From positions 124,001-188,000 of the forward strand of contig CANQXF010000002.1 in NCBI GenBank assembly GCA_947627695.1: a DNA stretch of 64,000 nt, given 5' to 3'. The notes beneath the pieces were generated by a model that worked only from the letters and a program-made list of their open reading frames with translations, was not told the DNA's origin and did not search any database. Below are positions 1 through 64,000 of this stretch, piece after piece (position 1 is the first letter of the stretch; every line of letters starts with the position of its first letter). The translations under genes were made by a program, and so were the position numbers. The DNA is from an uncultured Ruminiclostridium sp. (lineage in GTDB: Bacteria > Bacillota > Clostridia > Oscillospirales > Ruminococcaceae).

Positions 1-314
1 TCAACAATAATTCAACCCTCCGCTGATCACATCTCGTCAAGCGAACGTCAGGTTTATGCTTGCGTGACATATGCCCGCCGCATAATACTGCTGAACTTCT
101 TTTATTGAAATTTTTTTTTCAAAACGAATCCCCACCGTTGTAACTGACGGCGAATTGACGGCTGTTATCAGAAAATCGGGAGTAAAAAAATCCACCTGCT
201 GAACATTTCAGCCGTACCATGCAAAAGATTTATTGGCGAATAAATCCACAGAGGCAAGCAAATAAAACAAAGAGGCTGATATAAGATCAACCTCTTTTTA
301 TTTCTGTTATAGGT
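1..314. other. gene-free left edge of window
   Basis: No convincing gene was found here. A plus-strand frame is open from base 1 to a stop near 108 and another short open stretch ends near 240, but neither has a recognisable motif. They could be remnants of a gene entering from the left. The only structured element is a hairpin at 277-303. Confidence 0.5.
277..303. terminator. putative intrinsic terminator, possibly bidirectional
   Basis: A stem (AGAGGCTGAT pairing with ATCAACCTCT, one G-T mismatch) is followed by TTTTATTT on the plus strand and by TTTGTTTT on the minus strand. It lies just left of the left inverted repeat, so leftward transcripts leaving the invertible segment at 315 would meet it almost at once. 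Confidence 0.6.
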
Positions 315-336
315 TCGCTTATTGTTCCCATAAGCG
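315..336 (+). repeat. left inverted repeat (IRL) of putative invertible segment
   Basis: This 22-bp sequence is the exact reverse complement of 1634-1655. Each copy is itself an interrupted palindrome: arms CGCTTAT and ATAAGCG around a 7-nt asymmetric spacer. That is the form of a tyrosine-recombinase core site, with two monomer-binding arms around the crossover spacer. The two copies lie in inverted orientation around the recombinase gene. Confidence 0.8.
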
Positions 337-364
337 GTCCTAAAACTGTACATTCCTTTTTATA

Positions 365-393
365 ATTTTATCACAAAACACTGTCATTGTCAA
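365..393 (-). promoter_or_regulatory. strong outward promoter inside the inverton
   Basis: On the minus strand TTGACA (388-393), a 17-nt spacer and TAAAAT (365-370) form a near-consensus vegetative promoter. The predicted start is near 357, so the transcript leaves the segment through the left repeat. No convincing gene follows on that side within the window. Confidence 0.75.
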
Positions 394-494
394 TATGATT
401 TTTCTGACACAAAGCCTTTTTTTTATTAATAAAAAATTCAGCCATACAGTCCTCCGTCATTGTATAATTAAGAAAAAACGAGAGGTGACTTATT

Positions 495-1568
495 ATGTCA
501 AGAAAAGGTACAAACATTTACAAACGCAGGGACGGACGCTGGGAAGCGAGATATGTTAAAAGCGTTGATTCAGGCGGAAAAAAGCATTATGGGTCGGTTT
601 ACGGGAGGACTTACCGTGAAGTACGGGACAAGCAGGTAAGCTGCATAAACAATTCCGGCTCAGACTTCGGGCAGACGCATATAACCTTGTCGCAGCTTAT
701 GAGAGAGTGGCTTTTTTCCGTTTCTCTCACCGTAAAAAATTCCACCTATCGCAAGTATGAATGCCTTGTACGCAACCATATCGAGCATACACATCTGGGA
801 GATATGCAGGTCAGATCTATTACGGGGAAGGATATCAGCGCCCTGGCGTCCGAACTGCTTCTGACTCTCAGCGAAAAAAGCGTGAACGACGTTCTCACGA
901 CTGTAAATTCGGCTTTGTCATATGGGGAGGAGATCTATGGGATACCGAAAATAAAGCTGCACTATGTAAAAGAGGTACAAAAGGAAATGCGTGTGCTTTC
1001 CGTAGCCGAGCAAAAGCGGCTGGAGGCTTATCTTACAACCGATACCGACACCTGCAAATTCGGCGTCCTGCTGGCTCTTTATACGGGATTAAGATTGGGG
1101 GAGCTTTGCGCCCTGCGCTGGGAAGATGTGGGCAGGAACGAGCTTGTCGTCAGCAAAACTCTCCACAGGGTAAAGAGCGACAAGGGAACAGTCCTGGAGG
1201 TGACCACTCCCAAAACCAAAAGCTCATACCGAGTTATTCCGCTTCCCGAATTTCTCCTCCCGCTTACGGAGCAGTTCAGAAGCAGCGGCGCCGTTTTGAA
1301 AAATCATAACGGCGATTCGGTCGAGCCAAGGCTTATGCAGTACAGGTTTGAAACGTACATCAGGGAATGCGGTCTGCCTAAAACAAATTTTCACGCTTTG
1401 CGCCACACCTTTGCCACAAGGTGCGTGGAGGCGGGCTTCGACATAAAATCTCTGTCGGAGATTTTGGGGCACAGCGATGTAAAGACCACGCTGAACAGAT
1501 ACGTCCATTCATCATTTGAGCAGAAGAAAAAGAATATGGACCTTTTACAGCCTGCAAGTGAGTTATAA
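495..1568 (+). CDS. tyrosine site-specific recombinase (integrase family)
   Basis: A 357-residue recombinase of normal length. The N-terminus resembles an arm-type DNA-binding domain (about 1-50), followed by a SAM-like core-binding domain (about 60-150) and a catalytic domain with Arg200 (TGLRLGEL), the HALRH box (His300, Arg303), His326 (LGH) and the nucleophile Tyr336 (NRY). All catalytic residues look intact. GAGGTG precedes the ATG at good spacing, and a TATAAT at 463-468 is the likely -10. No excisionase or phage genes are adjacent. The gene sits between perfect inverted 22-bp sites, so it more likely catalyses inversion of its own segment than phage integration. After inversion its transcription would run leftward. 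Confidence 0.93.
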   Translation: MSRKGTNIYKRRDGRWEARYVKSVDSGGKKHYGSVYGRTYREVRDKQVSCINNSGSDFGQTHITLSQLMREWLFSVSLTVKNSTYRKYECLVRNHIEHTHLGDMQVRSITGKDISALASELLLTLSEKSVNDVLTTVNSALSYGEEIYGIPKIKLHYVKEVQKEMRVLSVAEQKRLEAYLTTDTDTCKFGVLLALYTGLRLGELCALRWEDVGRNELVVSKTLHRVKSDKGTVLEVTTPKTKSSYRVIPLPEFLLPLTEQFRSSGAVLKNHNGDSVEPRLMQYRFETYIRECGLPKTNFHALRHTFATRCVEAGFDIKSLSEILGHSDVKTTLNRYVHSSFEQKKKNMDLLQPASEL

Positions 1569-1585
1569 CACGTCAATATTCTGGT

Positions 1586-1620
1586 CAGGGCAGTGCGGAA
1601 ACTCCGCACTGCCCTGCTTT
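1586..1620 (+). terminator. recombinase terminator
   Basis: A perfect 14-bp GC-rich stem (1586-1599 with 1603-1616) with a 3-nt loop is followed by CTTTTG. It ends the recombinase transcript inside the inverted segment and insulates the lipoprotein gene from recombinase read-through in this orientation. Confidence 0.75.
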
Positions 1621-1633
1621 TGCACAGATCTTG

Positions 1634-1655
1634 CGCTTATGGGAACAATAAGCGA
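1634..1655 (-). repeat. right inverted repeat (IRR) of putative invertible segment
   Basis: Exact reverse complement of 315-336 over 22 bp; the flanking bases diverge immediately on both sides. It lies 68 bp upstream of the lipoprotein start codon, the right place for a promoter switch. Confidence 0.8.
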
Positions 1656-1722
1656 CAACACAGAACGCATTCTTTACTTTATAGTATTTCCGAAAATAAA
1701 AAAATAATTAGGGAGAATGCAT

Positions 1723-2754
1723 ATGAAAGAGAAAATAAAAACAATTACCTTTTTGTTTATTGTCACAGCGTTTTTGCTGTGCGGCTGTAACGCCGAAAAA
1801 ACGGTTGAAGATGAACGGGAACAGGGAAATTCCTCTCCGGAAAGCTCTGCTTCGCAGGAAGAAACCACCACGACGACGCAAGAGATCTTAACAACGCCGA
1901 GCGTAAGCGACACCGTTGCTGATGATGAACAACTGCAAACCGACCTGACAAACTTTGTTTCAATATTTACAGAACATGATCTGGAAATAACCGATATGCA
2001 AGTTATAAAGCGTCAGACTACCGTTGAAGACAAGGTAGATATTGTGTATGTTTCAGGCTCTGCTGAAAATGACATAGCTCTGTATAATTTCGACTATAAA
2101 ATGACGTATAACCTTTATAATGAAGGCTGGATACTGGACGAGGTGAACAAAGAAGGTTCAAGCGCAATGCCGAAAAAGGGTCCCAGTGACAATATGATAC
2201 AGCAATATGCAGAGCATAATGAAGGTATGAGTGCAAGCGACCATGATTCTTATGAAATAGGGGAAAACTACACAGAATTATCAAATGGTATCTCTGTTGT
2301 TGATATCAAATATACAGATAATTACAAAGCCGGACAGCGAACAACTACATACAGACATATTTATAAATTCAACAGCTCGAAAATGGATTGGGAATGGGAC
2401 GAAATAAAGTATATGCATAAGGAAGAGAGATATGATTTAGAAGGAGTATGGGAAGGAGAAGACTATTCGGTTAAAGTTACAATGCCCGATAACACCGATT
2501 TGTCGTCAATTAGTGTGGTTATTACTGATTTAAGAAGTAATGAGGTGGTGTATGACGGCTATACTAAAGAGGGTGTGCTTAAACGTTATGCTAATTTTTT
2601 AAATAGAAACAAACCTCATACCGATCCGATTACCGGATTGACACCTATATATGCAACTACTAACGATCATGAAAATATTTACTTTAGCAACAACGGTGTA
2701 AGCTATGAACCATATACGTATGCCGATATAATACAATTCACAAAGGTGTCCTGA
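1723..2754 (+). CDS. surface lipoprotein of unknown function
   Basis: A predicted 343-residue lipoprotein. The hydrophobic signal peptide ends in a lipobox-like LLCGC, with Cys22 the likely lipidated residue, followed by an acidic Ser/Thr-rich linker (about 25-65). The remaining 280 residues have no fold I recognise. An earlier ATG at 1717 is too close to the AGGGAG ribosome-binding site (1710-1715), so 1723 is chosen. No strong promoter is visible between the right inverted repeat and the gene; only a weak TATAGT-like box lies near 1680. This fits control by the inverton promoter. It may be the first gene of a run continuing to 7536. Confidence 0.8.
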   Translation: MKEKIKTITFLFIVTAFLLCGCNAEKTVEDEREQGNSSPESSASQEETTTTTQEILTTPSVSDTVADDEQLQTDLTNFVSIFTEHDLEITDMQVIKRQTTVEDKVDIVYVSGSAENDIALYNFDYKMTYNLYNEGWILDEVNKEGSSAMPKKGPSDNMIQQYAEHNEGMSASDHDSYEIGENYTELSNGISVVDIKYTDNYKAGQRTTTYRHIYKFNSSKMDWEWDEIKYMHKEERYDLEGVWEGEDYSVKVTMPDNTDLSSISVVITDLRSNEVVYDGYTKEGVLKRYANFLNRNKPHTDPITGLTPIYATTNDHENIYFSNNGVSYEPYTYADIIQFTKVS

Positions 2755-2831
2755 CAGCTTCCCCTGAAAATATACAACATTCCCTTTACACTTTAAATTA
2801 AATTCTTCAAAGCAAAAGGAGGGTATCTATT

Positions 2832-3668
2832 ATGTATTGCAGCCAATGCGGAAAAGAGCTTCCCGACGACGCAAAATTTTGTCAGAACTGCGGAAAGAGC
2901 ATTGACGGTTCTTCCGAACACAGCAGCAGATATGAGCCGCCCAGCTATTCACAGTCGCTCAGACGGTCGCCTACCGGAAAAGCGCTTACTATCATTTCTG
3001 TGATCATAACCTGTATAGGTTTGCTTATTGCACTGTTTTCAGATTATCTGGAACTGAGCGTAAAAACAAGTCAAATATCTATTTTTGGCACAAGTACAAA
3101 GCTGTTTTCATACAACGTCGGCTTGTTTACTATTCCCGATGTTATGGGCAAATTGCAAAGAGCCGCCGACTATACCGGAGTTCAGCTCCCCGACTCTTTG
3201 AACGTCCTGTATTTTGTGTTTTTTGTTTGGATAGTCGATATTATAATATCAGCGATCTTATTGATCAGGCGTTTTACACACTTAAGCGGAGCGAACGGCA
3301 AATATGTTTCTTTGGCATGGTATATACCTTTAACGCCTGTAATCACGAGCGTGATATTGAGCGTTGCTCTGAGTTCTGTTGAACAGAATACTTTTTCTGT
3401 GGGAGCCGAGCTTACTGGTTCTATGTATATCTTGGCGGCTCTGTTTGTCGCTGATTTTATCATCTCTCGTGCAGGCAAAAGCTTTAACGGCAAAATCGAA
3501 TATTATGAACGGCAGGAACGGGAAAGAAAGTATGCGCAGGAAAACAAACACTTCGGTTCCGGCGACAATATAAGCACCGCAGCGAGGAAGTACTGGAAAT
3601 GCAGATACTGCGGCAGATTAAACGACACAAATGTTTATTTCTGTCAAGAGTGCGGAAAAGACAGATGA
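2832..3668 (+). CDS. membrane protein with N- and C-terminal zinc ribbons
   Basis: A 278-residue protein with a zinc ribbon at each end: CSQCGKE...FCQNCG (about 3-20) and CRYCGRL...FCQECG at the C-terminus. About four hydrophobic segments lie between them (near 50-72, 125-148, 160-180, 194-212). Paired terminal CxxC motifs are common in Firmicute zinc-ribbon membrane proteins of unknown function. AAAGGAGGG precedes the ATG. It follows the lipoprotein by 77 nt and precedes the dockerin gene by 35 nt, consistent with one transcript, though an A/T-rich TTTACA-like stretch upstream could be an extra promoter. Function is not inferable. Confidence 0.8.
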   Translation: MYCSQCGKELPDDAKFCQNCGKSIDGSSEHSSRYEPPSYSQSLRRSPTGKALTIISVIITCIGLLIALFSDYLELSVKTSQISIFGTSTKLFSYNVGLFTIPDVMGKLQRAADYTGVQLPDSLNVLYFVFFVWIVDIIISAILLIRRFTHLSGANGKYVSLAWYIPLTPVITSVILSVALSSVEQNTFSVGAELTGSMYILAALFVADFIISRAGKSFNGKIEYYERQERERKYAQENKHFGSGDNISTAARKYWKCRYCGRLNDTNVYFCQECGKDR

Positions 3669-3703
3669 GCCAAATGACTAAAAATAATAAGGAGGAAATC
3701 ACA

Positions 3704-6169
3704 ATGAAAAAATTGAAACAAGCAGCCAAAAAACTTATATCCGCAATAGTTGCCCTCGCCCTTTTCATATCTCCCTTATCGGACTACCTGCCGATATTGG
3801 GAGAGGGAATGAAGGTGAGTGCGGCAAGTATCACTGAGAGTGGGGTGTGGCAGAAAATAGAAGAGCTAAGAAAATTATTTCCAAATGGAAGTTATTTTAC
3901 AGTTAATGATAAAACATGTGGAATGGCTAATGAGGAGCAAAGAAAAAAGCATAGCTGTAAAAATTGCCTATTGTCTAATATTCTAGCAAACAATACAAAG
4001 GCTAAAAACACGAATGTAGCAAATATATTAAATGCAAGTGATCAAAATTGTTATACCTGCGTTGCTTTTGCCAAATTTGCATATTGTTATATTTTTGGAC
4101 ACAGAAGTAATGAGAAGGACTCAAATAACACTACTATATCTAGTTCTTCATATGGTGGTGTAAACAGCACTTTTGTTTCACAATTAAAACCGGGAGATTA
4201 TTTATGCTTTTTTAAGGGCGATAATTTTGTCCATGCAGCTATATATTTAGGTTGCAATCAGAATAAAAACCAAATATACGTTTACGAAAATAATTATGGA
4301 GAATCTAGTTATAGCGAATTGTCAAAGGTTCTTTATAATAATTCCAAAGACTGCAGTAAATATAGTAAGATAACTGCTATTAGATCAAAAACATATTCAG
4401 AAACCCTCGACCTCACCACCACCCCCTTAAACCTCGGCGACCAGTTCCTCGCTGCTATTCAGTCATCTGACGGCACAAAGGCCCTGACGGTAGATTCCAA
4501 CAATAACGTCAGCATACAAAAGTACGTTGGCACGCCTAACCAGACGTGGATGTTCACCAGAACCGACGGAAATTATTATGAAATAAAGAACCCCGCAACA
4601 GGCAAATGCCTTGATGCTGCTAACGGTGGTAATTCCGACTATACGAACATACAGGTTTGGGAGGATAACGATACAAGCTCCCAAAGATACGGCATATACG
4701 GTTCACAGAACAGTTACGTTATGCGTGTGAAGTATTCTTCTGTCCTTGTCGTTGATGCCGGAGCGGCAAGAAATAATGTAAATCTTTATACATATTCCCC
4801 AAATATTGCCGCTCAGAAATTCAGGATATTCTGCCTGTTTGACAACGTCAGCGTCACAAACATAACGTCGACCAACGCTCTTGTTGCCGCAAAATTCCAT
4901 AAACCATCGGAAGCAAAGGCACTTGCGTATGACATCTCTGTTTCCACAAGCAGCAATATGCAGAATGCGGTTACACATTCCTGCAAACCTTCGTCGACAA
5001 ACGTAGGAAACACGTCCAGAGATATTACCTTTGACTTTGTCAAAGAGTACAATCATTACTTATCTGCAAATACGACATATTATTATCGTTTAATAGGCAA
5101 ATATGACATTAACGGTTCGACTGTAACATATACAAGTCCTGTTTATTCCTTCAAGACCCTTGCGGACAGCACCGACCCGTCGGTGACTGTCAAAGCTTCC
5201 ACCTCCCGTTATAAGAACACGATAACAAATACCAATGCAATAATTTACGGTGAAGTAGACAAGCCCTCAAGCTACCCCGTAACAAAGATAGGTATCCGTG
5301 TTCGTGTAGACGGTGGGACTTATGATAGCGGCTGGTCCAGATATGACGGCACGAGCAGTACGTACGTCGGTTCTACCTTTATGTGCCCATATTACGATAT
5401 GAATAAGGAACTGAAGCTGACCCTCACCCATTCTACGAAGTATTTTTACAAATTTTATGCAGTGGTGAACGGCAAGGAATATTGGAGCCCTGAAGGTTCG
5501 TTTACCACAACGGGCAGCCATTCCTTCGGTCCGTGGATAACAACAAAGCCTGCTACCTGCACCGAAAGCGGCGTACAGACAAGAAGCTGTTCCTGCGGCA
5601 AGACAGAAACACAGACTATCCCGGCAACGGGACATTCCTACGGTGCATGGACTACTACTAAAGCGCCCACCTGCACCGAAAGCGGCATACAGACAAGGAG
5701 CTGTACCAAGTGCGGAGATATGCAGACGCAGACCATTGCAGCAAAAGGACACAGCTATTCTTCAGAGTGGACAGTAGACGTACAGCCCACCTGCACCGCT
5801 GACGGCAGTAAATCTCATCATTGCACCGTATGCGGAGCAAAAACTGATATAACATCTGTCCCTGCTCTCGGACACAATTATGTGACCACCGTAGTTCCTC
5901 CTACCGTGGATTCAGACGGATATACTCTGCATCAATGCACAAGATGCTCCCACAGCTACAAAGACAACTACGTACCAAAAATATTGCTTGGCGATGTTGA
6001 CGGTGACGGGATCATAACCATCAGGGACTGTGTGCTGATAGCAAGATATTATTCGAATTGGAACGTTGACATTATAACAGAAGCTGCAGATGTGGACGGC
6101 GATGGAATAATAACTCTCCGTGACGCAATTGAAGCAGCAAGGATATATTCCGGCTGGTATAACCGGTGA
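3704..6169 (+). CDS. secreted dockerin protein: Cys-peptidase-like, ricin-type lectin, Cys-pair repeats, type I dockerin
   Basis: An 821-residue secreted modular protein. GGAGG precedes the ATG at 3704; an in-frame upstream start overlaps the previous gene and is rejected. Modules: signal peptide (about 1-40); an NlpC/P60- or CHAP-like cysteine-hydrolase region (about 65-225) with CYTCVAFAKF (Cys119 candidate nucleophile), LKPGDYL and HAAIYLG (His177); a ricin-B-like lectin region (about 243-378); a fibronectin-like stretch; three to four CTESG...RSC..CG repeats (about 605-760); and a C-terminal type I dockerin with two DVDGDGIIT calcium loops. The natural partner is the cohesin protein downstream. 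The hydrolase module is markedly richer in A+T than the rest, suggesting module exchange. Catalytic activity is not proven. Confidence 0.85.
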   Translation: MKKLKQAAKKLISAIVALALFISPLSDYLPILGEGMKVSAASITESGVWQKIEELRKLFPNGSYFTVNDKTCGMANEEQRKKHSCKNCLLSNILANNTKAKNTNVANILNASDQNCYTCVAFAKFAYCYIFGHRSNEKDSNNTTISSSSYGGVNSTFVSQLKPGDYLCFFKGDNFVHAAIYLGCNQNKNQIYVYENNYGESSYSELSKVLYNNSKDCSKYSKITAIRSKTYSETLDLTTTPLNLGDQFLAAIQSSDGTKALTVDSNNNVSIQKYVGTPNQTWMFTRTDGNYYEIKNPATGKCLDAANGGNSDYTNIQVWEDNDTSSQRYGIYGSQNSYVMRVKYSSVLVVDAGAARNNVNLYTYSPNIAAQKFRIFCLFDNVSVTNITSTNALVAAKFHKPSEAKALAYDISVSTSSNMQNAVTHSCKPSSTNVGNTSRDITFDFVKEYNHYLSANTTYYYRLIGKYDINGSTVTYTSPVYSFKTLADSTDPSVTVKASTSRYKNTITNTNAIIYGEVDKPSSYPVTKIGIRVRVDGGTYDSGWSRYDGTSSTYVGSTFMCPYYDMNKELKLTLTHSTKYFYKFYAVVNGKEYWSPEGSFTTTGSHSFGPWITTKPATCTESGVQTRSCSCGKTETQTIPATGHSYGAWTTTKAPTCTESGIQTRSCTKCGDMQTQTIAAKGHSYSSEWTVDVQPTCTADGSKSHHCTVCGAKTDITSVPALGHNYVTTVVPPTVDSDGYTLHQCTRCSHSYKDNYVPKILLGDVDGDGIITIRDCVLIARYYSNWNVDIITEAADVDGDGIITLRDAIEAARIYSGWYNR

Positions 6170-6181
6170 GCTTTGGCGGTA

Positions 6182-6203
6182 ATAAGCTTGTATACAAGCT
6201 TAT
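6182..6203. repeat. 22-bp perfect palindrome between dockerin and cohesin genes
   Basis: ATAAGCTTGTA is followed directly by its reverse complement. As RNA it gives a 9-bp stem with a four-base loop. No T-run follows, so it is more likely a processing or stability element, or an operator, than a terminator. It is unrelated in sequence to the inverton repeats. Confidence 0.7.
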
Positions 6204-6234
6204 AATAAAATTATAAAGCAAAAGGAGATCAAAA

Positions 6235-7536
6235 ATGAGAAAACTAATTTCTTATTTGCTGGCGGCAGCAGTTTCAGCAGGATGTATGTTTGTTCCCGCA
6301 ACTGTCAGCGCACAGGGCGATACACCTGTTGTTGTAAGCGTTGCCTTTGACAAAACCGAACTGCATACGGGAGATAAGGTGACCGCAACATTCAGCCTAG
6401 ACACGAATCCAGGTCTTATAGGAGCAGGATTCAACGTACAGTATGACAGTGATGTTATTTATGTTGCAAGTTCCGATGCATACAGTGATCCGGAGGAAAA
6501 AATATTCGATGTCTCCATGGGACTTGAAGACGGAACGGAGAACAGGAATAACTTTGGACTTACATGGTTTAATGTCGGAAATGCAAGCTCCAAGACAGGC
6601 GCATTGTGCAGTATTGAATTTACAGTGCGTGATAATGTTGATCTGTCCAAGGATGGAACGGCAGAAACCGGCTTTACTGTATCATTTGCGGTTGGCGGCT
6701 TCACAGACGGTGAACTGGAATTTGTACCCGAATCCGATATCACATTCAATTACAAAGCCCCCACAGTAGTCTGCGACCACAAGGACACCAAGACTGTCAC
6801 CACCGAACCTACCTGCGGCAAAGACGGCAAAGTCGACACCATATGCAATATATGCGGCAAAACTGTTAAGACCGAGATTCTGCCTGCAACAGGCGAGCAT
6901 ACATGGGATAACGGAACGCAGACAAAGGCTTCCACCTGCACGGACAAGGGCGAAATGACCTATAAATGTACCGTATGCGGCGAAACCAAGACAGAAGAAA
7001 CAGACGCTCTCGGCCACGATTTCGGCGATTGGCAGACAACCAAAGAACCCACCTGCACCGAAACAGGCGTAAAAGAAAGAGTCTGCACACGCTGCAATGC
7101 CAAGGAAACCGAAGAAATTGCGGCTCTCGAACACGAATTTGGCGATTGGCAGACGACCAAAGAACCCACCTGCACCGAAGCAGGCACAAAGGAAAGAGCC
7201 TGCACACGTTGCGATGCAAAGGAGACCGAAGAAATTGCGGCGCTCGGCCACACCTGGGGCGACTGGACAGTAACAAAGGAGGCTACCGAGACTGAAACAG
7301 GCGTTGAAGAGAGAACCTGCACCGTCTGCGGTGAAAAGGAAACAAGAGAGACACCCGTTCTTCAGCCCACTCCTACTGAGCCGCAGCCCACCGAACCTTC
7401 AAATACAACTGCTCCTCCTGCCAACGGCAGCCAGGACAAGATCCCCGATACAGGATATCCTTTCGCGGGACTTGCAGTTGTACTGCTTGCAGCAGCAGGC
7501 ACAGCGGCGGCGATCACCATAAAGAAGCGCAAGTAA
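6235..7536 (+). CDS. cell-wall-anchored cohesin protein (scaffoldin-like)
   Basis: A 433-residue surface protein with a signal peptide (about 1-26), one cohesin domain (about 31-172; VSVAFDKTELHTGDKVT start, GLTWFNVG and CSIEFTV strands), about four to five Cys-pair repeats (178-372) closely matching those of the dockerin protein, a Pro/Thr linker (374-400) and a C-terminal sorting signal: IPDTG (403-407), hydrophobic stretch, KKRK tail. IPDTG departs from LPxTG only at the first residue. AAAGGAGAT precedes the start. A single-cohesin wall anchor beside a dockerin protein forms a natural docking pair. No sortase gene lies in the window. The type of the cohesin is uncertain. Confidence 0.85.
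   Translation: MRKLISYLLAAAVSAGCMFVPATVSAQGDTPVVVSVAFDKTELHTGDKVTATFSLDTNPGLIGAGFNVQYDSDVIYVASSDAYSDPEEKIFDVSMGLEDGTENRNNFGLTWFNVGNASSKTGALCSIEFTVRDNVDLSKDGTAETGFTVSFAVGGFTDGELEFVPESDITFNYKAPTVVCDHKDTKTVTTEPTCGKDGKVDTICNICGKTVKTEILPATGEHTWDNGTQTKASTCTDKGEMTYKCTVCGETKTEETDALGHDFGDWQTTKEPTCTETGVKERVCTRCNAKETEEIAALEHEFGDWQTTKEPTCTEAGTKERACTRCDAKETEEIAALGHTWGDWTVTKEATETETGVEERTCTVCGEKETRETPVLQPTPTEPQPTEPSNTTAPPANGSQDKIPDTGYPFAGLAVVLLAAAGTAAAITIKKRK
7012..7250 (+). repeat. 117-bp tandem repeats inside the cohesin gene
   Basis: Two adjacent units (for example 7024-7062 and 7141-7179) are nearly identical at DNA level with a 117-bp period, encoding 39-residue Cys-pair repeats. Such units can expand or contract by recombination without changing frame, so spacer length of the wall anchor may vary between strains. 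Confidence 0.75.
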
Positions 7537-7545
7537 AAACAAAAA

Positions 7546-7575
7546 ATTGCAGTCATCACAGTGACTGCAATTTTT
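7546..7575 (+). terminator. terminator after the cohesin gene
   Basis: Stem ATTGCAGTCA / TGACTGCAAT is followed by a run of nine T. The preceding A-run lets it also serve the convergent glycosyltransferase gene. Confidence 0.9.
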
Positions 7576-7587
7576 TTTTAACTTTTT

Positions 7588-8745
7588 TCAGGCGTAATTT
7601 CTGTCTGCTCCTTTTTGATTTTGCCTGGTCTTTTTCCTCATCTCAAATTCTCTTTCAGCAAAATCGCAGATATCCGCCGCAGAATTTCCCGATATAATTC
7701 TGTGCTGATTATCGGTCATCTTTCTCCTCTCTCCTGCATCTAACAACCCGTCGCACGCCTGAACGAGCTGCTTTTTCGGCGAGCTTACCGCAACGCACAT
7801 CCCGTTCTTTTCAAAGAACTCCATATTGCGCGTCTCGCAGCCCGGAATAGGCGTAACGTGTATCAAAGCCGTTCCCACGACTGCCGCTTCGGTAGAGGAA
7901 AGTCCGCCCGGCTTTGACAAAAACAAATCGCACGCCCTCATATAGTCGGACATACGGGAGGTGTACTGCAAAATTTCGCATTTTCCGTGATACGCCTTTT
8001 CCATATTCTGATAAAGCGCCTGATTATTCCCGCATATCACCGTGATATGCGCATGGTCGCCGTAATGCTCCAACAGCATTGGAACTATCTGCTGTATCTG
8101 CCCTGCTCCTATGCTTCCTCCCGCTATTAAAATGTACTTTTTATCGTCCACAATCCCCAGTCTTTTCCGAGCCTCGTCCCGCCCGATATTTTCACGGAAC
8201 TGACGCTGAACAGGGATACCCAGCGGCAGTATCCGTTCCCTGGGTACGCCTCTTTCCGCAAATTCCTCCGTCAGCTTTTCGGAGGGAATTACGTAGTGGT
8301 CGCAGTCCGTTTCCTCCACGAAAGGGGAGCAGGTGTAGTCTGTGGTGATGAAGTAGGTGGGCGGAAGGACTTTCCCCTGCCGTTTCATATTTGTGATTAT
8401 TTCAGCGGGGAACAAATGCGTCATAATAATGGCGTCGCACCTGTTTTTGCATAGATATTTCTCCAACAGCGGCGCCATAAGCCTGTTCAGACGGTAAACG
8501 GGAGAAGAAACGGGCAGGTTGCGGTAAGCGTTTCCCAGACGGTACACCATTCCGAAAGCGGAGGGCGCTTTCTGCACCAAAACATTGTATGAGCTGTTTA
8601 CCGTGTCTGCAACTCTTTCGCTTTTCAGCATATACGGATTAAGCGTCTTTACGCTGTGACCCCTTGCCGAAAGCTCCTGCTCTATTGCGGCGCAGGCGCT
8701 GTTATGTCCGCCGCCTGTCCCGCAGGAAAGTATCAGCGTATCCAC
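7588..8745 (-). CDS. processive diacylglycerol glycosyltransferase-like enzyme (MGDG synthase/UgtP family)
   Basis: A GT28/MurG-fold membrane-lipid glycosyltransferase of 385 residues. N-terminal LSCGTGGGHNSACAAI matches the MGDG-synthase-type domain; the C-terminal half has GGSIGAGQIQ and a donor-binding STEAAVVGT region. It probably transfers sugar from a UDP-sugar to diacylglycerol at the inner membrane face. A GTG start at 8745 is chosen because GGAGGTG lies eight bases upstream and the protein then begins at the conserved strand; the longer frame adds a non-conserved N-terminus inside plsY. It overlaps the plsY end by 13 nt, suggesting translational coupling. Acceptor and sugar are unproven. 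Confidence 0.82.
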   Translation of the reverse strand: MDTLILSCGTGGGHNSACAAIEQELSARGHSVKTLNPYMLKSERVADTVNSSYNVLVQKAPSAFGMVYRLGNAYRNLPVSSPVYRLNRLMAPLLEKYLCKNRCDAIIMTHLFPAEIITNMKRQGKVLPPTYFITTDYTCSPFVEETDCDHYVIPSEKLTEEFAERGVPRERILPLGIPVQRQFRENIGRDEARKRLGIVDDKKYILIAGGSIGAGQIQQIVPMLLEHYGDHAHITVICGNNQALYQNMEKAYHGKCEILQYTSRMSDYMRACDLFLSKPGGLSSTEAAVVGTALIHVTPIPGCETRNMEFFEKNGMCVAVSSPKKQLVQACDGLLDAGERRKMTDNQHRIISGNSAADICDFAEREFEMRKKTRQNQKGADRNYA

Positions 8746-9347
8746 AGCATCTTCACCTCCAATCTTTCCTTTTCCTCCTTGCTGAGGAACAGCCTTATGC
8801 ATACCGCCGCCGTTATCATCAGAAATCCCGTTCCCACGACGGGGAACACCTTGCATACGAACATAGCGGCAAACGCAAACAGATATGCGAATATCGTACG
8901 GTAGTAATGGGGCGTTATTTTAACAACGACGGAAAAGAAAACAAACGCCGCCGCAAACATAAGCACAGGCTTTAAATACGGGAAAAGCCCCAGCAGGCAG
9001 CCGAACGTGGCGGCTATACCCTTTCCTCCGTGAAATTTGTTGAACAGCGGGAAAATATGACCGATAACAGGCGCAGATATCACAAGAGCAAGCCCCCAAC
9101 TCTCAGGCTCAGGCGCAAGCTGCAAATATAAAAACACGGGAAGAAAGCCTTTCAGCAAATCGAATATCAGCGTCAGCGTCCCGCACCAGAATCCGCCGTA
9201 AATATAAGCGTTAGCCGTTCCGGGATTTTTGTCCGCGCTGTTCTGATAAAGCTCCTTTTTCCCGAAAAGCGAGCCGAACAGATCAGCATAAAGCACGCTG
9301 CCCGACATATATCCCAATATGATAAAAACGATCGTGACAGCAGTCAT
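8733..9347 (-). CDS. glycerol-3-phosphate acyltransferase PlsY
   Basis: A 204-residue polytopic protein of the PlsY family, which transfers an acyl group from acyl-phosphate to glycerol-3-phosphate in the first step of phospholipid synthesis. The three cytoplasmic family motifs are visible: SGSV near residue 15, NPGTANAY near 41 and the GHIFPLFNKFHGGKGIAAT block near 96. Several hydrophobic segments span the protein. GGAGG precedes the ATG. The last bases overlap the lipid glycosyltransferase, giving a two-gene membrane-lipid unit. The C-terminal tail (KEEKERLEVKMLWIR) is charged, as is usual. Confidence 0.9.
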   Translation of the reverse strand: MTAVTIVFIILGYMSGSVLYADLFGSLFGKKELYQNSADKNPGTANAYIYGGFWCGTLTLIFDLLKGFLPVFLYLQLAPEPESWGLALVISAPVIGHIFPLFNKFHGGKGIAATFGCLLGLFPYLKPVLMFAAAFVFFSVVVKITPHYYRTIFAYLFAFAAMFVCKVFPVVGTGFLMITAAVCIRLFLSKEEKERLEVKMLWIR

Positions 9348-9490
9348 ATAAAGCCTCCTATTGCTTATTATCCGGTTTTATTATACAATATCAAGTATTA
9401 TTTTTGTACAGACAAAAACCGCCTATTGCCTGAAAATCAGACAAATCTTCATTTTTGTCTGAATTTTCTGCCGCATATTTTGCAAGACTG

Positions 9491-9519
9491 TTGCAAATCG
9501 CCCCGTTATATGTTATACT
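9491..9519 (+). promoter_or_regulatory. promoter of flavodoxin-fold oxidoreductase
   Basis: TTGCAA, a 17-nt spacer and TATACT lie 32 bp before the start codon at 9551. Confidence 0.6.
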
Positions 9520-9550
9520 TTTTTCAGAGAAAATCATCGGAGGAAACGAT

Positions 9551-10108
9551 ATGACACTATACATCGACTGCTGTGCAAGAAAAAATTCCGCCACAAGAAA
9601 GTTGGCACAGGCGCTTTTGGAACAGCTTGGAGAATACGAAGCCCTTTACCTGTACGACGAGGACCTGCGCCCCATAGACGAGGAGCGCCTTGCTCAGCGT
9701 GACCTGCTTATCGGCAGCGGCAGCTATGACGCGCCGATGTTCAAATACGCAAGACAGTGGGCAAATGCTGATACCATCGTGATAGCCGCCCCTTTCTGGG
9801 ATCTTTCCTTTCCCTCCCTGTTGAAAACGTACGTTGAAAACATCTACGTCACTGGACTTGTTTCAAAATACGGCGAGGACGGAACGCCCGTGGGACTTTG
9901 CAAAGCGGAACGCCTTTACTTTGTCACCACCGCAGGAGGAAAGCTGGACGAGCGCTTCGGATACGGATATATCAAGACCCTTGCTACGGATTGCTTCGGA
10001 ATAAAGGACGTTCGCCTGATAAAAGCCGAAATGATGGACGTAGACGGCTTTGACAGGGAAGAGATACTTAATTCCGCAATAGAAAAAATAAAGTCGGGAA
10101 ATTTTTGA
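9551..10108 (+). CDS. flavodoxin-fold NAD(P)H oxidoreductase (AcpD/azoreductase-like)
   Basis: A 185-residue protein of the flavodoxin-like NAD(P)H dehydrogenase fold. It begins MTLYIDCCARKNSATRKLA, the position of the FMN-phosphate loop, has APFWDLSFPSLLKTYVENI in the middle (the APMWNFSIPA-type flavin loop of azoreductases) and FVTTAGGK (the TxGG loop). It is likely a cytosolic FMN-dependent quinone or azo-compound reductase. GGAGGAAACGAT precedes the ATG. It has its own promoter and a terminator just downstream, so it is monocistronic. The substrate cannot be inferred. Confidence 0.8.
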   Translation: MTLYIDCCARKNSATRKLAQALLEQLGEYEALYLYDEDLRPIDEERLAQRDLLIGSGSYDAPMFKYARQWANADTIVIAAPFWDLSFPSLLKTYVENIYVTGLVSKYGEDGTPVGLCKAERLYFVTTAGGKLDERFGYGYIKTLATDCFGIKDVRLIKAEMMDVDGFDREEILNSAIEKIKSGNF

Positions 10109-10123
10109 TTTTTTAAAGGATCA

Positions 10124-10157
10124 CCTCTGAAAAGCATTGCTTTTCAGAGGCTTTTTT
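10124..10157 (+). terminator. terminator
   Basis: Perfect 12-bp stem CCTCTGAAAAGC / GCTTTTCAGAGG with a 3-nt loop, followed by CTTTTTTG. Confidence 0.9.
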
Positions 10158-10178
10158 GTTGTAATTTTTTGTCGTATA

Positions 10179-10207
10179 TTGACGAATTTTGTTATTTTGT
10201 GTATAAT
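10179..10207 (+). promoter_or_regulatory. promoter of the double-AAA+ protease gene
   Basis: TTGACG, 17-nt spacer, TATAAT. The start codon at 10278 lies about 70 bp downstream. Confidence 0.75.
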
Positions 10208-10277
10208 TACAGTATGTACATTTATCGTATCTGCCGCCGTTTGCACCAAAGCAAACGCCCTAAAAGGAGAAAGCGCT

Positions 10278-13200
10278 ATGAATATAACCAATAGAAAATT
10301 TCTGGACGCAATAATAGAGCATATCAAAAGCGGTTTTGAACCTGACGAAACAACGTTGATAACAGAGGAACATTTCATTTTATCTGTCCTTGATTTTATA
10401 ACAGGCAAGGTGGAATATACGTACGATAATACGTACGATAAATTGGAAAAGTTGCGCCTTATAATTATTATGGCGTGCAACGTACCTATGCTCGTAATTG
10501 ACGCTCCTATGTTTGCAAATAGAGAAGAGAAACTGAGAGAGATGCTCACTGAACGTGTCTCCTATTACAGAACTTCCAAATATGAAAAAGCGGAGTTTTT
10601 CTCTGATGGTCACCTTTTAGAAGATCACATTAAAGTGTTGAAAGAAAATTCGCCTTTTGTCTCAAGTTTGGAACCAATATTGACGCCAAGCATGGTCCTG
10701 GAGAGCATTTTTCGCCAACCGAGCGTTTACGTTGCATCTAACGTTATGAATAACTTTTGGTGCAGCCCTCAGACCGAATACAGCAAAAAAGCCGAAATAT
10801 CCCATATCATAGATATGGTGAACAAGCTGTACGACTTTATGATAAACGGATATAACGTAACCGATCGCATGTTGACGGCTGTAATGGCGGGAAAGGATGA
10901 TTCAACGCCGCTAACGTTGAGTGACGTTAAAAAATATCTCGACAAGCACAATTATGCACTTTCTTTCTTCAGAGACGTCAATGATCTGGAAATGACGGTT
11001 TCCCGACAAGGCGGGGTCCTGAAAAATTTTCTGGAACAGCAGGACGAGTCTCAAAATGAAGACGATGATGACGAAGATGATAACGACGAAGAAGATGAAG
11101 ATGAAGACAATGACGACGATGACGATGAAGACGATGAAGACGAAGACAACTATGAATCATATGATAACGACTACGAATTTGAAAGAACTCCCGAGGAAGC
11201 AAGATCAGCATTGTCAATGCTGACAATGAGAGTCAAAAATATGTATGACGAGCTGAGGGACGAGGTATTCGGACAGGAAAACGCCGTCAGCATTTTCACC
11301 TCGGGATATTTCCACTCGGAGCTTCTTGTCATGACGGACAAGCACAGAGTGAGACCCCGCGCTACGTTCCTTTTTGCAGGACCTCCGGGTGTGGGAAAAA
11401 CCTTCCTTGCGGAAAAGGCGGCTGGGATACTTGAAGTGCCTTTCAAGCGCTTTGATATGAGCGAATATTCCGACAAGGAGGCAAATCTTGCCTTCTGCGG
11501 CACGGGAAAGGTGTATAAAAATTCCTACAAAGGAAATGTTACAGGCTTCGTCGCAAAGCACCCTAAGTGCGTTCTTCTTTTTGACGAAATAGAAAAGGCG
11601 CATATCAACATTATACACTTGTTTTTGCAGCTGCTTGACGCAGGCAGGCTGAGGGACAACTATACCGAAAAGGAAGTTTCATTTAAAGACGCCATAGTTA
11701 TATTCACCACCAACGCAGGCAGACAGCTTTACGAGGAGACCGACGCAGGCGATTTTTCCCGCATTACCCGCAAGGTAGTGCTTGATGCGCTGGAAAAGGA
11801 CGTAAATCCCGAAAAAGGCGTGCCTTTCTTCCCGCAGGCGATATGCTCCCGCTTTGCGTCGGGGAACGTGGTGATGTTCAACAGGATAGGCTCAGGCAGT
11901 CTGAGGGAGATAGCAAAGCGTGAAATACTCCGCCACGCCTGCAATTTTGAGCAGGAAATGGGCATAAAGGTGAGCATAGACGAGCAGGTCTACACCGCCT
12001 TGCTTTTTGCCGAGGGCGGAACTGCCGATGCAAGAACCATCAGGAGCCGCGCAGAAACGTTCTTCGACGACGAGCTTTTCGAGCTTTTCCGCCTTATAGC
12101 GTCGGAAAAAGCGCCAAGCTGTATAGAGGACCTTGAGAAGATATCCATAAGCGTCGACCTGCCCCGTGATAACGAGGATATAATGTCTTTGTTTGTAAAC
12201 AAGGAGAAATGCGAAACGCTGATATACGCCTCGAAAAAGACCTGCTCACAATGCGCCAAGCTTTGCCCTGACGTCGATTTTACGCGTATCTGCGATACCG
12301 CGGCGGCAAAGTCCGCACTTCACGATAAGGAAACTAACGTGGTGCTTATCGACCTGCTTTACGGAAAATCCGCAAATTCAAAATATCTTAACATCGAGGA
12401 CGTAGAGTCTGAGGCAAGGGACCTTTTCCGCTTTATCAGGAACGATTACACTGATATTCCCGTATATATCCTCCAGCAAAGCGGAAGGGAGCTTAATGCG
12501 GAGGAGCAGGTCTCCCTTCTTCGCCAGGGCGCAAGCGGCTTTATCACTCTTTCGGCGAACGGCGAGGATTTCTCGGAGGACTTTCACAGTATCTGCGAAA
12601 CGATACATCAGCAGCACAGCACCGACGAGCTTGCAAGAGCAAACAAGCTCATCACCTTTGAAACGGCACAGCTTTTGAAAAACGACGGCAAAAGCGCCGA
12701 GATAAGGCTGTTTGATTTCGATATGGCAGTTGCGGTCAGCGCAGAGGACGCGGAAAATATTTTAAGCAAGGTATCAAAGCCCGACGTAAGATTTGACCAG
12801 GTAATAGGTGCAAACGACGCCAAGAAAGAGCTTACGTATTTTGTGGAATATCTGAAAAATCCCAAGAAATATATAGGCACAGGAGTGAGCGCACCTAAAG
12901 GCGTACTGCTTTACGGTCCTCCGGGAACGGGCAAGACAATGCTTGCCAAGGCTATGGCGTGCGAATCTGACGTTACCTTTATCGCCACGGAGGGGAACAG
13001 CTTCCTGAAGAAATACGTGGGCGAGGGTCCCGAAAAGGTCCACGAGCTGTTCAGGACCGCCAGAAAATACGCCCCTGCGATTTTGTTCATAGATGAAATA
13101 GATGCAATCGCCAAGGAGAGAAAAGGCGATACTTCAGGCTCGGAGGCGACACTTACCGCTTTCCTTGCGGAAATGGACGGCTTCAGGAACGACAGCGCAA

Positions 13201-14117
13201 AGCCCGTGTTCGTGCTTGCCACCACCAACTTTGACGTTGAGCCGGGCGGCAGCAAAAGCCTTGACCCCGCCCTTATGCGCAGGTTTGACCGCAGAGTTTA
13301 CATCGATCTTCCCAATCGTGAGGAGCGTAAACAGTACATCGATATCAGACTGAAAGAAAACAGTATGTTTGACGTAAGCGATGAAACGGCGGACAATATT
13401 GCGCTTCGTTCCGCAGGAATGAGCCTTGCGGAGCTTGAGTCGTTCATTGAGCTTGCCCTGCGCACCGCCGTCAGAGACGGAGCTCTCAAGGTGAACGACG
13501 CCGCGTTTGAGGAATCCTTTGAGGAATTTAACGCAGGCGAGGAGAAAAAGTGGGATCTGCCCGCCCAGGAGCGCACCGCGCGGCACGAGGCGGGACACAC
13601 CCTGCTTTGCTGGCTTAGCGGGAACACTCCGCCCTATGTCACGATAGTTTCAAGGGGGAGCTACGGCGGCTATATGCAAAATGCGGATAATGAAAGAAAA
13701 ATGCTTTACACCAAGGAAGAGCTTCTTTCAAAAATACGCACCTGCCTTGGCGGAAGAGCAGCGGAGATAGTTTACTACGGCGAAAAGGAGGGTCTGTCCA
13801 CGGGAGCGTCAGGCGACTTGTCCACCGCTACCAACATCGCCCGCAGTATCATCTGCTCCTACGGTATGGACGATTCCTTCGGAATGTCGGTAGTTGCGGG
13901 ACGCGCCTCCATGAACAGCGAGCTGACCGAAAAAATACGCACCGCCGTTAACGGGATACTTGTAGATGAAATGAGCGCGGCGATCCGCCTTATCGAGAGC
14001 AGCAAGTCCGCCATAGACGCATTGTCCGACGCCCTTATGAAACGCAGTCATCTTAACGGAGCAGAAATATCGTCTCTGCTGGAAAAATACTCCCCCAAAA
14101 AAGGCGCTTCGGAATAA
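10278..14117 (+). CDS. fusion of Clp-type AAA+, receiver-like domain and FtsH-type AAA+/M41 metalloprotease
   Basis: A 1279-residue protein with an unusual order. Residues 1-250 are unrecognised helical sequence; 255-300 is an almost pure Asp/Glu tract. A Clp/Hsp100-type AAA+ module follows (about 320-600; Walker A GPPGVGKT 368-375, Walker B LLFDEIEKAH). Residues about 645-765 resemble a receiver domain (VVLID with Asp692, RQGASGFITLS). An FtsH-like AAA+ comes next (about 835-1070; GPPGTGKT 880-887, ILFIDEID) and then an M41 peptidase with HEAGH (1103-1107) and TGASGD, whose Asp1180 would be the third zinc ligand. FtsH's N-terminal membrane segments are absent, so the protein is probably cytosolic. 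Start at 10278 follows AAAGGAGAAAG. Both ATPase sites and the zinc site look intact. Substrate unknown. Confidence 0.88.
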   Translation: MNITNRKFLDAIIEHIKSGFEPDETTLITEEHFILSVLDFITGKVEYTYDNTYDKLEKLRLIIIMACNVPMLVIDAPMFANREEKLREMLTERVSYYRTSKYEKAEFFSDGHLLEDHIKVLKENSPFVSSLEPILTPSMVLESIFRQPSVYVASNVMNNFWCSPQTEYSKKAEISHIIDMVNKLYDFMINGYNVTDRMLTAVMAGKDDSTPLTLSDVKKYLDKHNYALSFFRDVNDLEMTVSRQGGVLKNFLEQQDESQNEDDDDEDDNDEEDEDEDNDDDDDEDDEDEDNYESYDNDYEFERTPEEARSALSMLTMRVKNMYDELRDEVFGQENAVSIFTSGYFHSELLVMTDKHRVRPRATFLFAGPPGVGKTFLAEKAAGILEVPFKRFDMSEYSDKEANLAFCGTGKVYKNSYKGNVTGFVAKHPKCVLLFDEIEKAHINIIHLFLQLLDAGRLRDNYTEKEVSFKDAIVIFTTNAGRQLYEETDAGDFSRITRKVVLDALEKDVNPEKGVPFFPQAICSRFASGNVVMFNRIGSGSLREIAKREILRHACNFEQEMGIKVSIDEQVYTALLFAEGGTADARTIRSRAETFFDDELFELFRLIASEKAPSCIEDLEKISISVDLPRDNEDIMSLFVNKEKCETLIYASKKTCSQCAKLCPDVDFTRICDTAAAKSALHDKETNVVLIDLLYGKSANSKYLNIEDVESEARDLFRFIRNDYTDIPVYILQQSGRELNAEEQVSLLRQGASGFITLSANGEDFSEDFHSICETIHQQHSTDELARANKLITFETAQLLKNDGKSAEIRLFDFDMAVAVSAEDAENILSKVSKPDVRFDQVIGANDAKKELTYFVEYLKNPKKYIGTGVSAPKGVLLYGPPGTGKTMLAKAMACESDVTFIATEGNSFLKKYVGEGPEKVHELFRTARKYAPAILFIDEIDAIAKERKGDTSGSEATLTAFLAEMDGFRNDSAKPVFVLATTNFDVEPGGSKSLDPALMRRFDRRVYIDLPNREERKQYIDIRLKENSMFDVSDETADNIALRSAGMSLAELESFIELALRTAVRDGALKVNDAAFEESFEEFNAGEEKKWDLPAQERTARHEAGHTLLCWLSGNTPPYVTIVSRGSYGGYMQNADNERKMLYTKEELLSKIRTCLGGRAAEIVYYGEKEGLSTGASGDLSTATNIARSIICSYGMDDSFGMSVVAGRASMNSELTEKIRTAVNGILVDEMSAAIRLIESSKSAIDALSDALMKRSHLNGAEISSLLEKYSPKKGASE

Positions 14118-14179
14118 TTTTGCCAATGCATAATGCCTTTAAATGCGGCTTTGTACAGCAAAAAATTTTTTTCTCCCCC

Positions 14180-14208
14180 TTGACTTTTCAGCCGAAATAT
14201 GCTAAAAT
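14180..14208 (+). promoter_or_regulatory. strong promoter upstream of MATE leader
   Basis: TTGACT, 17-nt spacer, TAAAAT. Predicted start near 14215, only about 10 bases before the hairpin at 14225. Confidence 0.75.
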
Positions 14209-14224
14209 AAACTAAACGAGCAGC

Positions 14225-14267
14225 ATAATGCGTAAGTCCGGTTTCGGACTTACGCATTATTTTTTTG
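14225..14267 (+). terminator. leader terminator/attenuator before MATE exporter
   Basis: A perfect 16-bp stem (14225-14240 with 14245-14260) closed by GTTT and followed by seven T. It lies between the promoter at 14180-14208 and the MATE start codon at 14284, so most transcripts should stop after about 50 nt unless termination is relieved. It could also terminate the upstream protease transcript. An ATG inside the stem (14228) opens a short frame overlapping the MATE start out of frame, but with a poor ribosome-binding site. Confidence 0.75.
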
Positions 14268-14283
14268 TTGAAACGGAGGAAAA

Positions 14284-15693
14284 ATGGAACTTACAGATCA
14301 ATCTTTTTTAGCTGAAGAAAAAATAGGGAAGCTGATGAGAAAATATTCTCTCCCCTGCATAATTTCTCTGCTTGTGGGAGCGCTTTACAACATCGTTGAC
14401 CAGATATTCATAGCCAACGCAAGCTATCTCGGCTCATACGGCAACGCCGCCAACACGGTGGTATTTCCCCTCACCGTCATAGCCCTTGCGATAGCGGTTA
14501 TGATAGGGGACGGCTGCTGTGCCTTTGTGAGCCTGAGCCTTGGCAAAGGGGAGCAGGACAAGGCGGGGAACAGCATAGCTCTTTCCGTAGTGATGGCGGC
14601 GGCGAGCAGTATATTGCTCTGCGCAATATATCTTGTTTTTGCCGACCCGATAATCACAATGTTCGGCGGCACCGTAAACGAGGAGACCTTCTCATTGTCA
14701 AAGGAATACTTCTTTTACATTTCCCTTGGTATTCCGTTTTATATGTTCGGTCAGGCGATGAATCCCGTTATCCGCGCTGACGGAAGTCCAAAATTCGCAA
14801 TGGCGTCCACCCTGCTTGGCGCATTGCTGAACATCGTTCTCGACCCGATTTTTATTTTCGGCTTTCAGTGGGGAATGAGGGGCGCCGCAATAGCGACAGT
14901 TATCGGACAGATAGCCACCGCCCTCCTCGCCGTATGGTATCTTTTCCATACCAAAACCGTAAAGCTTGGCAAAAAGGATCTTCATTTCAGCGGAAAGGTA
15001 ATACTGAATACTCTTTCCCTTGGACTTTGCAGTTTTCTCTCTCAGGTGTCCCTTGTGGCAGCTATGGCGGCGATAAACAATATGGTGCGCAAATACGGCG
15101 CAATTGACCCGATTTTCGGACAGGAAGCGTATGCCCAGATACCGATGGCGGTGGTCGGCATAGTGATGAAAGTATTCCAGATAGTTATTTCCATAGTCAT
15201 AGGAATGGCGGCGGGCTGTATCCCAGTCGTCGGTTACAATATGGGCGCAAACAAGCGTGAGCGTGTGAAAAGGCTGTTTTCTCTCCTGCTCGCCTGCGAA
15301 GCGGCGGTGGGATTTGCCGCCCTGCTTGCGGTGGAGCTTTTGCCCCGACAGCTTATCGCTCTTTTCGGCTCGGCAAACGAAAGCGTTTACTACACGGAAT
15401 TTGCGGTAAAGGCCTTTCGCATTTATCTTTGTATGATAGTGTTCGCCTGCCTTAACAAAGCCGCCTTTATCTTCCTTCAGGCAATGGGAAAAGCGGCGGC
15501 GTCCACCGCCCTTTCAATGATAAGGGAAATAGTGTTCGGCGTTGGATTTGCGCTTATACTGCCGCTGTTTTTCGGACTTGACGGAGTGCTTTATTCAATG
15601 CCCGTCTCTGATATTTTGACGGCAGTAGTTTCAGCCTGCATAATTTTGTCCACCTACAAACAGCTTTCCGCCGTCCCCAAAGCGGCGGTTTAA
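14284..15693 (+). CDS. MATE-family multidrug/cation exporter (MepA-like)
   Basis: A 469-residue polytopic protein with about 12 hydrophobic segments and the two-fold repeat of MATE exporters. The N-terminal half has LPCIISLLVGALYNIVDQIF and GDGCCAFVSLSLGKGE; the second half repeats the pattern with the GCIPVVGYNMGA motif typical of the MepA branch. It probably uses a Na+ or H+ gradient to expel cationic drugs or metabolites. CGGAGG precedes the ATG. It is preceded by a strong promoter and terminator-like hairpin, and followed by its own terminator, so it is likely a single attenuation-controlled gene. Substrate unknown. Confidence 0.9.
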   Translation: MELTDQSFLAEEKIGKLMRKYSLPCIISLLVGALYNIVDQIFIANASYLGSYGNAANTVVFPLTVIALAIAVMIGDGCCAFVSLSLGKGEQDKAGNSIALSVVMAAASSILLCAIYLVFADPIITMFGGTVNEETFSLSKEYFFYISLGIPFYMFGQAMNPVIRADGSPKFAMASTLLGALLNIVLDPIFIFGFQWGMRGAAIATVIGQIATALLAVWYLFHTKTVKLGKKDLHFSGKVILNTLSLGLCSFLSQVSLVAAMAAINNMVRKYGAIDPIFGQEAYAQIPMAVVGIVMKVFQIVISIVIGMAAGCIPVVGYNMGANKRERVKRLFSLLLACEAAVGFAALLAVELLPRQLIALFGSANESVYYTEFAVKAFRIYLCMIVFACLNKAAFIFLQAMGKAAASTALSMIREIVFGVGFALILPLFFGLDGVLYSMPVSDILTAVVSACIILSTYKQLSAVPKAAV

Positions 15694-15711
15694 GCTATAT
15701 CTCTGAAAAAA

Positions 15712-15783
15712 TCGGAGGTTCAACCACACTGACGCAGAAAAGCAAAACTTTCTTACGTCAATGCGGTTGAGCCTCCGCTTTTA
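15712..15783. terminator. large bidirectional terminator between MATE and ABC exporter genes
   Basis: Long inverted repeat (GGAGGTTCAACCACACTGACG pairs with CGTCAATGCGGTTGAGCCTCC, minor mismatches) with T-rich sequence on the plus strand. It separates convergent transcription units. Confidence 0.8.
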
Positions 15784-15791
15784 TTTCTAAT

Positions 15792-17555
15792 TTACACTTG
15801 TTCAAACTGCGCCTGATAAAGCTCGTGGTAAAATCCCCCTGCCTTCATCAGCTGCTGGTGCGTGCCCTGCTCAGTCACCTTGCCGTCACGCATTACCAGT
15901 ATATTGTCTGCCGAGCGCACTGTGGAAAGACGATGAGCGATAACAAAGCAGGTCTTGTTTTTCATCAGCTCCCGCATTGCCGCCTGTATCTGCTGTTCTG
16001 TGCGGGTATCTACGTTTGAAGTCGCCTCGTCCAGAATAAGCATATTTGCGTCAAGCAGCATAGCCCTTGCGATAGTGAGCAGCTGTTTCTGCCCCTTGGA
16101 AATACTGGTCCCGTTATCGGACAGTATCGTGTTGTACCCGTCGGGCAGCCGTGAAATATATGAATGTATCCTTGCCGCCTTTGCGGCGTTCACCACGTCC
16201 TCCATAGTCGCCCCAGGCTTGCCGTAAGCGATATTGTCGAACACCGTGCCGTAAAACAGCCAGGTGTCCTGCAATACCATAGTGTAGGAACGCCTCAGCG
16301 AATCCCTTGTAACTCCCCGTATATCCTGCCCGTCCACGAGTATTGCGCCGCCGTCCACGTCGTAGAACCTCATCAGCAGATTTATAACAGTGGTTTTCCC
16401 TGCTCCCGTGGGACCTACTATTGCGGTGAGCGAGCCGGGCTTTGCCGTCATGCAGAAATCCTGTATAACAGGCTTATCCTTGACGTATGAAAAATCAACG
16501 TTCTTAAGCTCCACCTGCCCCCTGACATCTGTAAGCACGGCGGCGTCGGGAGCGTCAGGCTTTTCGGGCTCAGCGTCTATCAGACCGAACACGCGTTCTG
16601 CGGCGGCAAATGCGCTTTGCAGCTCAGCAATTATGTTCGCCACCTCGTTTATTGGACCAGAAAACTTCCTTGAATACTGAACAAAGCTGGAAAGGTCGCC
16701 GAGCATTATATCCCCTCTCAGGAACAAAAGCGCCCCGAAAACGCATACCAGCGTCAAAGAAACGTTGTTGATACAGTTTACCGCAGGACCTGTGACAGTG
16801 CCGTTTGCCTCCGCCCTTGTATAAGCGTCTGTCGCCGTTTTATTTTTCTCCTCAAATTTATCCAGTACCGCTTTTTCTCTTCCGTAAGCGCGAATGGTTT
16901 TTTGCCCCGACATCATTTCCTCAACAAAGCCGTTCAGCTCTCCCAACTTTGCGCTCCTCGCCCTGAACATAGGGCGCACACGGTTTGCCAGCCACCGTGT
17001 AAAGAGCGCCGTCGCAGGAACGGTGAACACGAATATAAGCACCAGCTTTGGTGCGATAGTCAGCATCATAATAAAAGACACCAATACCGTCACCACGCTT
17101 TGCAGCACCTGAAGCAGGTCGGAGGACAAGGACTGATTCACCGTATCAACATCGTAAATCACAATGCTGATGATATTTCCCGTCTGATACTTGTCGTAAA
17201 AGCTGACGGGAAGCCTTGTCATATTTTCAAAAATATCATGCCGCATTTGCTTTGAAACGATTTTGGAAAGCCTTATCATAACTGCGTTCAGCAGGTAGGA
17301 AAGCACGGCCGACAGCAGATAGAAGCCGCCCATAAGCAGCACGCAGAAATAAACGGTGGGAAAATCCACCTTCCCCTGACCAAGGTCTATCGCATTGATA
17401 GCCTCGCCTGACAGCTTAGGACCGTAAAGCGCCAGCAGACTGCTTGATACCGAAAGGATAAGCGCCAGCGCCAACAACAGGCGGTTCTTTCCCAGATATT
17501 GCCACAGCCTTTTCAGCAGCCGTGTTTTATATTGCTTTTTTTCCGTCTTCGGCAT
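15792..17555 (-). CDS. heterodimeric ABC exporter subunit with canonical Walker B
   Basis: A 587-residue ABC half-transporter: six-helix type I exporter membrane domain (about 15-320) and an ATP-binding domain. Walker A is GPTGAGKTT, Walker B ends LILDEATSNVD with the catalytic Glu, and the signature is a degenerate ISKGQKQ rather than LSGGQ. Complementary degeneracy in the two neighbouring subunits is the pattern of heterodimeric exporters such as BmrCD or TM287/288. Its ATG (17555) shares one base with the TGA of the upstream subunit, giving coupled translation; the GTG one codon upstream is less likely given AAGGAG spacing. It is probably a multidrug or peptide/lipid exporter under the MarR gene. 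Confidence 0.9.
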   Translation of the reverse strand: MPKTEKKQYKTRLLKRLWQYLGKNRLLLALALILSVSSSLLALYGPKLSGEAINAIDLGQGKVDFPTVYFCVLLMGGFYLLSAVLSYLLNAVMIRLSKIVSKQMRHDIFENMTRLPVSFYDKYQTGNIISIVIYDVDTVNQSLSSDLLQVLQSVVTVLVSFIMMLTIAPKLVLIFVFTVPATALFTRWLANRVRPMFRARSAKLGELNGFVEEMMSGQKTIRAYGREKAVLDKFEEKNKTATDAYTRAEANGTVTGPAVNCINNVSLTLVCVFGALLFLRGDIMLGDLSSFVQYSRKFSGPINEVANIIAELQSAFAAAERVFGLIDAEPEKPDAPDAAVLTDVRGQVELKNVDFSYVKDKPVIQDFCMTAKPGSLTAIVGPTGAGKTTVINLLMRFYDVDGGAILVDGQDIRGVTRDSLRRSYTMVLQDTWLFYGTVFDNIAYGKPGATMEDVVNAAKAARIHSYISRLPDGYNTILSDNGTSISKGQKQLLTIARAMLLDANMLILDEATSNVDTRTEQQIQAAMRELMKNKTCFVIAHRLSTVRSADNILVMRDGKVTEQGTHQQLMKAGGFYHELYQAQFEQV

Positions 17556-19282
17556 CACGCAAGCTCCTTTCCCTCACCCATCTGGGACTGAGCGATTATG
17601 CGGTATTCCTCACAGCTTTCCATAAGCTCTCCGTGCGTGCCGAAGCCTGCGGTCTTTCCGTCCGACAACACCAGGATATGGTCGCAGTTTTGTATGGAGC
17701 TTATCCTCTGGGCAATAAGTATTGTGGTGGTATCGCTGTAATTTTTGTGCAAAGCCTTTCGCAGTAATGCGTCCGTGCGGTAATCGAGGGCGGAGGAGGA
17801 ATCGTCAAGGAGCAGTATTTCAGGGTGAGCCGCCAGCGCCCTTGCAATAAGTATGCGCTGTTTTTGTCCGCCTGAAAGGTCGTTTCCCCTGACTGCTGTC
17901 CCGGTGTTCAGACCTTCCTCGTGCTTTTCGATAAATTCCGCTGCCTGAGCGTCCCTTGCGGCTGTTATAACGTCCTTTTCCTCAATTTCACGGAAGAAAC
18001 GTATGTTGTCGCCGATAGTCCCCTCCATTATGAAATCGTTCTGAAACGCGGCGCCGAACATCGAGTGAAGCTCCTCATAAGGAATGGTTTTCACGTCTTT
18101 TCCGTTTATAAGCACCTGCCCCTCCTGCGGGTCGTAGAACCTCATCAGCAGATTTATCACGGTGGATTTTCCCGAACCCGTTCCGCCCAGTATGCCGAGA
18201 CTTTCGCCCCTTTTCAGCTTAAAGCTGATATGCTCCAGATTTGCGCCAACGCCTGTGTAGGAAAAAGTTACGTCTTTAAATTCGATATGCGCAGGCTTGC
18301 TTTCCTCCTGCTTTTCATCTGCCTTTTCCACAGTAAGCTCCTCAGGCATTGCCAGCACGTCCGCAACTCTGTGCGCGCTGGCTTCTCCCTTTGACCACAT
18401 TACAAATATCCTTGTAATGCCCAACATAGCGTTAAGTATCATCACAAAATACTGTAAGAATGCGATAATGATACCGCTTTGACTGCTTCCCGAATTTACC
18501 TGGAACGCACCCACCAGTACCACCAGCGTAAGCCCCAGATTGAGTATCAGCGAGGTGGAGGGATTAGTCAGCGCAGTTATCATTCCCGCCTTTTGGTCTA
18601 TCCGAGTAAGCTCGCTGTTCACACCGTTGAACCGCTGTTTTTCGTAATCCGTCTTGCTCAGCGCCTTGATGACCCGAACTCCCGTGATATTTTCCTGAAG
18701 CACTCTCACAACGCTGTCCAGCACTCCCTGCTCCTCCTTATAAAGCGGAACGCTTTTCTTTGTGACGAAATACACGATGATACCGATGATCGGAAGCATA
18801 CACAAAAGCACCAGCGACAGCACCCTGTCCATTCCCAGCATCATCACCATTCCGCCCAGCAGAAGTATTGGCGCTCTTATCCCAAGCCTCTGCATACGGG
18901 CGAGCAGTTGATTTATGTTGTATGTATCGCTTGTGAGCCTTGATTCCGCCGAGGAAACGGTGAGCCTGTCCATCTGCCCCGATGAAAGACGTTCCAGTTT
19001 TTCGAACAGATCGCAGCGCAACTTTCGTGTTATCTTCCCCGAGCTTACAGCGGACATACGGTTTGCGCAGACGTTTGCGGCAAGACACCCTGCGGCGCAC
19101 AGGAGCATAAGCCCGCCGTACAGGAATATAGGCGTCAGCTCCCCTGCGGGCACAACGTCGTCCAGTATTATCTCCATAAAATAAGGGATAAGCAGCTCCA
19201 TCACCGCCCCAACCAGCTTTATTATCATCGTGACAATGATATACGGCACGTACGGCGTGATATATTTTCCTAACTTTTCCAT
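17555..19282 (-). CDS. heterodimeric ABC exporter subunit with degenerate Walker B
   Basis: A 575-residue ABC half-transporter with a type I exporter membrane domain (about 1-310) and an ATPase domain with Walker A GGTGSGKS and an intact LSGGQKQR signature. Walker B reads ILLLDDSSSALD: Asp replaces the catalytic Glu, which marks the non-hydrolysing site of a heterodimer. Its partner is the downstream gene, with the reverse pattern. The start overlaps the MarR gene stop (TGATG), so marR and both subunits form one operon. Likely role is drug or toxic-metabolite export; substrate unknown. Confidence 0.9.
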   Translation of the reverse strand: MEKLGKYITPYVPYIIVTMIIKLVGAVMELLIPYFMEIILDDVVPAGELTPIFLYGGLMLLCAAGCLAANVCANRMSAVSSGKITRKLRCDLFEKLERLSSGQMDRLTVSSAESRLTSDTYNINQLLARMQRLGIRAPILLLGGMVMMLGMDRVLSLVLLCMLPIIGIIVYFVTKKSVPLYKEEQGVLDSVVRVLQENITGVRVIKALSKTDYEKQRFNGVNSELTRIDQKAGMITALTNPSTSLILNLGLTLVVLVGAFQVNSGSSQSGIIIAFLQYFVMILNAMLGITRIFVMWSKGEASAHRVADVLAMPEELTVEKADEKQEESKPAHIEFKDVTFSYTGVGANLEHISFKLKRGESLGILGGTGSGKSTVINLLMRFYDPQEGQVLINGKDVKTIPYEELHSMFGAAFQNDFIMEGTIGDNIRFFREIEEKDVITAARDAQAAEFIEKHEEGLNTGTAVRGNDLSGGQKQRILIARALAAHPEILLLDDSSSALDYRTDALLRKALHKNYSDTTTILIAQRISSIQNCDHILVLSDGKTAGFGTHGELMESCEEYRIIAQSQMGEGKELA

Positions 19283-19713
19283 CAGCCCTCCGTTTTCCCG
19301 AAAGCGTCAGCCCTGCATTTTATTTTTTTCAATATCTCGCTTACGGCGTAAATATCATCTTCCGTAAGCTCGCTTGTAACAAAGCTGTCCCATTCTGTTT
19401 GCTTTTTCAGTATCTCAGGCAGGAGAGAAAGCGCCCTTTCCGTGGGATAAAGCCGCAGTATCCGCTTGTCTGCGCTGTCGTTCTCACGGCGGACATAGCC
19501 GTTTTCCTCCAGAAAAGCGGCCTGCCTTGCGATATTGCTTTTGTCAGCATAAAGCCTTTTTGCAAGCTGATCCTGCGATATTCCGGGCTCCTCGCATATT
19601 TCTGTGATATACCCCGCGTGAAATCCTTTAAGTCCCAGTCCCTCCATATATCCCGCCTTATATCTCATTTGACAGCGGTCGATATCGTGTATCGTTTTGA
19701 TTATGCCGTTCAT
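19282..19713 (-). CDS. MarR-family transcriptional regulator
   Basis: A 143-residue winged-helix protein of normal MarR length. The helix-turn-helix region is about 40-75 (ISQDQLAKRLYADKSNIARQ) and the wing includes GYVRRENDSADKRILRLYPT. It is first gene of the operon with the ABC exporter and the CGGAGGGAG ribosome-binding site is clear. A perfect inverted repeat overlapping the promoter -10 is the probable autoregulatory operator. In such units the regulator represses itself and the exporter until a toxic ligand binds. Confidence 0.92.
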   Translation of the reverse strand: MNGIIKTIHDIDRCQMRYKAGYMEGLGLKGFHAGYITEICEEPGISQDQLAKRLYADKSNIARQAAFLEENGYVRRENDSADKRILRLYPTERALSLLPEILKKQTEWDSFVTSELTEDDIYAVSEILKKIKCRADAFGKTEG

Positions 19714-19725
19714 AGCTCCCTCCGA

Positions 19726-19747
19726 TTTAGTTGCGTTTGCAACTAAA
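19726..19747. promoter_or_regulatory. probable MarR operator
   Basis: TTTAGTTGC and GCAACTAAA form a perfect 9-bp inverted repeat around GTTT, 22 bp in all. It reaches the -10 box of the marR promoter and lies 12 bp before the start codon, so a bound dimer would block transcription. Confidence 0.82.
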
Positions 19748-19775
19748 CTATATCACATAAATCCTCCCTTGTCAA
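19747..19775 (-). promoter_or_regulatory. promoter of marR-ABC exporter operon
   Basis: Minus strand: TTGACA (19770-19775), 17-nt spacer, TATAGT (19747-19752). The transcription start would fall inside the operator palindrome. Confidence 0.85.
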
Positions 19776-19807
19776 CTCTGCGCTTATGAAAATTTTCCGA
19801 ACAAAAC

Positions 19808-19840
19808 AAAAACGACCCCCTCATACCAAGGGGTCGTTAT
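19808..19840 (-). terminator. terminator after choloylglycine hydrolase gene
   Basis: Stem AACGACCCC / GGGGTCGTT with T-rich sequence (TTTTTGTTTTGT) following on the minus strand. Confidence 0.85.
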
Positions 19841-19856
19841 CTGCGTTTTTACAATC

Positions 19857-20828
19857 TCAGTTTTGCATAAATATCTGCTGTTCCATAATAAGCGGATAGC
19901 TTGCAAGCTCTGAGGAATCAAGGTTTTCCCTGTACATATCCACACCTGTTATGCGGCTGTTTTCATAGGTGGTGTAGTAATATATCCCCTTGTCGGTATT
20001 ACAACAGGAGGAATAAATAGTGTGTTCCCAGCCGCCCTCCACCTTACAGCAGCCCTTTTGCTGTTCCACCGAGGAGAGAATGTGGAAGAACTGGCTTACG
20101 CTTTCCTCCTCCGTATCTCCCGAAACCGAATTTGCAAGAGTGAATGCGGCTTTGATAAATCGTGACGCCGAGGACATATCCCCCGGCAGTCCGATAGTCC
20201 CCATACCTCTGCTGTAAGGCTTTATTTTCAGCTTTTCCGAAAAATTGTTTTCAGGGTCATCGGCGGACAAAGACATATAGTTTGCCAGATTTGTTATATG
20301 ATAGTCAAAGGTGGGATTGTTGGTCATAACGCCCACAGGGTCGTCGTAAATCTTCAGTCCCTCCTTTACCGATTCCACAACAATGCTCTCCTCCTTGTCC
20401 GATATAATCCAGTGGAGAGGCGAAAGGGGAAGTGCTTCGCTGAAATTTTCGTTCATCAGGTTAAGCCTCGACAGCTTTTCACGGGCCTCACCCACGTTTG
20501 CGCACTGACCCAGTATCCAAGGGATAAATTCAAAGGGAGAAACGTTGTCCCTACCCTTTTCTTCGGGCTTGTAATCTGCGTTGTACGGGAAATTCAGCCC
20601 CGCCATACTCAGCCCCTTTTCATTTGTCGCGTCGTAGTAAAGGGGATAATTTTCCTGAACGTACGCCATTCCTATCATAGCGTAGTGGCTTTTCATCTCA
20701 CCCATTCTGCGGAAAACAAAAGGATAATTTCTGGGAGTAATTGTGACGGTCTGATTATATGCAAATTCGTAATCAAGATTTCTCCCGAAATAATGGTCTT
20801 TTGTTTTGTAAGCAATTGCGGTGCACAT
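19857..20828 (-). CDS. choloylglycine hydrolase family enzyme (bile salt hydrolase / penicillin V acylase type)
   Basis: A 323-residue Ntn-hydrolase of normal family length. MCTAIAYKTKD places the catalytic Cys at residue 2, exposed when Met1 is removed. GRNLD supplies Arg16 and Asp19, the NFPYNADY segment, TNNPTFDYH (Asn near 174) and SASRF (Arg near 225) match the remaining active-site positions. The likely reaction is hydrolysis of conjugated bile salts to free bile acid plus glycine or taurine; penicillin V or N-acyl lactone amidase activity is possible, and sequence alone does not decide. There is no signal peptide. It starts only 12 bp after a tandem-SBP sensor kinase, so the two are probably co-transcribed. 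Confidence 0.88.
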   Translation of the reverse strand: MCTAIAYKTKDHYFGRNLDYEFAYNQTVTITPRNYPFVFRRMGEMKSHYAMIGMAYVQENYPLYYDATNEKGLSMAGLNFPYNADYKPEEKGRDNVSPFEFIPWILGQCANVGEAREKLSRLNLMNENFSEALPLSPLHWIISDKEESIVVESVKEGLKIYDDPVGVMTNNPTFDYHITNLANYMSLSADDPENNFSEKLKIKPYSRGMGTIGLPGDMSSASRFIKAAFTLANSVSGDTEEESVSQFFHILSSVEQQKGCCKVEGGWEHTIYSSCCNTDKGIYYYTTYENSRITGVDMYRENLDSSELASYPLIMEQQIFMQN

Positions 20829-20840
20829 ATTTTTCCTCCG

Positions 20841-23800
20841 TTATCGTTTATCTTCGCTGAATATTTCAGCCAGCAGGGAATTGAGCTTTTCAAAATCTAT
20901 GGGCTTCGGCAGGTGACCGTTCATTCCCGCCCCCATAGCACGTTCACGGTCCTCCTCGAAGGCGTTCGCCGTCATTGCGATTATGGGGATCTCAGACACG
21001 ATAGGATTGCCCATCGAGCGTATCGCGCGGGTAGCGGAATATCCGTCCATTATCGGCATTTGTATATCCATAAGCACGAGGTCGTAATATCCGGGCTTTT
21101 CATCGCTCAGCATTTCGCAGGCCTGCTGACCGTTTTCAGCGCTTTCAACTTCAAATCCCGCCTCTTTAAGTATCTCCTCTGCGATCTCACGGTTCAGCTC
21201 ATTGTCCTCCGCCAGCAGTATGCGCTTGCCCCTGAAATTGTTCACCGCTTCAACTGGCGCTTTCTTTTCAGACTCCTCTTTTACCTTCAGCCCAAGGCTT
21301 TGCTCAAGCGTCTGGTGCAGGTCGGAGGCGAACAGCGGCTTGCTGATAAAGCCTGTAACTCCCGCCTGCCTTGCCTCCTGCTCAATGTCCGCCCAGTCGT
21401 AAGCGGACATAAGGATTATAGGCGATTCCTCCCCGACTATCTTTCGTATCTCACGGACGGTCTCAATACCGCTTAGCTCAGGCATCGACCAGTCTACGAT
21501 ATACACTTCAAACGGGTCCGTCATTTCCTCCGCCTCGCTGGTGCGGGCAATAGCCTCGCGTCCCGACAACGCCCATTCTGCTCTCATTCCTATCTGCCTC
21601 AGCATTTTCGACACGCTCTGACAGCACACCATATCGTCGTCCACCACAAGCCCTCTGAACCCTTTAAGCTCTGCGATAGGAGCCATCTCCTTGTGTGCGG
21701 CGGAAAAACGCAGCTCAAGATTTACCGTAAAGGTAGTGCCCTTACCCTGCTCGCTGTCCACCTTTATCGTGCCGCCCATCATATCCACGATATTTTTTGT
21801 GATAGCCATACCGAGCCCCGTGCCCTGTATGCCGCTTACCGTGGAGGACTGCTCGCGGGTGAACGGGTCGAACACCGTCTTTGCAAATTCGGGGCTCATT
21901 CCGATACCCGTATCGCTTACCTTAAATTCGTACAGCCCGCGCTTCGGGGAACGCGAGGGCTTTTGCGTCACGCGAACGGCGACCGTACCCCCTGCGGGAG
22001 TGAATTTTATCGCATTCGACGTGAGATTTAACAGCATCTGATTAAGCCTCAGCCTGTCGCAGTAAACCTCCTCGTCCGCAATATCCACTGTGTCTATGAA
22101 CAGCTCCATTCGCTTTGCGTGGATATCCGATTGAATGATGTTTCTCAGGCTTTGCAGTATATCCGCCAGATTTTCGGGGCGTTCGTTGATAGTCACCTTC
22201 CCCGACTCGATCCTGCTCATATCCAGCACGTCGTTGATAAGGGAGAGCAGATGGTTTGACGCCTGCGCTATCTTTGACAGATAGTCCTTTGCCCGTTCCT
22301 TGTTGTCAAGATGGGTGGTAGTCAGCGCAGTATAGCCTATGATAGCGTTCATCGGCGTGCGTATATCGTGGGACATATTGTTGAGGAATGTGGTCTTTGC
22401 ACGGTTAGCAGCGTCCGCCGCCTGAAGGGCGAGAGTAAGCTCCTTAGTCTTGTTTTCCAGTTCGCTTGTTGCAATGGCTATCTTTTTCTTAAGCTGTTTC
22501 TGGTTTCGCGTGCGCACTGTCAGCATAGCGATGACGAACAGCAAAAGCAGAATGATGATGACCGCAACTACCGTATAAACAGGATTTCGGTACAAAAAGG
22601 CGACAAAACTGTTTTCGTTTTCATGCACCCTGTCTATCTCCCTTGACATAATACCGTCAAGCTCTGCGTCAGTAAAGCTGTCTGCCCCCTTGTCCAGCAG
22701 GGAAAGAAGATACCGCCCACCGCTGACGTTGTTTCCCACGGCATAAGACAGCGACGTCTCACCGAATACTATGGAGGAAAGCCTGTTCCGCACGTCATTC
22801 TGAACGTATCTTTCAGCGGTGTAGGAGAACAGTATCGTGGCGTCCGCCTCGCCGTTCAGCACCGCCTGAACGCAATCGTCCGTCGTTGGGTACCTGATTA
22901 TTGCCTCCTTGGGATAGCGGCTTGTGATAAGATCTTCCAGCTCGTCCGCCCTTTCGGTTACCGCAAGGCGGTTTGCCGTTCCCGTAAAGCCGTCCAGCGT
23001 GAGCCTTGCGAAATTGGTCTGAAAATACGGCAGAGTTATCTTGTAGCCCTCTTCCTCCGCCAGATAAAAATCTCCCGCAAAGTCCAGCACCACGTCCGCC
23101 TCTCCCGCCGCACGCAGAGCGTAATATTCATTCGTATCCTTGACAGGAATAAATTCGTATTTCAGCTCCAGCTTCTGCGCCAGCCTGTCAAACAGCGCAG
23201 GCAGTATCCCTTGGGCTTGTCCGTCCTCGAAATAGCAGTACGGTACTCTTTCGGGATTTATCAGCAGCTTCAGCGGCTTTCCCGAGGCGTGCAGCTCGTC
23301 AAGAAAGGCTCTTTCCCCCGCATTTAAAATGATCGCGCCCGAGCTGTCTGTGGAGTAGTATATCTCATGCAGCATATCCCGCCAGTTTGGATCGTGAAGA
23401 TCCATTTCGTTGATTGCGGCGTTTATCCTGCTCATAAGCTCCGTATCGTTCTTATTCGTGCATATGTAGAAAGGACTTGCGTCAAAGGATTCCAGCAGCC
23501 ACTCGTTGTCCAGCAGTCTAAGACTTCCCGTCACCGCCGCGTCAACCTCGCCGTTTTGCAGAGCCTCCGACAATTCCTCCTGCTCCGCAAAGTATTTGGG
23601 AGTAAAGGTAAAGGAATGTTCCTTAGCAAACCGTTCAAAATTCTGATTTTTGGAGTTGCCATCCAGCATACCTATGGTTATCCCGTCGTATGAGGAATAA
23701 TCTCCCTCCGTCAGCTCCTCGTTTCCCGCCTTTACGGTAAGTATCGTTGAGTTCACGCCGATAGACTGCTCGGAGAAAAGAAACTCCTTCTCCCTCTCCT

Positions 23801-24125
23801 CGGTCTTTGAAACGGAGGTAACTATGTCCACCTCGCCGTTTTTCAGCATTTCCAGCGAATCCGCATACGACCTGTCATATCCCACATATTCATACGACCA
23901 GCCGCCGTGTATGGACAGCCTTTGCAGAAATTCATAGCCGTAGCCGCTTCTGCGCCCGTTTTCATCAATAGTGTGATATCCCGAAAAAGCGAAAAATCCC
24001 ACCCTAAGCACCTCAGGCTGTTCCTGCGCAGATACTGCAAATGCTGAAAAGCACGGCATCGTCATTACCGCCGCCAGCGCAAGGCTTGCAAGACATTTTT
24101 TCAAAGAATGTTTTTTTATTCCCAT
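20841..24125 (-). CDS. hybrid sensor histidine kinase with two periplasmic-binding-type sensor domains and two receivers
   Basis: A 1094-residue membrane kinase. Signal peptide (about 1-33), two SBP family-3 sensor domains in tandem (about 38-260 and 285-500), one membrane segment (about 516-537), HisKA with His586 (NNMSHDIRTP), HATPase (about 690-805; N box NLTSNAIKF, G boxes DTGIGM and GTGLG), a receiver with Asp878 (YIVDWSMP) and a second receiver with Asp1020 (LVLMDIQMP). There is no HPt domain, so an outside HPt may complete the relay. Start at 24125 is chosen for GGGAGGAAG and the signal peptide; an upstream in-frame ATG overlaps the promoter. Family-3 domains usually bind amino acids or small amines. 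The downstream partner is a choloylglycine hydrolase. Confidence 0.92.
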   Translation of the reverse strand: MGIKKHSLKKCLASLALAAVMTMPCFSAFAVSAQEQPEVLRVGFFAFSGYHTIDENGRRSGYGYEFLQRLSIHGGWSYEYVGYDRSYADSLEMLKNGEVDIVTSVSKTEEREKEFLFSEQSIGVNSTILTVKAGNEELTEGDYSSYDGITIGMLDGNSKNQNFERFAKEHSFTFTPKYFAEQEELSEALQNGEVDAAVTGSLRLLDNEWLLESFDASPFYICTNKNDTELMSRINAAINEMDLHDPNWRDMLHEIYYSTDSSGAIILNAGERAFLDELHASGKPLKLLINPERVPYCYFEDGQAQGILPALFDRLAQKLELKYEFIPVKDTNEYYALRAAGEADVVLDFAGDFYLAEEEGYKITLPYFQTNFARLTLDGFTGTANRLAVTERADELEDLITSRYPKEAIIRYPTTDDCVQAVLNGEADATILFSYTAERYVQNDVRNRLSSIVFGETSLSYAVGNNVSGGRYLLSLLDKGADSFTDAELDGIMSREIDRVHENENSFVAFLYRNPVYTVVAVIIILLLLFVIAMLTVRTRNQKQLKKKIAIATSELENKTKELTLALQAADAANRAKTTFLNNMSHDIRTPMNAIIGYTALTTTHLDNKERAKDYLSKIAQASNHLLSLINDVLDMSRIESGKVTINERPENLADILQSLRNIIQSDIHAKRMELFIDTVDIADEEVYCDRLRLNQMLLNLTSNAIKFTPAGGTVAVRVTQKPSRSPKRGLYEFKVSDTGIGMSPEFAKTVFDPFTREQSSTVSGIQGTGLGMAITKNIVDMMGGTIKVDSEQGKGTTFTVNLELRFSAAHKEMAPIAELKGFRGLVVDDDMVCCQSVSKMLRQIGMRAEWALSGREAIARTSEAEEMTDPFEVYIVDWSMPELSGIETVREIRKIVGEESPIILMSAYDWADIEQEARQAGVTGFISKPLFASDLHQTLEQSLGLKVKEESEKKAPVEAVNNFRGKRILLAEDNELNREIAEEILKEAGFEVESAENGQQACEMLSDEKPGYYDLVLMDIQMPIMDGYSATRAIRSMGNPIVSEIPIIAMTANAFEEDRERAMGAGMNGHLPKPIDFEKLNSLLAEIFSEDKR

Positions 24126-24183
24126 AAAAGGCTTCCTCCCGTTGAATACGGACTTTATTTCAGCTTGATCATGCACTGTTACC

Positions 24184-24212
24184 ATTATACAGCAAAAGCC
24201 CACTAAATGCAA
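24184..24212 (-). promoter_or_regulatory. promoter of tandem-SBP kinase / hydrolase operon
   Basis: Minus strand: TTGCAT (24207-24212), 17-nt spacer, TATAAT (24184-24189). Confidence 0.7.
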
Positions 24213-24228
24213 GCCTGAATATCTCCTC

Positions 24229-24257
24229 TTGCTTTTTTTATTCCCATATGATAAAAT
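24229..24257 (+). promoter_or_regulatory. putative promoter of GH26 gene
   Basis: TTGCTT, 17-nt spacer, TAAAAT, diverging from the kinase promoter with 16 bp between their -35 boxes. The leader to the start codon at 24465 would be about 200 nt; no riboswitch fold was recognised in it. Confidence 0.5.
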
Positions 24258-24464
24258 ACAGGTAAAACGTATTGTTCAGCGGGAGCGCAGATAACGCACG
24301 AAAAGCTGCCATAAATATTATTGCAGGAACAGATACAAACAAGGCAAACCTCAAGACGCTGAATAAAGCCGCGGTATCGTCCTCACGGCAAAACTGATAA
24401 ACAATTGACTATGACTTTTTACAAACAATCAAGCTATTCAACGTTACACCAAAGGAGAATCACT

Positions 24465-25502
24465 ATGAAAAAATTTTTATCCCTCATTCTTGCAGCAGCA
24501 TTGCTCATATCCTCCCTCTCCGCCTGCTCATCAGACGGCGAAAAGACACCCTCCGACAGCAGCACGCCTGAAACTTCCGTCACAACGGAAGAACCCGCCT
24601 ATGTGCCGAAATATCACCTTTCAAATCCCAACGCCGACGTAAACGCACAGAAGTTATACGATTACATCTGCGACAATTTTGGAACGTATATGCTTTCCTG
24701 CCAGCAGGAAAGCACCTGGATGTCCAGCCCCGACTATGAAATGGATATAATCGAAGAGGTAACGGGAAAGCTCCCCGCTATGAGAGGGCTTGACTTTATG
24801 AACGCCGATTTTGACGGAGTAGTGGAGCGTTCGATAGAGTGGCACAAAAAGGGCGGACTTGTGACTATCTGCTGGCACACGGGGATAAACGGACTGGGAT
24901 ACAACGAATCCCTTAACGACGAGCCTGATTTTGACAAGCTGCTTACTCCGGGAACAGAGGAATACGAGGCTATGACCGCCAACTGGGACAAAGCGGCAAA
25001 TGCTTTAGCCAAGCTGCGTGACGAGGGTATACCTGTATTGTGGCGCCCCTTCCACGAATTTGACGGCGGCTGGTTCTGGTGGGGCAAAAAGGGCGGCGAC
25101 AATTTCATCAAGCTCTGGCGTATGATGTACGACCGCTTTACCAACGATTTCGGACTGACAAACCTTATATGGGTATTAGGCTATTCGGGAGAAGTGAAGG
25201 ACGGCTGGTACCCCGGCGATGAATACTGCGACGTGATCGGCTCAGATACCTACGACAACTCCACCAACAAAAATGCGTGGAGCAAGCTGGAGGCGATGAA
25301 CACAGGCAAGCCCATGGCGTTCCACGAATGTGGGAACGTTCCCGACGTCAGAAGATTTGAATTAGACGGCGACCTTTGGTCATGGTTTATGATATGGCAC
25401 ACCGACTATGTGACAAATCAGAACAAGCGCACCCTTGCCGCCGTTTACCAAAGCGAAAAGGTGATAACGCTGGACGAGCTTCCCAAGGACTTGTTTGAGT
25501 GA
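24465..25502 (+). CDS. GH26 beta-mannanase-type lipoprotein
   Basis: A 345-residue lipoprotein: signal peptide with lipobox LSAC (Cys21), Ser/Thr-rich linker to about 48, then a single GH26 catalytic domain. The family signatures are clear: WRPFHEFDGGWFWWG with Glu198 as acid/base, and MAFHECG with Glu288 as nucleophile. It probably cleaves beta-1,4-mannan at the outer face of the membrane. AAAGGAGAA precedes the chosen ATG. It carries no dockerin or CBM, so it works as a membrane-tethered enzyme rather than a cellulosome component. It lies between two SBP-type sensor kinases, suggesting but not proving regulation by one of them. Confidence 0.93.
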   Translation: MKKFLSLILAAALLISSLSACSSDGEKTPSDSSTPETSVTTEEPAYVPKYHLSNPNADVNAQKLYDYICDNFGTYMLSCQQESTWMSSPDYEMDIIEEVTGKLPAMRGLDFMNADFDGVVERSIEWHKKGGLVTICWHTGINGLGYNESLNDEPDFDKLLTPGTEEYEAMTANWDKAANALAKLRDEGIPVLWRPFHEFDGGWFWWGKKGGDNFIKLWRMMYDRFTNDFGLTNLIWVLGYSGEVKDGWYPGDEYCDVIGSDTYDNSTNKNAWSKLEAMNTGKPMAFHECGNVPDVRRFELDGDLWSWFMIWHTDYVTNQNKRTLAAVYQSEKVITLDELPKDLFE

Positions 25503-25550
25503 CGGAATGACAGCTTTTGTCAGCGTCTTGCAGGGGAATTTTCAAACTGA

Positions 25551-25579
25551 TTGACAAACCGACCCGATAAGAGTATAAT
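25551..25579 (+). promoter_or_regulatory. promoter of second SBP hybrid kinase
   Basis: TTGACA, 17-nt spacer, TATAAT: full consensus, about 50 bp before the start codon. Confidence 0.85.
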
Positions 25580-25629
25580 AACATTTTGAAGTTACCGACT
25601 ATTTCCAATGAGAGGAAGCGATAGATAGT

Positions 25630-27714
25630 ATGAACAAGGCTATCCGTTATCTCGCCGCTTTTGTTTCAGCTATTATGTTCAGCCTTTCCCTGCCGCAGAT
25701 AAGCGCTGCGCAGGAGACAAAGAACGTGGATCTTACTTCCGAGGAGGAAGCGTATATATCATCGCATTCCACCTTGAAGGTGGGATACGTTCAGGACCGC
25801 ATACCTGTTTCCTTTTCCAATAAGGACAACAAGTTTGACGGCATATCTTTGCATATCCTTGACAGAATAAGCGAGCTTTCGGGACTGAAATTTGAATACG
25901 TCCCCCTCCCCGCAGGGGACGTTACATACGACTATCTTTTAAACGGCGGATTTGACCTTGTCACCAGCGTTGAATACAACGAGGAGAACAAAAAAGCCAA
26001 CGGCATACTTATAAGCGAACCGTACCTTTCAAGCCGCAAGGTGGTAGTTGCAAAGGACAACCTTGATTTCAGATACGACGGACACTGGAAAGTCGCCGTT
26101 TCCACAGGCTCTCAGACGCTAAAAAAGGTGCTTGCCGCCTCCTTCCCAAACTTTGAGCTTATGGACTGCGAAACCATAACCGACTGCTTTGACGCCGTGA
26201 ACAACGGCACCGCCGACCTTGTGATACAAAACCAGTTCGTGGTGGAATACTGGCTCTCCAAGCCCGCATACGAAAATTTAAAGGTAATTCCCGTAGTGGG
26301 ACTTGACGATCAGCTTTGCTTTTCCGCTGTCGTTCCTTTCGGGGAGGGAAGCGAGGAGGCTCAGGCAGAGGGCAAGGTTCTCATAAGCATACTGGACAAA
26401 ACGATAGAGTGTATGTCCGAGGACGAGGTGACCAACTTCATCATACAAGGCACCATGGAAAATCAGTACAAGTACACCTTTTCCGATTTTGTGAGCCGCT
26501 ACCGCTATTCTTTTCTTATGGTAATCGTTGCTCTCATCATAATCACCCTGCTTGCGATCCTGCTTTTCCGCCTGCGCATACGTTTTATCCGCAGCAAGGC
26601 AGAGGCAAAGGCAAAGGGAATGTTCCTTTCCAGTATGAGCCACGAGATACGAACGCCGCTGAACGGTCTTATCGGTCTTAACTATCTTATGTCACACAAC
26701 CTGGACAATAAGGAGAAGATGAAGGAATATCTGAACCAGTCCTCCGTCACCGCAAAATATCTCCTTTCTCTTGTGAACGACGTTCTCGATTCCTCCAAGC
26801 TGGAGGAAAACAAGCTGGAGCTTGTGAGCCGACCTGTTGATCTTGCGCTTGTTATCGAAACGGTAAGCTCTATCCAGCGCAATGCAATAAATGACAAAAA
26901 GCTGAAATACACCGTTCATTCCGATATGAAATACCCTTACGTCACAGGCGACGACGTGCGCATACAGCAGGTGATACTTAACGTTCTCGACAACGCCTGC
27001 AAATTCACCTCCGAGGGCGGAAAGATAGATCTTTACCTTGAACAGGAAAAGAGAGAGGACGGAAAGATACTGACCTCAGTCACCATAACCGACACAGGAA
27101 AGGGAATGAGCGAGGAATTTCAAAAGCAGATATTCGACCTTTTCTCTCAGGAGCTTGAAACAGTATCAAAGGGCAACAGAGGAACAGGACTGGGTCTTTC
27201 CATAAGCCGCCGACTGGCTCTGCTTATGGGCGGCGACCTTACCTGCGAAAGCAAAAAGGGCAAGGGCAGCACCTTTACCTTCACCTTTGCCGCCGACCCT
27301 GCCGAAAAGCCTGTTCCTTCCGAGGAAAAAACTCCCTCTCCCCACAGCAGAAGCTCCCGCATTTTAGTAGCGGAGGACAACGAGCTTAACGGCGAGATAA
27401 TGATAGAGCTTCTTCAAGGCGAAGGACTTGAAGCGAACCTTGCAGAAAACGGAAAGGCCGCCTTACAGATGTTCAAAAATTCTCCCGCAGGAACATATGA
27501 CGTTATCCTTATGGACCTTCTTATGCCCGAAATGGACGGCTTTGAGACCGCCAAAGCAATACGCTCTCTCGACCGAGAGGACGCAAAGACGGTGCGCATT
27601 TTCGCCTGCACCGCAAATTCCTTTGCCGAGGACAGGGAAAAAGCCCTCGAAAGCGGTATGGACGATTTTATCGCAAAGCCCATAAACGTTGAAGAACTGC
27701 TGAGAAAAATATAA
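25630..27714 (+). CDS. SBP-type hybrid sensor histidine kinase
   Basis: A 694-residue membrane kinase: signal peptide (1-27), one SBP family-3 sensor domain (about 40-275), one membrane segment (about 293-315), HisKA with His338 (SSMSHEIRTP), HATPase (about 435-555; DTGKGM, GTGLG) and one C-terminal receiver with Asp629 (VILMDLLMP). It resembles the minus-strand kinase at 20841 but has a single sensor domain and a single receiver. It has its own consensus promoter and a downstream terminator, so it is probably monocistronic although it faces the c-di-GMP operon. The ligand is likely an amino acid or similar small solute. Confidence 0.92.
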   Translation: MNKAIRYLAAFVSAIMFSLSLPQISAAQETKNVDLTSEEEAYISSHSTLKVGYVQDRIPVSFSNKDNKFDGISLHILDRISELSGLKFEYVPLPAGDVTYDYLLNGGFDLVTSVEYNEENKKANGILISEPYLSSRKVVVAKDNLDFRYDGHWKVAVSTGSQTLKKVLAASFPNFELMDCETITDCFDAVNNGTADLVIQNQFVVEYWLSKPAYENLKVIPVVGLDDQLCFSAVVPFGEGSEEAQAEGKVLISILDKTIECMSEDEVTNFIIQGTMENQYKYTFSDFVSRYRYSFLMVIVALIIITLLAILLFRLRIRFIRSKAEAKAKGMFLSSMSHEIRTPLNGLIGLNYLMSHNLDNKEKMKEYLNQSSVTAKYLLSLVNDVLDSSKLEENKLELVSRPVDLALVIETVSSIQRNAINDKKLKYTVHSDMKYPYVTGDDVRIQQVILNVLDNACKFTSEGGKIDLYLEQEKREDGKILTSVTITDTGKGMSEEFQKQIFDLFSQELETVSKGNRGTGLGLSISRRLALLMGGDLTCESKKGKGSTFTFTFAADPAEKPVPSEEKTPSPHSRSSRILVAEDNELNGEIMIELLQGEGLEANLAENGKAALQMFKNSPAGTYDVILMDLLMPEMDGFETAKAIRSLDREDAKTVRIFACTANSFAEDREKALESGMDDFIAKPINVEELLRKI

Positions 27715-27717
27715 TAA

Positions 27718-27750
27718 GCATGCTCCCGCCCACAGGCGGGAGTATTTTTC
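27718..27750 (+). terminator. terminator after SBP hybrid kinase
   Basis: Stem CTCCCGCC / GGCGGGAG followed by TATTTTTC. Confidence 0.85.
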
Positions 27751-27814
27751 TTTTCAGCGGTAAATATCTCACAAGAAAAGCCGCCTTCGTCGATAATTTT
27801 TCTTAAAAAATCAA

Positions 27815-27843
27815 TTGACATAATCTGCTTTTAGATATATAAT
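27815..27843 (+). promoter_or_regulatory. promoter of the HD-GYP/kinase/GGDEF operon
   Basis: TTGACA, 17-nt spacer, TATAAT: full consensus. The leader to 27940 is about 90 nt. No other strong promoter was seen before 36654. Confidence 0.85.
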
Positions 27844-27939
27844 ACATAAGATATAGAGCAATTTAAAACGCTGAAACAATGTTTCTGACAAAAACGTTTA
27901 CATCGCCTTAATTCACGGGAAAGGGGGAAGCTGCGCATT

Positions 27940-28980
27940 ATGGAAACCGAGCTTAACGATTACTGGATACTGGTAATAGACGACGACGCCGCAAATCTTA
28001 CGATGGCGAACACCATACTAAGCTCCGAAGGTATGAGAGTGAGCTGTGTAAAATCAGGGGAAGCCGCCCTTAAATTTCTGCGCAGCAACAAGCCCGACCT
28101 GATACTGCTTGACGTGCATATGCCGGGAATGGACGGCTTTGCCACCATAGCCGCACTGAAAGAAAACAAAGCCACCGCAGGCATTCCCGTTATCTTCCTC
28201 ACCGCCGACGACGACAGCGACACCGAAACAAGGGGACTTCAAGCGGGAGCAATGGACTTCATCACCAAGCCCTTTATGGCGGACATTCTCCTGCTGAGGA
28301 TAAATCATATAGTTGAGCTAACCCGCTTGCAGGCGGACCTTGCCCACGAGGTAGAGGTAAAGACCAGGGAAGTAACTCACCAGCATAAAAAGCTGGAAAA
28401 GCTGTCAATGCAGATAGTTATGGCATTGTCAGGCGCAATAGACGCCAAGGACACCTATACCAACGGTCACTCCGCCAGAGTTGCGGATTATTCCCGCAGG
28501 ATAGCTGAAATGGCAGGCTTTTCCAAGGAAATGCAGGACGACATCTATATGATAGGACTGCTCCACGACGTTGGAAAGATAGGTATCCCCGACGCTATCA
28601 TAAACAAGCCCTCACGCCTTACCGACGAGGAATTTGCGATAATCAAGACTCACCCCGTTCTGGGTGAAAAGATACTTGAAAAGATAGAGGAATTTCCCAA
28701 ACTGATCACAGGAGCAAAGTATCACCACGAGCGTTATGACGGCAGGGGCTATCCCGACGGCCTGTCAGGGGAGGATATTCCCGTTGAAGCGAGGATAATC
28801 GCAGTAGCCGACGCCTACGACGCTATGAGCTCAAAAAGAGCGTACAGAGGGGTTATCCCCCAGGCTCAAGTGAGAGCCGAGGTGGAAAAGGGAAAAGGCA
28901 CTCAGTTCGACCCCGTATTTGCCGACATTATGCTGTCCATGATAGACGAGGACAAAGATTATGAAATGTGCGAGAAGTAG
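27940..28980 (+). CDS. REC-HD-GYP response regulator (c-di-GMP phosphodiesterase, RpfG type)
   Basis: A 346-residue cytosolic regulator. The N-terminal receiver has phosphoacceptor Asp58 (LILLDVHMP) and a coiled-coil-like linker follows (about 125-155). The HD-GYP domain has LLHDVGKIGIP (His209-Asp210) and HHERYDGRGYPDG, the metal-binding and signature motifs of c-di-GMP phosphodiesterases. It would lower c-di-GMP on command from one of the hybrid kinases encoded next door. It is the first gene of an apparent five-gene operon that ends with a REC-GGDEF protein, so opposite c-di-GMP activities are encoded in one transcript. Confidence 0.93.
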   Translation: METELNDYWILVIDDDAANLTMANTILSSEGMRVSCVKSGEAALKFLRSNKPDLILLDVHMPGMDGFATIAALKENKATAGIPVIFLTADDDSDTETRGLQAGAMDFITKPFMADILLLRINHIVELTRLQADLAHEVEVKTREVTHQHKKLEKLSMQIVMALSGAIDAKDTYTNGHSARVADYSRRIAEMAGFSKEMQDDIYMIGLLHDVGKIGIPDAIINKPSRLTDEEFAIIKTHPVLGEKILEKIEEFPKLITGAKYHHERYDGRGYPDGLSGEDIPVEARIIAVADAYDAMSSKRAYRGVIPQAQVRAEVEKGKGTQFDPVFADIMLSMIDEDKDYEMCEK

Positions 28981-28991
28981 GCGGTGATCTT

Positions 28992-31739
28992 ATGAGCAAT
29001 AAAGATAAAAATCAAACTTCATACCTTACCGTGCTGATCTGCTATACCTTTCTGGCAATTGCGCTGGGCGCTGAGATAATCCTTAACGGCACCTCGATGA
29101 TGATGCTTGTCCAGCTTGCGGCGAAGCTTGTCATCTGCTGGACTATACATTTTATCAAAAAAATTCCGTACAGCGTGGAAAAGTGGATATCCTACGCTTT
29201 GCTGCTGCACGGCTTTCTGATATACGGTGTGAGCCCCGCACATATCCTGAACCTTGCGCCTCTGGCAGTGGGACTTACCGCCCTTTATTACGCGGTGGAA
29301 ATGTACGGGCTCATCATTATAAACACCATAGTTTACTTCGTTACTGTCATCGGAAATCTTCTGCTCCATCAGAATAGTTTTGACTTCACCCCCTCGTTTA
29401 TAACGAGCTTAGTCGCAGGGGGAATTTTCGTCTGCCTCTCCGCCTACGTTGCAAAGCTGCTGCGTGAAAGACGTGCGGGCAAAACAAAAGAGATGACCGA
29501 AAAGATAGAAAAGCTGGAGGAGGAGAACCGCAGGACCGAGGACTTCCTCACCAACGTTTCCCACGAGCTTCGCACGCCTATAAACGCAGTAACAGGTCTT
29601 ACCGCCGTAATGCTGAAAAACGAGGAGGACGCCGACAAGCGTGAAAATCTCCTTTCCGTGCAGAAAGCTGGCTACCGCCTTTTCGGGCAGATAGAGGATA
29701 TCCTTGACTACACGGAGATAGACACGGAAAAAGTGACCGTCAGCGAGGACACGTATATGCTTTCCTCCCTGATAAACGACGTTATTTCCGAACAGAATAT
29801 GACCGAGGGCAAGGAAAATCTTGAGCTTATCTTTGACATTGAGGCCAAGATACCCGCCATGCTCATTGGGGACAGCAAAAAGATAAAGAAGATAATAAAG
29901 CACCTTGTTGACAACGCCGTAAAATTCACCGAAGAGGGCGGCGTTTACGTCAGGATATACGCTTTGAAGAAATCCTACGGCGTGAACCTTTGCATACAGG
30001 TAAAGGACACGGGTATAGGAATGGACGCCGAGAGCCTTTCCAAAGTGACCGAAAGATTTTACCAGTCCAGCGGCGGGCGTGACCGCAGGTCTGGCGGGCT
30101 GGGTCTGGGACTTCCCATAGTTTACGGAATGGCTACCGCCATGAACGGCTTTGTCCATGTGGAAAGCAAGGCGGGAAGCGGCACCGAGGTCACCGTCAGC
30201 ATACCTCAGAAGGTAGCGGACGAATCCGCGGGAATGAAGGTGGAAAACCCGTCCAAGCTGTGCCTTGCCTGCTACCTTATGCCTGAGAAATACAAGGTCC
30301 CCGAGGTCCGTAAATTCTACGACAGAATGATAACCAACATCGCCAGAGGGCTTGACGTTTCGGTTCACAGGGTATTTACCCGCGACGAGCTGGAAAAGCT
30401 GGTATCTATGTACCGCCTGACCCACCTTTTCCTTGCGGACGAGGAGTACGAGGCGGACAGCAGCTATATCGAACATCTTGACAGCAATATACAGGTAGTC
30501 CTTATCGCAGATGAAAACTACCGCCCCAAGGAAAACAGCAGAGTAAAGATACTTCATAAGCCCTTCTACTGTTTCCCAGTTGTGAACATACTCAACAGCG
30601 ACACTGCCGAAGAGCTTGCTATCCAGGGCAGAAGAATGATATGCCCCGACGTTAAGGTGCTTGTAGTTGACGACGAGCCTATGAACCGAATGGTAGCCGA
30701 GGGAATGTTAAAGGATTACCAGATAACCGTCCGCACCGCGGGCAGCGGTATGGAGGCTATCTCTATCTGCGAGAATGAAGAATTTGACGTGCTTTTCTTA
30801 GACCACATGATGCCCGAAATGGACGGCGTGGAAACGCTGAAACAGCTCCGCAGGCTGAAAACAGGCTCCGCCGATATGTTCACTGCGATAGCATTTACCG
30901 CAAATGCTGTCAGCGGCGCCAGAGAAATGTTCCTGCGCGAGGGCTTTGACGAGTTTTTGTCCAAGCCTGTTGAGGCGCCTGAGCTTGAACGTGTTCTGAG
31001 AAAGGTACTTCCCAAAGCCCGCATAAAGTTCATTGAGGAACGTGAAACGGTGAGGGAAAATCAGTCCTTCTCCACGCAAAAGCAGTCCTCTCAGGAAAAC
31101 CGCCCCGACGAGATAGCCGCCCTTGAAGCCGCAGGGATAAACACCGCAGCCGCTTTAGGCTATTGCAGGAACGACAGAGAATTTTACATTCAGCTTTTGC
31201 GCAAATTCGTTTCCGACGCCGATTACAAGGCAGGAGAGATAAACAAATATTTCGGCAAGGGCGATTACGAAAATTACCGCATACAAGTCCACGCCCTGAA
31301 AAGCTCCGCCAAAATGATGGGAGCAGACGAGCTTTCCAATTCCGCCAAGGATATGGAGACCGCCGCCAAGGACAAGGACATAGATTACATACTTGCAAAC
31401 CACAACGCTTTAATGGAAATGTACGCTGACGCAGTTAAGGTGATAGGCGAAGCCACAGGCGACGCGCAAAGCGAGGAGGACGATACTGCCGCCGAGGGAA
31501 CGGAGATAACGCAGGAGGAACTGCTCTCCTACCTTGACGAGCTTCACTCCTGCTTTGACACCTACGAGGCGGATAAGGCGCAGAATTTAATAGAGGAACT
31601 GAGCAAGACCGTTTACAGCGGAAAGTCCGTCAAAGCCCTCCTGCGCGCCGTCAAGCAGGACGTGGAGGACTTTGAGTACGAAGCGGCGGCTGAAAAGGCG
31701 ACCGCACTTGCAGACAAGGTGAAAGGCGGTGAGGTGTGA
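28992..31739 (+). CDS. hybrid histidine kinase with pseudo-receiver, receiver and HPt domain
   Basis: A 915-residue protein. About five hydrophobic segments (12-155) lack an evident extracytoplasmic domain; then coiled coil, HisKA with His191 (TNVSHELRTP), HATPase (about 295-410), a degenerate receiver-like region (about 415-540) without a clear phosphoacceptor, a true receiver (LFLDHMMP) and an HPt domain containing VHALKSSAKMMGA. It holds the only HPt domain seen in the window and could serve as a hub for neighbouring kinases that lack one. ATG 28992 is preferred over the in-frame ATG at 28968 because of its ribosome-binding site (GGCGGTGAT). It is 11 bp behind the HD-GYP gene and overlaps the next gene. 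Confidence 0.9.
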   Translation: MSNKDKNQTSYLTVLICYTFLAIALGAEIILNGTSMMMLVQLAAKLVICWTIHFIKKIPYSVEKWISYALLLHGFLIYGVSPAHILNLAPLAVGLTALYYAVEMYGLIIINTIVYFVTVIGNLLLHQNSFDFTPSFITSLVAGGIFVCLSAYVAKLLRERRAGKTKEMTEKIEKLEEENRRTEDFLTNVSHELRTPINAVTGLTAVMLKNEEDADKRENLLSVQKAGYRLFGQIEDILDYTEIDTEKVTVSEDTYMLSSLINDVISEQNMTEGKENLELIFDIEAKIPAMLIGDSKKIKKIIKHLVDNAVKFTEEGGVYVRIYALKKSYGVNLCIQVKDTGIGMDAESLSKVTERFYQSSGGRDRRSGGLGLGLPIVYGMATAMNGFVHVESKAGSGTEVTVSIPQKVADESAGMKVENPSKLCLACYLMPEKYKVPEVRKFYDRMITNIARGLDVSVHRVFTRDELEKLVSMYRLTHLFLADEEYEADSSYIEHLDSNIQVVLIADENYRPKENSRVKILHKPFYCFPVVNILNSDTAEELAIQGRRMICPDVKVLVVDDEPMNRMVAEGMLKDYQITVRTAGSGMEAISICENEEFDVLFLDHMMPEMDGVETLKQLRRLKTGSADMFTAIAFTANAVSGAREMFLREGFDEFLSKPVEAPELERVLRKVLPKARIKFIEERETVRENQSFSTQKQSSQENRPDEIAALEAAGINTAAALGYCRNDREFYIQLLRKFVSDADYKAGEINKYFGKGDYENYRIQVHALKSSAKMMGADELSNSAKDMETAAKDKDIDYILANHNALMEMYADAVKVIGEATGDAQSEEDDTAAEGTEITQEELLSYLDELHSCFDTYEADKAQNLIEELSKTVYSGKSVKALLRAVKQDVEDFEYEAAAEKATALADKVKGGEV

Positions 31740-34408
31740 TGAAACTGAAAAAAATGTTTCAAAGCCTGCTGGGCGATTACAATTATTCCCTCCAGGAGCG
31801 CCTGTTCCGTCTGATTACAATAATCGGTCTGGTGGGACTTGCGCTGGGCATAGCGGTAGGCTGCTGCTCAGGGGAAAGCCTTACCAACCTTACCGCAATG
31901 ATAGTCGCTTTCGTCCTGCTGGGAATACTGGTGTTCTTCACTATCCGCACGCATAAAATACAGCTTGGCGCAATAATCGTTTCTGCGATCGCGCTTTACA
32001 TCGTTTTGCCCTTTAACTTCATCACAGCGGGCGGAATATACGGCGGCGGACCTACCTGGTTCATTCTGGGATTTGTGCTTGCAACTATCGTTGTAGAGGG
32101 CAAGGCGAGGTATATTCTGCTTGCAGGCGGATATATCATATTTCTGGTATGCTATTACGTCGCATACTTCTACCCTGAGCTTATAGTCCAGCACACTCTT
32201 GAAATGGCATATATCGACTCTCTCGCCACCCTTACGGTGGTATCAATAGTGACCTGCGGAATGTTGCTGTTCCAGAACGCTATCTACCGCAAACAGAACG
32301 AAAAGACCGAACAGCAGAAGAAACAGATAGAGGAATTAAATCAGGCTCAGAACCGCTTTTTCTCCAGTATGAGCCACGAGATACGCACTCCTATAAACAC
32401 AATAATCGGTCTTAACGAGATGATACTCCGCGAGGACGTTTCCGACGAGGTTGCGGAGGACGCGCAGAATATCCAGAGCGCAGGCAAAATGCTCCTCTCC
32501 CTTATCAACGACATTCTTGATATGTCAAAGATAGAGTCGGGGAAAATGGACATCGTGCCTGTAACCTACGACGTCGGCGCAATGCTTTCCGACATTGTGA
32601 ATATGATATGGGTGAGAGCCAAGGAAAAGGGGCTGGAATTTCACATCAACGTGGAGGACAGCATACCCGCCCGCCTTTGCGGGGACGAGGTGCGCATAAA
32701 GCAGATACTGATAAACCTGCTTAACAATGCGGTGAAATACACCTCCGAGGGCTCCGTCACCCTGTCAATTCAACAGCGCCAAGTGCAGGACGACACCGTT
32801 TACATAGCATATTCCGTGGCTGACACGGGAATGGGCATAAAAAAGGAAAACATTCCTCATCTTTTCAGCGCTTTCCGCCGTGTTGACGAGGAAAAGAACC
32901 GCTATATAGAGGGAACAGGTCTTGGTCTTTCCATAGTAAGACAGCTTGTCACCCTTATGGGCGGGGATATTGAAGTGAACAGCGTATATACCAAAGGCTC
33001 CACCTTCGTCGTTACAATTCCTCAGAAGATCGAGGGCGAGGGCAGACTGGGCGAGCTTGATCTGGAAAAACGCCACACAATGGGCGTCAGAGAGCATTAC
33101 AGAGCATTGTTTGAGGCGCCGAAGGCAAACGTCCTCATAGTTGACGACAATGATACCAACCTTATGGTCGCGGCAAAACTGCTCCACGATACAAAGGTTG
33201 CGGTGGACACCGCCTCAAGCGGCGCGCAGTGCCTTTCCAGAACTGAGAACAGGCGCTACGACGTTATATTTATGGATCACCTTATGCCCGTTATGGACGG
33301 GATAGAGTGCCTGCACCTTATCCGCACCCAGACAGGCGGACTGAACCAGGAAACTCCCGTAGTCGTTCTCACCGCCAACGCAGGAAGCGACAATCAGGAG
33401 CTGTACAGGCGTGAGGGCTTTGACGGCTATCTGCAAAAGCCCGTCAGCGGCATACAGCTTGAAACGGAGCTTTTAAAGCACCTGCCGAGAGAGATAGTGC
33501 AGATGAACAGCACCGAGCTGTTCAGCGATACGGTAGTAGGACCTGTTTTGGGTCACAAGAAAAAACAGCTCATTATGATAACCACCGACAGCGTCAGCGA
33601 CCTGCCCGCCGACCTTGCAGAAAAGTACAACATAGCCGTTCTTCCATATCACGTAATGACCGAGGGCGGCGATTTTAGAGACGGCGAGGAGATAGAAACG
33701 GACGGTATCCTGTCCTATCTTTCGGGAAAGGACAAAAAGGTACATTCCGAAGAACCCAAGGTATCTGATTACGAGGCGTTCTTTGCGGAACAGCTCACCA
33801 AGGCTCAGCATATAATCCACATAGCTATGGCGAAAAACGCCAGCAAGGGCTACGAAAAGGCGCTTGAGGCGTCAGGAGCCTTTGACAACGTAACGGTAGT
33901 TGATTCTGGACATCTTTCCAGCGGAATGGGTATGGTCGCACTTTACGCCGCCGAATACGCCGCAGGCGGAATGGAGGTGGACGCAGTCCTCTCCGAGATA
34001 GAGCGTATCAAAGCAAAGGTAAACACCAGCTTTATCGTTGGCAGCACCGAGTATCTTGCCCGTTCGGGAAGAATTTCCTCAAAGATAAACGCCGTATGCG
34101 AAGCCTTTATGCTCCACCCTGTCATAATGCTGAAAAAGAGCAGTATGACAGTGGGCGCAATAAGAATGGGAACGCGGGAGACTATCTGGAAGAAATATAT
34201 ACGCTCCACCCTGCGTTCTCCTTCAAGAATAGATAACCGTCTGCTGTTCATCACCTACGCGGGACTTCGCCCCGAAGAACTTGATGAGATTGCGGCAAAG
34301 GTTAGAGAAAAGATAAGCTTTGACGAGGTAATATATCAGAAAGCCTCGCCTGCAATTTCCATAAACTGCGGACCTGAAAGCTACGGCTTGCTGTTTATGG
34401 AGAAATGA
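31739..34408 (+). CDS. hybrid histidine kinase fused to a C-terminal DegV domain
   Basis: An 889-residue fusion. Hydrophobic segments (about 22-180), HisKA with His213 (SSMSHEIRTP), HATPase (about 310-430), receiver with Asp513 (FMDHLMP), then a complete DegV domain (about 608-889) recognised by TTDSVSDLP, VLPYHV, SSGMGM and STEYLARSGRIS. DegV/FakB proteins bind a single fatty acid and are normally stand-alone. Here the domain follows the receiver with no stop codon and a smooth frame, suggesting a kinase informed by acyl-chain status, or a fatty-acid carrier regulated by phosphorylation. The ATG overlaps the upstream TGA by one base; an in-frame GTG one codon earlier is possible. No FakA-type kinase gene is nearby. 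Confidence 0.92.
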   Translation: MKLKKMFQSLLGDYNYSLQERLFRLITIIGLVGLALGIAVGCCSGESLTNLTAMIVAFVLLGILVFFTIRTHKIQLGAIIVSAIALYIVLPFNFITAGGIYGGGPTWFILGFVLATIVVEGKARYILLAGGYIIFLVCYYVAYFYPELIVQHTLEMAYIDSLATLTVVSIVTCGMLLFQNAIYRKQNEKTEQQKKQIEELNQAQNRFFSSMSHEIRTPINTIIGLNEMILREDVSDEVAEDAQNIQSAGKMLLSLINDILDMSKIESGKMDIVPVTYDVGAMLSDIVNMIWVRAKEKGLEFHINVEDSIPARLCGDEVRIKQILINLLNNAVKYTSEGSVTLSIQQRQVQDDTVYIAYSVADTGMGIKKENIPHLFSAFRRVDEEKNRYIEGTGLGLSIVRQLVTLMGGDIEVNSVYTKGSTFVVTIPQKIEGEGRLGELDLEKRHTMGVREHYRALFEAPKANVLIVDDNDTNLMVAAKLLHDTKVAVDTASSGAQCLSRTENRRYDVIFMDHLMPVMDGIECLHLIRTQTGGLNQETPVVVLTANAGSDNQELYRREGFDGYLQKPVSGIQLETELLKHLPREIVQMNSTELFSDTVVGPVLGHKKKQLIMITTDSVSDLPADLAEKYNIAVLPYHVMTEGGDFRDGEEIETDGILSYLSGKDKKVHSEEPKVSDYEAFFAEQLTKAQHIIHIAMAKNASKGYEKALEASGAFDNVTVVDSGHLSSGMGMVALYAAEYAAGGMEVDAVLSEIERIKAKVNTSFIVGSTEYLARSGRISSKINAVCEAFMLHPVIMLKKSSMTVGAIRMGTRETIWKKYIRSTLRSPSRIDNRLLFITYAGLRPEELDEIAAKVREKISFDEVIYQKASPAISINCGPESYGLLFMEK

Positions 34409-34435
34409 TAAACAGAACAAACGGAGACAAATGAA

Positions 34436-35239
34436 ATGAAGAAACTTTTTGGAACATTATCCGCACTTCTTGCGGCGGCAACGCTTTTTGCAGGCTGCTC
34501 AGGCGGAGAGACGGCAGAGTCCGTGCTGAAAGAGGGACAGTCCGATATTCAGTACATAAAGGACAAGGGGACATTTATTATAGGAATAACGGACTACGCC
34601 CCTATGGACTTTAAGGACGGCGATAATTGGACAGGTTTTGACGCGGAGCTTTCCGCGGCTTTTGCCGAAGAGCTTGGCGTAACTCCCCAGTTTGTGGAGA
34701 TAGACTGGGACAAGCGCACGGGGCTCCTTCAAAGCGGCGCGATCGACTGCATATGGAACGGTATGACCTTGACGGAGGAGCTTCAACAGGAAATAGACTG
34801 CTCTCAGCCTTACGCCTCCAGCGGTCAGGTTATAGTTATGCAAAAGGATAAGCTGGACAAATACGAGACCGTAGAGCAGTGCCAGCACCTTCTCTTTACA
34901 GTAGAGGGCGGCTCATCAGGCGAAGCGGTAATAAAAGAACTAAAATACCGCTACACCCCCTATGCAACTATGAAAGAGACCCTGCAAAGCGTATGCGACA
35001 ACAAGGCTGACGCGGCGGTGATAGACATAATCATGGCGGGATATTATTCCGCAGGGGAGAACGAATTTTCCCAGCTTGGATACAAATTCCTGCTGAATGA
35101 TGAAAAGATAGGCGTAGGACTTCGCAAAGGCTCCGACCTTACGGATAAGGTGAACGAGTTTTTGTCCGAAATGACTTCAAGCGGAAAAATGAACGAGATA
35201 GCCGAAAAGTACGGCATAGCGGACGCAGTGCTTGACTGA
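34436..35239 (+). CDS. SBP family-3 solute-binding lipoprotein
   Basis: A 267-residue lipoprotein with lipobox LFAGC (Cys21) followed by a full family-3 solute-binding domain (GIITDYAPMDF-like ligand entry, RTGLLQSGAIDCIWNGMTLT hinge region). Such proteins normally deliver amino acids to an ABC importer, but no permease or ATPase gene is adjacent. Its position inside an operon of kinases and c-di-GMP enzymes suggests it presents a ligand to a membrane sensor. The two family-3 sensor kinases upstream are an alternative functional connection. Confidence 0.88.
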   Translation: MKKLFGTLSALLAAATLFAGCSGGETAESVLKEGQSDIQYIKDKGTFIIGITDYAPMDFKDGDNWTGFDAELSAAFAEELGVTPQFVEIDWDKRTGLLQSGAIDCIWNGMTLTEELQQEIDCSQPYASSGQVIVMQKDKLDKYETVEQCQHLLFTVEGGSSGEAVIKELKYRYTPYATMKETLQSVCDNKADAAVIDIIMAGYYSAGENEFSQLGYKFLLNDEKIGVGLRKGSDLTDKVNEFLSEMTSSGKMNEIAEKYGIADAVLD

Positions 35240-35277
35240 AAAAGCGTCTGTAAAAAATTTAAGGAGCAGCTTTCACA

Positions 35278-36654
35278 ATGAAAACAATACTTGTTGTAGA
35301 CGATGACAATATGAATCTTGCCACTACCAGAGAGGTACTCAGCGACAGCTACAAGGTCGTTTTGGTGAAAAAGGGTCAGCAGGCGCTGTCATACCTTGAA
35401 AACGGCGACTGCGACATTATCCTGCTGGATATAAATATGCCCGAAATGGACGGCTTTGAGGTAATGGAAAAGATCCGCGCTATGGAAAGGCACGTCGACA
35501 CTCCCGTTATTTTCCTTACAGGGGACAACGACGCCGAGACCGAGTCCCGCTGCTTCAAGGCGGGAGCCATAGATTACATAGCAAAGCCCTTTGTTCCTGC
35601 CGTAATACTTTCAAGAATAGGCAGGATACTTGAGCTTGAGGAGCTTCGCCGCAGCCTTGCCGACAGACTGGAGCAGAAGATAAAGGAAGTTTCCGACATC
35701 AAGAGCAAAAGCAACCGTGACGTCCTCACAGGTCTCTGGAACAGGGAATACACCGAGGAAGCGGTCAACACCATGCTTAATGGCGGCATAAACGGCGCCG
35801 TTATGATGATAGATATGGACAACTTCAAGCTGATAAACGACAACTACGGTCATATAGCGGGCGACAAAACGCTGAAAATGTTTGCCGACACCATGAGAAC
35901 ATATTCCTCCGAAGGGGACGTTCTCTGCCGTATCGGCGGCGACGAATTCGTGGTATTTGTTAAAGGCGTTACTTCAAAAGCGGAGCTTAGCAACCGTGCG
36001 GCAGATATTATCCGTGATATATGCGCAAAGATAAAGGACTGCGGCTACGAGACCGACACCTCCGTTTCCATAGGCATAGCCAAAGCTCCCGAGGACGGAG
36101 CAGAGTTCGCCAAGCTGTACAACGCCGCCGACAAGGCTTTGTACTACGTTAAGCAAAACGGCAAAAACTCCTACCACTTTTTCAGCGACAAGCTGGCGGC
36201 GGAACACGACCGCGGCGAAAAGACCGTGGATCTGAAATATCTGAAAGACCTTATGAACCGTGCCGACAGCGGCAAGGGCGCATATCTCCTTGACTTTGAG
36301 AGCTTCCACCACGTTTACAACTTTATCCGCCGCTTTGTTGAGCGCAGTAACAGAGACGTGCAGACCCTTCTTTTCACCCTCAGTGAAAACAGCAATGCTA
36401 CCCCCGACTCCACTGAAACAGAAGCGGCAATGGAAATGCTGGAAAGCTCCATATACACCTCTCTGCGCCGTTCCGACATCTCCACCAGATATTCCAGCAG
36501 GCAGATGATAGTCATTCTTATGGACGCCAACAGTGTAAACGGCGATATGGTAGCCGAACGAATAATCAGCAATTTCCACAAGCTGTACACGGGGAATAAA
36601 ATACGCATAGATTACGGCATAGCCTGCCTTGACAGCAAAACGGGCACCGTATGA
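35278..36654 (+). CDS. REC-GGDEF response regulator (diguanylate cyclase) with degenerate second GGDEF-like domain
   Basis: A 458-residue cytosolic protein: receiver with Asp51 (IILLDINMP), GGDEF domain with intact RIGGDEF (GGDEF 220-224), and a third region (about 325-455) whose LRRSDISTRYSSRQMIVILMD pattern resembles a degenerate GGDEF fold. The active-site motif is intact, so it should make c-di-GMP when phosphorylated. No RxxD inhibitory site is seen at the usual position, so product inhibition through that site is unlikely. AAGGAGC precedes the ATG. It ends the operon begun by the HD-GYP phosphodiesterase. Confidence 0.92.
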   Translation: MKTILVVDDDNMNLATTREVLSDSYKVVLVKKGQQALSYLENGDCDIILLDINMPEMDGFEVMEKIRAMERHVDTPVIFLTGDNDAETESRCFKAGAIDYIAKPFVPAVILSRIGRILELEELRRSLADRLEQKIKEVSDIKSKSNRDVLTGLWNREYTEEAVNTMLNGGINGAVMMIDMDNFKLINDNYGHIAGDKTLKMFADTMRTYSSEGDVLCRIGGDEFVVFVKGVTSKAELSNRAADIIRDICAKIKDCGYETDTSVSIGIAKAPEDGAEFAKLYNAADKALYYVKQNGKNSYHFFSDKLAAEHDRGEKTVDLKYLKDLMNRADSGKGAYLLDFESFHHVYNFIRRFVERSNRDVQTLLFTLSENSNATPDSTETEAAMEMLESSIYTSLRRSDISTRYSSRQMIVILMDANSVNGDMVAERIISNFHKLYTGNKIRIDYGIACLDSKTGTV

Positions 36655-36666
36655 CAATAAAAAAAT

Positions 36667-36701
36667 TACCGCCTGAGCAAAAACTCAGACGGTATTTTTT
36701 T
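36667..36701. terminator. terminator between convergent genes
   Basis: Stem TACCGCCTGAG / CTCAGACGGTA (one mismatch) followed by TTTTTTT on the plus strand and A-rich sequence on the other side, so it can serve both the GGDEF gene and the acyl-CoA-synthetase fusion. Confidence 0.85.
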
Positions 36702-36711
36702 ATTTTCATTT

Positions 36712-39243
36712 TTACGCTGTAACGATACCCGCCGCCTCGATAAACTCAGGCAGCTTCTTTGCGTCCTCACGCATTTTGTATTTGAGTATCTTTCCCGCCG
36801 CATTCATCGGGAAGCTGTCTACGAAAACAACGTATTTAGGCGTTTTGTGCTTTGCCATATGAGCCATAACGTATTCCTTTATCTCCTCGGCGGTACATTC
36901 AACGTCAGGCTTTTTGATAATGCACGCCATAATTTCCTCGCCGTAAGCTTTGTCGGGAACGCCGATAACCTGCACGTCCTGGACCTTGGGATAAGTGTAG
37001 ATAAAGTCCTCTATCTCTTTGGGATAGATATTTTCGCCGCCTCGGATTATCATATCCTTGATACGGCCCGTTACCTTAAAGTTTCCGTCAGGCAGACGGC
37101 GGAGCAGGTCGCCGCTGTGAAGCCAGCCGTCCTTGTCGATAGCCGCCGCAGTAGCCTCAGGCATTTTGTAGTAGCCTTTCATTATATTGTAGCCCCTCGC
37201 CACAAACTCCCCGTCCACGTTGTCAGGACAGTCCTCTCCCGTTTCAGGGTCGACTATCTTGCACTCAACGCCAAAGATAGCGCCGCCAACGGTATTTACA
37301 CGGGTCTCTATTGAATCGGTGGTCTTTGACATAGTTGTTGCTGGAGAAGCCTCGGTCTGCCCGTAGGTAATGCATATCTCGCTCATATGCATTTTCTCGA
37401 TAACTTCCTCCATTACCTTGATAGGGCAGGGAGAACCCGCCATAATTCCCGTTCTCATATAGGAGAAATCCGTCTTGGGGAAATCCTCGTGTCCCAGCAT
37501 AGCGATAAACATTGTGGGAACGCCGTGGAAAGCGGTTATCTTTTCCTTATTTATGCAGGCAAGGCTCTTTCTGGGTGAAAATGCGGGGATAGGCGACATA
37601 GTCGTGCCGTGTGTCATAGATGCAGTCATAGCCAGCACCATTCCGAAGCAGTGGAACATAGGCACCTGAATCATCATTCTGTCCGCTGTTGACAAGTCCA
37701 TACAGTCCCCGATAGCCTTACCGTTGTTCACAACGTTGTAATGGGTCAGCATAACGCCCTTGGGGAAGCCCGTAGTCCCGCTTGTGTACTGCATATTGCA
37801 CACATCGTCCTTGTTTATCATAGCCGCCCTGCGGTATACCGCCTCGATAGAGGTGCGCTCCGCCTGCGCCAGCGCTTCTTCCCAGGTAAGACAGCCCTTT
37901 TGCTTTGAATCAACGGTTATGATATTGCGCAGGAAAGGAAGTCTGCGGCTGTGAATGGGCTTTCCCTCCTCCACAGTTTCAAGCTCGGGGATAAGCTCCT
38001 TGATTATCTCCACGTAGTTTGAGTCCTTGTATCCGTCTATCATTACCAGCGTATGTGTGTCCGACTGACGGAGCAGATATTCCGCCTCGTGTATCTTGTA
38101 GGCGGTATTCACCGTTACCAGCACCGCGCCTATCTTTACCGTCGCCCAGAAGGTGATGAACCACTGTGGAACGTTGGTCGCCCAAATCGCCACATGATCG
38201 CCCTGCTTTACACCCAGAGAGATAAGCGCCCTTGCAAAGGTATCAACATCATCTCTGAATTCGGGATACGTCCTGCTGTAATCGCACTCCGTATATCTGA
38301 ACGCCCACTGGTCGGGAAATTCCTCGCATATCTTATCCAGCACCTGCGGCATTGTAAGGTCGATAAGACGGTTTTTCTCCCAGGGATAATAGCCGTCCCC
38401 GCGAACGCTTTTCTGCAAACGCTCCGTTCCCGCCTGATTGCCTAAAAACTGGGACATAAAATGCATATAGTGGGGAAGCACTATACCCGCCTCCGACAGC
38501 TCGGGAGAATACTGGCGCAGCCATTCCAGCGAGATATACCCCTCATAGTTCAGCGAGCGCAGCGCCTTCATATATTCCTCCATAGGAGGCAGGTCGCCCT
38601 CGCCCACCAGACGGTATTCCACCTTTCCGTCCTTCATCACCGAGTCCTTGATATGAGTATGCTTGATGAATGCGCCTAAATTTTTTATAGTAGTTTCAGG
38701 AGATTCCCCAAAGAAACGGTACGGGTGGTTCCAGTCCCACAAAGCCGCAACGCTGTCGCTTCCTATCTGCGCCAGAACGTCCGCCAGCCTTGCCGTGTCG
38801 CCGTAAACGCCGTTTGTCTCGATAAGCAGAGTGACCCCCGCCTCCTCCGCAATAGGAGCGAGAATTTTCATCGGCTCTATAACGTATTCGTCGGGAAAAT
38901 CCTCCTCAGGCTGACCCTTAAGGTCGCCCAGAACTCTCACATACGGCACCTCCAGCTCCTTTGCAAGAGCGATATATTTTTTCAGCTCCTCGATGCTTTC
39001 CTGATGACGGTCGGCATACTTCAGCGTACACCCCGATGAAAGACAGCATATCTCCAGTTTAAGCCTTTTTAAAGTAGCCTTTGTTTCTGCGATATTTTTC
39101 GGCAGGAACGGCGAGCGTGGAGAAAATATGTTGTCTCCCAGACCACGCACTTCTATCCCCTGAAAGCCGAAGTCCTTGGCAAGCGAATAAATTTCCGCCC
39201 ATGAGTACTCAGGGCAGGCAAGAGTTGAAAAGGAAAGCTTCAT
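36712..39243 (-). CDS. TIM-barrel (sugar-phosphate isomerase/epimerase-like) fused to acyl-CoA synthetase
   Basis: An 843-residue two-enzyme fusion. Residues about 1-270 form an AP-endonuclease-2/xylose-isomerase-like TIM barrel (MKLSFSTLACPEYSW, LLIETNG, WDWNHPYRFFGE, HTHIKD, YISLEW), with several likely metal-ligand Glu, Asp and His residues. Residues about 300-843 form an AMP-forming acyl-CoA synthetase with YTSGTTGFPKG, YGQTEASP, WLHSGD, RIKDMIIRGGENIYP and the C-terminal Lys of AAGKILKYK. The frame is continuous across the junction. ATG at 39243 has AAAGGGGAC; a longer in-frame start lies inside the promoter. Neither substrate is inferable. The synthetase half alone resembles medium/long-chain fatty-acid activating enzymes. 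Confidence 0.88.
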   Translation of the reverse strand: MKLSFSTLACPEYSWAEIYSLAKDFGFQGIEVRGLGDNIFSPRSPFLPKNIAETKATLKRLKLEICCLSSGCTLKYADRHQESIEELKKYIALAKELEVPYVRVLGDLKGQPEEDFPDEYVIEPMKILAPIAEEAGVTLLIETNGVYGDTARLADVLAQIGSDSVAALWDWNHPYRFFGESPETTIKNLGAFIKHTHIKDSVMKDGKVEYRLVGEGDLPPMEEYMKALRSLNYEGYISLEWLRQYSPELSEAGIVLPHYMHFMSQFLGNQAGTERLQKSVRGDGYYPWEKNRLIDLTMPQVLDKICEEFPDQWAFRYTECDYSRTYPEFRDDVDTFARALISLGVKQGDHVAIWATNVPQWFITFWATVKIGAVLVTVNTAYKIHEAEYLLRQSDTHTLVMIDGYKDSNYVEIIKELIPELETVEEGKPIHSRRLPFLRNIITVDSKQKGCLTWEEALAQAERTSIEAVYRRAAMINKDDVCNMQYTSGTTGFPKGVMLTHYNVVNNGKAIGDCMDLSTADRMMIQVPMFHCFGMVLAMTASMTHGTTMSPIPAFSPRKSLACINKEKITAFHGVPTMFIAMLGHEDFPKTDFSYMRTGIMAGSPCPIKVMEEVIEKMHMSEICITYGQTEASPATTMSKTTDSIETRVNTVGGAIFGVECKIVDPETGEDCPDNVDGEFVARGYNIMKGYYKMPEATAAAIDKDGWLHSGDLLRRLPDGNFKVTGRIKDMIIRGGENIYPKEIEDFIYTYPKVQDVQVIGVPDKAYGEEIMACIIKKPDVECTAEEIKEYVMAHMAKHKTPKYVVFVDSFPMNAAGKILKYKMREDAKKLPEFIEAAGIVTA

Positions 39244-39330
39244 TTTTTTGTCCCCTTTGATGAAATTTAAACATAGCCGCAGGAAAAGCCCAAACACATA
39301 TTTTCCTGTCAAATAATAACATATATAAAT

Positions 39331-39359
39331 AATATATCACTTGAAAGCGCTTTTGTCAA
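39331..39359 (-). promoter_or_regulatory. promoter of fusion synthetase gene, with cre-like site
   Basis: Minus strand: TTGACA (39354-39359), 17-nt spacer, TATATT (39331-39336). Within it, 39342-39355 reads TGAAAGCGCTTTTG, close to the CcpA cre consensus with palindromic core AAAGCGCTTT. A protein bound there would block the promoter. Confidence 0.7.
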
Positions 39360-39473
39360 CAGCAAAGCCGCAGGAACGCCCCATAAAGTCAAGCATAAAA
39401 TGAATTTTTCCACAAAAATGAAACCCGATAAAGGTACGCTTTTGTCAATACCATTTCAAAATAAATAAAATCC

Positions 39474-39502
39474 TTGAAAAATCACCTGTGATGTGATAAA
39501 AT
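39474..39502 (+). promoter_or_regulatory. promoter of PAS-GGDEF gene
   Basis: TTGAAA, 17-nt spacer, TAAAAT. The leader to 39615 is about 105 nt and contains small inverted repeats (near 39530-39545 and 39553-39577) of unknown role. The rest of the 39360-39473 interval shows nothing recognisable. Confidence 0.65.
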
Positions 39503-39614
39503 AATAAATTGTGCCAAGGGATTTACGGCAAAGAGCCGTATTCTGTAATCGTTTTCCAAAATCAACTGTTTTTGGAAAGGACACGAATCTTATAAGAAAG
39601 AAGATTTTCCTATA

Positions 39615-41321
39615 ATGAACGATTCAGAGCTTTATGAATTTGTGGAAGAAACGCTGATCGGCGCTTGCCTCCAGCTGGCAAAGGTCAACGTTATGACAGG
39701 CGAGTACGTCTACCTCAAGTCTGACCCTGAGATAGCGAAGGATTTTGAGGGCGTGACAAATATATACGAATATATGAGAAGGCTTGCGTCGGAGGAATAC
39801 GTTTATCCCGAATTTTGTGAGGAATATCTGAGATTTTCCGACCCCGAATACGTCCGTGAAAAGGTATTCAGCGGCGAAAAGACGATAGTATACCGCTACA
39901 AGCGGAAAACTCCCTCAGGCGGACGCTGGCTGAATTTCAGCATAAGCATTCCCGACAACTGCTCTCCCGAAAATCCGTGGGTAGTTTTTGCACTGAGGGA
40001 TTCGGACACTGCCTCCACTGCGCTTGCAGACGCTATGTCCGCCCTTTCGGTGGTATATTACAAGATACTTAAGGTGAACTTTACCACCGATACCTTTGAA
40101 GTAGTCAAGGCGGTGGAAAACGAACAGCCTGACGAAAACGTGACAAAAATAACCGAATGGCTGCGTTTATTTGCCGAAAAGGGAAATGTTCACGAGGAGG
40201 ATATGAACGTATACCTCCAGTTTACTGCTACCGATCATATCAAGGAGCATTTCAGCAAGAGAAAGACGCGTCTAAGCTGTCGTTACCGCAGGCGCCATAT
40301 CGACGGCGGCTACCGTTGGGCGCAGCTTGACCTTCTTCCCGGAATGGACTATACCGACGACAACGTAAGCCTGCTGCTTTTCGTAAAGGACGTTCACGAC
40401 GAGCATATGGCGGAGCTTCGCCACCGTCAGGAGCTTGTGGACAACTTTAACCGTGACGCTCTGACCCTGCTTTACAACAGGCGCTCCTTCAACGAGGACC
40501 TTGAGAAGATGAACGAAAATATGCCCGAGCTTGTCACCTGCCTTTACATTGACGTAAACGGACTTCACGAGCTGAACAACCTGCTGGGACATCAGAAGGG
40601 CGACGATATGCTGTGCTGTGTTGCGGATACACTCAAAATATTCTTCCCCGAGGAAAGAATGTACCGTATCGGCGGCGACGAATTTGTGATGATGAGCAAA
40701 AAGCTCACCAAGACCGACGTGGAACGTATTCTCGTGGAGATACGCAAGACCCTTGCGGAAAGCGATTACTACATTTCGGCAGGCGCAGGAAGCTGCGGAA
40801 AAGATTCCTCCGTTTACAAAGCGGTGGGAGCTGCTGAGCTTGCTATGAGAAAGGATAAGGAGCTTTTCTACAAGAACAGCTCAGGCGACCGCAGAAAGCG
40901 CACCGCCAACGAGGAGCTTGAGAAGCTGCTTACCGAAAAGCGCGACGCCGAATATTTCCTCAAGCTGATAGCTACCAGCTATGCGGGCGTTTACTTTGTG
41001 GACATAGAGCGTGACACTTTAAGATACATATATATGCCCGAATATTTTAAGAACCTGCTGGAAAGAACTTCGTTTTCTTTTAACAAGGCTATGCACCAGT
41101 ATGCGAAAAAGTACGTTGAGGCGGAGTATTACGAGGATCTCATAAAGCTGCTGGACAAAAACGAGCTTTACCGCCGCCTTGAGAATGAAAAGATAGTTTT
41201 CTTCAAATACAAAAAGGTAAACGGCGTTGAAATGCGCCTAAAGGTAATAAAGATAGACGAACGTGCGGACGAAAAAAACGAAACCGTCTGGATATTCTCA
41301 GGCGATGAAGTTGAGGTCTGA
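39615..41321 (+). CDS. GGDEF protein with PAS-like modules on both sides
   Basis: A 568-residue cytosolic protein with no signal peptide or membrane segment. Two related N-terminal modules (about 1-135 and 140-265) each end in a beta-rich RYKRKTPSGGRWLNFS or RYRRRHIDGGYRWAQL stretch, suggesting diverged PAS-like folds. A central GGDEF domain has intact RIGGDEF (353-357), and a third PAS-like module follows (about 440-560). The intact motif supports diguanylate cyclase activity. The RxxD inhibitory site is not evident. A sensor module after the cyclase domain is less common. The ribosome-binding site is weak (AAGAAAG). It stands alone with its own promoter and terminator. Confidence 0.85.
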   Translation: MNDSELYEFVEETLIGACLQLAKVNVMTGEYVYLKSDPEIAKDFEGVTNIYEYMRRLASEEYVYPEFCEEYLRFSDPEYVREKVFSGEKTIVYRYKRKTPSGGRWLNFSISIPDNCSPENPWVVFALRDSDTASTALADAMSALSVVYYKILKVNFTTDTFEVVKAVENEQPDENVTKITEWLRLFAEKGNVHEEDMNVYLQFTATDHIKEHFSKRKTRLSCRYRRRHIDGGYRWAQLDLLPGMDYTDDNVSLLLFVKDVHDEHMAELRHRQELVDNFNRDALTLLYNRRSFNEDLEKMNENMPELVTCLYIDVNGLHELNNLLGHQKGDDMLCCVADTLKIFFPEERMYRIGGDEFVMMSKKLTKTDVERILVEIRKTLAESDYYISAGAGSCGKDSSVYKAVGAAELAMRKDKELFYKNSSGDRRKRTANEELEKLLTEKRDAEYFLKLIATSYAGVYFVDIERDTLRYIYMPEYFKNLLERTSFSFNKAMHQYAKKYVEAEYYEDLIKLLDKNELYRRLENEKIVFFKYKKVNGVEMRLKVIKIDERADEKNETVWIFSGDEVEV

Positions 41322-41340
41322 ACCGTCAGTACAGAAATAT

Positions 41341-41379
41341 CTCCCGATATGCTTAAACAGCGTGTCGGGGGATTTTTTG
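41341..41379 (+). terminator. terminator after PAS-GGDEF gene
   Basis: Stem CTCCCGATATGC / GCGTGTCGGGGGA (with G-T pairing) followed by six T. Confidence 0.8.
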
Positions 41380-41459
41380 CGGGAATGATTTTCTTTCCAG
41401 TAAATTTTTGGGAGTATTTTTTAAAATTCGGCAGTTATGTAAATCACTGCCTTTTTCTA

Positions 41460-41488
41460 TTGACTAAATTTATCGGACAATGTATAAT
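41460..41488 (+). promoter_or_regulatory. promoter of transglutaminase-like lipoprotein
   Basis: TTGACT, 17-nt spacer, TATAAT, about 40 bp before the start codon at 41531. An in-frame ATG at 41480 lies inside this promoter and is therefore not the start. Confidence 0.8.
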
Positions 41489-41530
41489 AAAAACGTGATC
41501 TTCTCAAATATAAAAGAAGGGAGCATTAAG

Positions 41531-42913
41531 ATGAAAATAAAATTTTTAGCTGCTGCATTGATATTATCTCTCTGTTTTTCCGCCTGCTCGCAAGCGGAAA
41601 ACACCGCAGGCGCCGAGGATTCCTCAACAATATCCTCCACTCCCTATAATTCCGAGGAAAGCGAAACACCCACGGAGGAAACCGAGCCTTCGACGGAAAA
41701 TGGCGAGTCATCTGCGAAAGAAAGCGAGCCCGCCAAGTCTGAAAACACCTCCGACTCAAAGAAAACGGAGCAGTCCTCCTCGGAGGAAACAAATCAGACC
41801 GTATCCGCCGCCGAAAGGACCGAGGCAAAAACTTCCGAAACGGAAAAAACAACTTCCTCTACCGCCGCACCTGTAACGACCACGTCAAAAAAGGCGGAGC
41901 AAACGACCCCCTCCGCCACTACTACGACCACAACCACCGCATACGTTCCTCCCGTAGCTCCTCAAGGCAGCCTTTATGACCTGATGATGCAGTACATCAA
42001 CGAGGGTCAGGCGCAGATGAAGTTTTACAACGTAAGCACACAAGAGGTCCAGGATACTTTTCTTGAAATTATGGCAGAACACCCTGAATTTTTCTGGTTC
42101 TCAAACAGCTGTCGCTGCAATACCACGACCTACGGCTCTCAGACAGAGGTGACTTTGATCCCATATTCTATGGATATGTCGGGTTTAGACGCCAAAAGAC
42201 AGCAGTTCGACAATATTGTAAACGACGTAGTTTCACAGGCGAAGAAAAAATCAAACGATTTTGATAAGCTGCTCTTCATTCACGATTACATAGTCGACCA
42301 CTGCAAATACGACACGCAGTCCGCCAACCTTGCTTTGCAGGGAAATATAACTCAGCAGGCGGCTCAAAGCGGCTCCGCATACGGCTGCCTTGTGGCAGGA
42401 AAAGCGGTATGCTCAGGATATGCGGCGGCGTTCCAGCTTCTCGCTCAGAAGCTGGACTATGACTGCGGCAGAGTACACGGCGACTATCACGAGTGGAATT
42501 ACGTTTGCGCAGGCGGAGATTATTATTACGTGGACACCACCTGGGACGACCCTATCTCCTCAAGCGGCGCTGATGTTAAAAGGCACGAATTTTTCTGCAT
42601 AAATGAAAAGGAGCTTCTCCTCTCTCACGTTATAGAAAGCGGACAGAACGTCCCCGCCTGCAACGGCGAAAAGCTGGATTATTACAAGTATCAGGGACTT
42701 TACCTTTCCGTATATTCCTTTGACGGAGTAAAGAAGATATACGAGCAAAAAGGAAAACCAAACCTGCTTGAACTGAAATTCGGCTCAACAGACGAATGTC
42801 AGAAAGCGTATAACGACCTTTACGCCAATTGGTATAATCTTTTCGGCTCAGGGAGCATAATGTTCAGCAAAGGAACGTCAGGTCTCACCATGACAATGAC
42901 TTTTTCCGCATAA
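41531..42913 (+). CDS. lipoprotein with transglutaminase-like domain
   Basis: A 460-residue lipoprotein: lipobox FSAC (Cys19), a long low-complexity Ser/Thr/Glu linker (about 22-140) and a transglutaminase-like cysteine-protease-fold domain. The core motif GKAVCSGYAAAFQLL carries the catalytic Cys, followed by HEWNYV (His) and YVDTTWDDP (Asp), the classical triad order. Such secreted domains may act as peptidases or cross-linkers on cell-wall or surface protein. AGAAGGGAG precedes the ATG. It is flanked by its own promoter and a terminator. The long linker would let the domain reach through the wall. Confidence 0.88.
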   Translation: MKIKFLAAALILSLCFSACSQAENTAGAEDSSTISSTPYNSEESETPTEETEPSTENGESSAKESEPAKSENTSDSKKTEQSSSEETNQTVSAAERTEAKTSETEKTTSSTAAPVTTTSKKAEQTTPSATTTTTTTAYVPPVAPQGSLYDLMMQYINEGQAQMKFYNVSTQEVQDTFLEIMAEHPEFFWFSNSCRCNTTTYGSQTEVTLIPYSMDMSGLDAKRQQFDNIVNDVVSQAKKKSNDFDKLLFIHDYIVDHCKYDTQSANLALQGNITQQAAQSGSAYGCLVAGKAVCSGYAAAFQLLAQKLDYDCGRVHGDYHEWNYVCAGGDYYYVDTTWDDPISSSGADVKRHEFFCINEKELLLSHVIESGQNVPACNGEKLDYYKYQGLYLSVYSFDGVKKIYEQKGKPNLLELKFGSTDECQKAYNDLYANWYNLFGSGSIMFSKGTSGLTMTMTFSA

Positions 42914-42963
42914 ATTTTTCGGAGGAAATTACGGCAGCTTCCTCATAAACACACCAAATCACA

Positions 42964-43007
42964 AAACCCGTTGCTATCAGCCGCCAGACTGATAACAACG
43001 GGTTTTT
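42964..43007. terminator. bidirectional terminator
   Basis: Long hairpin AAACCCGTTG ... CAACGGGTTT with a second inner stem (TATCAG/CTGATA), A-run before and T-run after. It ends the lipoprotein gene and the convergent HIRAN-gene operon. Confidence 0.9.
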
Positions 43008-43015
43008 GCTCTCCC

Positions 43016-43408
43016 CTAAAAATCCTCCAGAAATATCCCCACGGATATTTTATGAAAGCTGCCCTTTATCTCTATACCATTTATCTTTGCAAAAAGCGCT
43101 TTTCCCGCGTCCATCAGCCTTGCGAAAACGATATTGTCCTTTTCGGGAACGTAACCCAGCTTGCGTCCGTCCTGCGTCAGTATCAGTATAGCGTTGCTGT
43201 CGAATTTGTTGTCCTCCCGCCTCAGCAGCAGCTTGTCTCCCGCCTTGACCTCATCAAGAACGCTTTTATCCTCAAGGTGGAACGTCTCCACCACATACGA
43301 GTCAAACAGGTAAATCTCCCGTATCAGTGGGGAAATAAGCTGTCCCAGCTTATTCTGACTTTCCGCCGCCGCTATCAGATCCGTTTCTGTTTTTATCATT
43401 TCGTTCAT
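43016..43408 (-). CDS. HIRAN-domain protein
   Basis: A 130-residue cytosolic protein. The C-terminal two thirds match a HIRAN domain: LLLRREDNKFDSNAILILT followed by GRKLGYVPEKDNIVFARLMDAG and a final beta strand. HIRAN domains occur in SNF2-type helicases and as stand-alone bacterial proteins and are linked to recognition of DNA ends or damaged DNA. GAGGTGAGC precedes the ATG at 43408. It is last gene of the small operon beside the CRISPR array, directly after a damaged J-domain gene whose ancestral frame overlaps it. Confidence 0.8.
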   Translation of the reverse strand: MNEMIKTETDLIAAAESQNKLGQLISPLIREIYLFDSYVVETFHLEDKSVLDEVKAGDKLLLRREDNKFDSNAILILTQDGRKLGYVPEKDNIVFARLMDAGKALFAKINGIEIKGSFHKISVGIFLEDF

Positions 43409-44167
43409 TTTCGCTCACCTCGTTTTTTATCTCATTCAGCTTCATTCTCAGCTGTTCTTCATACTCCGTATACTCTTCCAGCTGTTTTTCAGCGACTGCA
43501 TTTTCTTAGCAACATCAAATTTGTTTTCAAGCAGAAATTTGTGTACATACGGCTCGGTGGTCTTTATCTCGTATATCTGCCGTTCCAGCCGAATTATCTT
43601 TTCCTGTATGTCGGGAATTACGATGCTGATATTTTCTTCTCCTGCCTGCGCCAGCGCCTACCATACAAGAAATTCCGTTTCCCTGAGCGTTTCAAGGTCG
43701 TTGCCGTTATATGCGGCGCACGCCCTTTCCCACAGCTCTCTCAGCTTCGGGTCGTTGTTGATAAGCGGGCTTATGTCAGGGTGGAGCTGCTTTGCCAGCT
43801 TTCTGTACAGACTTTTTATTTCCCGCAGTTCCTCGTCGGTGACAGTTCCGCTTGCTTTTGCATTATCATATTCCGTAAGCATTTCGTGCAGCTTCTCCCT
43901 GTAAGCGGTCATCTGCTGCTCTACAAAAACCTTCATCGCCGCAAGATCAGGCTTTGACCCGTGATTTTTAGCCGCCTGACAGTAGGCGATGGACTTTTTC
44001 AGTTCAATGCAGCTTATATATTTTTTGAAAATATCGTTTATCACTCCGCCGAAAATTCTTATGTACGAAAGCCTGTACAGATTTGCTTCCTTTTTCAGTT
44101 GATCCCGCTGAAGCAGCAGCTCTTCATATCGGGGATAATCTCCGTTTGCTATATGAATGATATTCAT
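43350..44167 (-). pseudogene. J-domain-like protein gene, interrupted by stop and frameshift
   Basis: The first 169 codons (44167-43658) encode a helical protein ending in a J-domain-like segment, LYRKLAKQLHPDIS, with HPD at 129-131. A TAG at 43658-43660 ends it inside what appears to be a longer protein: 52 or so further codons stay open and protein-like (IQEKIIRLERQIYEIKTT), and restoring one base in the A-run at 43501-43504 continues the frame through EKQLEEYTEYEEQL to a stop at 43350, overlapping the HIRAN start. I infer an ancestral protein of about 270 residues with two lesions. The shortened product could still be made. Its ATG overlaps the upstream gene's TGA. Confidence 0.7.
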
Positions 44168-45111
44168 TGTTTCACCTCAAAATCGTAAAGCTCATCGTAT
44201 AATTCCATAAGATATTTTTCGCCGATTTTGGCATTATAGAAAAAATCGATCGGAGACGAATACCATTTGTTTTCAAAATAAATGGCAGTCTTGCCGACTT
44301 GCTTGGTGGAAATTACATTGTATGCCTTTCCTTTTAGTTTTAAGTAAACATTGGCAGGTTGTTGAAACACATAATAGAGGTCATACAACTCCACATCAAT
44401 ATCACCGAATTTTATCAGAGAGTACAGTTTTAATACGATTTTTTGCATCAGACTGTTTTCCAGACAACCCTCAGCTGTATTATAAGTATGTCTTTTTGCA
44501 ATATAGTTCTTTGCGGTTATAAGCAACCTGGCGGCTTCCTCCTTTTTTCCTTCCGAAATGCGTATTTCCGAAAGCTCATAGTATATGTCGGGAAGCGGAT
44601 AGTCACAGTATACAGTGTCTTTTTCGGCTGCTGCCGTCACCTCGCAGTAAAGCTCTTCTATCATATAGTGGTATTTGTGAATATTCTGCTTAACACATCG
44701 TCCCTGCTTGTACAGACAGGCAATAATGTAACCGGATTGATAGTAGAAAACATTTTTATTATCATCGTCTTTTTCTTTTTCTGATTTATACGCTGTTATA
44801 AGATATTGAAAAGCAGTTTTTTCATCCGGATGATCAGAAATTGTATCAAATGTACCCTTTAAAGTCATTTCTGCTATACAGTAGTATGCCCACTTATAAT
44901 CGAGCTTTCGTGCCATCTCATAGTATTTGTACGCAAGCGCCCAGTTTCTGTTTGCTGAATAAAATCCGCCGAGCGTTATCATGCAATACGGATCGTTTTC
45001 TACTTCAATGAGAAAGTTCAGCGCCTCAGTTACTTCAAAAAATGCGCTTTCATCAAGTATCGTCTTATCATAGTATTTTGTGACGATCCTTTCCGCCTCC
45101 CGTACGTCCAT
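44164..45111 (-). CDS. Sel1/TPR-like repeat protein
   Basis: A 315-residue cytosolic protein. Helical repeats with the Sel1/TPR-like pattern are visible in the first two thirds (for example GGFYSANRNWALAYKYYEMARKLDYKWAYYCIAE and IYYELSEIRISEGKKEEAARLL). The last 80 residues form a separate beta-rich region of unknown fold. No enzymatic motif is seen. Codon and base use are more AT-rich than the surrounding housekeeping genes. It is first gene of the three-gene operon (repeat protein, J-domain-like gene, HIRAN gene) whose promoter region closely resembles that of the cas operon. It may act as a scaffold; function unknown. Confidence 0.75.
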   Translation of the reverse strand: MDVREAERIVTKYYDKTILDESAFFEVTEALNFLIEVENDPYCMITLGGFYSANRNWALAYKYYEMARKLDYKWAYYCIAEMTLKGTFDTISDHPDEKTAFQYLITAYKSEKEKDDDNKNVFYYQSGYIIACLYKQGRCVKQNIHKYHYMIEELYCEVTAAAEKDTVYCDYPLPDIYYELSEIRISEGKKEEAARLLITAKNYIAKRHTYNTAEGCLENSLMQKIVLKLYSLIKFGDIDVELYDLYYVFQQPANVYLKLKGKAYNVISTKQVGKTAIYFENKWYSSPIDFFYNAKIGEKYLMELYDELYDFEVKQ

Positions 45112-45148
45112 ACCTGTATAGTCCCCTTTGGTAAAAAATCCTTAATTT

Positions 45149-45230
45149 ATTATACACCCGCATATATGTTTGTCAATACCAAAGTACACAAAAATACTGT
45201 ATCTCTATCATAAACAGTACAGATACTGCA
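45149..45230 (-). promoter_or_regulatory. promoter region of Sel1-HIRAN operon, similar to cas promoter region
   Basis: Minus strand: TTGACA (45171-45176), 16-nt spacer, TATAAT (45149-45154), TAATAAAT around the -10. Upstream (45196-45230) lies a partly palindromic element including CATAAACAGTACAGATAC on the plus strand. The same order and much of the same sequence occur at 55858-55938 before cas3, with the upstream element reversed. Confidence 0.8.
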
Positions 45231-45320
45231 AATTTTTCAGTTTTTGCTTAAGCTGCATAAAATATTCTCACGTGATTGCCGACTGCGGGTAAACAGCATG
45301 CAGTATCAGTTGCTCCGGTA

Positions 45321-47732
45321 TTTTAATCCCCACAAAGGGGGCGACGAAATAGTGCCCTTTTTGCTCAGTGGGGTTATCCATTTCAATCCACGCCCCACAA
45401 AGGGGGGCGACCCGAGAAAAAAAGCACTTTCATCTGTAAAAATGATATTTCAATCCACGCCCCCACAAGGGGGCGACATGTATCATAACTATCAGCAACA
45501 CGTTTTTTAATGCTATTTCAATCCACACCCCCACAAAGGGGGCGACAATGCAGCGGACAAAGGTAAGACACCCCAACACGGTATTTCAATCCACGCCCCA
45601 CAAAAGGGGGCGACTACGATTTAAAACCTGATTATGAGTACATTGTAACATTTCAATCCACGCCCCCACAAAAGGGGGCGACGCTTGACGTGGCAAAAAC
45701 GCCGATGGGAATGTTTATTTCAATCCACGCCCCCACAAAGGGGGCGACGTGCATTTCCCACCACTTGTCCGCCCAATATCCATTTCAATCCACGCCCCCA
45801 CAAAGGGGGGCGACACGCTCCAGTTTCTTCCATATCTATCCACAAAAATTTCAATCCACGCCCCACAAAGGGGGCGACGTCTGAGGATTATATGACTTAC
45901 GTGGAGCGCAATATTTCAATCCACGCCCCCACAAAAGGGGGGCGACAATTTGACGGTGCCGGAGTGAGTTATTGTAAACAATTTCAATCCACGCCCCCCA
46001 CAAAAGGGGGCGACTTGTACTGTTTCCGCCCAGCTGCATCGACCTTAAATTTCAATCCACGCCCCCACAAAGGGGGCGACTATGATTTCGTTGTAATACC
46101 TATCCACATCCTTTTATTTCAATCCACGCCCCCACAAGGGGGGCGAACAGGTTTTTGAATGTCTGAAATTCTGAGGGGCGTTATTTCAATCCACGCCCCC
46201 ACAAGGGGGCGAACTGAAAAAAATTCAACGATAAAGCAAAGACCTGACATTTCAATCCACGCCCCCACAAGGTGGCGAACATCTGAAATTACTTTACCCT
46301 GCTCAGCAGCTAAATATTTCAATCCACGCCCCCACAAGGGGGCGACATATGCTTATTGAAAAAAGAAGCGACGCCCTTATATTTCAATCCACGCCCCCAC
46401 AAGGGGGCGACGGCATTTTACAGTTTGCAATCGAACAGGGCTGGACAATTTCAATCCACGCCCCCACAAGGGGGCGACAGCGTTCACAACCGAGACGGAA
46501 AACGGCACTGTTATTTCAATCCACGCCCCCACAAGGGGGCGACTTACTGTTTCGGTCGAGCGATTGGCTGTAAATATATTTCAATCCACGCCCCCACAAG
46601 GGGGCGACTTGTCCATATGCTAAAGGCAGTATAAAAGTAACATTTCAATCCACGCCCCCACAAGGGGGCGACGGCTTTGCCGCATCTGCGGCGGTTATAG
46701 TATTGTATTTCAATCCACGCCCCCACAAAGGGGGCGACTGTTGGCTTGTTTCATTTAAAAAGCCTGCTGCATAATTTCAATCCACGCCCCCACAAAGGGG
46801 GCGACGGCTCTCAGCTTCTTTGCCGCCGTCCCGCTTATTATTTCAATCCACGCCTCCACAAGGGGGCGACCATAGTCAAAAAACGCACAAGCATTGTCAG
46901 AAGAATCATTTCAATCCACGCCCCCACAAGGGGGCGACTGTTATCGGGCAATTGTGCACAGGCGCAAGGTTGGCATTTCAATCCACGCCCCCACAAGGGG
47001 GCGACATCACGGAAAACGGGCGTCCTGCACTTGTGGAGCATTTCAATCCACGCCCCACAAGGGGGCGACTCCTTTTTTTGCATACGGACAATATATGTAA
47101 TTTATTTCAATCCACGCCCCCACAAGGGGGCGACATCACCTCTTGCACATAATTATATCATATAAGACCATTTCAATCCACGCCCCCACAAGGGGGCGAC
47201 TTAATTAAAGCCACCTTTTGACTTACTTTTACAGATATTTCAATCCACGCCCCCACAAGGGGGCGACGGAAAGTAGTCTACGCCGAGCATATCGTCAAGG
47301 CATTTCAATCCACGCCCCCACAAGGGGGCGACACGACCGTCCTGACGAGGTTCTGGAGGGTCTTGATATTTCAATCCACGCCCCCACAAGGGGGCGACTG
47401 CTTTTTTCCAGAAACTTATTGAACACCTGATATATTTCAATCCACGCCCCCACAAGGGGGCGACGAGAGCGCAGACAGTAGCAACACAGTCAAAAAATAC
47501 ATTTCAATCCACGCCCCCACAAGGGGGCGACCAAAATAGAAGATGAAACAAAAGAAAAAGGCATAAATATTTCAATCCACGCCCCCACAAAGGGGGCGAC
47601 CCACATCTGCTACAAGCGGTGTCACAACTGAGTTATTTCAATCCACGCCCCCACAAAGGGGGCGACCCTCTTGGAAACCTCTGCCGTCCATACCAAAGAT
47701 ATTTCAATCCACGCCCCCACAAAGGGGGCGAC
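45321..47732 (-). CRISPR. type I-C CRISPR array, 37 repeats and 36 spacers
   Basis: Counted by eye: 37 repeats of 31-34 bp with spacers of about 33-37 bp. On the minus strand, the transcribed one, each repeat begins GTCGCCCCCTTGTGGGGG and ends CGTGGATTGAAAT, a typical I-C repeat with a GC-rich hairpin. The leader-proximal end is on the right, next to cas2. The leftmost repeat (45321-45345) is truncated and the leftmost dozen vary in the lengths of their C, A and G runs, as expected for an old trailer end. Repeats with two A or three A in the loop occur in blocks. The many short frames here are repeat artefacts. Confidence 0.97.
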
Positions 47733-47902
47733 TGCAAAACTGCACATATTTCCTCACCACACACATACCGAAATACAGCAATTTCACAGCTGCACCTGAA
47801 AAATTATTGATTTTTACATCAAAAAAACAAAAAACAACTCCATTTTTTCAGAAAAATCAGGTGCGAATTCCCCTGAAAAAATATGTGAGCTTATATTCCG
47901 CA
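47733..47902 (-). promoter_or_regulatory. CRISPR leader
   Basis: A 170-bp AT-rich stretch between cas2 and the first repeat, with A and T runs and an inverted repeat GCACCTGA (47792-47799) / TCAGGTGC (47857-47864). It should contain the array promoter and adaptation signals; no single promoter box stands out. Confidence 0.8.
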
Positions 47903-48193
47903 CTAAAGGAGCAGCGGCTCGTCCATAGTGAAACCGGGCTCTGCGCCGTAATGCTCAACTTTAGCTTTTTTGCTGTCGCCAAGGTAGTAAAAACGCAGTG
48001 AGTCGCTCTTTTCGTCTATCTCCTTGAGCAGCTTTTCTTTGAGGACTCTCCATTGTGCGGCGTCGGCTATACATTCAAATACGGAATTTTGTACTCTCAC
48101 TCCGTAATTCACACAGCACTTTGCCACACGTCTCAGGCGTTTTCTTCCTGCGGCGTCCTGAGTATTAACGTCATAGGTTATCAATATCAGCAT
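47903..48193 (-). CDS. CRISPR-associated endonuclease Cas2
   Basis: A 96-residue Cas2, which forms the spacer-integration complex with Cas1. It begins MLILITYDVNT, whose Asp8 is the conserved metal-site residue, followed by KRLRRVAKCCVNYGVRVQNSVFEC. The ATG at 48193 is one base after the cas1 stop; the longer in-frame start lies inside cas1. It is the last cas gene before the array leader. Confidence 0.95.
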   Translation of the reverse strand: MLILITYDVNTQDAAGRKRLRRVAKCCVNYGVRVQNSVFECIADAAQWRVLKEKLLKEIDEKSDSLRFYYLGDSKKAKVEHYGAEPGFTMDEPLLL

Positions 48194-48194
48194 A

Positions 48195-49226
48195 TCATTT
48201 CCATAAAAACGGCGGATAAGCGTCAAGATCTCCCCGCAGATAGCGCGACAAAAGCAACGCCTGAACGTAAGGCAGCATTCCCCATTGTACCTTTTCTTTC
48301 AGGAACGGGTGAGTTATCACGTCGTCCTTGCGCTGTTGCCACGCCTTGATGAATGTCTGCCGTCCCTCGTCGTTTAGCAGCACTGCTCCGTTTTCCTGCC
48401 TGATAAAAGCGTTTTTATCTATCATCAGCTTGTTTATCAGCGTGAGAACGAACCTGTCGCACATTACCGCGCGAAATTCCTCCACCAGATCCAGCGTCAG
48501 CGAACGCCGCCCGGGGCGGTCTGTGTGCATAAATCCCACGTACGGGTCAAGCCCCACTGTTTCCAGCGCGGAACAGCACATTCCCGTCGCTAAAGAATAA
48601 GCAAAGGAAAGCATCGCGTTCACTTCGTCAAGGGGAGGACGCTTGCTCCTGCCATGAAATTTAAAATCCTCTTTCTGACGGAGTATCATATCGTCAAACA
48701 CCGAGAAATATACCTGCGCCGCCTCTCCCTCTATTCCTCTCAGACTGTCGGGATCTTCCGCCTGCTTTGCCTTTGCCAAAGCCGTCCGCAAATATTCTGA
48801 CTTTTGAAGGAACAGCTCCGTGTTTAACCTCAGCCCGTTATCTCTCACCGCCCTTTCCAGAACACAGCGGCTGTTGAACAGCTTTGCGGTGAGGATATTT
48901 TTTGCTGTTTCAAGACTTTTTTCTTCGCTGTCAGCAACACGGTACTGCGTTCTTCTCAGCAGGACGTTGCCGTTTGTTTCGCCCTCCACCCTTGCAAGAA
49001 ATCTGCCTGAGCGTGACAAAAACACCAATTCTCTTTGCTCCTCGGCGCACTTCCCCATAAGGGCGGGACTTGCCCCTGCGCTGCCGAAGGCAACTATCCT
49101 TTCAAGATTGTGCAGCGGAAATCTTCCTATATTTTCTCCGCTTTGAGAAACTACGACGTTTTCTCCGTCAAGTGAAAGATACCTTTCAGCCGTGGTAAGA
49201 TAAAGAGTATTAAGCAGCTTTTTCAT
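48195..49226 (-). CDS. CRISPR-associated integrase Cas1 (type I-C)
   Basis: A 343-residue Cas1, the metal-dependent integrase of spacer acquisition. The three active-site motifs are intact: GIEGEAAQVYF (Glu166), GFMHTDRPGR (His234) and LTLDLVEEFR (Asp246/Glu249). Its start overlaps the cas4 stop by four bases (ATGA). Acquisition genes are complete (cas4-cas1-cas2), so the system appears capable of taking new spacers. Confidence 0.97.
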   Translation of the reverse strand: MKKLLNTLYLTTAERYLSLDGENVVVSQSGENIGRFPLHNLERIVAFGSAGASPALMGKCAEEQRELVFLSRSGRFLARVEGETNGNVLLRRTQYRVADSEEKSLETAKNILTAKLFNSRCVLERAVRDNGLRLNTELFLQKSEYLRTALAKAKQAEDPDSLRGIEGEAAQVYFSVFDDMILRQKEDFKFHGRSKRPPLDEVNAMLSFAYSLATGMCCSALETVGLDPYVGFMHTDRPGRRSLTLDLVEEFRAVMCDRFVLTLINKLMIDKNAFIRQENGAVLLNDEGRQTFIKAWQQRKDDVITHPFLKEKVQWGMLPYVQALLLSRYLRGDLDAYPPFLWK

Positions 49227-49885
49227 AATTCGTCCCTCAGCGTTTCCTCAATATACTGCGAGGCGGTCAACGCTCCGCATATCACAGGCAGACAGATATT
49301 CCGCAGGGAACAGGCGTTGCAGGCTTTTGTCCTTTTGACCTTGGGAGTATATTTCTGACGGTAGTATTTGTGCATCTCCTCCGTCATATTTTCGGTTTTT
49401 TGCCGCAGCTCGCTGTCAAATACCACTGCCGACCTGCGCCTCGTTTCGCCGTAGAAAAGGTATCCCTCTTTTATCTCACAGCAAAGCATATCCTCAAGAC
49501 AAAGCGCCTGCGCGCAAAGCTGCGCCCTGTCCCAGTCCTCCTCTTTCGGGGAACCTCGCTTGTACTCGATAGGTACCACCGTGTATTTTCCGCCCAGCTT
49601 TGGTATCTCAACGCCGTTTTTCTCGTCACGGTGAAACTCCACCACGTCGCATTCTCCGCTTAGCCCCAGCCTTGAAGAGAAAAGCTGAAGCCCTCTCACA
49701 GTTATGATATCTCCTCTTTTCTCACGAAAAGAGCTGTCGTGCGCATTTTCGTGCATGATCCGTCCGTCGGCGGTGCGGAAATTTTCCTCCCACTGCTGTT
49801 CAATATGTATCAACGCCCACTGCCGCCGACAGAACATAAAATGCTGTATGCCCGAAAGCTGTAAATATTCGTCCTCTGAGTACAT
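49223..49885 (-). CDS. CRISPR-associated exonuclease Cas4
   Basis: A 220-residue Cas4, which trims prespacers and helps select PAM orientation. FCRRQWAL near residue 19 supplies the first Fe-S Cys, and CNACSLRNICLP near the C-terminus supplies the other three. The RecB-type nuclease core includes GECDVVEF and PIEYKRG. It starts four bases after the cas7 stop. Confidence 0.95.
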   Translation of the reverse strand: MYSEDEYLQLSGIQHFMFCRRQWALIHIEQQWEENFRTADGRIMHENAHDSSFREKRGDIITVRGLQLFSSRLGLSGECDVVEFHRDEKNGVEIPKLGGKYTVVPIEYKRGSPKEEDWDRAQLCAQALCLEDMLCCEIKEGYLFYGETRRRSAVVFDSELRQKTENMTEEMHKYYRQKYTPKVKRTKACNACSLRNICLPVICGALTASQYIEETLRDEL

Positions 49886-49889
49886 TTTA

Positions 49890-50861
49890 TCACATCAGGT
49901 CTATTATTTCTGGAGCTACTCCCGTATCTTCCAAAGCGATATCATAGTCCTCAAATTTTGCGGGAACAGATACGCCTTCCTTAAGCGAGATCTTTACCGA
50001 ACGGTGTATCTTTGCGGTGCTTATCTTGGGAGTCTTGCAGTTATGCTCCCACCAGTATACGCGGCATACCTCCATACTGCCCTCAGGTCTTGCAGAGGAA
50101 GCGTCGTTTTCGAATAAATTTATCAGCGCCTCTTTTATCTTTAAAGCGTCCTCGTTGGAAAAACCTGTTTTTTCAGCAAGCTGACAGTTCATGCTGCCGT
50201 TGACTACGTATAGCCCGAAAGCAATGCGGTGTTTGTAACCCATAGTATCCGAACCTTTTTTACTATCGCTTTCATTGTTTACGCTTTTTGTTATTTTCAT
50301 GCTGATTATATCGATAGGAGAAACGCTGATCGATTGATGAATGGTAACAGGACCGCGTACAGGTATTGAAATGGATCCTTTTTCTTCTTCTTCCTTTTCA
50401 GTTTCGTTTTCGCTTTCTTTTCCTTTTCCTTTATTTTTATCTTTATCTTTATCTGTTTTGTTTTTTAAAGCAAATACCTGACCGAAGCTGCGCACATCTA
50501 TCCATTCCGCACAAGCGATATCGTGATATTCTTTTTCCAATTCCCACCTGCTTTTCTTATTATCATTCTTTTTGGATTTATTCGAATTGAGCAGGTTAAA
50601 TATTTCTTTTAATTTTTCGTTTTTATCTGCACGTTGATGTAGGCTGTCGCACCCATCATCACATCGGTCGTCCGACTGCAAAAATATTTTTTCTCCATGA
50701 TCCTGCAAGTAGTTGCGTATCTTGCGCTTGATACACACGTCGGAAATTTCACCGTGATCTTTAGAATTCATACGGGGACGGTTGCCGTCAAGCGGGTCGC
50801 CGTTGGGATTAGCGCCGGTGGCGGTTATAAGAACTGTAAAATCAATTTTGTGGTCAAGCAT
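49890..50861 (-). CDS. Cas7 (Csd2), type I-C Cascade backbone, with charged insertion
   Basis: A 323-residue Cas7c, the repeated crRNA-binding backbone subunit. Family sequence is clear: TGANPNGDPLDGNRPR, WIDVRSFGQVFA, VRGPVTIHQSISVSPID, DNDASSARPEGSMEV-like region and YWWEHN. Residues about 134-162 are an unusual Lys/Glu/Asp/Asn-only tract inserted where typical Csd2 proteins have only a few residues. The start at 50861 overlaps the cas8c end by 8 nt and has GAGGAGGAAC; a longer in-frame start lies within cas8c and is rejected. Confidence 0.93.
   Translation of the reverse strand: MLDHKIDFTVLITATGANPNGDPLDGNRPRMNSKDHGEISDVCIKRKIRNYLQDHGEKIFLQSDDRCDDGCDSLHQRADKNEKLKEIFNLLNSNKSKKNDNKKSRWELEKEYHDIACAEWIDVRSFGQVFALKNKTDKDKDKNKGKGKESENETEKEEEEKGSISIPVRGPVTIHQSISVSPIDIISMKITKSVNNESDSKKGSDTMGYKHRIAFGLYVVNGSMNCQLAEKTGFSNEDALKIKEALINLFENDASSARPEGSMEVCRVYWWEHNCKTPKISTAKIHRSVKISLKEGVSVPAKFEDYDIALEDTGVAPEIIDLM
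50376..50462 (-). repeat. low-complexity hexamer-like tract in cas7
   Basis: Encodes the K/E/D/N-rich insertion of Cas7. At DNA level it contains TTTATC units in tandem and related TTTTCx hexamers. A multiple-of-three repeat could change copy number without a frameshift. Confidence 0.7.
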
Positions 50862-52701
50862 CGGTTTGTTCCTCCTCTTTATTTTTTGAAGTATAAATTT
50901 TTGCCTTGTAGTGATGATAGCCCAGCAGGTAGGCAGGGCTGAGCGCACTGTTGTCAGAAAATATGTCCATAGTGAGTTTTGACATTATTTCTTCAAACAT
51001 TTTCTCATATCTCACACTGCCTTTTCCCATCTTGTTCAGATACGGTATGAGTCTTTCTGCGATTATCTGCCACGTCTGGTAAGGTCTGCCTGAAAATGCG
51101 CTCCAGTAACGCCTTGCGTTGGTAACTCTGCCGTCCTCACTTTCATAGGTGCTGCGCTCAGCGGCGTCAGCGACGGCAAGCAAGCAGCCGTAAAGATAGC
51201 TGCGGTCGGTTTCGTTTGGGTCGTAAGCCATAGCTGTGATTCCATCCTTTCGGTCAATATTGTATTTTCGTATCATACCGCAGGCGGTCTCCACCACCTT
51301 GCGGTGATTATCCTCCTTATTATAGGCAAGAGGATCTGACGCCTTGCGATACAGTGCCCTCACTATATCCGCAGGCAGCGGCCTTCCCTCGGTTATGCAG
51401 GGGATAAGGCGAAGTACGGTGTTTTTCAGCACATCATCCTTGCATTCTAACTCCTTTGCGACCTCCGTACCGAAAGCGCAGTTGCAAATATCATAAACGC
51501 TGAAAGAGTTGTACACATTTGCATTATGCTTTTTGTAACACCTCAGGCAGGCGGTATCCCTGTGCCAGTTTTCGATATTTCGCAGAAAATCCGAGCCTGC
51601 AAGCTCATCATAAAGCACCACTGACATTCTTCCCCTGGTTGCAGCGTCAACGCCTAATATCATAACGCCTGTATCCGCTTTCATCTTTTCCTTGTAACCG
51701 AATATCATTTTTTTCAACATTTTCTGATAGATGGACTTTGTATCTGGCGGAGCGGAAAAATCCTTCATCAGCATTCCAAGTATGTCTTTAGCATCATGCT
51801 TATCATCAATGGGAAACGCCTCACATCTTATATCAGGCAGCGCCTGCAGATCGCTCGCCCACACGACAAGCGCCATTGAGCCAAAATACATATCCTGTTT
51901 TTTTATCAGCCATTTCAGCGCATTGTGCATTTTATAGGAAAAGTCGCTGCTTATCGATACTGCTTCATTTGAATTTATAAATCTTCCCCTGTATGTAAAT
52001 CCGTCAGTGCCGTTTGCAGATATCAACTTTGCGGTAGGAAAAGTTTTAAGGATTTTGTTTACATGTTTTGTAGTTATCGGCAGATATTGTCCGGTTGCAT
52101 AGCACAGCTGTTTTTGTACGGCCTGCCCATTTGTCCAAGAAATGAAACAGTTGTACAACTCGTTATCCTTCCAAGTCCTGCTTTCCCTTTGAAAGTCGGT
52201 GTAATTTATACGAAAACGTACAAATTGTTTTTCCATTTTTTGAATATTTACTCTGCCGTTAGTACAACTGCTAAGAATGTCTTCACAAAGATGTTCCTTG
52301 GAAAGATAAGCATATACGGCGGCAAATGCAGGGTGTACTTCTCTCAGCGTTTCAAGCTGGCTGATGTATTTTTTGAAGCAGGAATTGTAAAACGGTTTAT
52401 CCCCACTGCCGTCAGGCGAATAATCGCCTGCAAGGTATTTTATCTGATCTGCAAGCGGGTGAGGCGGTAAATTTGTGCTTGTCCTGCTACCCGCCGATGC
52501 GTCTGTAACGGGAAAGATCGTGTTTTCCCCCTCGCTCTTGCTTAAAAATCTTGCATTTACAAAATCTCCTTTTTCTGTGATAGTCACTTCAATTTTTGCA
52601 GTGGTCATTGAATGAAAGACGGGCATAAGCACTATCCCGTCCTCAAACTCTCTGCCGCACTGCGTTTCATACACACGGTAAAGCTCATTCGCCCAGCTCA
52701 T
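50854..52701 (-). CDS. Cas8c (Csd1), type I-C Cascade large subunit
   Basis: A 615-residue Cas8c, which reads the PAM and supports R-loop formation; in type I-C the gene can also yield a small-subunit protein from an internal start. Start MSWANELYRVYE at 52701 follows GGAGGTGA; the GTG nine bases upstream is part of that ribosome-binding site. Family features include GFTYRGRFINSNEAVSISSDFSYKMHNAL and RRYWSAFSGRPYQTWQII. It overlaps cas5 by 17 nt. Length is in the usual Csd1 range. The internal start was not identified. Confidence 0.93.
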   Translation of the reverse strand: MSWANELYRVYETQCGREFEDGIVLMPVFHSMTTAKIEVTITEKGDFVNARFLSKSEGENTIFPVTDASAGSRTSTNLPPHPLADQIKYLAGDYSPDGSGDKPFYNSCFKKYISQLETLREVHPAFAAVYAYLSKEHLCEDILSSCTNGRVNIQKMEKQFVRFRINYTDFQRESRTWKDNELYNCFISWTNGQAVQKQLCYATGQYLPITTKHVNKILKTFPTAKLISANGTDGFTYRGRFINSNEAVSISSDFSYKMHNALKWLIKKQDMYFGSMALVVWASDLQALPDIRCEAFPIDDKHDAKDILGMLMKDFSAPPDTKSIYQKMLKKMIFGYKEKMKADTGVMILGVDAATRGRMSVVLYDELAGSDFLRNIENWHRDTACLRCYKKHNANVYNSFSVYDICNCAFGTEVAKELECKDDVLKNTVLRLIPCITEGRPLPADIVRALYRKASDPLAYNKEDNHRKVVETACGMIRKYNIDRKDGITAMAYDPNETDRSYLYGCLLAVADAAERSTYESEDGRVTNARRYWSAFSGRPYQTWQIIAERLIPYLNKMGKGSVRYEKMFEEIMSKLTMDIFSDNSALSPAYLLGYHHYKAKIYTSKNKEEEQTDA

Positions 52702-53434
52702 CAGCGTCACCTCCCGTCAGATGAACCAGCTCGTCCTCCTCTGTCCCCGAGAAGTTGCTAAGCTCTTTTCCGAAAGGCTTTATCCCCATTTTATGAATAT
52801 GCCGTTTTATCGTACATTCCTCAGGTCTGGGAAATTCGATAACGCCCTTTTTCATAACAGGCTGGAAAAATCTCACCGTCATAAAGCCCTTGTCGTCCTC
52901 AAGAACAGCCTCGTCCGCATAGGTTATCCCGTGATACATCAGACTGAACGGCATTTCCTCAACGTTGTCGTAATAGCCTTCTCCCTCTCCGAACACGCAA
53001 GGCTCCGCATATCCCTGACATTCTCTCGTGCCGAGAAAGACGTCCCGCCTGCCGCCCCGTTCTATCATTCGCTTTGCTATGGCAAGGTGTTTTTTCTCGT
53101 TTCTGTCCTGTTCCAGCTCAGGTCTGTTCATATTCCATTCAAAATGCGCCTGAACCTGATAGCACACGTCCTCAAGATAAGTGTAGTAAGCAAGGTCGTT
53201 TCCGCCGCTGTATTTTATTGGCCGCATACCTTTGCGCACTGTCTGTATTTGATTCATTATCCTCACCTTGTCTATGTACCAGATCAACGTGGGCTTGCTG
53301 TAAATGCTGTGAAGAGCGCCCTTCAGCGCCTCATAGGTCGGTATCATATAGGTGCATTTTTCACCTCCCGCCCTGGTGAGAACATCGCTGAAAAGCGCAA
53401 ACGGTCCACTCAACGAAAAATTCACGGTGTTCAT
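52685..53434 (-). CDS. Cas5c (Cas5d), crRNA-processing endoribonuclease
   Basis: A 249-residue Cas5 of type I-C. In this subtype Cas5 replaces Cas6 and cuts the pre-crRNA within the repeat. Tyr45, Lys115 and His116 (KKH at 114-116) line up, offset by one, with the catalytic Tyr-Lys-His reported for Bacillus halodurans Cas5d. RRDVFLGTRECQGYAEPCVFGEG is the usual mid-protein block. The gene follows cas3 by 13 nt with GGAGTG before the ATG. Confidence 0.94.
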   Translation of the reverse strand: MNTVNFSLSGPFALFSDVLTRAGGEKCTYMIPTYEALKGALHSIYSKPTLIWYIDKVRIMNQIQTVRKGMRPIKYSGGNDLAYYTYLEDVCYQVQAHFEWNMNRPELEQDRNEKKHLAIAKRMIERGGRRDVFLGTRECQGYAEPCVFGEGEGYYDNVEEMPFSLMYHGITYADEAVLEDDKGFMTVRFFQPVMKKGVIEFPRPEECTIKRHIHKMGIKPFGKELSNFSGTEEDELVHLTGGDADELGE

Positions 53435-53447
53435 AACATCACTCCTT

Positions 53448-55814
53448 TCATAATATCAGCGTTTCACGTTCCTCTGCGTCGGCAGAAAGTCCGTGCTCCG
53501 CATTATAGTACCTTTTGTCGGCGGCCAGCGCCCCACATTCAAGCTGAATCAGCCCCTTTTCCTCCTCCAGCCTTTTCAGCGTGGAGGAATAAACGTTCAC
53601 CGTATATTTCTGCGCCTTTCTCAGCAGGGAAACAGCTTTGTCAGGTGAACATTCTCCGTTCAGCTCTGTTATTATCTTCTCAGCCTTGTCATCGTAGGGA
53701 ACGATGACCCCCTGCGTGTTGCTGTCTATAACGTCAAACAACCCTCCCGCAGTCCTGAACGCCTGCCCGCAGAACATAAGCGCCTTGTTGCCGCAAATAC
53801 CGTATCTTTCCTTATCAAGTGACAGCATATCCAGCAGATTATCTCCCCTTACGGGATAACACAGCTTTTCCTTGTTTTCCCCGTACAGCTTGCTGAAATA
53901 ATCCCTCATCACCTCAGCGCCCTGAAGGTCCGTTTCACCCTCGCTGTCAAAGCCGTACAGCATTTCCGTTGAAATATCCTGCGCATTGGCTATCTCAGGC
54001 AGATATCTCAGCGCCTCGTCCTTTATTTTTATCAGATAAACAGGACAAACCTTTTCAAACTCCCCGTGACGGTTGCACCGTCCCGCCGCCTGAGCCGCAT
54101 TGTCCATTCCCGCCAGAGAACGCACCACACAGCCGAAAGAAATATCCACTCCCGCCTCGATAAGCTGAGTAGTGACGCAGATAACAGGCGCTGTTTTATC
54201 CAGAAGTATGCGCAGCGTTTCGATTGTGTCTCTTCTGTGCTGAGGACACATATTTGTGCTTAGATGGATAACCTGCGCCTCGGTATTTTCCTTTATCAGC
54301 TTATAAAGCTGCAAAGCGGCGGCTTTTGTGTTCACCACCATAAGCAGGCTCCCGTGTTCTCTTTGCTTTTCAATGCAGAACTCTGCTGCTTCTTCGTATG
54401 TATATCCGCCTTTTTTGTCGTTCAGCGGGATAATTCGAGTGCGTTTGAACGCCTCGAAATCCTCCGCGGTATCCCCCGTCATACTTGCATTTTCGTCCTG
54501 TATCAGCGGGTGCGCTTTCATCAATTCAAACGGCGGCTGTGTCGCCGAACAAAGCACGACGGTGCTGTTACAGCAATACGCAAGAAAATTCATCGCCAGA
54601 TTAAATAAATAAACGCATTTCAGCGGCATCGACTGCACCTCGTCAATGATTATGACAGCGTTTGACAGCCTGTGCATACGCCTGACCGCCGAGGACTTTC
54701 CCGAAAACAAAGCGTTGAAAAACTGTACCATTGTGGTAGCGATAACAGGGCTGTCCCACTTTTCCGTCCTCAGCTCATATTCGTCCAGCTCCTCCTCATT
54801 TTCTTTTTCTGCCTTTTCAGCGAGCATATCGGAGTGATGCTCCAAAAATGCGTCGTCCCCTGCGACAGGGCGTATCTCGTCGCTGTTTTGTTCCAATATT
54901 GAAAGATATGGAGCAACATAAATTATCTTGTCCGCTTTTCCTTTTCGGCAGTATTCAACGGCAAACCTCAGAGAGGAAAGCGTTTTTCCTCCTCCCGTGG
55001 GAACTACCAGCCTGCAGATTTTCACGTCGTTTCCCGCAAAATCCCTGCACCTTTCGGAAATGCTCTTTCTCCTTTGGGAAATCGGGTCGTTCCTGCCCTC
55101 AAAGCCCCTCAGCTTTTCCTCCATACGAATATGCATTTCTTCCCACAGCGCCTTTGTGTCAAAATGCCTTTCTGTATCAACGCCCGACATAAAGTCGGCG
55201 GTATCGGTTCGGTCTGCGTCGGTCAGCAGGGAAGTGAGCAGTCTTTCCCCCATTCCCATATAAAAAGCCACAGCCTGATACATTCTGTTTTTGTCGGAAT
55301 ATTTCGCTTTTTTCACTGCGTTTGCTGCTTTTTCGGTAAGCGCCCGATATTCCTTTTCAGCCTCTTTTAAGTCGTCCTCACAGCACGATAGCAGGGAACA
55401 CTTTCCCGCATTTTGAAGTATCTCATCATATCTTTCGTTTTTTGCGGTGCGCTTGCTGTAATAATCCTCCCCGTCCTCATCTATCCAGTCGTGGAGCCCG
55501 TGATGTGACAATACCGCCCTTCCGACAAAAGCGGCGGTATCTTTTAACATTTTATCATTTCCCGCAAGCTCCGACAAATATTTTGCGCCTGAAAAGCAGT
55601 GGTCTATATCGCCCCTCTTTGCCGATGACCTGCCCCGAATATAGCTTTCAAAAGCCTCCGTCAGCTTTCCCATATCGTGCAGCTTGCCCGCCGCCCTTGC
55701 CAGCGCTTTCATTCCCACGGCAACCGCATATTGCTCCGCCAGCCTTGCAGTGCTGAGACAATGCTCCTCAACCGATTGCTCCTTCTCATCTGTGGGACGT
55801 ATGTGTGCGACCAT
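53448..55814 (-). CDS. Cas3 nuclease-helicase (type I-C)
   Basis: A 788-residue Cas3 with an N-terminal HD nuclease (KLHDMGK with His46-Asp47; SHHGLHDW further on) and an SF2 helicase: Walker A VVPTGGGKT, motif II IIIDEVQSMP (DEVQ in place of the more usual DExH), TQLIEAGVDIS and QAAGRCNRHGE (motif VI). It degrades target DNA after Cascade recognition. It is the first gene of the cas operon, with GAGGGAGAA before the ATG and a consensus promoter about 45 bp upstream. No disabling change was noticed. Confidence 0.96.
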   Translation of the reverse strand: MVAHIRPTDEKEQSVEEHCLSTARLAEQYAVAVGMKALARAAGKLHDMGKLTEAFESYIRGRSSAKRGDIDHCFSGAKYLSELAGNDKMLKDTAAFVGRAVLSHHGLHDWIDEDGEDYYSKRTAKNERYDEILQNAGKCSLLSCCEDDLKEAEKEYRALTEKAANAVKKAKYSDKNRMYQAVAFYMGMGERLLTSLLTDADRTDTADFMSGVDTERHFDTKALWEEMHIRMEEKLRGFEGRNDPISQRRKSISERCRDFAGNDVKICRLVVPTGGGKTLSSLRFAVEYCRKGKADKIIYVAPYLSILEQNSDEIRPVAGDDAFLEHHSDMLAEKAEKENEEELDEYELRTEKWDSPVIATTMVQFFNALFSGKSSAVRRMHRLSNAVIIIDEVQSMPLKCVYLFNLAMNFLAYCCNSTVVLCSATQPPFELMKAHPLIQDENASMTGDTAEDFEAFKRTRIIPLNDKKGGYTYEEAAEFCIEKQREHGSLLMVVNTKAAALQLYKLIKENTEAQVIHLSTNMCPQHRRDTIETLRILLDKTAPVICVTTQLIEAGVDISFGCVVRSLAGMDNAAQAAGRCNRHGEFEKVCPVYLIKIKDEALRYLPEIANAQDISTEMLYGFDSEGETDLQGAEVMRDYFSKLYGENKEKLCYPVRGDNLLDMLSLDKERYGICGNKALMFCGQAFRTAGGLFDVIDSNTQGVIVPYDDKAEKIITELNGECSPDKAVSLLRKAQKYTVNVYSSTLKRLEEEKGLIQLECGALAADKRYYNAEHGLSADAEERETLIL

Positions 55815-55857
55815 ATAATTCTCCCTCTTGCTGAAAGATAAATTTTATTCCAGATTT

Positions 55858-55938
55858 ATTATACATCCTCACATTTCTTTGTCAATCCCAAATCACGCAA
55901 AAAGGCGGTATCTGTACTGTTTATGACAGCGATACCGC
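55858..55938 (-). promoter_or_regulatory. cas operon promoter with upstream palindromic element
   Basis: Minus strand: TTGACA (55880-55885), 16-nt spacer, TATAAT (55858-55863). Upstream, GCGGTATC (55905-55912) and GATACCGC (55931-55938) form an 8-bp inverted repeat around CATAAACAGT-type sequence. The arrangement matches 45149-45230. Confidence 0.85.
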
Positions 55939-56030
55939 AAAATTTTTTCAAATGTATTTATTTACAAAAAAATCCCCTAAACCCAACGCCTTTATACCAA
56001 CTCCCGTCCTCCTCAAAATGACAAACAAAA

Positions 56031-56056
56031 AAGGCGGTTTATTAAACCGCCTTTTA
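56031..56056 (-). terminator. pnp terminator
   Basis: Stem AAGGCGGTTT / AAACCGCCTT with a 3-nt loop and T-run on the minus strand. The flanking bases 55939-56030 hold nothing else recognisable. Confidence 0.9.
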
Positions 56057-56059
56057 TTT

Positions 56060-58192
56060 TTATTCACCCTGCTCCGCTTTTTCCTTGCGTTTTCTTTCGA
56101 TATCCGCAAGAGCCTCTTTTCTGGAAAGACCTATCTTGCCCTGCTGGTCAATTTTGATTATCTTAACGATTATCTCGTCGCCAACGTTGCAAACGTCCTC
56201 CACTTTTTCAACGCGTCTGTTTTCCAATTCGGAAATGTGTACCATACCCTCCTTGCCGGGAGCAAACTCAACGAACGCGCCGAAACCTGTAACTCTCACT
56301 ACCTTGCCCTTGTAAATAGAGCCGATCTCAGGCACCATAACGATAGCGTTTATCATATCCACGCAGTCCTTGGACTTCTGGTCGTCCAGACCGCAGATGA
56401 ACACGTTGCCGTCGTCGTCGATGTCTATCTTGACCTCATAATCGGCGCACAGCTTCTGTATAACCTTTCCGCCTGTGCCGATAACTTCTCTTATCTTGTC
56501 AACAGGCACCTTCATTGAGATCATCTTGGGCGCCCACTTGTTGACAGTGGGACGGGGTTCGGGAATAGCCTTCAGGATTATCTCGTCAAGTATATAATCA
56601 CGGGCTTTGTGTGTTTTTGCAAAAGCGTCCTTTATGATTTCGGGAGTAAGACCGTCTATCTTCAGATCCATCTGTATAGCGGTGATACCCTTGTGAGTAC
56701 CGCCCACCTTAAAGTCCATATCTCCGAAGAAGTCCTCAAGACCCTGAATGTCCACCATAGTCATCCAGCGGTCGCCCTCGGTGATAAGTCCGCAGGAAAT
56801 ACCCGCAACAGGCGCTTTTATGGGAACGCCTGCGTCCATCAGCGACAAAGTTGAGCCGCAGATAGATGCCTGGGAGGTAGAACCGTTTGAGGAAAGCACC
56901 TCCGATACAAGCCTTATTGCGTAAGGAAATTCCTCAACTGAGGGAATAACAGGCTCCAACGCTCTCTGCGCCAGCGCTCCGTGACCTATCTCACGGCGTC
57001 CGGGACCTCTGCTGGGCTTTGTTTCGCCCACGGAGTAGGAGGGGAAGTTGTAGTGGTGCATATAGCGCTTGAACTCCTCATCGTCCAGTCCGTCCAGCTT
57101 CTGAGCGTCGCTGACAGGACCGAGGGTAGTTATTGTAAGCACCTGCGTCTGACCTCTTGTGAAAAGGCCTGAGCCGTGAACACGGGGCAACAGTCCCACC
57201 TCTGCGGCAAGCGGTCTCATCTGGTCCATTCCTCTGCCGTCAACGCGCTTCTGCTCGTCCAAAAGCCAGCGGCGAACGATTACCTTCTGCAATTTATAAA
57301 TGCACTCGTCTATCATAGGTATCTGCTCAGGCCACGCCTCGTCATATTCTGCGTGTATCTCGTCCTTGATAGGCTGGAGCCTTGCCTCACGAATGTTTTT
57401 GTCGTCCGTGTCAAGAGCGAAATTCACCTTATCGGTATACTTTGCCTTTATCTCCTCAAACAGATCGTGGTCAACGTCCATTGATTCAAAGGTGAACTTG
57501 GGCTTTCCAATCTCGTCCTTAATGCTATTTATGAAAGGAATAAGGGAGCGCACTATCTCCTCGTGACCCTTCATTATAGCGTCAAGCATAGTGTCGTCGT
57601 CAACCTCATTTGCTCCCGCCTCTATCATAACGACTTTCTTTTCGCTGGAAGCAACGGTGAGCTGAAGATCGGACTTTGCTCTCTGCTCAGCGTCAGGCAT
57701 AAGGATTATCTCACCGTCCACAAGTCCCACGGAAATGCCGCCGATAGGACCGTTCCATGGAATATCCGAAATAGAAACGGCGATAGACGCGCCTATCATA
57801 GCGATTATCTCAGGCTGTGTGTCAGGGTCTACCGCAAGCACAGTCATAACTATGGAAACGTCATTTCTCATATCCTTGGGGAACAGGGGGCGCATAGGGC
57901 GGTCGACTACACGGGAGGCAAGAATAGCCTTCTCGCTGGGTCTGCCCTCTCTCTTTAAGAAGCTGCCGGGAATCTTGCCCACAGAATAGAGCTTTTCCTC
58001 ATAGTCAACAGACAGTGGGAAGAAGTCTACTCCCTCACGGGGCTTTTCGCTGGCGGTCACGTTTACCATAACGACAGATTCGCCGTAGCGCACCCAGCAA
58101 GAGCCGTTAGCGAGCCCGCAGGTCTTTCCAGTTTCAACGGTCAGCTCTCTGCCTGCAAACGTGGTCTTGAAAACCTTGTAATTTTCAAACAT
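56060..58192 (-). CDS. polyribonucleotide nucleotidyltransferase (PNPase)
   Basis: A 710-residue PNPase, the phosphorolytic 3'-5' exoribonuclease of RNA decay. Two RNase PH-like domains (about 10-230 and 310-540; RGQTQVLTITTLG, GRREIGHGALAQRAL), then a KH domain (VREVIGTGGKVIQKL) and an S1 domain (GSIYKGKVVRVTGFGAFVEF). Length and domain order are standard. AAGGAGAAAAAAG precedes the ATG. It follows rpsO, a widespread bacterial pairing, with a long structured leader between. Confidence 0.97.
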   Translation of the reverse strand: MFENYKVFKTTFAGRELTVETGKTCGLANGSCWVRYGESVVMVNVTASEKPREGVDFFPLSVDYEEKLYSVGKIPGSFLKREGRPSEKAILASRVVDRPMRPLFPKDMRNDVSIVMTVLAVDPDTQPEIIAMIGASIAVSISDIPWNGPIGGISVGLVDGEIILMPDAEQRAKSDLQLTVASSEKKVVMIEAGANEVDDDTMLDAIMKGHEEIVRSLIPFINSIKDEIGKPKFTFESMDVDHDLFEEIKAKYTDKVNFALDTDDKNIREARLQPIKDEIHAEYDEAWPEQIPMIDECIYKLQKVIVRRWLLDEQKRVDGRGMDQMRPLAAEVGLLPRVHGSGLFTRGQTQVLTITTLGPVSDAQKLDGLDDEEFKRYMHHYNFPSYSVGETKPSRGPGRREIGHGALAQRALEPVIPSVEEFPYAIRLVSEVLSSNGSTSQASICGSTLSLMDAGVPIKAPVAGISCGLITEGDRWMTMVDIQGLEDFFGDMDFKVGGTHKGITAIQMDLKIDGLTPEIIKDAFAKTHKARDYILDEIILKAIPEPRPTVNKWAPKMISMKVPVDKIREVIGTGGKVIQKLCADYEVKIDIDDDGNVFICGLDDQKSKDCVDMINAIVMVPEIGSIYKGKVVRVTGFGAFVEFAPGKEGMVHISELENRRVEKVEDVCNVGDEIIVKIIKIDQQGKIGLSRKEALADIERKRKEKAEQGE

Positions 58193-58210
58193 CTTTTTTC
58201 TCCTTTTCCT

Positions 58211-58353
58211 TGAGGAAAGGCGGCTGACTCCTTAAAAGTGTCAACAAATTTCAACCCGCAAGGGCGGCGGCGTTGATGAAACCGAAAATGCATTTACAGC
58301 GGTTTCGGGCTGAAATTTGTGTACACTTTTTTAGGAACAGACAGCCTTCCTCA
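58211..58353 (-). promoter_or_regulatory. long stem-loop in pnp leader, probable RNase-processing / autoregulation element
   Basis: Two arms of about 48 nt (58211-58258 and 58306-58353) pair with few mismatches, capped by a smaller hairpin (GAAACCG / CGGTTTC at 58278-58306). It sits directly before the pnp start codon. In E. coli the pnp leader hairpin is cut by RNase III and lets PNPase repress its own mRNA; the position here is analogous. Confidence 0.75.
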
Positions 58354-58406
58354 AAATTTTATTTTAGGGGAATATCTCTGAAATAAAATTCCGAAATATA
58401 CCCAAA

Positions 58407-58432
58407 AAGGGCAGAACGCCTGTTCTGCCCTT
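58407..58432 (-). terminator. rpsO terminator
   Basis: Stem AAGGGCAGAAC / GTTCTGCCCTT with a 4-nt loop, followed by TTTTTGGG on the minus strand. Some read-through would supply pnp; no separate pnp promoter was recognised. Confidence 0.85.
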
Positions 58433-58443
58433 CGGCAACAAAT

Positions 58444-58710
58444 TTACTTGCGGATACCCAGCTTTGCGATAACTGCACGGTAACGCTCGATGTCCTTTTT
58501 CTGCAGATAGTTGAGCAGGTTGCGTCTGTGACCTACCATCTTGTGCAGACCACGGCGTGAATGGTGATCCTTGGGATGAGTCTTCAGATGCTCGGTAAGG
58601 TCGGAAATTCTCTTTGTAAGAATTGCGATCTGGACTTCGGGAGAACCTGTGTCGTTTTCGTGTGTGCGGTTCGCTTCGATAATAGCGGTCTTTTCTTCTT
58701 TCAGTAACAT
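58444..58710 (-). CDS. 30S ribosomal protein S15
   Basis: An 88-residue protein of standard S15 length, which binds 16S rRNA early in small-subunit assembly. The typical segments [32 protein letters not shown] and [12 protein letters not shown] are all present. GAGGTG precedes the ATG. Its leader of about 110 nt contains hairpins (for example CTGCTGTT/AACAGCAG near 58808-58825) consistent with S15 autoregulation, although leader structures differ between phyla. Confidence 0.98.
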
Positions 58711-58829
58711 TTTTTACACCTCATTTAAATTATTTCCATACACTCAGCCAAGGGAAAAGGTGCTTCCCAAAAGGGCTTGCTCCGCAAAGCCGAGGGCAGG
58801 TTATTTCTGCTGTTTTGAACAGCAGGTAT

Positions 58830-58858
58830 ATTGTATCACAAAATTTTCCCCCTGTCAA
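58830..58858 (-). promoter_or_regulatory. rpsO promoter
   Basis: Minus strand: TTGACA (58853-58858), 17-nt spacer, TACAAT (58830-58835). Confidence 0.85.
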
Positions 58859-58913
58859 GAGAAATTTTGTGAGAACAACACCGAAAAACGCTTATCCTTT
58901 AAAATACGTCGGT

Positions 58914-59555
58914 TCAATACGGATTTTTGAACACAAAGACCTGCTCTCCCTGCGGATTTAATTCAGTATACACTATCTCAGCTTCACCTAAAAGCCTCCG
59001 CACTTCCGTTTCGTCATATGGGTGGAATATCATTCCGCAGCGGCTCCCCGACGTGTAAAGTATACTGCCGTCGTCAAGCATATCGTGCGGCATTGACATA
59101 TCTTCATCGTCCGCCCCGTCAAACGACGCCATTATAAGACCGCTGGGCTTTGTTATGCGGCACAGCTCCGCAAGAGCTTTTTCTGCGTCCGATACGCTCA
59201 TATGGTCAAGTACCGAGTTAGCAATAACTCCGTCGAAAAAAGCGTTCGGATATCCCGTGGACAAAATGTCGGCGGACTTTACGTTCGAGCCGTCAAAGCC
59301 GTAATGCTCAAGTCCCATTCGTGTAAATCCTGCCGCAGAGGGAGAAACGTCAAAGCTGTAAACCTCAAACCCGTTGGAGGCGAGAGCGACAGAATACGCT
59401 CCGTAACCGCAGGCGGCGTCGCAGACGCGCACAGCGCCGAAGTCTTTGAAAATATCAATAACGTTCGACTTCAGCCCGCAGAAGCGTTCAAGATACGAAA
59501 GCAGCGTATCGCCGTCCTCACGAGACCACAGCTTTTCCCAAAATTCACCGTTCAA
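58914..59555 (-). CDS. class I SAM-dependent methyltransferase
   Basis: A 213-residue cytosolic methyltransferase with the Rossmann-fold signature VRVCDAACGYGAYSVALAS (motif I), VYSFDVS (motif II) and FDGVIANSVLDHM (motif IV region). The start is TTG at 59555, supported by GAGGTG five bases upstream and by the fold beginning soon after; there is no nearby ATG in frame. It lies 26 bp after the GH5 gene in the same direction and may be co-transcribed. The substrate is not inferable. Confidence 0.82.
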   Translation of the reverse strand: MNGEFWEKLWSREDGDTLLSYLERFCGLKSNVIDIFKDFGAVRVCDAACGYGAYSVALASNGFEVYSFDVSPSAAGFTRMGLEHYGFDGSNVKSADILSTGYPNAFFDGVIANSVLDHMSVSDAEKALAELCRITKPSGLIMASFDGADDEDMSMPHDMLDDGSILYTSGSRCGMIFHPYDETEVRRLLGEAEIVYTELNPQGEQVFVFKNPY

Positions 59556-59581
59556 AAAATCACCTCAAGCCGTCCAAAAAA

Positions 59582-60823
59582 TCACTTATGCGCGTCCCTC
59601 GACTCCATAATTCTTTCCAACATCTCAGGGAACAGGAACTGATAGCTCAACCTGTCGTAGAAGGATTTTTGCGTGTCCCAGATAACGGGGCAAAGACCCG
59701 CGTCATACATAGCCTCGGTAGCGGTGCACATAAAGTTTACTATCTGTTCCTCAGTCTTGTTTTTCTGCGCAACGCCGTATTCTCCCACGATAACGGGAAC
59801 GCCGTTGTCAATAAAACGCTCCTTGAGCATATTCATATACTTGTTCAGCTCTTCAATATCCTTTTCAGTGCCCCATGTAGCTTTTGCCTTGCCCCAGCTT
59901 GAGTCCTCCTCCAGTATGCAGAAGGTGGAGGGAGTGTAGTAGTGTACCGAAACAGCGCAATGACCCGCAGGGTCGTCAGGCATCTGGAACATTTCGTCGC
60001 AGGTAAGGTCAACGTCCGTATTATATCCCGCTATCAGCAGGTGACGCTTTTCATTGTTTCCGCCCGACTTTCTCACAATATCGACGAAGGTCTGATTTAT
60101 CTCATTCAGCAGACCGTAGGAATCCGCCTTCCCGTCGGTACTGCCGCTGTACCTGTTCCACAGACTGTCCCAGCCGCCCTCCTCGTTGAGGGACTCGAAC
60201 ATCAGCTTGTCGCCGTAGTCCTTGAACGCCTCGGAAAGCTGTTCCCAGATACGGGTGTATTTTTTCATACACTCCTCTTTTTCTGTGGGGAAGTTAGCGA
60301 ACCAGCCGTTGTCCCAGTGTATGTTCACGATAGCGTACATACCGCTGTTCAGCGTCCAGTCGACTATCTCCGTCACCCTGTCAAGATATTCCTCGCTGAT
60401 AGTGTAATCCTCCGCTATCATATTCGACCACGCCACAGGGATCCTCAGCACGCCGAACCCCAGCTCCGCATAGCCCTGTATCACCTTTTCCGTGATTATG
60501 GGACTGCCCCAGGCAGTTTCATAGGCTCTCACCCCGCCGTCAGGATTTATCCAGTTGCCGCAGGACTCCATCGTGTTCCCCAGATTTATTCCCTGACCCA
60601 TATCGTGGACCAGCTCCATAGTTGTCATATCTCTGATTTCAGTTAATCCCGCAGGCTCTGCGGGCGTTTCTTCCGAGGAGGAAGATGATGAAGAGGAGGA
60701 AGAACTCTGAGAATTATCCGAAACGTCCCCTCCGCCCTGCTGACCGTTGTCACAGCCGCACAGCAGGACTGAAACGCTGAGTGACAGCGCCGTTAAAATA
60801 CTTATAAGTCTTGTCTTTTTCAT
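59582..60823 (-). CDS. GH5 endoglucanase-type lipoprotein (first of tandem pair)
   Basis: A 413-residue lipoprotein with lipobox-like LLCGC (Cys24), a Ser-rich linker (about 30-55) and a GH5 catalytic domain: GINLGNTMESCG near the start, VNIHWDNGW, FESLNEEGG with the acid/base Glu, and VIVGEYGVA with the nucleophile Glu. The NLGNTME opening is typical of clan-A endoglucanases active on cellulose, xyloglucan or related beta-glucans. ATG 60823 follows AAAGGTGAT; the in-frame GTG nine bases upstream is part of the ribosome-binding site. It starts 14 bp after a second GH5 gene. There is no dockerin. Confidence 0.92.
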   Translation of the reverse strand: MKKTRLISILTALSLSVSVLLCGCDNGQQGGGDVSDNSQSSSSSSSSSSSEETPAEPAGLTEIRDMTTMELVHDMGQGINLGNTMESCGNWINPDGGVRAYETAWGSPIITEKVIQGYAELGFGVLRIPVAWSNMIAEDYTISEEYLDRVTEIVDWTLNSGMYAIVNIHWDNGWFANFPTEKEECMKKYTRIWEQLSEAFKDYGDKLMFESLNEEGGWDSLWNRYSGSTDGKADSYGLLNEINQTFVDIVRKSGGNNEKRHLLIAGYNTDVDLTCDEMFQMPDDPAGHCAVSVHYYTPSTFCILEEDSSWGKAKATWGTEKDIEELNKYMNMLKERFIDNGVPVIVGEYGVAQKNKTEEQIVNFMCTATEAMYDAGLCPVIWDTQKSFYDRLSYQFLFPEMLERIMESRDAHK

Positions 60824-60837
60824 TTTTATCACCTTTC

Positions 60838-62124
60838 TCAGCCGTTTGCTATTTTAAGGGCTATTTTCTTGATGACCTTGCTGTCCGCAAGATTTTTCAT
60901 CCTGCACTCCGTTCTGGAATAAGCGTTGTTGTCCGTATCCCACAGCACGGGGATAAAGCCGTAGTCCGTCGCCCACGTCAGCAGCTCCTCAAGACAGGCG
61001 GAAGAGCTGTCGTACTTTGAATCCCCCGCCATATTGCTCTGGGGGTAGATAGAAGTAGTTTCCCCCACGAAAACGGGGATATTGTTGTCGGTGAATTTCT
61101 TTTTCAGCTTGTCGCACTGATCCTTTATATAGTCGAGCCAATTCTGATTGCCTATGCTGTTGGACCAGTAGCAGGCGTTGTCAATGTAATGCACCGAGAC
61201 CATAAGTCTGTCATCAGCCGTATCAGTGGGCATAACGAACTTATCTCCCGTCGTCTTGTCGATGTTCGTCCAGTACCCTGAAACTATCAACATTCTGTCG
61301 TCATTGTTCCCGCCTGTAGCTCTCACAGCGTCAACAAAAGTCTGATTGAGAGCGTTGGTAAGCTCATAAGCCTCGTCGTCAGGTCTGTCTTTGAGAACCC
61401 CCGACTCGTCAAATCGCTGTCCTCCCAGATATTCGTTGAAGCCCTCGAATATCAGCTTGTCGCCGTAGTCCTTGAAATATTCCGCTATCTGCGTCCACAG
61501 CGTGTTGAATATCCTTTCGCAGTCCTCAAGGTCGTTCCTTCTTATAATAAACTCGTCAAAGTGGTGGCAGTTTATCACAACATAAAGGTCGTCCTTAAGG
61601 CAATATTCCACTATCTCACGAACTCTGCGGATATAGTCCTTGTTTATGGTATAAGTCCCGTCGTCCTCCATCATATTTCCCCAGAACACAGGCACACGCA
61701 CGGTGTTGAATCCCTCGTTCTTCATTCCGTCGATTATCTCCTGAGTGGTGACGGTTGCTCCCCAGCAGGTCTCATAATCCTGCGGGGTATTGCTTCCCAC
61801 CTTCGGTATCCAGGTATAGGTGGATTTTTCGCAGTTCGTCGCCTCATAGGCTTCCATAGTGTTGCCCAGATTAAGTCCTATCCCCATTTCCTTAGCTATT
61901 TCAACCGCTGTTTTTCCGCTGTTGTCGCCGCCGAGCCCCTCAGGGACCTTGTCGGTTTTATCTTTGGTATTCTCGGCAGAACTATCGCTTTCAGCAGGGG
62001 TAGACGAAACGGAGCTGTCCTGACTGCCGTCAGACACCTGACTGTTATCCGCACAGCCGCCCAGCAGTGTTGAAACGCTTAAAGCCGCCGCAATAAGCAG
62101 GCTGAGTAATTTTCTCGCTTTCAT
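60838..62124 (-). CDS. GH5 endoglucanase-type lipoprotein (second of tandem pair)
   Basis: A 428-residue lipoprotein: lipobox LLGGC (Cys24), acidic Ser-rich linker (about 26-68), GH5 domain with GLNLGNTMEAYE, VINCHHFDEF, FEGFNEYLG (acid/base Glu) and VFVGETTSIY (nucleophile Glu). It is paralogous to its neighbour but clearly diverged, so the pair probably splits substrates or linkages rather than adding dosage. GGAGGAG precedes the ATG. It follows the GH43 gene by 11 bp in one operon. Membrane tethering suggests that short products are made near uptake systems. Confidence 0.92.
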   Translation of the reverse strand: MKARKLLSLLIAAALSVSTLLGGCADNSQVSDGSQDSSVSSTPAESDSSAENTKDKTDKVPEGLGGDNSGKTAVEIAKEMGIGLNLGNTMEAYEATNCEKSTYTWIPKVGSNTPQDYETCWGATVTTQEIIDGMKNEGFNTVRVPVFWGNMMEDDGTYTINKDYIRRVREIVEYCLKDDLYVVINCHHFDEFIIRRNDLEDCERIFNTLWTQIAEYFKDYGDKLIFEGFNEYLGGQRFDESGVLKDRPDDEAYELTNALNQTFVDAVRATGGNNDDRMLIVSGYWTNIDKTTGDKFVMPTDTADDRLMVSVHYIDNACYWSNSIGNQNWLDYIKDQCDKLKKKFTDNNIPVFVGETTSIYPQSNMAGDSKYDSSSACLEELLTWATDYGFIPVLWDTDNNAYSRTECRMKNLADSKVIKKIALKIANG

Positions 62125-62135
62125 TGTATCTCCTC

Positions 62136-63458
62136 CTATTTTTTAAATACGAATGCCTTTACTCCCAGCAATTCTCTGTCCTTGAACGGCTCCGCTATCC
62201 AGCCGCTGTAAGTATGATTTATTTTAAGGAACACAGCGTGCCGCCCTGTAACAGCTTTTATCCTGCAATTATATTCTCCGTCGGAAAGCCCCGTTTCGCA
62301 CACGCCTATCTCCTCGCCTTTATCAGGGTCGTCAATAAGTATATGTATTTCGCAGGGACAGCCTGTTCCCATAATATCAACGGCAAATTCCATCGTCTTA
62401 CTTCCGAAATCTTTTCCGAAATCAAAATATTTGTATCCCAGCACCGTGCCGTCTTTTATCCCGCTTATCATTCTTGTGAAGCTGTCCTTTTCGGTGACAA
62501 ATCCTCCGCCCCTTATCACGCAGGCGATGTCCGCAGGCGTTATTTTGTACGGATCAAGGGATTCCTCAAATCCCAGCGAAGTCATCTCCACCTGCGGTAT
62601 AGTCCCGTCGGGAAGAATTTCTATCTTCTCCACACACGCCCGCCTTGAGGTTATCGTCCCGTTAGTCATTCTGTGATAGAAAACGTACCACTGACCGTTG
62701 ATACAGCACACCGAGCCGTGGTCGTTGCCCGCAGGATAATCTATTCCGTTGTCGATTATCGTCCCCATACGCTTGAAAGGACCCTGCGGCTTGTCTGCAA
62801 TGGCGTAATCCAGCCTGCTCCCTTTCCTCGGTGAATATATCAGATAGTATTTTCCGTTTATCTTCCTGGGTGAGCTTGCCTCGAAAAAGCACTCAGGCTC
62901 TTTCCCTTCAGGTATAAGGTCGGCGATATACGAGCCTTTCTTTATTGTTATCATCGTCTCAGGGTCTATCTCCCCGAAATGAGAACGCTCAAAGCCGTAG
63001 TATATGTAAACTCTTCCATCGTCGTCCACAAGCACGCCGGGGTCGTTGAAAATGCCGCCGTCCCCGCCGTCCGCCTTGTCGTACTCGTATCTTCCCAGCA
63101 GCTTGAACGGACCCTCAGGCTTGTCGCTCACGCCAACGCACCCGTCCGAGCAAAGGATATAGGCGTAAAGATAATACTTTCCGTCCTTTTCCACCACGTC
63201 GGGAGCGTACAGCTCACGCTCCGTCCATTCCGCCGTATCCGAAGGGTGATCCTCGTCGGGCAATGTATGAAAGCTGTCCCCGTGGCACTGCCAGTTGTTA
63301 AGGTCGTTCAGCGGCGCAGACCACACTTTTAATTTCCAGTCGCAGAAAGCGCCAGACGCCGCCTTATCGTGCGAGCCGTAAAGATAAACTCTGTCCCCGA
63401 AAACTCTCGGCTCTCCGTCGGGGATATATTCCCAAAGGGGAAGAAAAGGATTAGGCAT
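62136..63458 (-). CDS. GH43-family glycosidase with C-terminal CBM6-like module, cytosolic
   Basis: A 440-residue protein without a signal peptide. A GH43 five-bladed propeller occupies about 1-300: PDGEPRVFGDRVYLYGSHD near the N-terminus, NDPGVLVDDDGRVYIYYG and FFEASSPRKINGKYYLIYS supply the likely acidic residues. The remaining 130 residues resemble a CBM6-like beta-sandwich. GH43 enzymes act on arabinose- or xylose-containing oligosaccharides, so this may trim imported hemicellulose fragments. It is the first gene of the GH43-GH5-GH5-methyltransferase operon, with AAGGAGG before the ATG. The promoter upstream is not clear. Confidence 0.88.
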   Translation of the reverse strand: MPNPFLPLWEYIPDGEPRVFGDRVYLYGSHDKAASGAFCDWKLKVWSAPLNDLNNWQCHGDSFHTLPDEDHPSDTAEWTERELYAPDVVEKDGKYYLYAYILCSDGCVGVSDKPEGPFKLLGRYEYDKADGGDGGIFNDPGVLVDDDGRVYIYYGFERSHFGEIDPETMITIKKGSYIADLIPEGKEPECFFEASSPRKINGKYYLIYSPRKGSRLDYAIADKPQGPFKRMGTIIDNGIDYPAGNDHGSVCCINGQWYVFYHRMTNGTITSRRACVEKIEILPDGTIPQVEMTSLGFEESLDPYKITPADIACVIRGGGFVTEKDSFTRMISGIKDGTVLGYKYFDFGKDFGSKTMEFAVDIMGTGCPCEIHILIDDPDKGEEIGVCETGLSDGEYNCRIKAVTGRHAVFLKINHTYSGWIAEPFKDRELLGVKAFVFKK

Positions 63459-63555
63459 AAAAAACCTCCTTGCCGTAAAAACGATTACATTGTATATATA
63501 ATAGCATAAACCGAACGTTAAATCAATAGGTGAAAGGAAATTTCAGAAAAAATAA

Positions 63556-63579
63556 AAGCGTCCCATAACGGGAACGCTT
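63556..63579. terminator. hairpin terminator
   Basis: Stem AAGCGT/ACGCTT plus CCC/GGG with a one-base bulge; T-rich on the minus strand (TTTTATTTTTT). Confidence 0.7.
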
Positions 63580-63588
63580 AAAATTATT

Positions 63589-63615
63589 TTATTCCAATGT
63601 TAGTTTATTTATCAT
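63589..63615 (-). other. possible 8-codon mini-ORF with strong Shine-Dalgarno
   Basis: ATG at 63615 is preceded at ideal spacing by AAAGGAGG (63622-63629) and encodes MINKLTLE before TAA. It lies between two terminator hairpins. It may be a leader or short peptide, or the leftover start of a deleted gene. Confidence 0.4.
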
Positions 63616-63640
63616 TTAATGCCTCCTTTCTGAAAAGAAA

Positions 63641-63672
63641 AAAGCAGAGGCTTTTTACCTCTGCTTTGTTTA
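63641..63672 (-). terminator. terminator after small hypothetical gene
   Basis: Perfect stem AAAGCAGAGG / CCTCTGCTTT with a 7-nt loop, followed by TTTCTTTT on the minus strand. Confidence 0.85.
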
Positions 63673-63691
63673 TTTTCTCGTTAAATTCTTA

Positions 63692-63946
63692 TTATATATC
63701 CTCACGGGTAAGCACGCCGTCTTTTATCATCATTTCTTCCTGCTGTTCAAGTGTTAAACTTTTTACTTCTTCGCGATGAGCAAAAACCCAATCATAAACC
63801 TCAAAAATTTTGTGGTTAAATCCTTGATTATACTTGCGATTTCTCAGCTCATCCATATGAATAAAACTCCACGCTGATACACATTCTTCCCACTCATAAT
63901 CATCATAGGTCATTATGCTGTAAATCCCAATATTCTTTTTTTCCAT
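63692..63946 (-). CDS. small hypothetical protein
   Basis: An 84-residue acidic cytosolic protein with no motif I recognise. It is rich in aromatic and Glu residues (YDDYEWEECVSAWSFIH near the start; LTLEQQEEMMIKDGVLTRED at the end). Start at 63946 follows AAAGGCGGTAGG; an in-frame ATG 11 codons earlier lacks a ribosome-binding site. It is followed by a good terminator, which supports it as a real gene. Its promoter would lie at or beyond the window edge. Confidence 0.6.
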   Translation of the reverse strand: MEKKNIGIYSIMTYDDYEWEECVSAWSFIHMDELRNRKYNQGFNHKIFEVYDWVFAHREEVKSLTLEQQEEMMIKDGVLTREDI

Positions 63947-64000
63947 AATCCTACCGCCTTTCCGAACTCCGTCATTCAAATATTTATTCTCATCAAATCC

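Follow-up and report, generated by a model that had tools for sequence, protein, structure and literature searches.

A probable self-contained promoter inverton upstream of a cohesin/dockerin operon in an uncultured Ruminiclostridium sp.

In the H segment of Salmonella, an outward-facing promoter is located inside a pair of inverted sites, and the recombinase of this segment, Hin, is a serine recombinase. Tyrosine recombinases acting on inverted sites invert the DNA between them and do not excise it. In the amylosome of Ruminococcus bromii and in cellulosomes, cohesin is carried by a protein anchored to the cell wall, and its partners bear dockerins; the display of cohesin/dockerin complexes is usually regarded as constitutive or regulated by the substrate.

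In the sections cited here, Hin is given as an example of a recombinase within an invertible segment, and RecV of Clostridioides difficile is described as a tyrosine recombinase inverting segments upstream of surface genes, namely, cwpV and flagellar genes (PMC5903667). The hsdS inverton of Streptococcus pneumoniae contains an invertase gene according to the cited part of PMC12324116, where PsrA is named as a tyrosine recombinase in the title of a reference. Recombinases inside their own switch (Hin, and PsrA in hsdS) are already known, as are invertible promoters. A 2025 survey contains, in the part cited, Clostridia inverton group 139 and invertase group 35, with 33 invertons, all but one from Clostridia, and tyrosine-type recombinases nearby; invertases intersecting an inverton or lying at most 5 kb from it were counted and were termed generally non-regulatable (PMC11892184). 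In open-licence PubMed Central, to the exclusion of subscription papers, no work combining cohesin, dockerin and invertible DNA was found, and a search for cellulosome together with phase variation gave four papers, none with either term in its title or abstract. Among the titles listed by searches of the same open-licence literature for the design described below, none named such a cassette, which is weak evidence of absence.

The stretch of DNA analysed, referred to as the window, comprises 64,000 nt of an uncultured Ruminiclostridium sp. (assembly GCA_947627695.1, contig CANQXF010000002.1, positions 124,001-188,000, forward strand). The segment 315-1655 of the window is very probably a self-contained promoter inverton, flipped by the tyrosine recombinase nested in it and controlling a cohesin/dockerin operon (Table 1). 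This reading draws on the anatomy of the segment, its conservation across a family of cassettes, opposite orientations among relatives and the layout of the operon; in this strain, the copy in the window would flip as well. Similar to the H segment, the recombinase and an outward promoter are contained in the segment, and inversion would connect or disconnect an operon of surface proteins; unlike Hin, the recombinase is an unrelated enzyme of the tyrosine type, the sites have a 7-7-7 structure and cohesin/dockerin genes are the likely target. In C. difficile, one RecV serves several switches (PMC5903667, sections cited), whereas here each cassette has its own recombinase. The hsdS/PsrA system shuffles coding sequences of a specificity subunit, while the present cassette would flip a promoter. 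Group 35 invertases are linked to their invertons by proximity in the cited part of PMC11892184, which describes for them neither nesting nor a conserved outward promoter, both features of the present cassettes.

Table 1. Coordinates of the inverton cassette, its predicted regulatory signals and the adjacent operon in the window.
Feature	Position	Strand	Basis
Terminator-like hairpin facing the outward promoter in the drawn state	269-297	.	Hairpin search and folding; minus-strand entry only in the terminator scan
Left recombination site, 7-7-7, spacer TGTTCCC	315-336	+	Inverted-repeat search, window-wide site scan
Predicted outward promoter of sigma-70 type, TTGACA-17-TAAAAT, TG ahead of -10	365-393	-	Promoter scan, family conservation
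Nested tyrosine recombinase of 357 aa, flanked by its own sites	495-1568	+	Pfam domains, alignment
Probable terminator of the recombinase gene within the cassette: GC-rich hairpin of 14 bp, then CTTTTG	1586-1616	+	Hairpin search, folding
Right recombination site, exact inverted copy of the left site	1634-1655	-	Inverted-repeat search, window-wide site scan
Lipoprotein-like secreted protein, gene 1; probable start ATG 1723	1717-2754	+	ORF list
Zinc-ribbon protein with hydrophobic stretches (by eye), gene 2	2832-3668	+	Pfam
Gene 3, secreted protein: ricin-B lectin domain, type I dockerin at the C-terminus	3704-6169	+	Domain scan
Cohesin-domain protein with C-terminal sortase-type anchor, gene 4 (last)	6235-7536	+	Pfam, profile search
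Strong bidirectional terminator after the operon	7541-7576	.	Terminator scans, folding

The cassette of 1.34 kb is bounded by inverted repeats and contains a single recombinase gene; it runs from one site through the outward promoter, the divergent recombinase gene and a hairpin to the other site. The inverted-repeat search confirmed what the preliminary description had reported, namely, two exact reverse complements of 22 bp, each a two-armed palindrome with a 7-nt spacer, and a recombinase between them; the frame of the recombinase is intact. Each site reads CGCTTAT-TGTTCCC-ATAAGCG, with 7-bp arms around a 7-bp spacer; the spacer is asymmetric and is read in opposite directions at the left and right sites. 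The 21-bp core is present at only two places in the 64-kb window with up to three mismatches permitted, while 100 shuffles gave an expectation of 0. A whole-genome scan with three mismatches added one match, C1:196480, which was dropped as a third site because it lies within sequence that appears by eye to be coding.

Domain searches assign the nested protein to tyrosine recombinases and not to serine recombinases of the resolvase/invertase type: it contains the Pfam domain Phage_integrase (E 3e-24) and a SAM-like N-terminal core-binding domain. Residues R200, K240, H300-x-x-R303, H326 and Y336, which we take to be the catalytic positions (R, K, HxxR, H and Y), are invariant among nine aligned sequences. 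The recombinase gene is closed, inside the right site, by a hairpin of -30 kcal/mol (z -6.3), new relative to the preliminary description and missing from the terminator scan because of its short T-run. Elsewhere in this genome, four partial recombinase matches were found at contig ends (C8, C12, C23 and C24). To the left of the window, an integrated element of approximately 4.8 kb with its own integrase occupies a tRNA-Met gene (L004:6898-11751); it was considered as a carrier of the cassette, and it stops 564 bp to the left of it.

The promoter just within the left site, with hexamers running from 393 to 365, matches 11 of the 12 consensus positions and is the highest-scoring of the seven promoter-like sites in 1-3000. 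Since this number is no higher than in shuffles (6.7 expected), the argument for the promoter rests on its quality, position and conservation. As drawn, it faces a hairpin with a T-rich tail on both strands. In-silico inversion of the segment brings the end of the -10 element to 1605 and the start, predicted at about 1612, to 111 nt upstream of the lipoprotein ATG. Each of these elements had been anticipated, with the terminator put at 277-303 and the distance to the lipoprotein at about 110 nt, and the layout also bears out the earlier view of the drawn orientation, which is the predicted OFF state for the genes to the right. The outward promoter is presumably active.

The proposed mechanism is as follows. 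The recombinase would bind the two 7-bp arms of each site and synapse the inverted pair, and strand exchange across the 7-bp spacer would invert the 1.34-kb cassette. Because expression of the recombinase originates in the cassette itself, the enzyme can be made in both states. In the OFF state the promoter would fire to the left into the hairpin; in the ON state it would fire to the right across the site, through a leader of about 110 nt, into the operon up to its terminator. A clonal population would thereby be divided, a cohesin/dockerin surface complex being present on some cells and absent from others.

The four genes to the right of the cassette share one direction and are likely the target operon of the inverton. 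No strong plus-strand terminators were found between them in the terminator scan; one weak candidate lies within the zinc-ribbon gene, and a weak promoter-like match at 2806 (9 of 12 positions) could serve this second gene as its own promoter. Co-transcription of all four genes under the cassette promoter is the arrangement suggested by this layout. The cohesin/dockerin nature of the operon was missed in the preliminary description. The first protein has no match in Pfam or NCBIfam, and it is called lipoprotein-like on the basis of what we take to be a lipobox. The cohesin domain scores 25.0 in Pfam, barely above the cut-off of 24.1, and cohesin-like proteins of four relatives score 42.1, 22.4, 22.6 and 19.9, three of them below the cut-off. 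A profile built from this cohesin and three relatives matches solved scaffoldin cohesins over approximately 75 positions, with the best E-value of 7.4e-7 (3l8q); an AlphaFold model of the domain from a single sequence had a pLDDT of 43 and was set aside. The C-terminus of the same protein contains what is presumably a sortase-type wall-anchor motif. The lectin/dockerin protein and a protein from a cassette operon of genome G261 have their N-terminal sequence and domain set in common.

Similar to the amylosome and cellulosomes, a wall-anchored cohesin, of marginal score, and a dockerin partner are present here, and the cohesin may bind the dockerin within the operon. Unlike those systems, the operon follows an inverton, and domain scans detected no glycoside hydrolase domain, and so no dockerin-bearing carbohydrate-active enzyme, among its four proteins. 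Genome searches found one cohesin, that of the operon, and two dockerins, one in the operon and the other in a large protein that is subtilase-like by eye.

Three genomes carry the nearest cassettes, and the dockerins found there are encoded on the same strand as a cassette and downstream of it in 4 of 4 cases (G230), 3 of 3 (G259) and 6 of 7 (G261), that is, in 13 of 14, or in 14 of 16 with this genome. All four cassette operons of these genomes (one in G230, one in G259 and two in G261) end in a cohesin-like protein, and each cohesin found in these genomes is located behind a cassette. The second such protein of G261 scores 19.9 bits, below both the cut-off and the threshold of the whole-genome search, which listed one; accordingly, the suggestion of exactly one cohesin per relative was rejected. 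No dockerins were found in G215, G132 and G015, chosen as genomes without these close cassettes; G215 has a 48% identical relative of the recombinase without clear sites. Cohesins at 1e-4 were found in 26 of the 71 genomes of the genus, so that cohesins of the genus are mostly located elsewhere and the linkage is a trait of the clade of cassettes to which that of the window belongs. The first target genes in this clade encode proteins with leucine-rich repeats (LRR), with a dockerin in L121-L123 and alone in L120; the first target encodes a cohesin in L160 and LRRs in L161. The lipoprotein of the window stands outside this pattern: its homologs were found in 2 of 70 other genomes of the genus, whereas the family sample, with 147 genomes besides this one, gave none, and this first target gene is therefore not conserved along with the cassette.

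Searches with the recombinase gave matches in 32 of 197 genomes of the family at 1e-60 and in 18 of 71 genomes of the genus at 1e-40, this genome being counted in both. A first set of 83 loci was composed of three loci of this genome and, from other genomes, 40 loci each from the family (53 places) and the genus (45 places). Ungapped inverted repeats around the gene, with a score of at least 14 and above all 30 shuffles of the locus, were found in 74 of the 83 loci, with the exception of L075, L079, L088, L091, L096, L124, L134, L136 and L158; L075, L088 and L158 lie near contig ends. A single-recombinase query against the genome and viral contig collections gave no confirmed relatives. A second set was found with an alignment query in genomes bearing names; it was taken from the best 80 of 564 matches, and 70 loci remained after removal of 10 exact duplicates. 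Sites were present in 54 of these and absent from 16. Among the siteless loci of both sets, 8 of 25 have less than 350 bp of contig on one side. For distant tyrosine recombinases of this genome and of viral contigs, used as a control, sites were found in 1 of 53 cases, and that repeat is tRNA-like.

In 68 of the 74 cassettes of the first set, a promoter with a score of at least 10 faces outward by the 5' end of the recombinase gene, compared with 1 of 74 for stretches of equal length facing the other site, which include coding sequence. The mean score is 11.6 against 7.4 in the latter (p 7e-14) and against 8.4 in composition shuffles of the same stretch (p 8e-14), the shuffles being the fairer control. 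The second set gave 42 of 54 against 3 of 54 for the other side. As the loci of the family are kin, these counts are not independent trials.

Among the loci from viral collections, 6 of 18 non-duplicates (L240, L242, L243, L244, L246 and L247) carry inverted sites and outward promoters, and prophages may therefore hold such switches. A cassette is also present in L162, from a record named Ruminococcus bromii YE282. In genomes G258 and G262 the cassettes have multiplied. The first target gene of L131, L133, L135, L137 and L138 encodes a second tyrosine recombinase of 310 aa, identified by domain scan in L131 and by homology in the other four.

Spacers were compared in 122 site pairs, six of the 128 being left out because their arms were far longer than a site. 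The central 5 bp are equal within the pair in 120 of 122 cases (605 of 610 positions), while between loci 28.8% of positions are equal and identity was seen in 26 of 7381 comparisons. In 110 of 122 pairs the two sites have the same full assigned spacer. The pairs were selected by similarity, which in itself accounts for part of the agreement within pairs and of the rise in mismatches towards the arms. More weight was therefore put on concerted changes: in L121 and L122, with cassettes 95.9% identical, and in L196 and L202, with cassettes 93.0% identical, the spacers differ between loci and have changed jointly at both ends. The unequal spacers of L086 are a counter-example. Strand exchange by tyrosine recombinases requires the two crossover regions of a pair to be identical, and each recombinase of the family appears to keep its own spacer sequence.

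Both orientations are observed among relatives, and the clearest case is the pair L192 and L194 from the rabbit gut, named uncultured Oscillospiraceae, with cassettes 97.2% identical over 1485 bp. In L192, a flank of 5826 bp beginning with an S-layer-homology (SLH) protein joins the 5' end of the recombinase gene; in L194, the same 5.8-kb flank (95.6%) joins the 3' end, inverted, and the change is located at the site. The contig of L192 stops at the right site, and one flank only can be compared. A 56-nt repeat at this contig end was dropped, as the match ends 2 nt before the contig end amid tandem sites; tandem copies of the recombination site at cassette edges are found in L168, L192, L194 and L216. 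In L131 and L135, both of genome G262, the cassettes (85.7%) run in one direction and the flank with the target, 93.6% identical over 981 bp, runs in the opposite one, with the boundary inside the site. Weaker pairs of opposite orientation are L196/L202, L155/L157, L218/L230, L068/L071 and L005/L059. As a counterweight, L182/L183/L184/L186, L146/L147, L121/L122 and L005/L140 are near-identical yet share one orientation. For outward ORFs starting at most 1.2 kb from a site, 50 rows of protein matches were on opposite sides and 156 on the same side, the rows not being independent events.

The contig end of L090 is an exact 55-nt inverted copy of its own other flank, a hint of both orientations within one assembly; a similar repeat in L190 was dropped because of mismatches. 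By a simple ORF rule, the 128 loci comprised 60 with ORFs on the right only (OFF), 20 on the left only (ON), 13 with both and 35 with none. As the rule misassigns some loci, such as L194, called left despite an SLH protein to the right, and L059, called none, only a lean towards OFF is claimed. The loci L005 (G000:C12) and L059 (G000:C9) are two further complete cassettes of this genome; by layout L005 looks OFF and L059 ON, and each adjoins a surface protein of approximately 2300 aa with no Pfam match.

The family may invert while the copy in the window is locked, with its operon constitutively OFF or transcribed from other promoters. The window copy is known from one assembly in a single orientation, and the four closest cassettes (L120-L123, 56-71% identical) are all OFF like it, as would suit such a fossil. 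Decay would be expected to erode the sites, the promoter and the recombinase, but no difference separates the two sites over their 22 bp, spacer included, the promoter is near consensus, and the open frame of the recombinase retains the presumed catalytic positions; a locked switch is thus improbable.

The transposon-end alternative named in the preliminary description, in which the segment would be a small mobile element with the repeats as its terminal inverted repeats, moved by the recombinase as a transposon or insertion, is disfavoured. A single gene between inverted repeats does resemble an insertion sequence, and near-identical loci occur under different genus names: L182, L184 and L186, named Butyricicoccus, Agathobaculum and Negativibacillus, share an identical cassette region of 13.1 kb, of which L183, named Blautia, has 8.8 kb in common, owing either to recent transfer or to mislabelled contigs. 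These shared regions extend well beyond the cassette, however, and no target duplication is seen by eye at 307-314 and 1656-1663. In L131, L133, L135, L137 and L138 the sites lie 33-60 bp from homologous targets, and the paralogs L131/L135 and L133/L137/L138 have the cassette together with the target in common, not the cassette alone. Given also that inverted sites of a tyrosine recombinase lead to inversion and not excision, transposition is very unlikely to account for the segment. Equally hard to credit is a reading of the palindromes as operators, bound by the recombinase or another dimeric protein at a divergent promoter with no DNA inversion, because, although each site is two-armed and binding at the left one could affect the outward promoter, opposite orientations of near-identical loci with breakpoints at the site would be left unexplained and joint spacer changes at both ends would be superfluous. 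Phase inversion by the nested recombinase, as proposed earlier, is best supported by the conserved sites and promoter and by the two orientations among relatives.

We lean towards the wider view that a wall-anchored cohesin, dockerin-tailed lectins and LRR adhesins stand behind a self-flipping cassette, and that this cassette belongs to a large portable family of switches in Clostridia, each with its own recombinase and spacer "address", placed before S-layer, adhesin, pilus-type, signalling and cohesin/dockerin operons. The findings suggest that the display of cohesin/dockerin complexes is subject to bet-hedging in some gut Clostridia. The cassette design is recognisable from the sequence, and ON and OFF states can be read from a single assembly; with an apparently separate spacer for each recombinase, the family is also a source of matched recombinase-site pairs for the study of site choice.

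In L099, approximately 131 bp outside both sites are duplicated in inverted orientation, and homologous surface-protein genes start on each side, suggesting that the promoter there may alternate between two proteins. Farther to the right in the window, 10137-14117 is a single frame of 1326 aa that reads by eye as two AAA+ modules in one chain, one of Clp type and the other of FtsH type with a metalloprotease-like HEAGH motif.
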